Shown here in pieces: positions 1 through 39,483 of a stretch of 39,483 nucleotides of DNA. Position numbers and translations under genes: made by a program. The notes under the pieces are model-generated. The model saw only the letters and a list, made by a program, of their open reading frames with translations. It ran no database searches and was not told the DNA's origin. The stretch's first letter is position 1, and each line of letters begins with the position of its first letter. This DNA comes from Spirochaetaceae bacterium (lineage in GTDB: Bacteria > Spirochaetota > Spirochaetia > Treponematales > Rectinemataceae), in NCBI GenBank assembly GCA_025356015.1, contig JANXYO010000117.1:1-39483 (forward strand), written 5' to 3'.

Positions 1-2
1 GC

Positions 3-2879
3 AAGAAGCTCCAGGAGATCCTCGCCCTCGAGGCCTCCCTCGCTCCGGCCCTCGCCGCCCTCGCGTCAAGCCAGAGCACAGCGGCCGAGGCCTCCCTCCT
101 GGCCGGCCCCGTCGCCCAATTCCACCTCGGCGGTTTTGGGAAGACGGCCGAGGACGAGGAGGCCAAGGCGGGCATGGGCTCCGGCCGCGAAGCCGCGAGG
201 CTCCTGGGGAGGCTGGCCCAGGCCGAGGCCCTCGCTCCCCTCGTCGACTCCGCCCTCGCCCTCCTGGCCGAGTTCGGCGAGCGCTACCGATCGGCGAAAC
301 GCTCCGCGGGAATCATGAGCTTCCGCGACGCCGCCGTCTGCGCGGTTGACCTCCTCGGGCGCAGGCGCGAGATCAGGTCCTACTGGAAGCGGCGCTTCCG
401 CTTCATCATGATCGACGAGTTCCAGGACGACGACGAGCTCCAGAGGGAGCTCCTCTTCCTCCTCGCCGAGGCTCCCGAGGCCTGCGGTCCCGGAATCCCC
501 CAGGCCGCAGGCCTCGCGCCCGACAAGCTCTTCTTCGTCGGCGACGAGAAGCAGTCGATCTACCGCTTCAGGGGGGCCGACGTCTCGGTCTTCCGCCGCC
601 TCGCGGGCGAGCTCTCAGGGCTGGCTGGCGCCTCGGGACCCGGTGGCGCGGCGGCGATGCCCTCGCTGGGAACCAACTACCGCAGCGAGCCCTCCCTGGT
701 CTCCTTCTTCAACGGCCTCTTCGAGCGGGTCTTCGCCGACGCGCACGAGGATTTCGAGGCCCGCTTCGAGACCATACGGCCCCGGGACCCCACGCCTGGA
801 CTCGAGAGCCGCCTCGTCTACCTCGCCAAGAGGAGGACGGCCGCAAGGCCTGGCTTCAGGAGCGATGCCGAGGCCCTGGCCGAGGCCATCGCCTCCTTCA
901 TCGACGGCTCTGTGGGTTCCCTCATGGTGGGCGGCCAGGAGAGGGGCAGCATAAGGCCCGCGGCCTTCGAGGACTTCGCGATACTCCTGCGCTCGACCTC
1001 CAAGCAGTACATCCTCGAGCGCTTCCTCCGCCTCCACCACATCCCCTACGCCGTCGGCGATCCCCGCGGCCTCTTTGTGGAGTCCCCCGCCAACGATCTC
1101 TACGCCGCCCTGAGGCTTGCCCTCCTCGACGACGCTCTGGCCTACGCCACGGTGCTCCGCTCTCCCCTGGTGAGGCTCTCCGACGACGGTTTTGTCGCCG
1201 TCCTCGCAAAAGGCCTGGCCCCCTTCGCTGGGGAGGCCTCCCTCGGCCTCGACCCAAGGGACAGGGAGAGGTACGAGCGTGGCGCCTCCATCCTTGCCGG
1301 GCTCCGCTCGAGGGCCGACCTCTGCCCCCACGCCGTGCTCGTCTCCTGGCTCTGGTACGAGGCCGGCCTCAGGCTCGGCGTCCTTCGCAAGAGCGAGGCC
1401 CAGCCCTATCTTGAGCACTTCGACTATCTATTCGCCCTCGCCGCCAGGGCCGACGCCGAGGGCAAAGGCCTCGCGAGCTTCGTGGCCGAGCTTGAGCCCC
1501 TCATGGGCAGACCCGAGCGCATCGACGAGCTCGAGGCCCCGAGGGAGAGCTCCCAGGGCGTCAGGCTCATGACCATCCACAAGGCCAAGGGCCTCGAGTT
1601 TCCCGTCGTCATCCTCCCCGATATGCAGAACGCTGGCCGGGTCGAGGGGGCCGGGGCCGCGTGGTACCCCTCGTCACGAGTCGGGGTGACGCTCAACCTG
1701 AGGCCATGGGACGAGCCCAAACCCAGGACGGCCAACGTCTTCTACGAGCTCGCCAAGGAGGAGGACGAGCGCAAGCGCGCGGCCGAGACCAAGAGGCTCT
1801 TCTATGTCGCCTGCACCAGGGCCATAGCCCACCTCGTCTTCGCCGGGGTCGAGGGCGGAGCCAATCGGGGATTGTCATTCCGCTCCCTCCTTGTGGCAGA
1901 TGCCCCGGCAGGCCCGGCCGAGCCCTCCGGAGACGGATCCCAGGCCGAGGACGGATCAGTCCCCGAGAAGGAGCTCCTCCTTCCCGAAGGCGTCGAGCTC
2001 ATAGAGGTCCCCGACCTTGGCGAGGAGGCCTACCACAGGCTTTTCGCCGGAACGAGGGCCCGCTCCCTGGAGAGTTTCCTGCCCGACTATGAGCGGGCCG
2101 AGGCGATCGACCGCAGCCTGCCAAGGCGCAGCTTCCCGGTGGACGCGCTCAACGGAGCCTACGAGACGACGCGGGCCCTGGACGGATACGAGGAAAAGCT
2201 CCCCGACTGCGCCTACGACAGGGCCGCGGATAGGGTGAGCGAGAACGTTTTTGGCAGCCTCTGCCACGCCGTCCTCGAGGCGAGGCTCGCCGATCCCCCC
2301 CGGCCCCCCCGCTTCCCAAAGGAACTGCTCGGCCTGATCCCCGAGGACCTGCGCCAGAGCCTCCTAGTCGAGGCACTGCGTCTCGCGGCAGGATTCGAGG
2401 CCTCGGAGCTCGCAGCAAGGGTGAAACGCGCGAGACGGAGGGTAGAATTCGGCTTCATCCTCGACCTTGGCTCGGATTTCTCCGCAGAAGGGAGGATCGA
2501 CCTCCTCGCCGAGCTCGATGACGAGATGATTGTCGTGGATTTCAAGTCCAGCCGCTTCCGCCACGAGGGGGCCTACGACGCCCAATTGTGGCTCTATCGT
2601 TCCGCCATTGAGGCGATTGCGCCGGGTAGGCCGGTTTCAAGTTGGCTTTTCTGGCTCCGCGACGCCAAGGCCGAGGAGAGGAAGGCGGATTTCGGGCCGC
2701 AGGAGGTCCTGGCCTGGATCGGCGCCCTCGCGGCCCAGGACGGGGAAAGCCCGGCCGGCGCAGCCTTGCGTGGGCCGGACCTACGCCTATACTCTAGAGG
2801 AAGCAGTTATGAACAACGAAAAAATACTGATCGTCGAAGACGAGAAGATAATCGCCCTCGACCTCCAACGGCGACTTGA
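3..2879 (+). CDS. AddA/RecB-like UvrD-family helicase-nuclease, 5' end outside window
   Basis: The reading frame is open from the first bases of the window, so the N-terminus with the Walker A motif is missing; 958 residues are visible. Superfamily 1 helicase motifs follow in order: IDEFQD (near base 412), GDEKQSIYRFRGAD (near 540), TNYRS (near 673), TIHKAKGLEFP (near 1572) and LFYVACTRA (near 1798). The C-terminus carries a RecB-type nuclease domain with GRIDLL and VVDFKSS (about 2493-2552) and the following AQLWLYR helix. This is the architecture of the AddA or RecB subunit of the double-strand-break resection enzyme, which unwinds and degrades DNA ends for RecA loading. The partner subunit would lie upstream of the window. 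The last ~24 codons overlap the start of the next gene. Whether it is AddA or RecB cannot be settled without the N-terminus. Confidence 0.9.
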   Translation, partial: KKLQEILALEASLAPALAALASSQSTAAEASLLAGPVAQFHLGGFGKTAEDEEAKAGMGSGREAARLLGRLAQAEALAPLVDSALALLAEFGERYRSAKRSAGIMSFRDAAVCAVDLLGRRREIRSYWKRRFRFIMIDEFQDDDELQRELLFLLAEAPEACGPGIPQAAGLAPDKLFFVGDEKQSIYRFRGADVSVFRRLAGELSGLAGASGPGGAAAMPSLGTNYRSEPSLVSFFNGLFERVFADAHEDFEARFETIRPRDPTPGLESRLVYLAKRRTAARPGFRSDAEALAEAIASFIDGSVGSLMVGGQERGSIRPAAFEDFAILLRSTSKQYILERFLRLHHIPYAVGDPRGLFVESPANDLYAALRLALLDDALAYATVLRSPLVRLSDDGFVAVLAKGLAPFAGEASLGLDPRDRERYERGASILAGLRSRADLCPHAVLVSWLWYEAGLRLGVLRKSEAQPYLEHFDYLFALAARADAEGKGLASFVAELEPLMGRPERIDELEAPRESSQGVRLMTIHKAKGLEFPVVILPDMQNAGRVEGAGAAWYPSSRVGVTLNLRPWDEPKPRTANVFYELAKEEDERKRAAETKRLFYVACTRAIAHLVFAGVEGGANRGLSFRSLLVADAPAGPAEPSGDGSQAEDGSVPEKELLLPEGVELIEVPDLGEEAYHRLFAGTRARSLESFLPDYERAEAIDRSLPRRSFPVDALNGAYETTRALDGYEEKLPDCAYDRAADRVSENVFGSLCHAVLEARLADPPRPPRFPKELLGLIPEDLRQSLLVEALRLAAGFEASELAARVKRARRRVEFGFILDLGSDFSAEGRIDLLAELDDEMIVVDFKSSRFRHEGAYDAQLWLYRSAIEAIAPGRPVSSWLFWLRDAKAEERKADFGPQEVLAWIGALAAQDGESPAGAALRGPDLRLYSRGSSYEQRKNTDRRRREDNRPRPPTAT

Positions 2880-4866
2880 ACGCTTCGGATACTCGGTCGT
2901 CGGGATGGCGGCGGACGGCCTCGAGGCCATAAGCCTCGCGAAGGACCGGTCGCCCGACATGATCCTCATGGACATCATGCTGGCGGGTAGCCTCGACGGC
3001 ATCGACGCGGCCAAGCAGATCCGTGCCAAGTTCGGTATTCCGGTCATCTTCCTCACCGCATACACCGACGAGAAGACCCTCGAGCGCGCCAAGGAAGTCG
3101 AGCCCGCGGGCTACATCCTCAAGCCCTTCAAGGAGCGCGAGCTCTGCACGACGATCGACATCGCCCTGTACAAGGACAGCATCGACCGCAAGCTGCGCAA
3201 GCAGGAGCGCCTCTTCTCGGCCATACTCCACTCCATCAACGACGGCATCATCGCGACCGACACCGAGCTCAGCATAGGCTTCATGAACCCCGTGGCCGAG
3301 GACATCACCGGCTGGCGCGAGACGGCGGCCAAGGGCAGGCACGCCTCGACGGTGCTCACCCTCCATGACACGAGGACCCAGCGCGAGCTCCTCATCGGGA
3401 ACCCGCCCCTGATCGACGACAAGCCCTATTTCTTCAGCGAGGTGTCGATCAAGAACGCCCTGGGCCAGTCGGTCATCGTCGACGGCTCGATCACCCGCCT
3501 CCACGAGAAGGAGAACGAGGCCGAGGGTTTCCTCATCGCCCTGCGCGACATCACAGAGATGAAGCGCATGTCGGAGACCATCAACTACCAGGCAAGCCAC
3601 GACATCCTCACCGGCCTCTCCAACCGCGAGGAGTTCTCCTTCAACCTCAACGAGCTGCTCAAGGGCATAAGGGCCATGAACGGCAAGCACGCCCTCCTCG
3701 TGATCGACGTCGACCGTTTCAAGGCCATCAACGATACCTGCGGGGCCCTCGCCGGCGACGAGCTCCTGCGCCAGGTGGCTGCCCACATCCAGGCCAACAT
3801 CTCCCGCAAGGACATATCGGCCCGCATCGGCGGGGACGAGTTCGCGATCATCCTCAAGGACTGCGAACCAGCGGATTCGATCAACGTCGCGAAACGTCTC
3901 CAGGAGGCCTTCGAGCAGCGCAAGTTCGCCTGGCAGGCCGCGGCCTTCCCGGTCTCCCTGTCCATCGGCATCGTTCCCCTCACGGCGGCGAGCCACGACA
4001 CCCACGCCATACTCGCGGCCGCCGATGATGCCTGCCACCTCTCCAAGGAGGAGGGCGGGAACAAGATCAATGTCTTCAGGTCGGAGGACGTGAAGTTCCA
4101 GAAGCGCCGCGGCGAGATGGAGATGATCGCCAAGATCAACCGCGCCGCCGAGGAGAATCGCTTCGTCCTCTGGCACCAGCCCATCGCTCCGCTGGACCCC
4201 TCCATGGGCCTCACGCCCAAGGCCGAGGTCCTCATCCGCCTCGTCAACGACGACGGCAGCATCGCGCGGCCCATCGACTTCATCCCGGCCGCCGAGCGCT
4301 ACAACCTCATGCCCCTCATCGACCGCTGGGTGATAAAGAACTCCGTGGCCGCCTACAGACTCCTCACCGACCGCGACGACCCGCTTTCGCGCAACCTCAT
4401 CTCCATAAACCTCTCGGGCCCCTCCCTTCTCGACGAGTCCCTGGTCGACCTCATCCTCTACGAGGTGGGTAGGCACGGGCTCTCACCCTCGAGCTTCTGC
4501 TTCGAGATCACCGAGACGGCCGCCATCCAGAACCTCACCTACGCCATCCGTTTCATGAAGCGCCTCAAGGACGAGGGCTTCACCTTCGCCCTCGACGATT
4601 TCGGCTCGGGCTTCTCTTCCTTCAGCTATCTCAAGAACCTCCCCGTCGACTACCTCAAGATCGACGGCTCCTTCGTCCAGAGCATCGACGAATCCCTCGT
4701 GAGCTACACGATGGTGGAGTCGATCAACTCGATCGGCCACGTCATGGGCCTCAAGACGATAGCGGAGTTCGTGAAGAGCGAGGCGATCAGGAAGAAGCTG
4801 GTGGAGATCGGGGTGGACTACGCGCAGGGATACCATATAGCGGAGCCGTCGCCGCTTTTCCGGTAG
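2809..4866 (+). CDS. REC-PAS-GGDEF-EAL response regulator (c-di-GMP turnover)
   Basis: A 685-residue protein. The start ATG at 2809 is preceded by AGAGGAAG and lies inside the end of the helicase gene. The REC domain (1-120) has the phospho-acceptor Asp55 in LMDIML, Thr83 and Lys105. A PAS domain (about 135-250) follows, then GGDEF (about 270-430) with an intact GGDEF at 341-345. The inhibitory RxxD site is replaced by SRKD, so product feedback may be lost. The EAL domain (about 440-685) has EVL at 473-475, the NLS motif, EITE, DDFGSG and AQGYHIAEP, so its catalytic residues look complete. The protein could both make and degrade the cytoplasmic second messenger c-di-GMP under phosphorylation control. 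No cognate histidine kinase is visible nearby. Confidence 0.93.
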   Translation: MNNEKILIVEDEKIIALDLQRRLERFGYSVVGMAADGLEAISLAKDRSPDMILMDIMLAGSLDGIDAAKQIRAKFGIPVIFLTAYTDEKTLERAKEVEPAGYILKPFKERELCTTIDIALYKDSIDRKLRKQERLFSAILHSINDGIIATDTELSIGFMNPVAEDITGWRETAAKGRHASTVLTLHDTRTQRELLIGNPPLIDDKPYFFSEVSIKNALGQSVIVDGSITRLHEKENEAEGFLIALRDITEMKRMSETINYQASHDILTGLSNREEFSFNLNELLKGIRAMNGKHALLVIDVDRFKAINDTCGALAGDELLRQVAAHIQANISRKDISARIGGDEFAIILKDCEPADSINVAKRLQEAFEQRKFAWQAAAFPVSLSIGIVPLTAASHDTHAILAAADDACHLSKEEGGNKINVFRSEDVKFQKRRGEMEMIAKINRAAEENRFVLWHQPIAPLDPSMGLTPKAEVLIRLVNDDGSIARPIDFIPAAERYNLMPLIDRWVIKNSVAAYRLLTDRDDPLSRNLISINLSGPSLLDESLVDLILYEVGRHGLSPSSFCFEITETAAIQNLTYAIRFMKRLKDEGFTFALDDFGSGFSSFSYLKNLPVDYLKIDGSFVQSIDESLVSYTMVESINSIGHVMGLKTIAEFVKSEAIRKKLVEIGVDYAQGYHIAEPSPLFR

Positions 4867-5010
4867 TAGAAGAAGCGAGATGCAACCAGGGCAGCGCCCG
4901 GGCTAGCGCAGGGCGTAGATCCATTCCGCGAGCATCTTCGGCAGGACCTGGCGGCGCGGCCATACGAAGGAGGGCCGAACTCTGGATTCCCCTCTAAGCG
5001 AGCGGGCCGC

Positions 5011-5388
5011 ATGAGGGATCGCAAGCAGCTTGCCGGTGCCCGCTCCGGAAACGCCGACCTTTCCTTTTCGCTCGAGCGTTTCGACGAGTCTGGTTTCTTT
5101 CCCTCCACCGCGAGGTCGAACGGCTACACGCTACTCCTGATTGAAAAGGGCCGGGCTAGGCTCAAGGTGGGCGAGTGCGCCATCTCCCTCGACAATGGCG
5201 GGCTGCTTGCGGCGCTGTCGCCCTACCAAGCCTTTGAGCTCCAGGCGGTCGAGGACTATGCTGGCATCCTCGGCCTGCCAGCGAAGGCTCTTTCCCGCGA
5301 GTGTATCGAAGGCACCGGGAAGGGCGCACGGGCTGTCATCATTGATCGCCTGGGTTCGGCCCGTGGCATGCTGCGCGGGAATTCCTAG
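5011..5388 (+). pseudogene. AraC-type cupin sensor-domain fragment lacking the DNA-binding domain
   Basis: This 125-codon frame reads like the N-terminal arabinose-binding/cupin half of an AraC-family regulator (TLLLIEKGRARLKVGE, then DNGGLLAALSPYQAFEL). The frame stops before any helix-turn-helix. A full AraC regulator is normally 270-300 residues. Just past the stop another frame reads plausibly as protein for about 28 codons (LELHINLPLGRSGRR onward, ending near 5471), which suggests a frameshift or erosion. No convincing ribosome-binding site precedes the ATG. It sits in a stretch of gene debris. A free-standing small cupin protein is possible but less likely. Confidence 0.45.
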
Positions 5389-5474
5389 AGCTGCACATAA
5401 ACCTGCCGCTGGGCAGATCGGGACGGCGCTGCCAGCTGCTGACTCTTCCTGGCGCTCTGCGCGCCATCTAGCCC

Positions 5475-5717
5475 CTACATCGAGAAGAAATGGAAATTGC
5501 CTACGAAGCAGTCAACCAAGGCTGGATCGAAATGCCTGCCCCGCTCCGCAACTGTGTGCTCCAGAGCGGCCTTCCGGCTCCAGGCCTTCTTGTAGGGCCT
5601 CAGGGCGTCGAAGACATCGACCAGGCCCACGATGCGGCAGGAGAGGGGTATGGCCTCGCCCGTGAGGCCATGGGGGTAGACTGGGCCCGGCCTCCGCGTG
5701 CTCGGCGATGAAATCAA
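5475..5717 (-). pseudogene. C-terminal remnant of an HD-GYP phosphodiesterase
   Basis: About 70 residues match the tail of HD-GYP domains. The recognisable part is a YPHGLTGEAIPLSCRIVGLV segment, then DVFDALRPYKKAWS, then HFDPALVDCF. The HD and GYP catalytic motifs upstream are gone. The readable frame fades into a CCGCGGAGAGCGCGGAG-type dispersed repeat at 5731-5750, and only a TTG could serve as start. A working HD-GYP domain needs roughly 180 residues, so this is a truncated relic. The truncation point next to the repeat suggests that the repeat marks a rearrangement junction. Confidence 0.6.
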
Positions 5718-6832
5718 TCCCCTCTTCCCCCTCCGCGCTCTCCGCGGTTCTTTCGGTCGTCAGCCACCACCGCCGCCACGGCCTCCTCGAAGGCCGGAAC
5801 CTCCTCGAGGCTCTTGGCCGGCCGCAGCTCCTCGCCCATCGAAACCGCGAGGATCCTGGCCCTGCCCTCGGCGGCGAGGGCTGCGTCGACATTGTCCAGG
5901 GCGAACTCGTGCCCGGCCGGGTCGTTGCCCGGGATGGCGTAGCCAGAGCCCTCGACCCAGTGCTCGGCCCTGAAGAAGTTGGCCTTCTCGAGGAGGGAAG
6001 CGGCGCGGTAGACGCGCACTCCGACGTTGGTGTAGGCGGAGGATCCGCCGAGCCCATGGCCTTGGAGCTTGGCGTGTCCGAAACCCCGGGGGACGCCTGC
6101 CTCATCGAGGGCGATCGGGTAGGCGGGAGAGGGGATGAGGGCGGCGGGGATGAGGAGCTCGATGCCTTCGCTTGCATCGAGGGCGAGGAGGGAGGCAATC
6201 GCTGTCTTTCTCGAGCTCGCGTCCCCGCCGAAGTTGGTGATGACGTAGTCGGCCTTCGACCACAGGGAGCGAGCCTGCCAGGCCGCGTCTCCGTGGCCCA
6301 GTGGCTTTCCGAAGGGGGCCTCCTGGCTGCGGTACAGGCGGCTCTTAAGGTCCAGGCCGAGGGGGGCGAGGACCTCGGCGTCGATCCCATCCTCCCAGCC
6401 CCTGACCACGATGACATGGCGGCCGAGGCCACGGACGGCGGCGAGGGCGTAGGCGGCGATCGCTATCGACCTCCCGCCCTTGAGGTAGTCGCGGACAGGA
6501 AAGAGGCCGCGGGGCTTCGCGGGGTCGAAGGCCGCGGCCACCTCGTCCAGGGGCGAGGCGGAACCAGCGGCGACCCGCACCCTAGCGGCCTCGAGGGACT
6601 TCTGCCAGCGCGAACCGGATCCAGCCAGCAGGGTGAGGCAGACAGTCCTGGGCGCGAGCTCGGCGAGCCAGGCCTCGATCCCGGGAAAGGGAGGAAGGCC
6701 GGAGGCCCTGCGGCCCTCGTTCCTGGCCTCCAGGGCGATTCGGGCGATGGAGTCGCGGGCGGCGAAGGCGGCGGCGTGGGCTGTCCCCAGGAGGGCCGGG
6801 AGGGAATCAGTCAACGCATTCCTCGGCCGCAT
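5714..6832 (-). CDS. Sugar-phosphate nucleotidyltransferase-like protein
   Basis: A 372-residue protein. The start ATG at 6832 lies inside the end of the upstream DUF2156 gene (26-bp overlap). The N-terminal third holds a degenerate nucleotide-binding loop of NTP transferases (LLAGSGSRWQKSL, then KPRGLFPV). NFGGD resembles the metal-binding Asp region, and GKPLGHGDAAW and GLGGSSAYTNVGVRVY resemble the sugar-binding parts of GlmU/RmlA-type enzymes. The role is therefore probably activation of a sugar or small molecule, but the substrate cannot be read from sequence. The last ten codons (DRKNRGERGGGRGD) are encoded by a dispersed CGCGGAG repeat, so the natural C-terminus may have been replaced. 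Confidence 0.6.
   Translation of the reverse strand: MRPRNALTDSLPALLGTAHAAAFAARDSIARIALEARNEGRRASGLPPFPGIEAWLAELAPRTVCLTLLAGSGSRWQKSLEAARVRVAAGSASPLDEVAAAFDPAKPRGLFPVRDYLKGGRSIAIAAYALAAVRGLGRHVIVVRGWEDGIDAEVLAPLGLDLKSRLYRSQEAPFGKPLGHGDAAWQARSLWSKADYVITNFGGDASSRKTAIASLLALDASEGIELLIPAALIPSPAYPIALDEAGVPRGFGHAKLQGHGLGGSSAYTNVGVRVYRAASLLEKANFFRAEHWVEGSGYAIPGNDPAGHEFALDNVDAALAAEGRARILAVSMGEELRPAKSLEEVPAFEEAVAAVVADDRKNRGERGGGRGD
5731..5750. repeat. Copy of the dispersed CCGCAGAG-type repeat
   Basis: The bases CTCCGCGCTCTCCGCGGTTC are a diverged copy of the repeat found at 21.1, 22.1, 27.65, 27.77, 28.65 and 28.95 kb. This copy lies inside the 3' end of the nucleotidyltransferase-like gene and abuts the HD-GYP remnant. 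Confidence 0.5.
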
Positions 6833-7817
6833 GCGCGGCAGGATCCCCTGCGCCGGGGCTGTCGGCGCCGAGGATGGCGACGCGCTCCTCGCCAAGGGCA
6901 CCCGCGTTCTCGATGCCGAGCTCGGCGACGTGGTCGGCGAGATGCTCAGCCTTGACGACCCTGTACTTGATGACAAAGCCCGAGGGCCTGTAGGTCATCT
7001 TGGCCTGCCTGAGGCCCTCGTCCCCGAGGTCCTGCTCACGGTTTATGGTCTTGTAGTGCTCTGGAAGGGCCTGGGCGAAGGCCTGATTGATGAACTGGTA
7101 GATGCCCTTGTAGCCCTCGATGGCCTTCTCGAAATGGATGGCGAACATCCTGCCCCTGGCCAGGGGCTCTCCGAGGCACCAGCCCGCCGGCTTTCCGTCG
7201 ACATAGTAAACGCAGCCCCTCATGCCAAGAAGATCAAAGGTCTCCAGGGCCTCGCGCGAAGCCTTGTAGTCCCCGTCGAAACCCTTGAGCTCCCGCCACT
7301 CGTCGAGGACGTGGATGGCGTCGCCCAGGTTGTCGCGTCGCAGGGGCTTCTGCTCGTAGGAGTAGGCGTTGATGAAGGCGTTCACGAGGTTGCGCTTCTT
7401 GTGGTAGGTCTTGCCGGTCAGCTCCGCGAGGTCGGTCCTGAGGTAGAGGTAGTCGAAATTGTTGCGGTCCTCGACCACGCCGTAGCCCTTCATCTCGAGG
7501 GCCGCCCTGTGGGCCTCGGCCTGGCTCTCGGAGAGATTCTTGAGGTAGTCGTGGCCGGCCATGAGCTCGTCGAGGATCCCCGCCTCGGGCAGGGAGCAGG
7601 GGGCGTAGAAGAAGGACTTGCCCTGCTTCGAGCCCTCGACGATGAAGGTCTTGCCCGGTATGCGGGAAACCCTGTAGCCGTAGGTGTGCCGGAACAGGTA
7701 GAGGTTCGAGAAGTTGAACTCCGAGATCCCGTCCTTTATGAGGTTCAGGGCTGGATAGAGTTCCTCGCGCATCTCGAGGGAGACGGGGGCGAAATTGGGA
7801 TATTCGGGGATAACCAT
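6807..7817 (-). CDS. DUF2156 / LPG-synthase C-terminal-like GNAT-fold protein
   Basis: A 336-residue protein resembling the DUF2156 family, related to the aminoacyl-transferase half of phosphatidylglycerol lysyltransferase (MprF). Seen directly are the FNFSNLYLFRH N-terminal segment, the conserved FDYLYLRTDLAELTGKTYHK stretch with KRNLVNAFI after it, and a GCVYYVDGKPAGWCLGE beta-strand pair. There are no transmembrane segments, so it is a soluble stand-alone domain without the flippase of MprF. Family members are often called phosphatidylglycerol lysyltransferase-like, but the acceptor is unknown. It is the first gene of a two-gene unit with the overlapping nucleotidyltransferase-like gene. 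A good promoter ends within about 8 bases of the ATG, so the mRNA appears leaderless. Confidence 0.75.
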   Translation of the reverse strand: MVIPEYPNFAPVSLEMREELYPALNLIKDGISEFNFSNLYLFRHTYGYRVSRIPGKTFIVEGSKQGKSFFYAPCSLPEAGILDELMAGHDYLKNLSESQAEAHRAALEMKGYGVVEDRNNFDYLYLRTDLAELTGKTYHKKRNLVNAFINAYSYEQKPLRRDNLGDAIHVLDEWRELKGFDGDYKASREALETFDLLGMRGCVYYVDGKPAGWCLGEPLARGRMFAIHFEKAIEGYKGIYQFINQAFAQALPEHYKTINREQDLGDEGLRQAKMTYRPSGFVIKYRVVKAEHLADHVAELGIENAGALGEERVAILGADSPGAGDPAAHAAEECVD

Positions 7818-7824
7818 GGACTAC

Positions 7825-7853
7825 ATGATACGGAAAGCACGATATACGGGCAA
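7825..7853 (-). promoter_or_regulatory. Sigma-70-type promoter of the DUF2156 gene, apparently leaderless
   Basis: On the minus strand TTGCCC (7848-7853) and TATCAT (7825-7830) are separated by exactly 17 bases. The expected start of transcription falls on or beside the ATG at 7817, and no Shine-Dalgarno sequence is present. Confidence 0.55.
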
Positions 7854-7922
7854 GGACTGGCAGGTTTTCCCGGGGATTATCCCTCTGGTGCCCCTATTTT
7901 CCGCCCGATCCCCCCTCCTTTT

Positions 7923-10900
7923 TCAGGCCATGACCCTGTTCCTTCCCCCTTGCTTGGCCTGGTACAGGGCGCTTTCGGCGGCCGTGACCAGGACGGCCGA
8001 GGCGAGACCCAGCTCGGGGCGGATCGCGGCGCAGCCCACGCTCACGGTCAGGATGCCCGAATGCGTGTCGCCCAGGGAAATGGCCAGTCCCTCCACAGCG
8101 GCTCGAAGGCGCTCGGCGACCTGGAGGGCTGTCTCGATGTCGGCGTTGGCTATGAACACAAGGAATTTCGCCCCCGCGTACCTCGTTATCGAATCCGTCG
8201 AGCGCTCGAGGGAGGCCGTGAGGCAGGCGGCGATCCGCCTTAGGGCCTCGTCTCCCGCCTGCCTGCCCCGGCTGTCGTTATATGCGGAAAAACTGTCGAC
8301 GTCGACCATGAGGACGGCGACGCTTTCCCCCTCGCTCCTTGCTCTCGCGATATCCCGCTCGAGCCTGTCGTCCAGGCCCCCGCGGTCGAGGGTGGCGGTG
8401 AGATGGTCATAGGCCTCGAAGCGCTCCAGCCTTGAGCCGATCTCGTCGGAGCGTTTGGTGGCCTGGGCCAGGGCGGCCTTCACCGTGGCGAGGCCCGAGC
8501 GGGCCACCCGTGTCGAGAAAAGGGCGGCGGCGAGGGCGATGAGGAAGGCGTACAGGACGAGGGCGAGGGGACTCGTCCAGGGACGGCCTCCCACATGGAC
8601 GGGAAGCCGCAGGCCCTCCTCGTTCCAGAGTCCGTCGTTGTTCGAGGCCTTCACCCTGAAGACATAGCTTCCGGCCGGCAGGTTCGTATAGGAGGCCCAG
8701 TGGCGGTCCCCGGCGGGGATCCATTCATGGTCGAAGCCCTCGAGCCTGTAGGCGTACTGGTTGCGGTCGGGATCCCTGAAATCCAGGGCGGCGTAGCCGA
8801 ACTCGATCGAGTTGTCCTTCCAGCCAAGCTCGAGCTGCCTGAGGCGGGAAGCGGCTACGGCGATGGGCTCGTCCCGGCCGGGCCTCCTGACCGAGGTGAG
8901 GAGGACTGGTGGACGGTGGGTGTTGTACTCGTAGCGTCCTGGATCGAAACGGTAGATGCTGTCCAGGGCGCCAAAGTAAAGGCTGCCCTCGGGATCGCGG
9001 AAGGCCCCGGTGTAGAACTCCCGGTTGCGCAGGTCGTTGTAGACGGTCAGGCTCCGGAAGGTCCCGGTCTTGCGGTCGTAGATGGCGATGCCCGACTGGG
9101 TGGCGATCCAGAGCTCGCCCAGGCCGTCCTCGAGGATGCGGACCACGGTGTTGCTCGGCAGACCCTCCTTCTTCGTGTAGGTCAGGAAGGAGTCGGTCTC
9201 GGGTTCGTAGCGCATGAGGCCGCCCCCCGCCGTCCCGAACCAGAGCACCCCCAGGGAATCCCTGAAGATCGTCCTTATCGAGTCGTTCGAGATCCCCGTG
9301 CGTTTGGCCGGATCGTAGAAGTAGCGCACGAAGCCGCGGCCGGCGAGGCGGTTCAGGCCATTGTTCGTCCCGACCCAGAGCCTGCCGCGCGAGTCGTATT
9401 CCAGGGCGAAGACGAGGTTGTCCGAGAGAGAGGTGGGATCCTTGGGGTCGCTCGGGAAGTGCTCCACCCTCCCCGTCTGGATGTCGAGGCGGTCGAGGCC
9501 GGAACGGAAGGTCCCGACCCAGATCCCGTCCTCCGGGTCCTCGGCCATGGCATAGATGATCTCGGATGAGAGCTCGCCCGTCTTCCCTGGGCCCGGCCTC
9601 CACACGTCGAAATCACCCCTCTCGGGGTCGAAGCGGGCGAGGCCGTCGTTCGTGCCTGCCCATATCCTGCCCCTGCCGTCCTCGTGGATGAAATTGACGA
9701 TATCGTTCGGCAGGGATCGAGGCAGGCCAGGTTGTTTTCGGTAGGTCTTCCAGATTCCGGTCGCGTGGTTCCTCACGGCCAGGCCCCCGTTGTAGACACC
9801 GACCCAGAGCTCTCCGCGGGAATCGAGGTTGATGGCGTAAACCTTGCCCTTGGGAAAGGAGGAGGAGGCCTGGGCCGAGGCCTCGAGGGCCCCGTAGCTC
9901 CTGCGGGCCCTCGAGAGCTTATCGATCCCTCCGCCGTTGGTGCCGAACCAGAGCTCGCCCGAGCGGTCACGGAGGATCGAGTAGACGACGTCGTGGGAGA
10001 GGGATCCGAGACCGCCCGAGGCCCGGTATCCGGTGAATTTCCCCGAGCCGACATCGTACTCGAGGAGGCCTCCACCCCAGGTCCCGACATAGATGATACC
10101 CGGCTCGGCGGTGCTCAGGGTGTAGACCCTCTCGTCAGAAGTCGGATGGTTCTCGAAGAGCCCTGTCTCCGGGTCGAGACGGGAGATTCCGCCATACCAG
10201 GTTCCTATCCAGAGCGAGCCCGCGAGATCCTCGTCGATCGCCATCACAAAGTCCGAGAGGATGCTCGAGGCCTGGCCGGGAATCTTCCTGAAGACGCGGA
10301 AGGACTCTGTGTCGTAGTCGAAGAGGGCGAGGCCCCCGCCCGAGGTCCCGACCCAGAGCCTGCCCCTGCGGTCGATGTGGAGGGCACGTATTGTGTCGGC
10401 GCCGATGCTCCCTGGCTTTTGCGAGGAGAGGTAGCGGCGGAAGCTCCCGGTCTTCTCGTCGAGGCGGTTCAGGCCCCCAAGGGTGCCCACCCAGAGCCTG
10501 CCCCTCGCGTCCCTGACTATGGCGGTGACCACATCGTTTGAGAGGGAATCCTCCCTCCCTGCATCGCGCCTGTAGGTGGTGAAGCCGTTGTCGACCAGAT
10601 CGAGGCGGCTCAGGCCCCCATAGGTGCCGGCCCAGAGGATGTCGTCGTCCATGTAGAGGGTCTGGACCTGGTTGTGGGCGAGGCTGTTGGGGTTGAAGGG
10701 CTCGCTCTCGAAAACCTTGAAGCTGTGCCCGTCATACTGGTCGAGACCCCCTTGAGTCCCGAACCAGAGGAAGCCGTCGCGGTCCTGGGCTATGGAGGAG
10801 ACCGAGGAGTTCGAGAGCCCCTCCCTCGTGCCTAGGACAGAGAAGACCGCGAGGTCGGGGCTCGACTGATCGCAAGCGACGCGCGAAGGCGTAGCTATGA

Positions 10901-10949
10901 GGAGGAACAAAAGCCAGATGCATGCCGGGAATCGGAGCTTGGGCCTCAT
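7923..10949 (-). CDS. Two-component-type beta-propeller/Y_Y_Y sensor with degenerate GGDEF domain
   Basis: About 1008 residues from the ATG at 10949; an in-frame ATG at 10964 is the alternative. A signal peptide (MRPKLRFPACIWLLFLLIAT) leads into some fourteen ligand-sensing propeller blades of the form LWFGTxGGLxRLD, over roughly residues 40-680. A Y_Y_Y domain follows (YAYRLEGFDHEW), then a single membrane span (LALVLYAFLIALAAALF), a short coiled segment and a cytoplasmic GGDEF-type domain. This matches a periplasmic sensor linked to diguanylate cyclase output. The signature reads RYAGAKF instead of RxGGDEF, while the upstream VDVDSFSAYND is kept, so cyclase activity is probably lost. The role may be as a c-di-GMP or partner-binding receptor. 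It is divergent from pepT. Confidence 0.9.
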   Translation of the reverse strand: MRPKLRFPACIWLLFLLIATPSRVACDQSSPDLAVFSVLGTREGLSNSSVSSIAQDRDGFLWFGTQGGLDQYDGHSFKVFESEPFNPNSLAHNQVQTLYMDDDILWAGTYGGLSRLDLVDNGFTTYRRDAGREDSLSNDVVTAIVRDARGRLWVGTLGGLNRLDEKTGSFRRYLSSQKPGSIGADTIRALHIDRRGRLWVGTSGGGLALFDYDTESFRVFRKIPGQASSILSDFVMAIDEDLAGSLWIGTWYGGISRLDPETGLFENHPTSDERVYTLSTAEPGIIYVGTWGGGLLEYDVGSGKFTGYRASGGLGSLSHDVVYSILRDRSGELWFGTNGGGIDKLSRARRSYGALEASAQASSSFPKGKVYAINLDSRGELWVGVYNGGLAVRNHATGIWKTYRKQPGLPRSLPNDIVNFIHEDGRGRIWAGTNDGLARFDPERGDFDVWRPGPGKTGELSSEIIYAMAEDPEDGIWVGTFRSGLDRLDIQTGRVEHFPSDPKDPTSLSDNLVFALEYDSRGRLWVGTNNGLNRLAGRGFVRYFYDPAKRTGISNDSIRTIFRDSLGVLWFGTAGGGLMRYEPETDSFLTYTKKEGLPSNTVVRILEDGLGELWIATQSGIAIYDRKTGTFRSLTVYNDLRNREFYTGAFRDPEGSLYFGALDSIYRFDPGRYEYNTHRPPVLLTSVRRPGRDEPIAVAASRLRQLELGWKDNSIEFGYAALDFRDPDRNQYAYRLEGFDHEWIPAGDRHWASYTNLPAGSYVFRVKASNNDGLWNEEGLRLPVHVGGRPWTSPLALVLYAFLIALAAALFSTRVARSGLATVKAALAQATKRSDEIGSRLERFEAYDHLTATLDRGGLDDRLERDIARARSEGESVAVLMVDVDSFSAYNDSRGRQAGDEALRRIAACLTASLERSTDSITRYAGAKFLVFIANADIETALQVAERLRAAVEGLAISLGDTHSGILTVSVGCAAIRPELGLASAVLVTAAESALYQAKQGGRNRVMA

Positions 10950-10985
10950 GATGGTGAGGGACATACTATGGCGGGCGCGTATCAG

Positions 10986-11014
10986 TTGCATAGCTACGGA
11001 ACGCCATGCATAAT
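10986..11014 (+). promoter_or_regulatory. Promoter of pepT, apparently leaderless
   Basis: TTGCAT (10986-10991) and CATAAT (11009-11014) have an exact 17-base spacer. The predicted transcription start lies 2-4 bases before the ATG at 11024. This argues against the more upstream ATG at 11006, which overlaps the -10 box. Confidence 0.55.
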
Positions 11015-11023
11015 CTCGGCACC

Positions 11024-12298
11024 ATGGAAATCCACAACCAGCTTCTATCAAGGCCCTACACTCCAAGCCTCGTCGAGAGGTTCATACGCTACGCGAAGAT
11101 GGCGACCACAAGCGATCGCCACATCGAGGCCATACCCTCGACCCCCGTCCAGTGGGAGCTCTCCCGCCTCCTCGCCGACGAGCTCAAGGCCCTTGGCGTC
11201 ACAGACCTAAGCCTCGACGAGCACTGCTACCTCATCGCCCGCATCCCCGCCTCGCCCGGCCGCGAGGCCGTCCCCTCGATCGGCCTCATGGCCCACGTGG
11301 ACACGGCGAGCGACGTGAGCGGGACCAACGTGAAGCCACGCCTCCTTGAGGCCTATGACGGCAAGACGATCAGGCTCGACGAGGCCGGCACCTGGCTCCT
11401 CGACCCGGCAGAGAATCCCGACCTCTCCGAGCATCTGGGCGACAGCCTCATCGTGACCGACGGGACCACCCTCCTCGGCGCAGACGACAAGGCCGGCGTC
11501 GCCGAGATCATGACCACCGTGGACCTCCTCCTCAAGCACCCCGAGATCCAGCACGGCCCCCTCGAGATAATCTTCACGCCCGACGAGGAGACCGGGAAGG
11601 GCATGAACCTCTTCCCCCTCAAGAGCCTGCGCTCGGTGGCCTGCTACACCGTCGACGGGGGCAAGGCCGGAGAGGTCGAGGCCGAGTGTTTCACCGCCTA
11701 CGCGGCCCACCTCGAGTTCAAGGGCAGGTCGATCCACATAGGGGCGGCCCGTGGCAAGCTCGCCAACGCCGTGGCCATGGCCGGTTCCTTCATCGGCATG
11801 CTCCCCCGCAGCGAGAGCCCCGAGGCTACCGATGGCTGGTACGGCTACTACTGCCCCCTGGAAGTCTCCGGCGGGATCGAGAAGGCCAGCCTCGACGTCT
11901 TCCTGCGCGACTTCAAGCGCGAGGGCATGGACAGAAGGATCGAGACCATCCACGCGATCGCGAAGGCCGTCGAAGCCCAGTTCCCCCTGGGCTCGGTCGA
12001 GGTGACGATCAACAAGCAGTACATCAACATGAGGGAAAAGCTCGACGAGAGGCCCGAGGTCCTTTCTCGCGTGATGGAGGCGGCGACCAGGGCCGGCGCC
12101 GAGCCCTTCATAAAGCCCATAAGGGGCGGCACCGACGGAGCCCGCCTCACCGAGATGGGCATCCCGACGCCGAACATCTTCACCGGGGGCTACAACTACC
12201 ACAGCCGCTACGAATGGGCCTCGGTCTCCGACATGGCCCTCGCCGTCGAGACCCTGGTCGAGCTCGTGAAGCTCTGGAACGAGGAGCCGCGGAAGTAG
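11024..12298 (+). CDS. pepT: Peptidase T (tripeptide aminopeptidase, M20B)
   Basis: A 424-residue metallopeptidase that removes the N-terminal residue of tripeptides in the cytoplasm. M20 zinc-site motifs are present in order: LMAHVDTA, TLLGADDKAGVAEI, FTPDEETGKG, YTVDGG, then IRGGTDGARL and NIFTGGYNYHSRYEW near the C-terminus. Length and motif spacing are typical of PepT. The start at 11024 is chosen because a promoter -10 box covers the next upstream ATG. It fits an organism living on peptides and amino acids. The stop codon is followed within a few bases by a 21-bp tandem repeat array. Confidence 0.93.
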   Translation: MEIHNQLLSRPYTPSLVERFIRYAKMATTSDRHIEAIPSTPVQWELSRLLADELKALGVTDLSLDEHCYLIARIPASPGREAVPSIGLMAHVDTASDVSGTNVKPRLLEAYDGKTIRLDEAGTWLLDPAENPDLSEHLGDSLIVTDGTTLLGADDKAGVAEIMTTVDLLLKHPEIQHGPLEIIFTPDEETGKGMNLFPLKSLRSVACYTVDGGKAGEVEAECFTAYAAHLEFKGRSIHIGAARGKLANAVAMAGSFIGMLPRSESPEATDGWYGYYCPLEVSGGIEKASLDVFLRDFKREGMDRRIETIHAIAKAVEAQFPLGSVEVTINKQYINMREKLDERPEVLSRVMEAATRAGAEPFIKPIRGGTDGARLTEMGIPTPNIFTGGYNYHSRYEWASVSDMALAVETLVELVKLWNEEPRK

Positions 12299-12305
12299 GA
12301 TCCCT

Positions 12306-12557
12306 GCCGCGCGGCGCACAGCCTTTGCCGCGCGGTGCACAGCCTTTGCCGCGCGGTGCACTGCCATTGCCGCGCCCTGCACTGTCATTTCCGCGCCCTG
12401 CACTGCCATTTCCGCGCCCTGCACCGCCATTTCCGCACGGTGCACCGCCATTTCCGCGCGGTGCAATGCCATTGCGGCGCGATACAATGCCTCCGCGGCG
12501 CGCTGCACTGACATTGCGGCGCGGTGCGGGGCCTCCGCGGCGCGCTGCGCTGGCGTT
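12306..12557. repeat. 21-bp minisatellite, 12 units
   Basis: Twelve consecutive diverged 21-base units of the type GCCGCGCGGTGCACAGCCTTT start 7 bases after the pepT stop. Because the period is divisible by three, no stop occurs in one frame on each strand. The plus strand reads as a Pro-Arg-rich heptapeptide repeat and the minus strand as AVHRAAK/AVQGAEM-type heptads. No start signal supports translation on either strand. Bases 12558-12701 after the array show nothing recognisable. Confidence 0.85.
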
Positions 12558-12701
12558 GCCGCGTGTCTTTGGGACCTTTGGCGCGTTGGAGCTCAGGTAT
12601 CAGGCGGCGGGGGCCGTCCTCGTCGTGGCTGCAGGTCTGGTTGAGGTCGTCTCGAAGGCCGGCATCGCGATGGACCAGGGCCCCTCGATCGAGGCTAGGT
12701 C

Positions 12702-14555
12702 CTAGACGAGCCTGAAGCGCGAGGCCTCGGCACGCACAGCGGAGATGTACTCCTTGTTCCTGAGGCCGAGGCCGGCTATGTCGCCAAGGGCCTTGTTGAT
12801 CCCGATCGTACCCTCGGTGATCCTGTGCATGCCCTCCTTTATCTCATCGGTCTCTGCCAGGAGCTTCTCGGCCTCGGCGCTGATGGCCCCGCTTGAGCGG
12901 GTCATCTCGACCGAGCCCTCGCGAACCTCGGAGGTGATGGAGTTGATGTCGGACAATGCCTCGAGGATCTGCCTGCTGCCTTCGTCCTGTTCGGCCATCG
13001 AGTTCTTGAGCTCGCTCTCCAGCCTCTCGATGCGGTGGATCAGACCGAGGGTCTCGTCAAAGGAGCTCTCCACCTCGCTCGCGCCAAGGACGACGGTCGC
13101 GATGCTCTGGGTGATCAGGAGGATGCTCCTCTCGACCTCGGTGGACTGGTCGGCAGCCATCTCGGAGAGTTTGCGGATCTCGTCGGCTACCACCGAGAAG
13201 CCCCTGCCCGCCTCACCCGCGTGGGCGGCCTCGATGGCAGCGTTCATCGCGAGGAGGTTGGTCTGGGATGCGATGGAGGAGATGACGGAGTTGGCCTCCA
13301 TGAGGCCGGCCGACATCCCCTCGATGCCCCTGATCTGCTCGTTGACCTGGGCGAGCTTGCCCTTGCCGCTGTCCGCGGCGGCCACAAGGACGAGGAACTC
13401 CTCCCCCATCGAGGCGACGCTTTTTGACATGGCCCTGAGATTGGCCACCATCTCCTGGATGGCCGAGGAGGATTCGGTCACGCTGGCCGCCTGATCCTCG
13501 ATGCGGCCGTCGAGGCTCACGAGGCTCGAGCGGATCTGGCCGATGGCGGCCGAAGTCTCGGTGACTCCCGCCGCCTGGGCCAGGACCCGCCGGCGCATGC
13601 CCTCGATGTTGGTGGTGATCCGCTCCACTGTGGCTGCCGTGCCCCCGAGCTCGGCCGCCAGCTCGTCCCCCGTCTGCGAGAGATGGAGGGTCGCCGAGCC
13701 GACCGAGGCCATGATGGAGGCGAGCTTTCCGGCGAAGTCGTTGAAGGCCAGTGAGGCCTCCCCCGACTCGTCGCGGGAGAGGACGGAGAGCCTCCGGGTG
13801 AGGTCGCCGTCGCCCGAGGCTATCTCCCTGAGGTTGGCGCTCATCGCCTTGAGGGGCTTCGCGATCCTGCGCGCCACGGCAAGGGAGATGAGGAGGGAGA
13901 GGGCGAGGACGGCGAGGCAGATGCCCGAGACCAGGATCACCCGGCCCCGGTAGATGGCCGAGAGCTCGGCCCGCTTCGCGCCGACGATGGCATCGATGTC
14001 GTCGATGTAGGCCCCCGTCCCGACCACCCAGCCGAAGGGCTCGAAGGCGAGGGAATAGCTCCGCTTGGGGTAGGCAGCCTCGTTGGCCTTCTTCGGGAAC
14101 CAGTAGTCGCTGTAGCCCCCGCCCGAGCGGCCCGCCGACACGATCGCCTTGATGAACTCGAAGCCCTTCACGTCCTTCGCGTCCATCCGGTTCGTGCCCT
14201 CGGTCTGCCGTCCGAGGAGGACCACGTTGGTTCCATCGTAGGTGTCGGCCCAGAAATAGCCGTCCTTCCCGTAGCTCAGGGTCCGCAGGAGATCGGCGGC
14301 AAGCTTTCTGCCGGCTTCGGGCCGGAGCTCCCCCTTCGCGACCCTCGCCTCGATGCCGGCGAGAAGGCTCACCGCGATCTCGACCTCGCTCTTCATGAGG
14401 CGGTCGAAGCTCGCCCTGAGCTCCTTGTCATAGGAGTCTATCGATGCCCTGCCGTCGGCCCGGATCATCGCGATGGTTACCGACTCTATCGTCGCGCCAA
14501 GCATGACGACTATGAACGCGGCTAGAGTGACGATCTTGGTCACTATGCTTTTCAT
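12702..14555 (-). CDS. Methyl-accepting chemotaxis protein with sCache domain
   Basis: A 617-residue chemoreceptor. The start ATG at 14555 has GAGGT just upstream. A first membrane span (about 6-26) leads into a periplasmic single-Cache domain with the signature [20 protein letters not shown] and later [16 protein letters not shown] second span (about 205-225) and a HAMP domain ([21 protein letters not shown]) follow. The C-terminal signalling domain carries the invariant hairpin tip, with [20 protein letters not shown] then [15 protein letters not shown]. sCache_2 receptors often bind small organic acids or amino acids, but the ligand is not readable here. No CheB/CheR pentapeptide is evident at the C-terminus. 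Confidence 0.95.
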
Positions 14556-14860
14556 GGCTACCTCGTGAGTTGGTATGTGGAAGGCTATTTTGTGCGGGCG
14601 ATCGTCTGCTTGTTGCGGGTGTGCCGGCCCTCGCGCTCGGGCCGGCTGGGGAATTGATCCTGTCGGGAGGCTTTGAGCCCTGGCCCAGCTGTTCCGCATG
14701 GCATCCTACAGGAAATACCAAAGAAGGACTACCGGTAGACCCTCCAGGCTGAGAGCCCGGGCCTTCACGGCCCTCCTCCAGAATTTCCAGGCCTCCTCGG
14801 TTCCATCAAACTCAGTTCAAGCCTAGGCCGCGACCGCAAGCCGATAGAGCCGCGGCCACA
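14556..14860. other. Intergenic region with a possible gene remnant
   Basis: About 300 bases lie between the chemoreceptor start and a terminator. On the minus strand, about 33 codons ending at 14706 read plausibly as a protein C-terminus (TEEAWKFWRRAVKARALSLE, then GLPVVLLWYFL) but are bounded upstream by a stop near 14820 and have no start codon. It may be the tail of a lost gene. I see no confident promoter for the chemoreceptor. Confidence 0.3.
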
Positions 14861-14893
14861 CAAAAAGAAAGCGCCCCGCTTGCGGCGGGGCGC
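14861..14893 (-). terminator. Rho-independent terminator of the lipoprotein gene
   Basis: A GC-rich hairpin at 14871-14893 (GCGCCCCGC / GCGGGGCGC) is followed on the minus strand by a T-rich tract (TTTCTTTTTG), 30-60 bases past the lipoprotein stop. Confidence 0.85.
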
Positions 14894-14923
14894 TGCTTTT
14901 GGAGGAAGCTTCTCTAGTCGGGC

Positions 14924-15499
14924 CTATTTCTTCTTCTTCGATGCCTGGACAGCGTCGGCGAGGCGCTTCTGGATGTCGGCGACCTTGGCCTTCACGGTGA
15001 GGGCGCTGTCGCGGGCGTCGAGGAAGCTGCCGGAATCGAGCTTCTTCCTGGCCTCGGCGCCGTCGGCCCTGGCCTTGGCGAGGTCGGCAGAAAGGGCCTT
15101 TAAGTCGATCTTGAGCCCGCCCAGCCTCTTCGCCGAGGCGATCGCGGCGGCGGCATCGTCGTAGGAGGACTTCAGGCTGGCAATGAGGCTCTCGGCCTCG
15201 GCCTTGACCCTGAGCTTGGCGGCCCCCGCCTCGCTGATCGCGCGCTGGGCGCTGTTCGAGGCCTCGAGGGCGAAGGTCTTCGCCGAGTCGTAGCGCTTGG
15301 CGGCCAGTTCCTCGTCCATGCGCGCCAGGGAGGCCTTCGCGCTGCGAAGCAGATCGGCCTCGTAGACGACTGCGTCGGCGTCGCTTCCGGCCTTGGCCAC
15401 TGCAGCCCTGGCGGCATCGACCTCTGCCTTGGGGGGCTTCGCGCAGGAAGCGAGGACCATGATCAGGACAAGGGCGATTGCCCACTTTGCGTACTTCAT
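14924..15499 (-). CDS. Small Ala/Lys-rich coiled-coil lipoprotein
   Basis: A 191-residue protein beginning MKYAKWAIALVLIMVLASC. The LASC lipobox predicts lipidation at Cys19. The rest is almost entirely Ala/Lys/Glu/Asp-rich helix with long heptad-like stretches and a Lys-rich end, resembling DUF4398-type spirochaete and proteobacterial envelope lipoproteins. The start at 15499 is preferred over an in-frame ATG at 15526 because the latter would coincide with the predicted transcription start. It has its own promoter and terminator, so it is monocistronic. Its function is unknown; a role as a periplasmic spacer or cell-wall contact is only a guess. Confidence 0.75.
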   Translation of the reverse strand: MKYAKWAIALVLIMVLASCAKPPKAEVDAARAAVAKAGSDADAVVYEADLLRSAKASLARMDEELAAKRYDSAKTFALEASNSAQRAISEAGAAKLRVKAEAESLIASLKSSYDDAAAAIASAKRLGGLKIDLKALSADLAKARADGAEARKKLDSGSFLDARDSALTVKAKVADIQKRLADAVQASKKKK

Positions 15500-15530
15500 G
15501 CCAGAATTTCGGGTGTTTGCGTTCATAGCA

Positions 15531-15559
15531 TAAATATCGACCGAAAGAATCTTTGTGAA
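15531..15559 (-). promoter_or_regulatory. Promoter of the lipoprotein gene
   Basis: On the minus strand TTCACA (15554-15559) and TATTTA (15531-15536) are 17 bases apart, within the divergent gap between the lipoprotein and the CHASE2-like gene. Confidence 0.45.
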
Positions 15560-15586
15560 AAGCCCCCCATCGTGTAATCTTGACGA

Positions 15587-17335
15587 ATGACGAGTACGCG
15601 CGCCACTCTCGTGTTCCTCTCGGCCCTGGCGGCGGGGGCCCTTTTCGCGATTGCCGGAAGCTCAGGAAGCCTCAAGGACTCGGCCGAGCGCCTCGAGATG
15701 GGCTTCGCGTCCCTGCGCCCCGTGGAGCGCGCGGCCAATGTCCTCCTCCTCGACCCGGGCGCCAAGGCCTCGTCCCTGAACGACGCCAGCCTCTCGGCCG
15801 CCTTCCTCAGGATGGCGGAGTTCGAGGCCCGCGCGGCCATCCTCGATATGCCTTCGGACTGGGCAGCCGCGAACAGACCACACGCGGCCATTTCCCGGAA
15901 GGCCCTCGGCTCGGCCTTCGACCTCGAGTTCTCCCGGATGGACTCGAACATAAGCGAGCTCTTCTCTGCCCTGAAGCGGGGCTCGATCAGGGCCGACGAG
16001 GCCCCGGGCTATGTGTCGAAGCTCCTCGAGCTCATCGACGCGGCCAAGGGGAGGCTCCTTGACGAGGCGACGAGCCGGGACGAGGAATCCGAGGCGGCCC
16101 TCGGCCAGAGCCTCAGGTTCTTTGGCGGGGTCTTCCTGCCCTTCGACCTGGGGCCAAAGACGGGAGGATCAAGACAGCTGGGCATCGAGCGCTTCGCCCT
16201 GCGTGGCCTGGCCATGATGCGCAAGCGCCCTGCGGCCTCCCTGGTCCCTGTGGCTGCCGGCCTCCCCCCCTTCGCTGGGGCGGCCGGGGTCGGCTTCGTC
16301 TCCCCTTCGGGCCTCAAGCCAGGCTCGAGGGCCCGCGTCAAGCTCCTTGTCGAGGGTCCGAACGGGTACTACGGCCAGATTGCCTTTTCCGCCCTCCTCG
16401 AACTCCTGGGGAATCCCGCGATAGCCCTTGATGACGGGAGCATGACCTTGAGGAACGCGAGGCTTCCGGGCTCGGCCGCGGCCGACATCATCGTCCCCCT
16501 GGACGAGGAAGGCCGCCTCCTGGTCGACCTGCCGGCTTCGGGAGCGGCCTCGAACTTCAGGCGACTGCCCTGGTCGGACTTCGACCTTCACGCTGGCCTC
16601 GAGGCCGGGCTCGTCGCCGCCCTGCGCGGCATGGAGGGCTCGGGGTACCTGGCAGGACGCGGCGAGTACTCCACGATGGTCGACCTCTACGACTATGCCG
16701 CTGGTCTCCAGGCCGAGCTCCTGTCGACGGGCAGGGCCGACCGACTCGAGGAGTGGAGGAAGTCGCGCGAGCGTTTCTTTGCCCTCGCCGATTCCTTCCT
16801 GCGCAGCCCGGCCGAGGACGAACTGGCCGCCCCCATCCTGCGCGAGCTTTCAAGCCCGGGCCTCGGCGGGGGCGAGACGGTCGCCCTCGGCGCGCTCAGG
16901 AAGAGCTTCGCCGCGGCGCGGGAGCTCGATGCCGACCTAGGCGATCTGCGCTCCAGGATGAGGGCCGCCTTGAGGGATTCCCTGTGCGTCGTATCGCCGA
17001 TCGAGGCCTCGCTCCTCGCCTCGGCAACGATCATCGATTCCATCGTGTCGCGGAGCTTCAGCCAGGAAGTCCCCGCCCCGGTGGTCATGGCCTCGAGCCT
17101 GCTCTGCGCCCTCGCCGTGGCCTTCGCCGCCCTCGGGCGCAGGGCGGTCGCCCCCCTCGTGGTCGCCGCCTCGACGATCATCCTGGCAGTGGGGGCATCG
17201 GCGCTCCTGGCCCTCTTTGGCGGCTGGTACTTAAACCCCATAGCCTCGGGTGGAGGCGCCCTCGGCGCCCTGGTCGCGGCTATGGCTCTCCGACCCCGGT
17301 CCCGAGCCTCAGGATCAGATCCCGCAGAAGCCTGA
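15587..17335 (+). CDS. CHASE2-like membrane sensor protein without output domain
   Basis: A 582-residue protein. One N-terminal membrane segment (about 6-22) is followed by a long extracytoplasmic region. Residues about 225-340 resemble a CHASE2 domain, with IPLDEEGRLL-like text (VPLDEEGRLLVDL) followed by FRRLPWSDF. Three membrane segments close the protein (from about residue 485), as in CHASE2 proteins. CHASE2 normally senses extracellular signals for an attached cyclase, kinase or GGDEF domain, yet here the protein ends about 15 residues after the last span. The call rests on a weak motif match and topology. Its 3' end overlaps the convergent peptidase-like gene by 56 bases. Confidence 0.5.
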   Translation: MTSTRATLVFLSALAAGALFAIAGSSGSLKDSAERLEMGFASLRPVERAANVLLLDPGAKASSLNDASLSAAFLRMAEFEARAAILDMPSDWAAANRPHAAISRKALGSAFDLEFSRMDSNISELFSALKRGSIRADEAPGYVSKLLELIDAAKGRLLDEATSRDEESEAALGQSLRFFGGVFLPFDLGPKTGGSRQLGIERFALRGLAMMRKRPAASLVPVAAGLPPFAGAAGVGFVSPSGLKPGSRARVKLLVEGPNGYYGQIAFSALLELLGNPAIALDDGSMTLRNARLPGSAAADIIVPLDEEGRLLVDLPASGAASNFRRLPWSDFDLHAGLEAGLVAALRGMEGSGYLAGRGEYSTMVDLYDYAAGLQAELLSTGRADRLEEWRKSRERFFALADSFLRSPAEDELAAPILRELSSPGLGGGETVALGALRKSFAAARELDADLGDLRSRMRAALRDSLCVVSPIEASLLASATIIDSIVSRSFSQEVPAPVVMASSLLCALAVAFAALGRRAVAPLVVAASTIILAVGASALLALFGGWYLNPIASGGGALGALVAAMALRPRSRASGSDPAEA

Positions 17336-18536
17336 GCCTCACCACGACGCTCGGATACTTGTCGCCATGGGCCCGGTAGCGCTCCCCGTCGTCGTGCCAG
17401 TTGCTCTCGGCCTCGCCGAGGAAGGCGCTCGCGCGCAGCTGCCTCCAGAGCAGGGAGGGATCCTTTAGGCTGGCCGAGGGCCTTCGGGGGTCAAACTCGA
17501 TGACCGAATCGTGGACCCCCCTCTGTTCCTGGGGCGCCTCGTCGGTGCTCTGGAGGTACCTGATTTTGCCTGCCTTCAGGTCCACCGACTGGATGATGGC
17601 CGAGTGCACCACCTCACCGTCATCGGTGCGGAAGGCGATCACGTCCCCGGGCCTCAAGTTTGAGATCCTGTCCTCGACCTCCTCGAGATCCCGGTTCGCC
17701 GGGTCGAAGTAGCCTGCGCCGACGAAGAGGGCCGAGGCCGAGGCCTTGGGCGCCCCGACGGATCGCCGGACCGCCTTGTCGAGATCGATTCCTCCCCTGG
17801 CCGCCACGGCCTTGAGCTCGCTCCACACAAAGCCCGCGCAGTCCATGCCGATGCGTCCGACGCAGTAGAGGTAGTTGTAGACATCGCTGATGCCCACGGC
17901 CTCGCCCTTCACGAGGACAAAGGGCTTGTGTGGCATCCCGGGGTAGAGGCCCGACTTCATGCGCGCCAGGTAGAACCAGTCGCTGCTCGTCGTCCAGGAA
18001 CGCTTCTCGAGGTCGAAGATGATCGCCTTCTCGCGGCCGTCGGTGAGGGCAGCGACATAGGAGGCGAAGTCGCCCGAGGCCAGGAAGGCGTCGGCCTCGC
18101 CCCACTGGGCCTCGGGATCTGCCTTGCCGCCTCCGCTCAAGGATAGGTCGACTCCGGCGAGCTCGGAGCGCTCGTTGTTCTCGGCGAAGGGGATGCGCAG
18201 GGTGACGAGCCTTCCATCGACGACATAGGTCCTGAAGCAGCGTCTGAAGGCTTCCTCCAGGATCGCCGGGACTCCGCTGCCCCACTCCCTTGAGACCCGC
18301 GACAGGGCGGCGAGGCCATAGGACTCGGCGTGGCCCCTCCTCTCGCTGCGCTCGGCCCCGGTGAGGGGACGCTGGACTGGAAAGAGGGAATCGCCCTCGC
18401 CGGGAGCCGCCGCGGCCGGGCCAGCCGCGAGACAGGCGAGGGCCAGGGCGAGGGCGGCCCAGGCCGACCGGACGGCCCAAACCGACCGGCCGGCCGCGAG
18501 GGCGCGCAGGGGCCTTCCGCCTAGGCCTCGACGCAC
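17280..18536 (-). CDS. Secreted NlpC/P60-like cysteine peptidase candidate
   Basis: A 418-residue protein with a GTG start overlapping the thiolase stop by 16 bases. An N-terminal signal peptide ([20 protein letters not shown], about 28-46) indicates export. A candidate catalytic Cys lies in [10 protein letters not shown], and a His follows in [20 protein letters not shown], the spacing and context typical of NlpC/P60-type papain-fold peptidases. It would act in the periplasm on peptidoglycan or peptides. It is the last gene of the lysine operon by position, which is an odd neighbour; co-transcription may be incidental. The catalytic assignment is an inference. Confidence 0.55.
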
Positions 18537-19699
18537 ATGGCTATCCCCATGCCGCCGCCAATGCAGAGGGTGGCGAGGCCCTTCCTGGCGCCGCGGCGGC
18601 GCATCTCGAAGAGGAGGCTCGTGAGGATGCGGGCGCCCGAGGCCCCGATGGGGTGGCCGAGGGCTATCGCGCCGCCGTTCACGTTGACCTTCGACATGTC
18701 GAACTTGAGTTCCTTGGCGACAGCGAGGGACTGGGCGGCGAAGGCCTCGTTGGCTTCGATCAGGTCCAGGTCGCCGAGACTCCAGCCCGCGCGCTTGAGG
18801 GCGAGGCGGACAGCCTCGACAGGGCCGATGCCCATTATCGCGGGATCGCAGCCATGCCAGGCGTAGGAGGCGATGCGAGCCAGGGGCTTGCCGCCGTGGC
18901 GCTTGCAGGCCTCCTCGTCGGCGACGATGAGGACGGCCGCCCCGTCGTTGAGGCCCGAGGCGTTGCCAGCGGTCACCGTGCCGTCGCTCTTGAAGGCGCT
19001 CTTGAGCTTGGCGAGGGATTCTGCCGTGACCCCGGCCCGGGGGAACTCGTCACGGTCGAAGATCACGGGGTCACCCTTCCTCTGGGGGATGGAGACGTGG
19101 ACGATCTCGTCCTTGAAGCGGCCCTCGGCCATGGCCGCTTGAGTCTTGTTCTGGGAGGCTGCGGAGAAGGCGTCCTGCTCGGCCCTGGTGATGCCGTACT
19201 TCGCGGCGAGGTTCTCGGCGGTCAGGCCCATGTGGTAGTCGTTGAAGCTGTCCCAGAGCCCGTCGCAGATCATCGAGTCGACGAGGCTTCCGTCGCCCAT
19301 GCGGTAGCCGGTACGCGCCTGCTTGAGGAGGTAGGGGGCCTGGCTCATGCTCTCTGTCCCGCCGGCGAGGATGAGGGAGGAGTCGCCGGCCCTGATAGCC
19401 TGGGCGGCGGCGGCGACGGCGCGTAGGCCCGAGCCGCAGACCATGTTGATCGTGGAGGCGGTGCGGGTCTCGGGGATACCTGCCTTGATGAGGACCTGGC
19501 GGGCCACGTTCTGGCCCAGGCCGGCCTGGAGGACGCAGCCGAGCATGATTTCCTCGACCTCCTCGTTCCCCACCTTGGAGCGGTCAAGGACGGCGCGGAC
19601 GGCCGTCCTCCCGAGCTCGGCGGCGCTCACCGCCGCGAGACCGCCACCGAAATTGCCTATCGCCGTCCTGGCCGCGTCGAGTATGAAAGCGTCTTTCAC
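18521..19699 (-). CDS. atoB: Acetyl-CoA C-acetyltransferase (thiolase)
   Basis: A 392-residue thiolase of normal length with a GTG start after AAGGGGAG. The nucleophilic Cys88 lies in [10 protein letters not shown]. The second catalytic set is present as [26 protein letters not shown] and the C-terminal CIGGGMG. In this operon it cleaves acetoacetyl-CoA with CoA to two acetyl-CoA, the energy-yielding end of lysine fermentation, and regenerates the acetyl-CoA used by Kce. Run in reverse it could feed butyrate synthesis, but no butyrate genes are in the window. Confidence 0.95.
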
Positions 19700-19712
19700 G
19701 TTTGTTCTCCCC

Positions 19713-20381
19713 TTATTCGATATCGGAGCACTGGCAGTTGCTCATGACGACAACGTCGCCGTCGGTGTGTTCCTTGATCCACTCGGGCGTGTAGGGCTTG
19801 AACCACTCAAGGAGGTAGTACTTGCCGCCCATGACCTCGAAATAGCCAAGGTCGGTGACGATGAGGTTCACCTCGTTCGCCGCCGTGAGCGGGAGGGTGC
19901 AATGTCGCTTGAGCTTCGAGGCGCCGGACTTCTCGAAGTGGGTGGTGGCGGCGATGACGATGCGCGAGCCCGCCACGAGGTCCATGGCCCCGCCCATGCC
20001 GGGGACCATCTTGCCGGGGATCTTGTAGTTGGCAAGGTTGCCGTCCTGGTCGACCTCAAGGACGCCGAGCACGGTGTAGTCGACGTGGCCCCCGCGTATG
20101 ATCGCGAAGCTCGTCGCCGAGTCGAAGAAGCAGCCCCCGGGGAGGACGGTCGCCGGCACGGCACCCGCGTTGGTGAGGTCCTTGTCCTCCTCGCCCTTCT
20201 TCGGCGCGGGTCCCAGGCCCATCATGCCGTTCTCTGACTGGAGGATGACGGTGACGTCATCGGGGATGAAGTTGGCCACATAGGTGGGCAGGCCGATGCC
20301 GAGATTCACCACGTCGCCCGTCTTGAATATGCGCGCTATGCGCCGCGCGATGATGTCCTTGTTCTCGACGTACTCGATCAT
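19713..20381 (-). CDS. atoA: Acetoacetate/butyrate CoA-transferase subunit beta
   Basis: A 222-residue subunit. The conserved QSENGMMG holds the catalytic Glu that forms the CoA thioester. [17 protein letters not shown]-type text ([12 protein letters not shown]) and the C-terminal VTDLGYFEV are typical of family I CoA-transferases. Its ATG overlaps the atoD stop as ATGA, showing translational coupling to the alpha subunit. In this pathway it would transfer CoA from 3-aminobutyryl-CoA, acetyl-CoA or butyryl-CoA products onto acetoacetate released by Kce. The exact CoA donor cannot be read from sequence. Confidence 0.93.
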
Positions 20382-21064
20382 GCCTTTCCCCCTTGGGCCA
20401 TCACCAGATAGTCGACGAAGATCGACGGGGTGTGGACCTCGTCGGGATCGATCTCGCCCACCTCGACGATCTCCTCGACCTCGGCCACCACTATGGCGCA
20501 GGCCGTGGCCATGAGGGGATTGAAGTTGCGCGCCGTCTTCGCGTACTGGAGGTTGCCAGCCTTGTCGGCGCGCTTCGCCTTGATGAGGGCGATGTCCCCT
20601 CCCAAGGGCAGCTCGAGGAGGAAGACCTTGTTGCCTATGGTGAGGACCTGCTTGCCCTCCTCGACCTCGGTCCCGACCCCCGTGGGGGTGAGGAAGCCGC
20701 CGATGCCGGCCCCCGCCGCGCGCACCCGCTCGGCCAGGGTGCCCTGGGGCACGAGGTCGACTACCGTCTCGCCTGAGTTCATCTGTCTCTGGGTCTCGCC
20801 GTTCGTGCCGATGTGGGACACGATGACCCGCTCGAACTGCTTGTTGGCGACGAGGGGCGCGACGCCGGTGACCCTGGCGTTCTTCGCGTCGAGGATGGCC
20901 GTGTCATTGCACACAAGGGTGAGGGAGCCGGTGCCCGCCTTCGCGAGGGCCGCGATCACGGCGTCGGGGGAGCCGCATCCCAGGAAGCCGCCCACATGGA
21001 CGACCATGCCCTTCTTCACTAGGGCGGCCGCCGCGTCAGCGCCTATCACAGGCTTTATTACCAT
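20378..21064 (-). CDS. atoD: Acetoacetate/butyrate CoA-transferase subunit alpha
   Basis: A 228-residue subunit, with ATG at 21064 placed by TGGAGGTACTAATT just upstream. The oxyanion-hole glycine loop (VHVGGFLGCGSPD) and GIGGFLTPTGVGTEV are characteristic of the alpha chain. It pairs with the overlapping atoA. A 267-base gap holding a dispersed repeat and a duplicated piece of kamE separates it from kamE, so its expression in the operon may be modulated there. Confidence 0.93.
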   Translation of the reverse strand: MVIKPVIGADAAAALVKKGMVVHVGGFLGCGSPDAVIAALAKAGTGSLTLVCNDTAILDAKNARVTGVAPLVANKQFERVIVSHIGTNGETQRQMNSGETVVDLVPQGTLAERVRAAGAGIGGFLTPTGVGTEVEEGKQVLTIGNKVFLLELPLGGDIALIKAKRADKAGNLQYAKTARNFNPLMATACAIVVAEVEEIVEVGEIDPDEVHTPSIFVDYLVMAQGGKA

Positions 21065-21102
21065 AATTAGTACCTCCAGACAAGACAACCATATGAAAAT
21101 TG

Positions 21103-21121
21103 AACCGCAGAGGCGCAGAGG
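21103..21121. repeat. Dispersed CCGCAGAG repeat, forward copy
   Basis: AACCGCAGAGGCGCAGAGG. It forms an inverted pair, on either side of kamE, with the copy at 22106-22125. Confidence 0.7.
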
Positions 21122-21160
21122 GTTCTTTCCTCATGACGAGGGCCCTCTTAGGCCCGAGCC

Positions 21161-21231
21161 TTCTCCACCAGTTTCTTCGCCACGAAGGTGGCGACATGCT
21201 CGGCGTAGGTGCCCTTGCCAAAGCCCGCATC
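21161..21231. repeat. 71-bp direct repeat, duplicated kamE 3' end (copy 1)
   Basis: Identical over 71 bases to 21345-21415. Read on the minus strand it encodes DAGFGKGTYAEHVATFVAKK followed by LVEK and then ARA and a stop, the same C-terminus as KamE apart from the last residues. It lies downstream of the real kamE stop and is not in frame with it. The 113 bases between the copies hold two perfect 7-bp hairpins (21232-21249 and 21274-21290). Confidence 0.9.
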
Positions 21232-21331
21232 GGCGGGCTTGCGCCCGCCGGACCGCAAGGAAATGGTTATGGGCGTCGCCTTCGGCGACGTGCGGTACAT
21301 ATCCACATGGTTCTCGGGGCTTTGGCAAGGC

Positions 21332-22075
21332 CTAGGCAAGGGATTTCTCCACCAGTTTCTTCGCCACGAAGGTGGCGACATGCTCGGCGTAGGTGCCCTT
21401 GCCAAAGCCCGCATCGTATCCAAGCTCCACCGCGAACTTGTTCGAGATCCTCGGGCCGCCCGCTATGCAGACGAAGCGGCCGCGCTCGCCGCGCGCCTCG
21501 AGGAGCTCGATGAACTGGGTCATGTTCTCGACGTGGACGTCCTTCTGGGTGACGATCTGGGACACGAGGATCGCGTCGGCCTTGACCCTGGCGGCGAACT
21601 CGATGAGCTTCTCGTTGGGCACCTGGGCCCCGAGGTTGTAGGCCTCGATCATGGGATATCGCTCGAGACCGAAGTGGTGGTTGTAGCCCTTCATGTTCAT
21701 GACGGCGTCGATGCCCACGGTGTGGGCGTCAAAACCCGTGCAGGCCCCGACCAGGACTATCTTCCGTCCCAGCTTGGCGCGGATGTAGTCGTTGGTCTCG
21801 TCCATCGACATGACCTGGTCCTCGCTGTGGACCTCGGCCGACTGGACCAGGTCATAGTCAAGGCCTGCCTCGGTCGTGGCGTAGGCGACATAGAAGGAGA
21901 ACTCGTCGCTCACCGCGGCGGAGTGGACGACCTCGCAGTCCTTGAAGCCCCAGCCGAGGACCGAGAGCCTCGCCGCCTCCCTCCCCCTCGGGCCGTCGGG
22001 CACGGGCAGGGTGAAGGAGAGCTGGACCTTGCCGTCGTCGAGTGTGTCCCCGTAGGGACGGATCACATTAGCCAT
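21332..22075 (-). CDS. kamE: Lysine 5,6-aminomutase beta subunit (B12- and PLP-binding)
   Basis: A 247-residue subunit. The base-off cobalamin motif is FDAHTVG, with His118 as the cobalt ligand, Ser172 in ILVSQIV and the Gly-Gly at 206-207. Lys129, 11 residues after the His, matches the PLP Schiff-base lysine of characterised enzymes (His133/Lys144 numbering). With KamD it moves the terminal amino group of beta-lysine to give 3,5-diaminohexanoate, or of D-lysine to 2,5-diaminohexanoate. GAGGTGAAC precedes the ATG. Its 3' terminal 71 bases are duplicated just downstream. Confidence 0.96.
   Translation of the reverse strand: MANVIRPYGDTLDDGKVQLSFTLPVPDGPRGREAARLSVLGWGFKDCEVVHSAAVSDEFSFYVAYATTEAGLDYDLVQSAEVHSEDQVMSMDETNDYIRAKLGRKIVLVGACTGFDAHTVGIDAVMNMKGYNHHFGLERYPMIEAYNLGAQVPNEKLIEFAARVKADAILVSQIVTQKDVHVENMTQFIELLEARGERGRFVCIAGGPRISNKFAVELGYDAGFGKGTYAEHVATFVAKKLVEKSLA
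21345..21415. repeat. 71-bp direct repeat within kamE (copy 2)
   Basis: This copy is the genuine 3' coding part of kamE, identical to 21161-21231. The spacing from copy 1 is 184 bases start to start. Confidence 0.9.
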
Positions 22076-22105
22076 AGTTCACCTCGTTCGCGAATCAATG
22101 TGCTT

Positions 22106-22125
22106 CCTCTGCATCTCTGCGGTCC
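22106..22125. repeat. Dispersed CCGCAGAG repeat, inverted copy
   Basis: CCTCTGCATCTCTGCGGTCC in the gap between kamD and kamE, inverted relative to the copy at 21103-21121. Confidence 0.6.
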
Positions 22126-22142
22126 ATATTCCAAGAGAGATC

Positions 22143-23702
22143 CTATCGTGCCAGGCCGAGGGCCTTCTTCAGCTCGTCCTCGACAGGATTCCAGTACTCT
22201 GGTCCCTTCTTCACGAGGCCCTCGAGGCCCTTGCCCCCGTCCTTGGGGCGCTTCACGTCGGCGAAGAGACCCTGGGCTATGGAATCGAGGAGGCCCTTCT
22301 GGGCGATCTCCTCGAGGAATACGACAGTCTCCTCGAGGACCTTGTTCGCCCTCGTCTTCACGATGCCGCCTTCGCGGAACTCGATCTCGTCGGAGAAGCC
22401 GGCCATGGAGTTCATGACATACTTCGCCGATTCGAGGCCGAGGAAGCGGTCCATCATGAAGGGGGTGTGGATCGCCTCGGTGAGCATCCCAAGGAGGTGG
22501 ATGCCCTGGTCCGTGGCCTTGGAGATGAAGTTGAACATGGAGTCCATCACGTGGCCCTTGAAGATATCGCCCGACATGAACTTGGTGGGCGGCATGTACT
22601 TCAAGGGGGCTTCAGGGAAGATCTCGCGGGCCATCTGGGCCTGGGCGAGTTCGTAGAGGAAGCCGTTCTCGATTCCCGGTTCCATTTCCATCGCGTGCCC
22701 CAGGCCCATGAGCCTGGCCGGCATGCCCGCCGCGTAGGCGAAGCGCTCGTTGAGGAACTGGCTCGCGAGGACGGTGTTGGCCTTCTCGAAGGCGTCGCTC
22801 GTCGTGAGGTAGTTGTCCTCGCCCGTGTTGATAGTGATGCCGGCGTAGGCGTTGATCATGCGGCTGAACTTCTGGTCGACGAAGGTCCTGTACATGTTGA
22901 TGTCGCGGAAGAGGATCCCGTACATCGAGTCGTTGAGCATCATGTCGAGGCGCTCTATGGCGCCCATCGCGGCTATCTCGGGCATGCAGAGCCCCGAGGC
23001 GTAGTTGGTCAGCCAGATATAGCGCTTCTCGCGCTCGGCCACCTCGTCCAGGGCGGCGCGCATGATGCGGAAGTTCTCCTGGGTCGCGTAGGTGCCGCCG
23101 AAGCCCTCGGTCGTGGCGCCATAGGGGACGTAGTCGAGGAGGCTCTGGGCCGTCGTGCGTATGACGGCGATGACGTCGGCCCCCTTGAGGGCTGCCGCCT
23201 GGGCCTGCTTCACGTCCTCGTAGATGTTGCCGGTCGCAACGATGAGGTAGAGCAGGGGCTTGGAGTTTCGGTCCTTCCACTCTTCGAGCTTGGCCTCCCT
23301 GTGCTTCCTGCTGAGGCCCACCCGCTTTAGTCCCTCGGCGACGAGCTCCTCGGTCTTCCGCCTCACCGCGGCTCGGTCGCCCAGGGGGAAGTCCGTCACC
23401 TTGAGTCCGCCGGCGATCTTGGCGTTCAGCTCGCCCACGCCGCCGCCCGAGCGAAGGAGGGCATTGACGTAGGGGGCCAGGGCTCCGCTCTCGAGCTGCC
23501 CTTTCAGCTGGTCGACGACCAGGTTGGGCACTGGTGCCCCGTCGGCGTTGGACCCGTCGGCACCGATGAGCCGCAGGGCGGCCCTCTCCACAGTAACCGT
23601 CGTATGGCCCGCGACGAAGTCGAGCACGGGCAGGGCTATGCGCTCGGCCAGCTCCCTCGCGCGGTCTATGCGCTCCTTCGACAATCCAAGCTTGTTCCGC
23701 AT
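22143..23702 (-). CDS. kamD: Lysine 5,6-aminomutase alpha subunit
   Basis: A 519-residue subunit, the expected length for KamD. The start ATG at 23702 follows GAAGAGGTGG; a longer in-frame reading would overlap kamC. It begins MRNKLGLSKERIDRARELAE, the usual N-terminus of this family, and is colinear with known KamD, including LYLIVATGNIYEDVKQAQAA and TINTGEDNYLTTSDAFEKA. It forms the TIM-barrel half of the aminomutase that holds substrate and the upper face of adenosylcobalamin. It is adjacent to kamE and just after kamC, as in other lysine fermenters. Confidence 0.96.
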   Translation of the reverse strand: MRNKLGLSKERIDRARELAERIALPVLDFVAGHTTVTVERAALRLIGADGSNADGAPVPNLVVDQLKGQLESGALAPYVNALLRSGGGVGELNAKIAGGLKVTDFPLGDRAAVRRKTEELVAEGLKRVGLSRKHREAKLEEWKDRNSKPLLYLIVATGNIYEDVKQAQAAALKGADVIAVIRTTAQSLLDYVPYGATTEGFGGTYATQENFRIMRAALDEVAEREKRYIWLTNYASGLCMPEIAAMGAIERLDMMLNDSMYGILFRDINMYRTFVDQKFSRMINAYAGITINTGEDNYLTTSDAFEKANTVLASQFLNERFAYAAGMPARLMGLGHAMEMEPGIENGFLYELAQAQMAREIFPEAPLKYMPPTKFMSGDIFKGHVMDSMFNFISKATDQGIHLLGMLTEAIHTPFMMDRFLGLESAKYVMNSMAGFSDEIEFREGGIVKTRANKVLEETVVFLEEIAQKGLLDSIAQGLFADVKRPKDGGKGLEGLVKKGPEYWNPVEDELKKALGLAR

Positions 23703-23737
23703 GTCCACCTCTTCTTTATTATCGCGACCGGCGGCCA

Positions 23738-25420
23738 TCAAAGGTCGCCGCAGTTTCCGTATCTCGATTCGGCAGCCTCGACGATGGAGGCATCCAGGCC
23801 GAGGAGGGCCGAGATGGCTATGGCATCGCTGCCTTCCGCGCTCCCGCCCGGGTCGTCGGCTATCTCGTACCTCATCATACCGTTTATCCGCCTGATGCGC
23901 TCGCCCACTTCCTCGCGCGAGAGGAGGCCTTCGCAGGCCAGGCGGCGGTCGAGGCCGCGCATGCGCAGGTATCGCACGCCGGGTATGCGCTCCACCCCCC
24001 TGAAGTGGGTGGAGAAAAGGCTCATCGTGCCCTCGAGGGACAGAAGTCCCGCGATGGCCGCCGAAAGCAGGGCCTCGGCCTCGCGCGAGCTCGTCGTCCT
24101 TGCGAACTCGTCGAGGGCGAGGAAGGCGCCGCCGTCGCGGGCCCGGTTCCAGGCCTCAACGAAGGCCCTGATCTCGAAGCCGAAGCCCGAGAGTCCCTCG
24201 CTCGGCCTGCCCTCCCCCTTGAGCTCGCCCACGTAGGCGATGCAGGAATAGACCCTGGTCGAGTATGAGGCGGCGGGGACATGGAAGCCTGCCTGGGCGA
24301 GGACCTGGAAGAATACCAGGCTCTGGAGGGCCACGGTCTTGCCACCCATGTTCGAGCCGAAGAGGACTGCCGCCCCCTCCTCGAGGCCGAGGTCCAGGGG
24401 GGCGTAGGCCAGGCTGAGCCTGCTGCATTCCCAGGCGCAGGGGAGGAAGCGTCCGCCCTTGAGCTCGAGCCCCGGAGCGGCAGCCGTCCCCGGCCCGAGC
24501 CGCGGCCTCGTCAGGCCCTGATCCATGGCGAGGACAGCCCTCGCCCTCGCGAGGTCGAAGCGGCACAGGGAGTCGACGTAGCTGGCCAGGGCCGGCAGCT
24601 CGGCTATGACCTCGGCAGAAAGCGTGGCGAGGACCTCGGCCTCGAGGGCTCGCTCGCGGTCCCTTAGCGCTTCCCTCTCCTCCTCGAGGAGGAGGACTGC
24701 CTCGGAGGGGAGGATGCGGACGATGCATGACCTGCCGTCGTAGGCTTCGACGGCGAAGGCCTGGGACTCGCCGACTGAGGCGCTGTCACGGGTCCCGAGC
24801 AGGAGCCTTGCCTCCTCGTGTGGCAGGACAAGGAACTCCCGGCCGGCGAAGTCGAGGCCGCGCTCGAGCCTGGCCCGGCTTTCGGCCTCTCTGGCGGCGG
24901 CCGCGAGGGCCGCGTCGGCATCGCGTATCGCGCTGCGGACGGGGGGGAGGCCGGGATGGAAGGCGTCGGCGAGGAAGAAGGTCTCGGGATCGCAGCCGCC
25001 CGAGTCGAGCCTCGCGGCGAGATCCTCAGATCCGAAGACAAGGTGGAACCGATCCTTGAGGCGATCGGGCAGGAGGGCGAGGAGGGATTTGAAGTTGGCG
25101 AAGAATTTCTTGACCTGGAAAAGCTCGACGAGCTCGATCGCCTCCCCCGAGGTCTCCAGCGGCAGCCGCGGGATGCGCCGCAGGTGGTAGCTGATGCGAT
25201 CGAGGCACGCTCCGTCGGCCTCCCCCATGAACGCAAGCAGGGCCTCGGTCTCATCGTAGAGGGCCTCTATCGAGGCGGCCTCGCCGAGGACGGCTCGCCT
25301 GTCGCGTTCGTCCTTGCCATAGGGGGTCAAGGGCTCGAAGAGGGTCCAGAATTCCTCAAGCCTCCCGAAGCTCCAGGCCTCGGTGGTGCAGACCCCGCGG
25401 CGAGCCTGTGGCTCAGGCAT
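23738..25420 (-). CDS. kamC: MutS-like ATPase KamC, lysine 5,6-aminomutase reactivase
   Basis: A 560-residue protein with a C-terminal MutS-type ATPase. Walker A is FGSNMGGKTVAL, Walker B is FLALDEFARTTSS, and FSTHF is the following His switch. The mismatch-recognition domain of MutS is absent, so a repair role is unlikely. KamC proteins in lysine clusters are annotated as the ATPase part of a KamBC system that exchanges inactivated cobalamin in KamDE. The ATG at 25420 overlaps the kamB stop by 8 bases, and the gene is followed closely by kamD. The reactivase role is family knowledge, not something readable from sequence. Confidence 0.85.
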   Translation of the reverse strand: MPEPQARRGVCTTEAWSFGRLEEFWTLFEPLTPYGKDERDRRAVLGEAASIEALYDETEALLAFMGEADGACLDRISYHLRRIPRLPLETSGEAIELVELFQVKKFFANFKSLLALLPDRLKDRFHLVFGSEDLAARLDSGGCDPETFFLADAFHPGLPPVRSAIRDADAALAAAAREAESRARLERGLDFAGREFLVLPHEEARLLLGTRDSASVGESQAFAVEAYDGRSCIVRILPSEAVLLLEEEREALRDRERALEAEVLATLSAEVIAELPALASYVDSLCRFDLARARAVLAMDQGLTRPRLGPGTAAAPGLELKGGRFLPCAWECSRLSLAYAPLDLGLEEGAAVLFGSNMGGKTVALQSLVFFQVLAQAGFHVPAASYSTRVYSCIAYVGELKGEGRPSEGLSGFGFEIRAFVEAWNRARDGGAFLALDEFARTTSSREAEALLSAAIAGLLSLEGTMSLFSTHFRGVERIPGVRYLRMRGLDRRLACEGLLSREEVGERIRRINGMMRYEIADDPGGSAEGSDAIAISALLGLDASIVEAAESRYGNCGDL

Positions 25421-26303
25421 GGACGGCCTCGTAGGGGTTGTACACGATGTGCGACGCAGCTTCCTCGTCACCAAGGGCCTTCTCGAAGTCGCTGCGGCCA
25501 AGGTCCCGGAGGACCACCACGAAGCCGCCGAACTCCACTCTTCCCCGCACGGCGAGGCACCTCTCGCGCAGGAGGGCCCGCAGGGCCCCGCCGTCCAGGA
25601 ATACCTTGGTCAGGTCGTCCACGACGAGGCTCCTGGCCGTTTCCGGCACCGCGGCCAGGCTCTCGGCCGTCAGCGGTCCATCAACCTGGTGGACGGGCTG
25701 GGGAAGCAGGGGACCGGCGAGGGGCAGGCCGGTGAGGGTCCACAGCCTCCTCATCGCCTTCGCGTGGCGGCCCAGGTCGCCGGGCCCGACCCTCGCGGCA
25801 TAGACGAAACGGGCCCCCGCGAAGGCCGAGACCTGGGTGATGCGGTTCAGGGCCCCGTCGACGAGGACTGTCCTCGCCCAGAGCTCGCCCCGGATCAGCG
25901 AGATGGCATGGGCGGCCAGCTCATTGCGCTCGCTGCCCACGAGGACCACGTGGCCGTCCCGCCGTGCCCGGGCCACGGCGAGCCTGCCCAGGGCCGTCGA
26001 GCCTGGCAGGGCCTCGAGGATCTCGCTCTCGCAGTCGGCCTGGCGCAGGAAGCGCTCAGCGCTCACGAAGACCTCCCCGGAGCGGCAGGCGATGCGAGGG
26101 GAGCTCCCTGCTCCGCCCTGCGGGGCCGCCCTGTCCTGGAGGGCGGGGGCCCCGTCGAAACCGGTGCCGAGGAAGGCTGGCCTTTCCCCGGCCTCGCGGA
26201 GGAGTCCGAGGGCGCGCACGAGGAGGCTGGTCTTCCCGCATGCCTTCCCGGGCCCGGTGATGAAGGTCACCCGGCCCAAGAAGTCGGCGCTGGAAAGCTC
26301 CAC
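25413..26303 (-). CDS. kamB: P-loop protein KamB, lysine 5,6-aminomutase reactivase subunit
   Basis: About 296 residues from a GTG at 26303, preceded by an ACGGGGG stretch; no ATG is available in a sensible place. The N-terminus holds a P-loop, FITGPGKACGKTSLL. It has HVVLVGSERNE, then RTVLVDGALNRITQ, and a C-terminal VVVLRDLGRSDFEKAL, consistent with a nucleotide-binding partner. Position between kamA and kamC, with an 8-base overlap into kamC, matches KamB of known lysine clusters. It would work with KamC on the B12 aminomutase. Confidence 0.82.
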   Translation of the reverse strand: MELSSADFLGRVTFITGPGKACGKTSLLVRALGLLREAGERPAFLGTGFDGAPALQDRAAPQGGAGSSPRIACRSGEVFVSAERFLRQADCESEILEALPGSTALGRLAVARARRDGHVVLVGSERNELAAHAISLIRGELWARTVLVDGALNRITQVSAFAGARFVYAARVGPGDLGRHAKAMRRLWTLTGLPLAGPLLPQPVHQVDGPLTAESLAAVPETARSLVVDDLTKVFLDGGALRALLRERCLAVRGRVEFGGFVVVLRDLGRSDFEKALGDEEAASHIVYNPYEAVHA

Positions 26304-26332
26304 GCGCGTGCCCCCGTTCTCCCCGCTGTCCT

Positions 26333-27607
<1,275 letters not shown>

Positions 27608-27645
27608 AAAAACTCCTTGTGTCAAGAGCATCGATCGAGAGGAAA

Positions 27646-27779
27646 AACCGCAGAGACGCGGAGACGCAGAGAAGAAGAAGGAAATGGCCAAGAGATGGTC
27701 GCGGACAATCCCAGATCACCAGTAGCATTTTGTCCTTCCCCATCCTTCGACCTTGAGTTCCCTCTGCGCCTCTGCGGTT
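27646..27779. repeat. Small element bounded by inverted CCGCAGAG repeats, in the kce-kamA gap
   Basis: The left end AACCGCAGAGACGCGGAGAC continues to 27671 as GCAGAG. The right end CTCTGCGCCTCTGCGGTT (27762-27779) is its inverted counterpart. The ~90 bases between hold no convincing gene. This is a MITE-like arrangement lying neatly between two operon genes. Confidence 0.7.
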
Positions 27780-27795
27780 CATTTCTTCTATGTGC

Positions 27796-28620
27796 TTAGG
27801 CCCTTAGTTTCAGTTCCTTGCGCACATCGTCGGGGCTCGCGGGAGTGAGACCTGCTTCCTTCGCCAGCCGGGCGGCGCGCTCGACGAGCTCGGCGTTCGA
27901 CTTCGCGAGGACTCCCTTCGAATAGTAGACGTTGTCCTCGAAGCCCACCCTGATCCAGCCTCCCCGCGCTATCGCGGCGTACTGGGCGGGCAGTGAGGCC
28001 CTTCCGATACCCATCACCGTCCAGTTCGACCCTGCGGGCAGGGGGGCGAGGAAGGCCTCGAGATTGGCAAGGCTGAAAGGCACTGCCCCCGGCACGTTGA
28101 GGACAAAGCCGTAGTGGAGGGGAGCCTCGATGAGGCCCTCCTTGAGGAGGATGGCGCTCGAGTAGACGTGGCCCAGGTCGAAGCACTCAAGGGTAGCCCT
28201 CACCTTGTGTGCGCGGAACTCGGCGGCGAACTGGCGCATCACCGGCAGGGTGTTGACGATGTAGTCGTTGCCGAAATTGACAGTCCCGCAGTCGAGGCTG
28301 GCCATCTCGGGCTCGAGCTCCATGACCGGAGCCAGGCGCTCCTCAGGCGTGTCGCCCACCGCGCCACCCGTGGTGATCTCCACGACGATGTCGGTCCTGG
28401 CCCGGATGAGCTCGATGGCCCTCTTGAACACCTTGGGGTCCTGGGTCGGCTTTCCCGCGGCGTCGCGCACATGGAGGTGGAGGATCGCCGCCCCAGCCTG
28501 TCTCGCCTCGTAGGCGGTCTGGGCCATCTCCTCGGCGGTGATCGGGAGGGCCGGGTTCTGGGCCTTGGTCGTCTCCGCCCCCGTGCAGGCGCAGGTGATT
28601 ACTATCTTTCCCTCAAGCAT
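27796..28620 (-). CDS. kce: 3-keto-5-aminohexanoate cleavage enzyme
   Basis: A 274-residue BKACE-family enzyme, the usual length. The zinc-binding pair His48/His50 is in ILHLHVRDAAG. EITTGG, SLDCGTVNFG, ECFDLGH, and the late GGWIRVGFEDNVYY with the third metal ligand Glu are in place. It condenses 3-keto-5-aminohexanoate with acetyl-CoA to acetoacetate and 3-aminobutyryl-CoA. The ATG follows AAAGGAGCTGATTC. The promiscuity of BKACE proteins is resolved by the kam and kdd context. Confidence 0.95.
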   Translation of the reverse strand: MLEGKIVITCACTGAETTKAQNPALPITAEEMAQTAYEARQAGAAILHLHVRDAAGKPTQDPKVFKRAIELIRARTDIVVEITTGGAVGDTPEERLAPVMELEPEMASLDCGTVNFGNDYIVNTLPVMRQFAAEFRAHKVRATLECFDLGHVYSSAILLKEGLIEAPLHYGFVLNVPGAVPFSLANLEAFLAPLPAGSNWTVMGIGRASLPAQYAAIARGGWIRVGFEDNVYYSKGVLAKSNAELVERAARLAKEAGLTPASPDDVRKELKLRA

Positions 28621-28644
28621 GAATCAGCTCCTTTCCTAAAGGAC

Positions 28645-28971
28645 GAACCGCAGAGACGCCGAGACGCCGAGACGCAGAGAAGGATCAGGGTGAAAGTACG
28701 ATCCTCTTCACGCCATCGCGCAAAAGTCGGTGGTAGAAGTTCAGGAGTAGCCCGACTTTCCATCCACCCAAGCGAAGATAGGTCAGCACCTGAGCTTCAT
28801 GGATGGGATGCAGATCCGTCGCGGCTTTCAGTTCAACAACTATAGCGTTCTCAACGACCATATCGATTCTGTATGATCCCTCTCCGTCAAAGCCTTGTGC
28901 GGATAGTCGCCCTCATCGAATGATCCAGCCATTCTCCAATTCCTCTCTGCGGCTCCGCGTCTCTGCGGTTC
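28645..28971. mobile_element. Inverted-repeat element carrying a GxxExxY-family remnant
   Basis: The left end (28645-28681) is GAACCGCAGAGACGCCGAGA followed by further CGCCGAGACGCAGAG units. The right end (28943-28971) is the inverted version, CTCTCTGCGGCTCCGCGTCT then CTGCGGTTC. The interior holds a truncated GxxExxY-type reading frame on the minus strand. The unit fills the gap between kce and kat without breaking either gene. Confidence 0.65.
28685..28911 (-). pseudogene. GxxExxY-family protein, N-terminally truncated
   Basis: The frame reads GFDGEGSYRIDMVVENAIVV, then ELKAATDLHPIHEAQVLTYL, then RLGGWKVGLLLNFYHRLLRD, ending GVKRIVLSP and a stop at 28685. This is the conserved C-terminal two-thirds of GxxExxY (PDDEXK_3-like) proteins, with the Asp and ELK of the nuclease-like core. 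The N-terminal part with the name-giving GxxExxY motif is missing; a stop at about 28915 closes the frame. Intact members are about 125 residues. If translated, the ATG at 28861 would give 58 residues. Confidence 0.75.
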
Positions 28972-28981
28972 CTCTTCTCCC

Positions 28982-30268
28982 CTATTTGACCGGGAATTTC
29001 CGCGCCGTCAGCTCGAGGCTCTCGGCGATCGCGCCCAGGGCCTTCTCGAGGTCGGCGGCCGTGTGGCGGTGGGCGATGTACCAGTGGTGGAAGGGCTGGA
29101 CGAAGAGACCACGCCGGATCGTCTGGGTGTAGAAGTATTCACGCCTCGCCTTGTAGACCTTCTCGCCTGGGGTGCCCGCGGCCTCGCCCGGGCCCTGCTC
29201 GAAGGTGATGTAAGGCATGGGCGGGATGCCCGAGACCATGCACGGCACCTTTGAGTCGGCGACGATCTTGCGAAGACGCTCGAGGAAGACGGTTCCGCGC
29301 TCCCAGATGGAGGCGGGGACCTTCTCGCGTTCGAGTATGTCGATGCACTTCATAGCGGCGACCATCTCGAGGCTGTTGGGGAAGAAGGTCGAGGATACGA
29401 AGACCTTCTTCTCGACGACGCTCATGAACTCGCGCTTGCCCACGACGGCGCTGATCGCGTAGCCGTTGGCCATGGCCTTGCCAAAGGTCCCGAGGTCGGG
29501 GGTCACGCCGTAGCGCTCCTGGGCCCCTCCCATGGAGACGCGGAAGCCGGTGCGGACCTCGTCGAAGATGAGGACGGCACCGTGTTTGGTGGCGAGCTCG
29601 CGCACGCCCTTGAGGTAGCCGGCCGGGGGCTCGACCACGGGATGGGCGTTCGGGTGGCCCACGGGGGTGATGATGATACCGGCCACCTGGTCACGGTGCT
29701 TCTCGAGGAGCTCCTCGAGCTCGGCCAGGCTGCCGTACTCGAACTCAAGGGTCAGGTTCGTGAACTCCTCGGGGACGCCTCCGCGGACCTCGACGCACCA
29801 GTCGTGCCAACCGTGGTAGCCGCAGCGCAGGATGAGCTTACGGTCGGTGTGGCCACGGGCGATGCGCACCGCCAGGGTGGTGGCGTCGGAGCCGGTCTTG
29901 ACCAGGATCGCCTGCTCGGCGCAGGGGATGAGCTTGGTGAGGCGCTCCTCGAGGGCGTTCTGCACGGGCTGGACCAGGGAGAAGCAGAAGCCCTTCTCGT
30001 CGATCTGGCGCTTCACGGCCGTGTTGATCTCGGCCTCGTCGTAGCCGAGGATGATCGGCCCGTAGGCGCAGAGCATGTCGATGTAGTCATTGCCGTCGAC
30101 ATCGACGATGTGGCCGCCATAGCCGCGGTCGATGAAGATCGGGTACTCGCCCTGGACGAAGTTGTAGGGCCTGCGGATGCCCATCACTCCGCCGGGGGCG
30201 AGACGCTTGGCTTCCTCGAACATGGAAAGGGACCTGTCGAGCTTGAGCCGGGGGAATTCGGCCGTCAT
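28982..30268 (-). CDS. kat: Class III aminotransferase, probable 3-aminobutyryl-CoA aminotransferase (Kat)
   Basis: A 428-residue PLP enzyme of the glutamate-1-semialdehyde aminomutase-like group. Visible are VKTGSDATTLAVRIARG, the aspartate in IFDEVRTGFR that contacts the pyridine nitrogen, and the Schiff-base lysine in LGTFGKAMANGYAI. The ATG at 30268 is preceded by AAAGGACTCACCTC. Lysine fermenters without 3-aminobutyryl-CoA ammonia-lyase (kal) use Kat, first described from Candidatus Cloacimonas, which transaminates 3-aminobutyryl-CoA to acetoacetyl-CoA. Its place between kdd and kce and the absence of kal in the window support this. A true heme-pathway HemL is unlikely because of the context. 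Confidence 0.8.
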   Translation of the reverse strand: MTAEFPRLKLDRSLSMFEEAKRLAPGGVMGIRRPYNFVQGEYPIFIDRGYGGHIVDVDGNDYIDMLCAYGPIILGYDEAEINTAVKRQIDEKGFCFSLVQPVQNALEERLTKLIPCAEQAILVKTGSDATTLAVRIARGHTDRKLILRCGYHGWHDWCVEVRGGVPEEFTNLTLEFEYGSLAELEELLEKHRDQVAGIIITPVGHPNAHPVVEPPAGYLKGVRELATKHGAVLIFDEVRTGFRVSMGGAQERYGVTPDLGTFGKAMANGYAISAVVGKREFMSVVEKKVFVSSTFFPNSLEMVAAMKCIDILEREKVPASIWERGTVFLERLRKIVADSKVPCMVSGIPPMPYITFEQGPGEAAGTPGEKVYKARREYFYTQTIRRGLFVQPFHHWYIAHRHTAADLEKALGAIAESLELTARKFPVK

Positions 30269-30642
30269 GAGGTGAGTCCTTTGTGGAGGGAAGGGGGGTC
30301 TCGTCCACCCACCGGTTATGCCCGGCCTCCCTGTACCGGCGTACTCCCTTGAATGGGACACGCCGCGCCGGGGACGGGGAGCCCCCGGGCGACCGCTGCC
30401 ATCCGTCCTCCCCATGAGGGCGGTTGCCGGCGGTCACGTACATTCTGACATGCAATGCGCAGGCTTTAGGGATCACCTGCGGAGGGACGGACAGCCCCCG
30501 CTGCCGCTGCCGCGCCAGCTCGCCGTCCCTACCTTTCCTTTATACCATGGTTTTCGTCTTCGGTCGCGGGCCTAATGCGCGAAGACGGGCGAAATCGGCT
30601 TCCAAGGGCCCCTTGCGCCCGCCCAGCAAAGCCCGCCGGCCC
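30269..30642 (-). other. 374-nt structured intergenic region between kdd and kat
   Basis: There is no convincing gene, but several stable hairpins are visible: AGGGACGG/CCGTCCCT (30483-30490 with 30523-30530), CGCAGG/CCTGCG (30458-30463 with 30476-30481), GACCGC/GCGGTC (30391-30396 with 30430-30435) and a GGCGTACTCCC/GGGACACGCC stem (30338-30364). A TATAAA lies at the kdd-proximal side on the minus strand, without a good -35. It could be a regulatory leader for kat and downstream genes, a small RNA, or another REP-like insertion. Confidence 0.4.
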
Positions 30643-31683
30643 TCACTTCATGTACTGTTCCTCGAAGAGCCTGCGCAGACCGGCATTCTCGCGGAGCTCC
30701 CAGAGGGTGATCTCGGCGTGGTCCTTTGTGTAGCCGTTGCCGATGATCATGGTCACGTCCTTGCCGATGCCCTCGGCGCCCAGGGCCGCCCTGGTGAAGC
30801 TCGTCGCCATAGAGAAGAAGTAGACGATGCCGTCGTCCTTGACCGGCAGGATTGACGCCATCTCGGTGCCCTGGATGTTGACGCAGTTGATGCAGAGGTC
30901 GACTTCCTTGCCACCGTTGACCTCGAGCACCGCCTCAAGGATGTCGGTGGGCTTGGTGGCGTCGGCGGTGATGACCTTGTGGGCGAGGTGGAGACCCTCG
31001 AGGACCTTGCGGGAGCGCTCCGAGTGGATGTTCGCGATGACATTGCCCGTGGGCCCTACCCGCTTCATGGCCTCGTAGCAGCAAAGGATGCCCGACTTGC
31101 CGCCCGCCCCGAGGACGAGGACGGACATGCCGGGCTTCACGAGCTTGGCGGTCTGGGCTGGGGCTCCGGCGACGTCGAGGGCGGCGAGGGCGAGGCCCTC
31201 GTCCATGTCCGTGGGGAGCTTGGCGTAGATTCCCGACTCGAAGAGGATGGCCTGGGCCTCGACCTCGAGACGGTCGATCTCGGGATGGACCTTGAGGATC
31301 TTGTTGATCTTGAGGGGGGTGAGGGAGAGGGAGACGAGGGAGGCGACCTTGTCCCCGACCTTGAGGTCGCGGTCCTTGAGGGCCGAGCCGATCTTCGCCA
31401 CCTTGCCGATGAGCATGCCGCCCGAGCCCGTCACCGGGTTCTGCTGCTTGCCCCGCTCGGAGACGATGCCGAGGATGATCGTCTTGATCTTCTCGATGTC
31501 GCCGCCGGCCTGCTCCTCGATCTGGGTGAAGGAGGCCGAGTCGATGTTGAGGGCGATGACGTCGAGGAGGATCTCGTTGTCGTAGACGACGGACATGTCG
31601 TTGCTGATCCTCTGCGCCGTCTGCGGCATGGCCCCCGCGGGTTCGATGACGCGGTGGGTACCGTACTTGTTGCCCATGGGCAT
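30643..31683 (-). CDS. kdd: L-erythro-3,5-diaminohexanoate dehydrogenase
   Basis: A 346-residue enzyme with the family N-terminus GNKYGTHRVIEPAGAMPQTA. A Rossmann fold is marked by VLVLGAGGKSGILCCYEAMK, and the quinone-oxidoreductase-like N-terminal half lacks zinc cysteines. It oxidises 3,5-diaminohexanoate to 3-keto-5-aminohexanoate with NAD(P)+, supplying Kce. AGGAGG lies 6 bases before the ATG at 31683. It is the first gene of the lysine operon. Confidence 0.95.
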   Translation of the reverse strand: MPMGNKYGTHRVIEPAGAMPQTAQRISNDMSVVYDNEILLDVIALNIDSASFTQIEEQAGGDIEKIKTIILGIVSERGKQQNPVTGSGGMLIGKVAKIGSALKDRDLKVGDKVASLVSLSLTPLKINKILKVHPEIDRLEVEAQAILFESGIYAKLPTDMDEGLALAALDVAGAPAQTAKLVKPGMSVLVLGAGGKSGILCCYEAMKRVGPTGNVIANIHSERSRKVLEGLHLAHKVITADATKPTDILEAVLEVNGGKEVDLCINCVNIQGTEMASILPVKDDGIVYFFSMATSFTRAALGAEGIGKDVTMIIGNGYTKDHAEITLWELRENAGLRRLFEEQYMK

Positions 31684-31727
31684 GGCTGTCCTCCTAAAGG
31701 TCGTCTCGCTGTCTGTGAATGCTATCC

Positions 31728-31756
31728 TTATATAGTCCGGGTGGGTCAGGCGTCAA
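31728..31756 (-). promoter_or_regulatory. Main promoter of the lysine fermentation operon
   Basis: On the minus strand TTGACG (31751-31756) is followed after 16 or 17 bases by TATATAA (31728-31734). The leader to kdd is only about 40 bases, too short for a lysine or cobalamin riboswitch. I see no clear operator palindrome. Confidence 0.7.
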
Positions 31757-31792
31757 GTCGCAAAATGTCGTTTCACAGGCTGACACGAAGAC

Positions 31793-31826
31793 GAGCGGGG
31801 GCCGCCCTGCCGGACGGCCCCCGCTC
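31793..31826. terminator. Hairpin after the beta-barrel gene
   Basis: A 12-bp perfect stem, GAGCGGGGGCCG / CGGCCCCCGCTC, with a 10-base loop, 25 bases beyond the minus-strand stop at 31851. There is no T tract, so it may act as an mRNA-stabilising or weak terminator structure separating the barrel gene from the kdd promoter. Confidence 0.6.
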
Positions 31827-31850
31827 TCGAACTCTAGTCAGGAAGAGAGG

Positions 31851-32498
31851 CTAGAGGATCAGCTTCGCTCCGAGGACAAAGCGGATGTTGGGAACATAGG
31901 GGTTGACGATGGGCTGGCCAAGTCCGTTCACGCTGTAAGAGCCATAGTAGGGAATGTCATAGGAATTGCCGAAATCGTCCTTCCCCGTAAGGTGGCCGGG
32001 TATCCGGAAATTGTAGGCCATCTTGCCGAAGATGCCGATCGGACCGAGGTTGACGCCCAGGCCAAAGGCACCGTACCAGTAGTAGTTCGCCGCTATGGGC
32101 AGGCTGCTATCGCCGTTATACGAGGGATTCTCGCTGGAATTGGCGTAGCTGTAGGCCATCAGGCCCACGCCGAGCTCGCCAAAGGGATCGAGGAAGGCCC
32201 GCCCGCCGAAGATGTGGTAGGAGAGATAGCCGTCCACGTCGTAGTCCACGAACTTGGTGCCGAGGTCCTCGAAAAAGGAGAAGTTCCCCGAGACGCCCAG
32301 GCCGAGCTTTCCGAAAATGATCTCGATAAAAGGCCCATAAAAGACGTTCTGGCCGTTCTTGAATTCGCTCCCGATGGAGCTGGCCGACATGGTCGTATCC
32401 AGACGAAGGGCGCCCGAGGCTCCGATCACGAGCTGGGCATAGCTGCTTGAGCCGAGCACCAGGACAAGCAGCAAAACGATTATCAGTTTCTTCTTCAC
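31851..32498 (-). CDS. Outer-membrane beta-barrel protein
   Basis: A 215-residue protein with a GTG start after a strong AAGGAGG. The signal peptide is MKKKLIIVLLLVLVLGSSSYA. The mature part is built of alternating Gly/aromatic strands (YWYGAFGLGVNLGPIGIFGK) and ends in a strand IRFVLGAKLIL, as expected of an eight-to-ten-strand barrel. It has its own promoter. Related proteins in spirochaetes are uncharacterised surface proteins; function is unknown. It implies a double-membrane envelope. Confidence 0.8.
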   Translation of the reverse strand: MKKKLIIVLLLVLVLGSSSYAQLVIGASGALRLDTTMSASSIGSEFKNGQNVFYGPFIEIIFGKLGLGVSGNFSFFEDLGTKFVDYDVDGYLSYHIFGGRAFLDPFGELGVGLMAYSYANSSENPSYNGDSSLPIAANYYWYGAFGLGVNLGPIGIFGKMAYNFRIPGHLTGKDDFGNSYDIPYYGSYSVNGLGQPIVNPYVPNIRFVLGAKLIL

Positions 32499-32539
32499 GG
32501 TATGTCCTCCTTGGAATCTATCCGGCGGTTACCATTACT

Positions 32540-32567
32540 ACTATAGCGCTGCCGGGGGAAATCACAA
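32540..32567 (-). promoter_or_regulatory. Promoter of the beta-barrel gene
   Basis: On the minus strand TTGTGA (32562-32567) and TATAGT (32540-32545) are separated by 16 bases. Confidence 0.45.
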
Positions 32568-32692
32568 GCTGGAGGGTCGGCCCGAGGACGGGTGTGGAAA
32601 GACGGGTAAAATTGCACTAGAGTTGTTCTATATTTAGCGTGAAGGCTGGAATCCCTAGTCAAATGCATTCGCATCCCTTTCGGAGGTAATCG

Positions 32693-33883
32693 ATGAAGCG
32701 TCTCCTGGTTCTTATATCCATCCTGCTCGTGCTTGGACCTGCGGCCTTCGCCCAGAACAAGGGCGCGCTCCAGATCGTGTGCAACCAGAGCGGTGCCCAG
32801 GTCTTCATAAACGGCAGGCTCATGGGGACGACAGCGCCCAACATCGCCCTGCTTCTGCCCGCCGGCCAGTATGCGGTCAAGGTCGCGAAGGCGGGCTTCC
32901 TGCCCTACGACACCACCGTCAACCTGAGCTCGAGCGGCACCGTCATCAACGTGAACCTCGTGCAGCCGGGGGCTCCCCCGCCACCACCCCAGGCCCAGAG
33001 GATGAACACCCTTCCCCCGCCTGCCCTCCTCAACAACTTCAGCATCAGCGTCCAGTCCAATGTCCCGGGCGCCCAGGTGATCATCAATGGCAACCCGGCA
33101 GGCACGACCCCCTTCTCCTCCCAGGTGCCCGTCGGATCCTACACCGTGCTCGTGCGCGCCCCCGGATACCTCGATTACAGCCAGAACGTCCTCGTGAACG
33201 GGGTGGTCAACCTTCAGGCCAACCTGATTCCGATTGCCTTCTCCCTTTCGGTGAACGCGAACGTGGCCGGGGCCGAGGTCATCATCAACGGCAACAGCGC
33301 GGGCCGGACCCCCTTTAGCGCACAGGTCCCCGGAGGCTCCTACTCGGTCCTGGTCAGGGCCCCCGGCTACCAGGACTTTAGCCAGAACGTGGTCGTCTCC
33401 GGCGCGGCCCAGGTCAACGCGAACCTCCAGCCCTTGAGCTACCAGCTCAATGTGGTGGCGACCAACGTCAACGCGGCCCAGGTCCTGCTCAACGGCAACC
33501 CCATGGGCCAGACCCCCTTCGTCAGCATGCTCCCACCCGGGACCTACGGCCTCACGGTCCGCGCTCCAGGCTACCTCGACTTCTCGACACAGTTAACCCT
33601 CACGGGGACCCAGACGGTCACCGCCACCCTCATGCCCTCCCTCGCCGGCTGGCAGCTCAGCTTCCCCGAGAGCTTCGTCAACAAGGACCTCAAGGGCGAC
33701 CACGCGGCCCAGGTCCAGGTCTACATCGACGGCGTCCAGCAGCGGGCGGCGAATGGCCAGCTCGCGGCCGGGAGGCACGTGCTCCGCCTTGTCGCCGGTG
33801 GCCTCGCCTTCGAGACGAACATTGACGTCCAGGCGGGCAAGACCTACACCTTCGAGCCCACCCTCGGCCTCATGGTGCGCTAG
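32693..33883 (+). CDS. Exported PEGA-repeat protein
   Basis: A 396-residue protein. The ATG follows CGGAGGTAATCG. After the signal peptide (MKRLLVLISILLVLGPAAFA) come four PEGA domains, at about residues 24-90, 114-180, 183-250 and 252-320. Each has the pattern GAQVIINGNPAGTTPF followed by GSYTVLVRAPGYLDY. A Pro-rich linker lies after the first. A divergent beta-rich C-terminal segment ends the protein. PEGA domains are surface or periplasmic beta-sandwich modules, and their ligand here is unknown. Repeats 2 and 3 are the most alike, suggesting recent internal duplication. Confidence 0.9.
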   Translation: MKRLLVLISILLVLGPAAFAQNKGALQIVCNQSGAQVFINGRLMGTTAPNIALLLPAGQYAVKVAKAGFLPYDTTVNLSSSGTVINVNLVQPGAPPPPPQAQRMNTLPPPALLNNFSISVQSNVPGAQVIINGNPAGTTPFSSQVPVGSYTVLVRAPGYLDYSQNVLVNGVVNLQANLIPIAFSLSVNANVAGAEVIINGNSAGRTPFSAQVPGGSYSVLVRAPGYQDFSQNVVVSGAAQVNANLQPLSYQLNVVATNVNAAQVLLNGNPMGQTPFVSMLPPGTYGLTVRAPGYLDFSTQLTLTGTQTVTATLMPSLAGWQLSFPESFVNKDLKGDHAAQVQVYIDGVQQRAANGQLAAGRHVLRLVAGGLAFETNIDVQAGKTYTFEPTLGLMVR

Positions 33884-33914
33884 GTCCGAAGGCGCAGTCC
33901 CCTAGTCCCCCTAG

Positions 33915-33962
33915 AAAAGGCAGGAGCCGGACCCCCTTCCAGGGGCCCGGCTCCTGCCTTTT
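33915..33962. terminator. Strong terminator after the PEGA gene
   Basis: AAAAGGCAGGAGCCGG (33915-33930) pairs with CCGGCTCCTGCCTTTT (33947-33962). The flanking A and T runs make it able to work in both directions. Confidence 0.9.
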
Positions 33963-34029
33963 GGGTGTACTTTCGCGCGGCCTTGGTCTATACTTCGAAG
34001 CGATAGCGATAAATCAGGAAGAAAGCGGC

Positions 34030-34590
34030 ATGATCGAAATACGCGAATACGAGCAGCTTGCCAAGGATACCGGCGCCTTCAAGGACATAGAACTCGACAT
34101 GCTCAAGGAGACCCTCCAGGCCTGGAAGGTCAAGCCGGGGGACCCCTTCACCCTTCTGGACCTCAGGGACGGGAGGATCCTGGCAGGATTCGCGATCCTC
34201 GCCAGGGCCCCCGACACCGATTTCACCTTCGACGTGAGGGCGATCTGCATCGAGCGAGCCTACATCGGCACGGGTGTGGGCAGGCGTCTGATCGAGATGG
34301 TCGAGGAGGAGGCGATGAGCGACACGAGCTCCGCCATCGTTAGGTTCGAGACATCGAGGCGCAAGGAGGACGCGATCGGCCGGGGCGTCTTCACCGAGTC
34401 GGGCTACCTCGCCATCGGCCACATCGCCGACTTCTACGAGGCCGGCGACGACTATTTCATCTACGCGAAGCACCTCCACCGCTCGCCCAAGAAAGCCGAG
34501 CCGAAGGCCGCTGCCCCCGCCGCGGAGCCGGGCAAGGCGGCCGATGGCGGAGCCGGTACCACGCCGGCTCCACCGGGAGCAAAGCCATGA
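34030..34590 (+). CDS. GNAT-family N-acetyltransferase
   Basis: A 186-residue protein. The ATG at 34030 follows AGGAAGAAAGCGGC, while a longer reading frame starts inside the terminator. The acetyl-CoA loop is seen as ERAYIGTGVGRRLIEMVEEE, after the strand TFDVRAICIE, and a late GYLAIGHIADFYEAGDDYFI completes the fold. The last ~35 residues are an Ala/Pro-rich disordered tail. It overlaps the sugar kinase gene by ATGA, so the two are translationally coupled. The acceptor is unknown. Confidence 0.82.
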   Translation: MIEIREYEQLAKDTGAFKDIELDMLKETLQAWKVKPGDPFTLLDLRDGRILAGFAILARAPDTDFTFDVRAICIERAYIGTGVGRRLIEMVEEEAMSDTSSAIVRFETSRRKEDAIGRGVFTESGYLAIGHIADFYEAGDDYFIYAKHLHRSPKKAEPKAAAPAAEPGKAADGGAGTTPAPPGAKP

Positions 34591-35495
34591 CCATCGGCGC
34601 GATAGAGGCGGGAGGAACCAAGTTCGTCTGCGGCCTCCTGCAGGCCAACAGCTCAGACCGAGCCCGGCCCCAGCTGATCGCGAGGGCAAGCGTCCCGACG
34701 ACAAGCCCGCTTGAGACCCTCGAGGCCGCCCTCGCCTTCTTCACCAGCTCCGAGTACGGCCACGCCAAGCCCGACTGCTTCGGCATCGGCTGTTTCGGTC
34801 CCGTGGACCTCAAGCCCAAAAGCGACACCTGGGGCTACATCACCTCGACACCCAAGCCGCTGTGGAGCAACACCGACATAGCGGGCTTCTTCCGCTCGAG
34901 GCTCTCCCTACCCGTCGCCTTCGACACCGACGTCAACGCGGCCGCCTATGGGGAATTTCTCTGGGGAGCCGCGAGGGAGCTCAAGGATTTCGTCTACATC
35001 ACGGTCGGGACGGGGATCGGCGGCGGGGTCTTCTCGGGAGGGGACCTCGTCCACGGCATGATCCACCCCGAGCTGGGCCACCTCAAGCTCGCCCGCGAGC
35101 CGGGTGACGGCTTTGCGGGATCCTGTCCCTTCCACAGAGACTGTCTCGAGGGCATGGCCTCGGGTCCCGCGATCGCGGCGCGCTGGGGCAAGCGCTCCGA
35201 GGAGCTTCCAAGCGGCCATCCCGCCTGGGAACTCGAGGCCCGCTACCTCGCCCGCGCCATCGCGGCATGGACCTTCACCCTCTCGCCCGAGCGCATCATC
35301 GTCGGCGGGGGCATCGGCATGCGCGAGGGCATGGTCGAGCGGGTCGCCGTCCTGCTCAAAGAGGAGCTCGGAGGCTATGTCGCCGCCCTGGACTCCCCTC
35401 CGCGCCTCGCCTCCTACGTCGTCAGGCCAGGCCTGGGCGCCGAGGCCGGGCTCTATGGCTCGGCAGCCATCGCGATGCGCTTCTGTGCCGACTAG
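34587..35495 (+). CDS. ROK-family sugar kinase (fructokinase-like)
   Basis: A 302-residue kinase. The N-terminal phosphate loop is AIEAGGTKFVCG. The catalytic Asp lies in FDTDVNAAAYGE. ITVGTGIGGGVF follows. The ROK zinc site is HPELGHLKL with CPFHRDCLEG, which gives His and three further ligands. IIVGGGIG closes the ATP site. The GxEAGGTK form and the CPFH.DC spacing resemble fructokinases (ScrK/YdhR type) more than glucokinases, but the substrate is an inference. It is coupled to the upstream GNAT gene. Confidence 0.88.
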   Translation: MTIGAIEAGGTKFVCGLLQANSSDRARPQLIARASVPTTSPLETLEAALAFFTSSEYGHAKPDCFGIGCFGPVDLKPKSDTWGYITSTPKPLWSNTDIAGFFRSRLSLPVAFDTDVNAAAYGEFLWGAARELKDFVYITVGTGIGGGVFSGGDLVHGMIHPELGHLKLAREPGDGFAGSCPFHRDCLEGMASGPAIAARWGKRSEELPSGHPAWELEARYLARAIAAWTFTLSPERIIVGGGIGMREGMVERVAVLLKEELGGYVAALDSPPRLASYVVRPGLGAEAGLYGSAAIAMRFCAD

Positions 35496-35541
35496 GGGCT
35501 CTCCCTTTAACTTCCTGATCAATTTTGCCGAGAATGTGTAG

Positions 35542-36774
35542 GTGGACTCCTATGCGCTCTCCGACGCTACCGTCGTAACACCGAGGAAGATCCGTTCCTC
35601 GGTCTCCCTCCTCATCCAGGGCGGCAAGGTGGCCGGCTATGGCCGCGATGCCCCGAAATCCCTCAAGGTCGGAAGCGCATCCGTCGTCTACCCCGCCCTG
35701 GTCAACGTCCATGACCACCTTCGCGGGAACTACCTGCCCCCCATCGGGCCACCAGAAGGCAGCTTCTACACCAACTGGTCGGCATGGGATGTCGACCTCA
35801 AGGCCTCCCCCGCCTATCAGGAGCGCTCGGCCATCGATATCGGGAGGATGTACCTCCTCGGCGCCTACAAGAACCTCTTCTCGGGAGTCGGCACGGTAAA
35901 CGACCACTTCCCCCACGAGCTCAACGCGGCCCAGCTGCCGGGCCTGCCCATCAGGGCCATAGCCGAGTACTGCCTGGCCCACGAATGCTCCTCCTTCGAC
36001 CTCAAGTGGGGGGATGGGATCGAGATCGAGCACCAGAGGGCCGTGGAACGCAACTGGCCCTTCATCACCCACCTCGAGGAAGGCTTCGACAGCGAGAGCC
36101 AGGACGGGGTGGGCATCCTCGAGCGGGCAGGTATGCTGGACGAATACGATGTCCTTATACACTGCATCGGCCTCTCGGACGAGGACATCCGCAAGATCAA
36201 GCGCGCCCAGGCCACGGTCGCCTGGTGTCCGGCCTCGAACATGCTCATGTTCAACGTCACCTGCAAGATCCGCAAGCTCCTACGCGCGGGGGTCAACGTC
36301 GCCCTCGGGACTGATTCGACCCACACGGGTTCGATCAACCTCCTGGCCGAGATGAAATACGCGAGGGACTGCTACCGCTCCATGTATGGCGAGGAGCTGC
36401 CGGCCAAGACCCTCTTCGACATGGTCAGCACGAATCCCGCCAAGGCCCTTCGCCTCGAGGGCAAGGTCGGCGTCCTCGAGCCAGGAGCCTTCGCCGATAT
36501 CGCGATCTTCAAGGCCAGGTTCGAGGATCCCTACGAGAACCTCTGCGCCGCAGGGAGCGAGGACCTCGAGCTCCTGACCATGGCCGGGAAGCCGGTCTAC
36601 GGCGACGAGGCCAGATTCGGCTCCTTTTTCGAGGCTGAGATCGAGGATTTTGGCCGCGTGAAGGTAGGTGGCCGCACGATGTTCGTCAAGGGAGACCCCG
36701 CTGCCCTCTACCAGGGGGTCAGAAACTCGGTCGGGTTCGCCAAACGGCTCGACTATCTGCCCTTCGAGCCCTGA
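35542..36774 (+). CDS. Amidohydrolase-superfamily metal-dependent hydrolase
   Basis: A 410-residue protein with a GTG start and only a weak ribosome-binding site. Metal ligands of the ATZ/TRZ-like amidohydrolases are visible: VNVHDHLRG (HxH), the later ITHLEEG and VLIHCIGLSD histidines, and GTDSTHTGS with the catalytic Asp. LLTMAGKPVYGD at the end is the usual composite-domain return. Family members deaminate or hydrolyse cytosine, guanine, S-adenosylhomocysteine or similar compounds. The substrate here is not assigned. Confidence 0.82.
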   Translation: MDSYALSDATVVTPRKIRSSVSLLIQGGKVAGYGRDAPKSLKVGSASVVYPALVNVHDHLRGNYLPPIGPPEGSFYTNWSAWDVDLKASPAYQERSAIDIGRMYLLGAYKNLFSGVGTVNDHFPHELNAAQLPGLPIRAIAEYCLAHECSSFDLKWGDGIEIEHQRAVERNWPFITHLEEGFDSESQDGVGILERAGMLDEYDVLIHCIGLSDEDIRKIKRAQATVAWCPASNMLMFNVTCKIRKLLRAGVNVALGTDSTHTGSINLLAEMKYARDCYRSMYGEELPAKTLFDMVSTNPAKALRLEGKVGVLEPGAFADIAIFKARFEDPYENLCAAGSEDLELLTMAGKPVYGDEARFGSFFEAEIEDFGRVKVGGRTMFVKGDPAALYQGVRNSVGFAKRLDYLPFEP

Positions 36775-36877
36775 AGCTATGGCAAACTTTGATGAGCAAG
36801 CGTAAACTAAGATGCGCACCATGCAAATAAGTGCCGACGCGGCGTTTCGATCGCATGTCGGGTGGGAGTGAGAGCGG

Positions 36878-37963
36878 ATGCCAAAGGTGGGAAACTACCG
36901 CGCGAACTCGGTTATCTATTTCCAGGGCGATGCGAGCGACAAGGTCTACATCCTCCAATCGGGAAAGGTGAGCCTCAACTACTCAGACATCGAGACGGGC
37001 AAGGACGTCCACGAGGTCATCCAGACCGGCGAGTTCTTCGGCGTCAAGAGCGCGATGGGCAAGTACCCCCGCGAGGAGAACGCACTCGTCCTCAACGATG
37101 CCCAGGTCCTGACCTTCACGGTCCCTGAGTTCGAGCTCTTCTCCCAGGCGAACATCCGCATCATCATGAAGATGCTCAAGGTGTTCTCGACCCAGCTCAG
37201 GCGGGTCCACAAGCAGGTCGAGAACCTCCTCGAGAAGCCCGAGGCCCAGAGCCCCGAGGCGGGGCTCTTCAGGGCAGGCGAGTACTACCTCAAGAACCGC
37301 CAGTACACCCAGGCCAAGTACATATTCAGCCGCTACCTCACCTATTACCCGGCGGGGAAGCTTGCCGACCTGGCGAGCCACCATCTCGAGATGTCCGAGT
37401 CGGCGGCCACGAAATTCGGGGACGGCAAGGGCCCGGCCCCCCTCCTCGCCGATTCCGCAGGCAGGCCCGAGCCCCAACGGGCTGCCCCTGGCCAGGCCCG
37501 CGGCCCCGCGCCCCCCCCGCGTGAGGAAGAGGAGAGATCCGAGAGCCGTAGCGGAGGCGAGCCCCTCTCCGGCGCGGAGAAGGCCTACTACGAGGCGGTG
37601 AGCCTCTTCAGCTCCGAGAAGTACAAGGAGGCCCTCTCAGGCTTCAAGCGCATCGTCGAGGCCAACGCCGACCGCGAGTACGTGGGGAAATCCCTTTTCG
37701 ACATGGGACGCTGTCTCTTCATGCTCCAGCAGTACGACCTGACGATCAAGCATTTCACCGGCCTGGTGCAGTCCAACCCAAAGCATCCCGACCTGATCGA
37801 CACCCTCTTCTTCCTGGGCCAGTCCTACGAGAAGAAAAGCGACATCGAGCGGGCCCGGGGCTTCTACAAGAAGATCCTGACCATGGAGGCCGACGAGGAC
37901 GCCTCGACGCGGATCAAGGCGACCAAGGCCCTCCGCAAGCTGGAGGAGGCTAACCGTGGCTGA
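36878..37963 (+). CDS. Cyclic-nucleotide-binding domain plus TPR protein
   Basis: A 361-residue protein. The ATG follows GGTGGGAGTGAGAGCGG. The N-terminal cNMP-binding beta-barrel (about 1-115) has VIYFQGDASDKVYILQSGKV and FGVKSAMGKYPREENA, but the canonical phosphate-binding Arg-Ser/Thr-Ala is replaced. Two groups of TPR helices (about 130-170 and 235-355, with SLFDMGRCLFMLQQYD) flank a Pro/Glu-rich linker. There is no DNA-binding domain. It overlaps the next cNMP-binding gene by 8 bases. Such pairs occur in spirochaetes. It may be a scaffold or signalling protein. Confidence 0.85.
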   Translation: MPKVGNYRANSVIYFQGDASDKVYILQSGKVSLNYSDIETGKDVHEVIQTGEFFGVKSAMGKYPREENALVLNDAQVLTFTVPEFELFSQANIRIIMKMLKVFSTQLRRVHKQVENLLEKPEAQSPEAGLFRAGEYYLKNRQYTQAKYIFSRYLTYYPAGKLADLASHHLEMSESAATKFGDGKGPAPLLADSAGRPEPQRAAPGQARGPAPPPREEEERSESRSGGEPLSGAEKAYYEAVSLFSSEKYKEALSGFKRIVEANADREYVGKSLFDMGRCLFMLQQYDLTIKHFTGLVQSNPKHPDLIDTLFFLGQSYEKKSDIERARGFYKKILTMEADEDASTRIKATKALRKLEEANRG

Positions 37964-38603
37964 TCTCGCCGCCTTCACCCGCTTTGCGCGCACCTACCAG
38001 CCCGGCGAGATCATCTTCGCCGAATACGAGCCGGGCGACAGCTTCTACCTCATCCAGGCCGGCAAGGTGAAGATCTCCAAGATCGTCGGGGACCTCGAGA
38101 AGACCATCGACATCCTCCAGCCGCCCGAGATCTTCGGAGAGATGGCCATCCTCGAGGGCACCCCCCGCTCGGCCACGGCCCAGGCTATCGACACCGTCAA
38201 GGTCCTCGAGTTCAACAGGGCCAATTTCGAAGTCCTCATGATGGGCAACCCCCAGATCGCCTTGCGCCTCCTCAAGCTCTTCGCCAAACGCATCTGGGAC
38301 CAGAAGCGCCGTTTCATGATCCTCAAGCTCGACGACCCCCAGGCCAAGGTCGCCGACGTCTTTCTCATGTTCGACGAGACCAACGCGGTTGTCTCCGGGG
38401 GAAGCGAGCAGGACGGTGAGAAGCGCGAGTTCAAGGTCTCAGTCGAGGACGTCGCCCACTGGGCCGGCATGAGCAACGCCGAGGTCCAGACCATCCTCGG
38501 CCACTTCGCCAACCAGAGGCGGCTAGAGCTCTTCCCCGACAAGATCGTGGTGAAGAACATCAATGACTTCATTAGGTTCGTCGGCTCACGAAGGAAGAAA
38601 TAG
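37956..38603 (+). CDS. Crp/Fnr-family regulator
   Basis: A 215-residue protein with a GTG start after TGGAGGAGG. The cNMP-binding domain is complete, with FGEMAILEGTPRSATAQA, a phosphate-binding-cassette-like sequence that keeps PRSATA. A long C-helix (about 110-135) leads into a C-terminal winged helix (VEDVAHWAGMSNAEVQTILG, then RRLELFPDKIVVKN), so it can bind DNA. It is translationally coupled to the cNMP-TPR gene, suggesting the two read related signals. Confidence 0.85.
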   Translation: MADLAAFTRFARTYQPGEIIFAEYEPGDSFYLIQAGKVKISKIVGDLEKTIDILQPPEIFGEMAILEGTPRSATAQAIDTVKVLEFNRANFEVLMMGNPQIALRLLKLFAKRIWDQKRRFMILKLDDPQAKVADVFLMFDETNAVVSGGSEQDGEKREFKVSVEDVAHWAGMSNAEVQTILGHFANQRRLELFPDKIVVKNINDFIRFVGSRRKK

Positions 38604-38609
38604 CCGCCC

Positions 38610-38638
38610 TTGATTTTCGCCGCGATACCCGGTATAGT
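38610..38638 (+). promoter_or_regulatory. tRNA-Thr promoter
   Basis: TTGATT (38610-38615), a 17-base spacer and TATAGT (38633-38638), 13 bases before the tRNA. Confidence 0.75.
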
Positions 38639-38651
38639 CGGCCGCGTTCCC

Positions 38652-38724
38652 GCCGAGATAGCTCACTTGGCAGAGCGGCGCACTCGTAATGCGCAGGTAC
38701 CGGGTTCGATTCCCGGTCTCGGCT
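38652..38724 (+). tRNA. tRNA-Thr (anticodon CGT)
   Basis: A full cloverleaf can be drawn: acceptor GCCGAGA/TCTCGGC, D stem GCTC/GAGC, anticodon stem GCGCA/TGCGC with loop CTCGTAA (anticodon CGT, reading ACG), and T stem CCGGG/CCCGG with loop TTCGATT. CCA is not encoded. The 18 bases of its 3' end are repeated several times downstream, in both orientations. Confidence 0.95.
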
Positions 38725-38730
38725 CTTTAG

Positions 38731-38762
38731 GCAAAAGAACCCGCTATGGCGGGTTCTTTTGC
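38731..38762 (+). terminator. tRNA-Thr terminator
   Basis: A perfect 14-bp stem, GCAAAAGAACCCGC / GCGGGTTCTTTTGC, with a TATG loop and a T run, 7 bases past the tRNA. Confidence 0.93.
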
Positions 38763-38768
38763 TTTGGG

Positions 38769-38929
38769 AGCCGAGACCGGGAATCGAAGGGAAAGCGATC
38801 CGATGAGCGCGCGATTCAATGAGCGCGCTCATCGGTCGAGCCGCCATGGATGGCGGCGAGAGCGCTTTCCCCGGCCCGGAAGGCCGAGACACGATGTCGA
38901 GGCCTGGAGGGCGATTCCCGGTCTCGGCT
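38769..38929. repeat. tRNA-derived structured element A
   Basis: A 161-base unit bounded by AGCCGAGACCGGGAATCG (38769-38786) and its exact reverse complement (38912-38929), which is the 3' end of tRNA-Thr. Inside are a 12-bp stem at 38801-38812/38823-38834 with a 10-base loop GATTCAATGA, CCGCCAT/ATGGCGG, AAAGCG/CGCTTT and AGGCC..GACA/TGTC..GGCCT helices. The whole could fold into a closed multi-branched structure. A terminator-like hairpin follows directly. Confidence 0.8.
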
Positions 38930-38931
38930 TA

Positions 38932-38963
38932 AAAAGCGCGATCCCATGAGGGGTCGCGCTTTT
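38932..38963 (+). terminator. Terminator-like hairpin after element A
   Basis: A 14-bp stem from AAAAGCGCGATCCC to GGGGTCGCGCTTTT (one G-T pair) with an ATGA loop. It has the same size and design as the tRNA-Thr terminator and sits at the same place relative to the repeated tRNA 3' end. Confidence 0.8.
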
Positions 38964-38970
38964 AGTTTGA

Positions 38971-39152
38971 GAGACCGGGAATCGAAGGGTCGCCGCGATT
39001 CGATGAGCGGCGACCACCTGCCCCGCAGGTCATGCGATTCGATGAGCATGACCTGCGGCCGAGAGCCCATGGAGGGGCGCGAGGGCAGCTTCCCCGGCCC
39101 GGAGAGAGGCGACAGGACGTCGCCGACCGGAGGGCGATTCCCGGTCTCGGCT
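38971..39152. repeat. tRNA-derived structured element B
   Basis: A second unit with the same plan as A. The left end GAGACCGGGAATCG (38971-38984) is inverted against the right end, whose full 18-base tRNA 3' copy is at 39135-39152. Internal helices are GTCGCCGC/GCGGCGAC (38989-38996, 39007-39014) and CCGCAGGTCATGC/GCATGACCTGCGG (39023-39035, 39046-39058), both with the loop GATTCGATGA, and GGCGAC/GTCGCC. The stem sequences differ from A while pairing is kept. Confidence 0.8.
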
Positions 39153-39380
39153 GTAAACAGAACAGCGTATCGCCTTTGATTACAATGAAATACCGGAGTC
39201 ACAGAATCCATGTGACTTCGGTATTTTCATTTCTGTCCAACACTCGACCGCTAACTCGACCACTTCAGCAGTCATTCCTTTCCTCGCCTCAAAACGCCGA
39301 ACTACTGCTCAAACGAGCATAGTTTTCAGTGTAGGCATCATAAAGCGATGCCTCCCCCGCAGTCGGGGAAAGGAGCAAAC
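39153..39380. other. More A+T-rich segment with hairpins, probable island edge
   Basis: Base composition drops sharply right after the last tRNA-end copy. Hairpins seen are AAATACCGGAGTCAC/GTGACTTCGGTATTT at 39188-39226 (terminator-like), AGGCATC/GATGCCT at 39333-39353 and CCCCG/CGGGG at 39355-39368. There is no gene in the first 200 bases. Confidence 0.5.
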
Positions 39381-39455
39381 ATGCCAAGAATGCGTATTCC
39401 GGTCATTCCTGCCGTCTATTCCAGAGTTATCCTGCCACCTGAACGCCCATGCTGA
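39381..39455 (+). CDS. Possible 24-residue peptide
   Basis: ATG preceded by a near-perfect AAAGGAGCAAAC encodes MPRMRIPVIPAVYSRVILPP and then ERPC before a TGA. An inverted pair, CCACCTGA (39435-39442) and TCAGGTGG (39476-39483), overlaps its end. It might be a leader peptide or the start region of an incoming element. On the other strand an open stretch of 18 codons enters from the window end and stops at 39427. The family is unknown. Confidence 0.35.
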   Translation: MPRMRIPVIPAVYSRVILPPERPC

Positions 39456-39483
39456 GTAACGAGACGGAGTCTATGTCAGGTGG

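Follow-up and report, generated by a model that had tools for sequence, protein, structure and literature searches.

tRNA-linked repeats in Spirochaetota that carry the 3' end of their own tRNA and putative CsrA-binding GGA loops

Behind a tRNA-Thr(CGT) gene of a Spirochaetaceae bacterium lie two tandem units of a repeat family whose members each carry the 3' end of their own tRNA, as a direct and an inverted copy that enclose a body of hairpins. These units are tRNA-linked repeats (TLRs) in kind; the layout is what they have in common with other TLRs, and the term is not meant to denote a homologous family. It is about an even chance, in our judgment, that within this TLR family of Spirochaetota the units act as CsrA-decoy modules that arise from read-through of tRNA transcripts and spread by DNA copying. 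The wider proposition of a phylum-level system, in which DNA-copied, CsrA-titrating modules borne by tRNA and tmRNA genes adopt the 3' end of their host tRNA and couple CsrA to tRNA synthesis, is put forward as a real but more tentative possibility. TLRs have been known for decades in enterobacteria and no function has been agreed for them except the in vitro binding of CsrA and Hfq by the three rRNA-linked TLRs rrA, rrB and rrF (PMC8144298). An unrelated set in Spirochaetota that has the TLR layout and nearly always CsrA-type loops makes the question of TLR function testable.

The window, that is the whole stretch of DNA analysed, is one entire contig of 39,483 nucleotides from a genome of 4.17 Mb with 43 tRNAs, and the features described here from the promoter candidate to the last hairpin lie on the forward strand. 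The tRNA-Thr(CGT) gene (38652-38724, with its end at 38724/5; identified by ARAGORN and matched to RF00005 at 65.4 bits) is preceded by a candidate sigma-70-like promoter from a consensus scan (38610-38638, TTGATT-17-TATAGT). The 3' end of the tRNA from C56 to position 73, here termed X (CGATTCCCGGTCTCGGCT), occurs as exact 18-nt copies at 38707-38724, 38912-38929 and 39135-39152, the latter two closing unit A (38769-38929) and unit B (38971-39152), which stand in tandem 3' of the tRNA. Each unit opens with an inverse complement of the tRNA end, termed X', so that the locus reads X-T-X'-body-X-T-X'-body-X. In unit A, X' spans 18 nt (38769-38786) and reaches 38788, or 20 nt, when compared with the tRNA itself, and in unit B it spans 14 nt (38971-38984), or 16 nt against the tRNA (38971-38986). 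These direct and inverted repeats of the 18-base tRNA end had been reported in the initial annotation, and every one of them proved exact to the base. Three exact 18-nt direct copies with inverted partners within about 500 bases exclude chance as their origin, and other tRNAs and other genomes show the same pattern.

Two terminator-like hairpins, both recognized as inverted repeats, separate these elements: T1 between the tRNA and unit A (38731-38762) and T2 between units A and B (38932-38963). T1, which was not called as a terminator in the terminator scan of the window, appears in the predicted fold together with the X and X' on either side of it, and the tRNA 3' end, T1 and X' together form a 40-nt inverted repeat at 90%. 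The body of unit A (38789-38911; 126.7 bits with the covariance model R1 introduced below) contains hairpin P2b (38840-38857), with the loop CATGGATG of the CsrA type CANGGANG, and hairpin P3 (38874-38912), whose loop CACGATG is a variant without GGA, while the body of unit B (38987-39134; R1 score 102.6 bits for 38968-39152) has the loops CATGGAGG at 39068-39075 and CAGGACG at 39113-39119. An intrinsic-terminator-like hairpin with a 17-pair stem and a T tail lies 3' of unit B (39187-39227) and is weak as a site, one having been found against 0.8 expected. Both units are predicted to fold into a closed three-way structure that consists of helix P1 (X' with X), a branch P2 with a variable hairpin and P2b, and P3 stacked on P1; two folded pieces of the window gave z = -6.1 and -4.0 against dinucleotide shuffles, in keeping with the earlier suggestion that the inverted and direct pairs enclose a closed branched fold. 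Directly 5' of tRNA-Thr, at 36878-38603, there are two adjoining Crp-like genes for cyclic-nucleotide-binding proteins, of which the first also has TPR repeats, and the order from the second Crp-like gene to tRNA-Thr is conserved in many Spirochaetota.

In the source genome an inverted copy of the tRNA's own 3' end is present downstream of 10 of the 43 tRNAs (a count that leaves out one cross-match within the tRNA-Ser cluster) and upstream of none. Units, some of them partial, stand behind tRNAs for Thr, Met, Ala, Val (two), Gly, Leu, Ser, Pro and Cys, in every case with the end of the tRNA concerned, and R1, which was built on 14 units, recovered 11 strong units in this genome. Of 59 related Spirochaetota genomes of the same order (the relatives that have names being uncultured Spirochaetota MAGs), 33 gave units with the same model, as did 26 of 247 genomes sampled across the phylum. 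The search proposed in the initial annotation, for copies with their own ends at other tRNA genes and for units in relatives, was thus successful. R1 identified 139 units in 100 retrieved loci, and 120 of them have a same-strand tRNA upstream, these hosts comprising 28 anticodon species, with tmRNA hosts besides. Five of the other 19 units were inspected, which placed three behind an apparent tmRNA 3' end and two behind 3'-half tRNA fragments, and several of the rest lie at contig ends; one of the two apparent tmRNA loci was confirmed by Rfam. Two closed genomes have 28 units between them, of which 26 stand directly behind a same-strand tRNA (chance ~1e-68), and the orientation of a unit is that of its host tRNA or tmRNA gene, with one to five copies per tRNA (five at the loci L305 and L307). 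The two 3'-half fragments belong to tRNA-Leu (L166) and tRNA-Thr (L193) and are like those left by genomic islands. A unit array of the source genome (G000:C72 18069-18533, L116) has no intact tRNA near it and an end, TTCGACTCCCCCCACCTCCA, that resembles a tmRNA 3' end, and at another locus (L168 748-888) the unit sits behind a tRNA-Ala within the 16S-23S spacer of an rRNA operon.

The agreement between a unit and its host is specific to that host. On average, the longest match of a unit's 3' end is 15.4 nt with its own tRNA and 5.5 nt with other tRNAs, and the corresponding values for X' are 14.7 and 6.3 nt. The commonest length of X in relatives is 18-20 nt, and identity begins at C56 in 69 of 88 of their units. 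This rule of own-tRNA ends is also true for most of 20 further loci, some of them in other families of the phylum. Orthologous tRNA-Thr loci of other genomes may have or lack a unit, and X and X' track the sequence changes of the tRNA; within one genome the bodies are similar across different tRNAs, and the end helix tracks each tRNA.

It has been described that E. coli carries 22 TLRs at ten loci, each with 18-19 bp at its 3' end that exactly repeat the 3' terminus of the tRNA or rRNA gene before it (PMC8144298), the repeats having been reported by Egan and Landy 1978 and Rudd 1999 (as cited in PMC8144298). The loci include rtT/tyrT (rtT being Rfam RF00391), argVYZQ, the lys operons and rrA/rrB/rrF; rrB, whose conservation has been reported within Enterobacteriales, has a terminator on either side, and its GGA loops mediate CsrA binding (RrB at ~100 nM, GGA-dependent), while 19 of the 22 are predicted non-binders of CsrA (PMC8144298). 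In E. coli K-12 we found X copies with a helix-forming X' behind tyrT, tyrV, argV, argZ, lysT, lysW, lysY and lysZ; the inverted partner is weaker at argQ and rrfB, and at lysV/lysQ it was not formed in the fold. The spirochaete units resemble these TLRs in their position directly 3' of tRNA or rRNA genes, in their tandem copies (one to five per locus), in an X taken from the end of the upstream gene (identical at 18/18 positions in both window units) and, for the tyr, arg and lys TLRs, in a partly imperfect inverted X' that closes a helix. However, their bodies are unrelated in sequence, no homology of the body to E. coli TLRs having been found and RF00391 not being matched by the units even at E 10, they use 28 tRNA species plus tmRNA and mostly have two GGA hairpins, and CCA is not encoded. 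The initial annotation had proposed a new kind of tRNA-anchored element; a real family anchored at tRNAs with their own ends does exist, but the kind is already known from E. coli, whose TLRs share its defining feature, and what is new here is another body, another phylum and more host tRNAs. They are the first clear TLR counterparts that we could find beyond the E. coli group, in a search covering Spirochaetota. Among 5426 E. coli genomes, 734 gave no rtT-like copy and the others 1 to 10 each; 18 places with such copies are on plasmids. The csrA gene of E. coli K-12 is located directly upstream of the TLR-bearing serV-argVYZQ tRNA operon (L320).

Pairing is retained across divergent copies, as had been noticed for units A and B: 93.9% of helix cells are paired, and the covariation score is 0.642, versus 0.168 for shuffled and 0.05-0.09 for slid alignments. 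The further claim that this implies selection on an RNA structure is doubtful, since covariation by itself need not imply a functional RNA fold and there is no excess of G-U pairs of the kind seen in tRNAs. In the units, 68 G-U and 47 A-C cells were counted among 4125, whereas the acceptor and T stems of tRNAs from the same genomes gave 162 G-U and 3 A-C among 2044. A second unit set gave 26 and 17, and a model-free comparison of P1 arms 59 and 56, the covariance model's own bias being expected to favor G-U. Among similar units, double Watson-Crick changes are far commoner than single changes to G-U. G-U well above A-C in covarying helices is the mark of a structured RNA under selection, and the units do not display it; paired helices without G-U excess count against selection for RNA folding. 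As G-U and A-C are about equally frequent in units, unlike in the tRNA stems of the same genomes, the arms appear to be kept matched at the DNA level; either copying of the inverted arms or selection acting on them as DNA is the simplest reading. For 126 of 136 bodies the tRNA-sense strand is predicted to have the lower RNA folding energy, a bias that we do not count as proof of an RNA role because G-A rich loops on that strand could explain it.

Two hairpin loops of the units are conserved as well. The canonical CsrA motif is GGA in a hairpin loop (PMC8144298). Such a GGA is found in the loop of P2b in 131 of 136 units and of P3 in 108, with both hairpins having it in 105; against shuffled loops the figures are 124 of 128 versus 32 for P2b and 107 of 132 versus 27 for P3. 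P2b loops read CANGGANG in 78 of 136 units and CAGGANG in 23, P3 loops read CAGGANG in 94, and CGA replaces GGA in the P3 loop of 18 of the 136, as it also does in unit A of the window. Several GGA motifs in hairpin loops, as expected of a CsrA sponge, are therefore present: the loops are kept as ANGGA or AGGA sites with a C-G closing pair, two such hairpins occur in nearly every unit, and we take the longer loop consensus to be the CsrA/RsmE site. As many as 96% of P2b loops retain GGA, even though bodies from different genomes are on average ~57% identical.

The units are nearly confined to genomes that encode CsrA. Of the 33 relatives with units, 32 have a detectable CsrA, compared with 7 of the 26 without units (Fisher 8e-9), and in a further set of 14 genomes with units CsrA was detected in 13. 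This association is confounded by phylogeny, because the genomes without CsrA come largely from a few genera within one family, and one loss of CsrA might account for all of it. Two genomes have units but no detectable CsrA (one of them, G258, is 99% complete and has five units); there, P2b has GGA in only 4 of 7 units (p = 0.004, with small numbers and units that are not independent), as would be predicted for decay without a ligand.

Taken as CsrA decoys, the units would be made as short RNAs by terminator read-through or by co-transcription in a tRNA operon, and their paired GGA loops would bind CsrA, so that tRNA transcription would feed a CsrA decoy; E. coli rrA/rrB/rrF offer a precedent for the decoy step. 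If this is true, CsrA activity would be coupled to tRNA synthesis in Spirochaetota. Spread would occur by copying of the body between loci at the DNA level. T-loop bases common to all tRNAs (TTCRA) border the body on both sides (GAA...C), and strand switching could therefore take place there, leaving each copy with the end of its own host tRNA; the arms might be kept matched by copying, through template switching between them, or by selection on DNA hairpins. This copying mechanism is one that we infer from the unit boundaries only. The nearest relative of a body is in the same genome at another tRNA in 24 cases (5.9 expected) and at the same tRNA in another genome in 21 (4.6 expected), and since both classes exceed expectation, spread seems to be combined with inheritance in place. 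Mosaic Ala and Glu units of genome G017 (L188 and L189) share an identical inner module (52/52) and differ in other parts. Arrays have the form (X S X' body)n, where S is a spacer with a terminator-like hairpin, and the last copy is often truncated. At tRNA-Gly loci of one genus, occupied and empty orthologues are both present, and an empty/occupied site pair was not found among them, the flanks being too divergent.

Several of these features would also be expected if the units were purely DNA-level repeats, selfish or neutral and rich in hairpins, with no RNA role, an explanation that we consider rather unlikely. tRNA 3' ends and terminator hairpins would then promote strand switching and tandem duplication, and the loops would be conserved through recent copying or through reading by a DNA-binding enzyme. 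Covariation that is Watson-Crick-only, patchy occurrence at orthologous tRNAs, tandem arrays with truncated last copies, mosaic bodies and the E. coli TLR copy number of 1-10 per genome all agree with such repeats, whereas a fixed orientation relative to the tRNA, GGA in nearly all P2b loops of otherwise divergent bodies and the near-absence of units from CsrA-less genomes do not. A cis-acting RNA device, in which X' would pair with the 3' strand of the tRNA or with the unit's own X and so control precursor folding, 3' processing or read-through, is improbable: the complementarity of X' to its host tRNA reaches 20 nt, and X' tracks the changes of that tRNA between species and pairs with it across the intervening hairpin in the predicted fold, but the majority of tRNAs lack a unit, as do copies of the same tRNA in related genomes, P1 has no G-U tolerance, and the loops and body would be left unexplained.

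Mobile-element explanations are less probable again. That the units are REP-like elements mobilized by a RAYT/Y1 transposase is very improbable, even though a Y1_Tnp (IS200-like/RAYT) gene lies ~0.4 kb from the tRNA-Gly unit of the source genome (L105 933-1574, G000:C80) and another ~2 kb from a unit in G041, since such a gene is absent from 12 of 33 unit-bearing genomes, one of them closed, G049 (2.3 Mb) has 28 Y1_Tnp matches and no unit (association Fisher p = 0.07), and the units, unlike REPs, stand almost only behind tRNA/tmRNA genes; no transposase linked to the units was found. REP/BIME elements with RAYT resemble the units as DNA palindromes with many copies per genome and differ in not being anchored at tRNAs and in having no ends of their own target, and the units need no transposase. 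More improbable still are remnants of tyrosine-recombinase integration at tRNA 3' ends, for which direct X repeats, a boundary in the T-loop and the two units behind tRNA 3'-half fragments could be cited. Such remnants have direct repeats only and one target tRNA per element, but in the units X' is inverted, the body is conserved and the end varies with the host across 28 different tRNAs, which a single attachment site cannot all match; the earlier objection to simple site-specific integration is thereby sustained. It is hardly credible that the units spread through RNA and reverse transcription with tRNA 3' ends as primers. tRNA primers of retroelements use ~18 nt, which is the span of X, but no RVT_1 protein was found in the source genome or in the two closed unit-rich genomes, RVT_1 occurs in 6 of 33 unit-bearing and 5 of 26 unit-free genomes (p = 1), so that a reverse transcriptase is not linked to the units, and the G-U signature of an RNA is missing.

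With regard to other known RNAs, the sponges CsrB/CsrC and RsmX/Y/Z likewise have hairpins with ANGGA or CAGGAUG loops, but the units have two main sites rather than many, no promoter of their own and a tie to tRNAs. An Rfam search of the units gave no real match, rtT, CsrB/C and RsmX included, the rows for mir-3160 and similar families being generic long-hairpin matches below cut-off, and no CsrB-type RNA described for these unit-bearing bacteria was found in the literature. The E. coli tRNA trailer 3'ETS-leuZ is another functional RNA that derives from the 3' part of a tRNA transcript (cited in PMC8144298), but it sponges sRNAs through base pairing and is no repeat that carries the end of its tRNA. 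A BLAST comparison against plasmids returned tRNA matches only. Two loci 3' of tRNA-Gly(TCC) (L280 and L281) have the X'...X layout with bodies that are unrelated to R1 and without GGA hairpins, and further TLR families seem to exist in the genus to which they belong.
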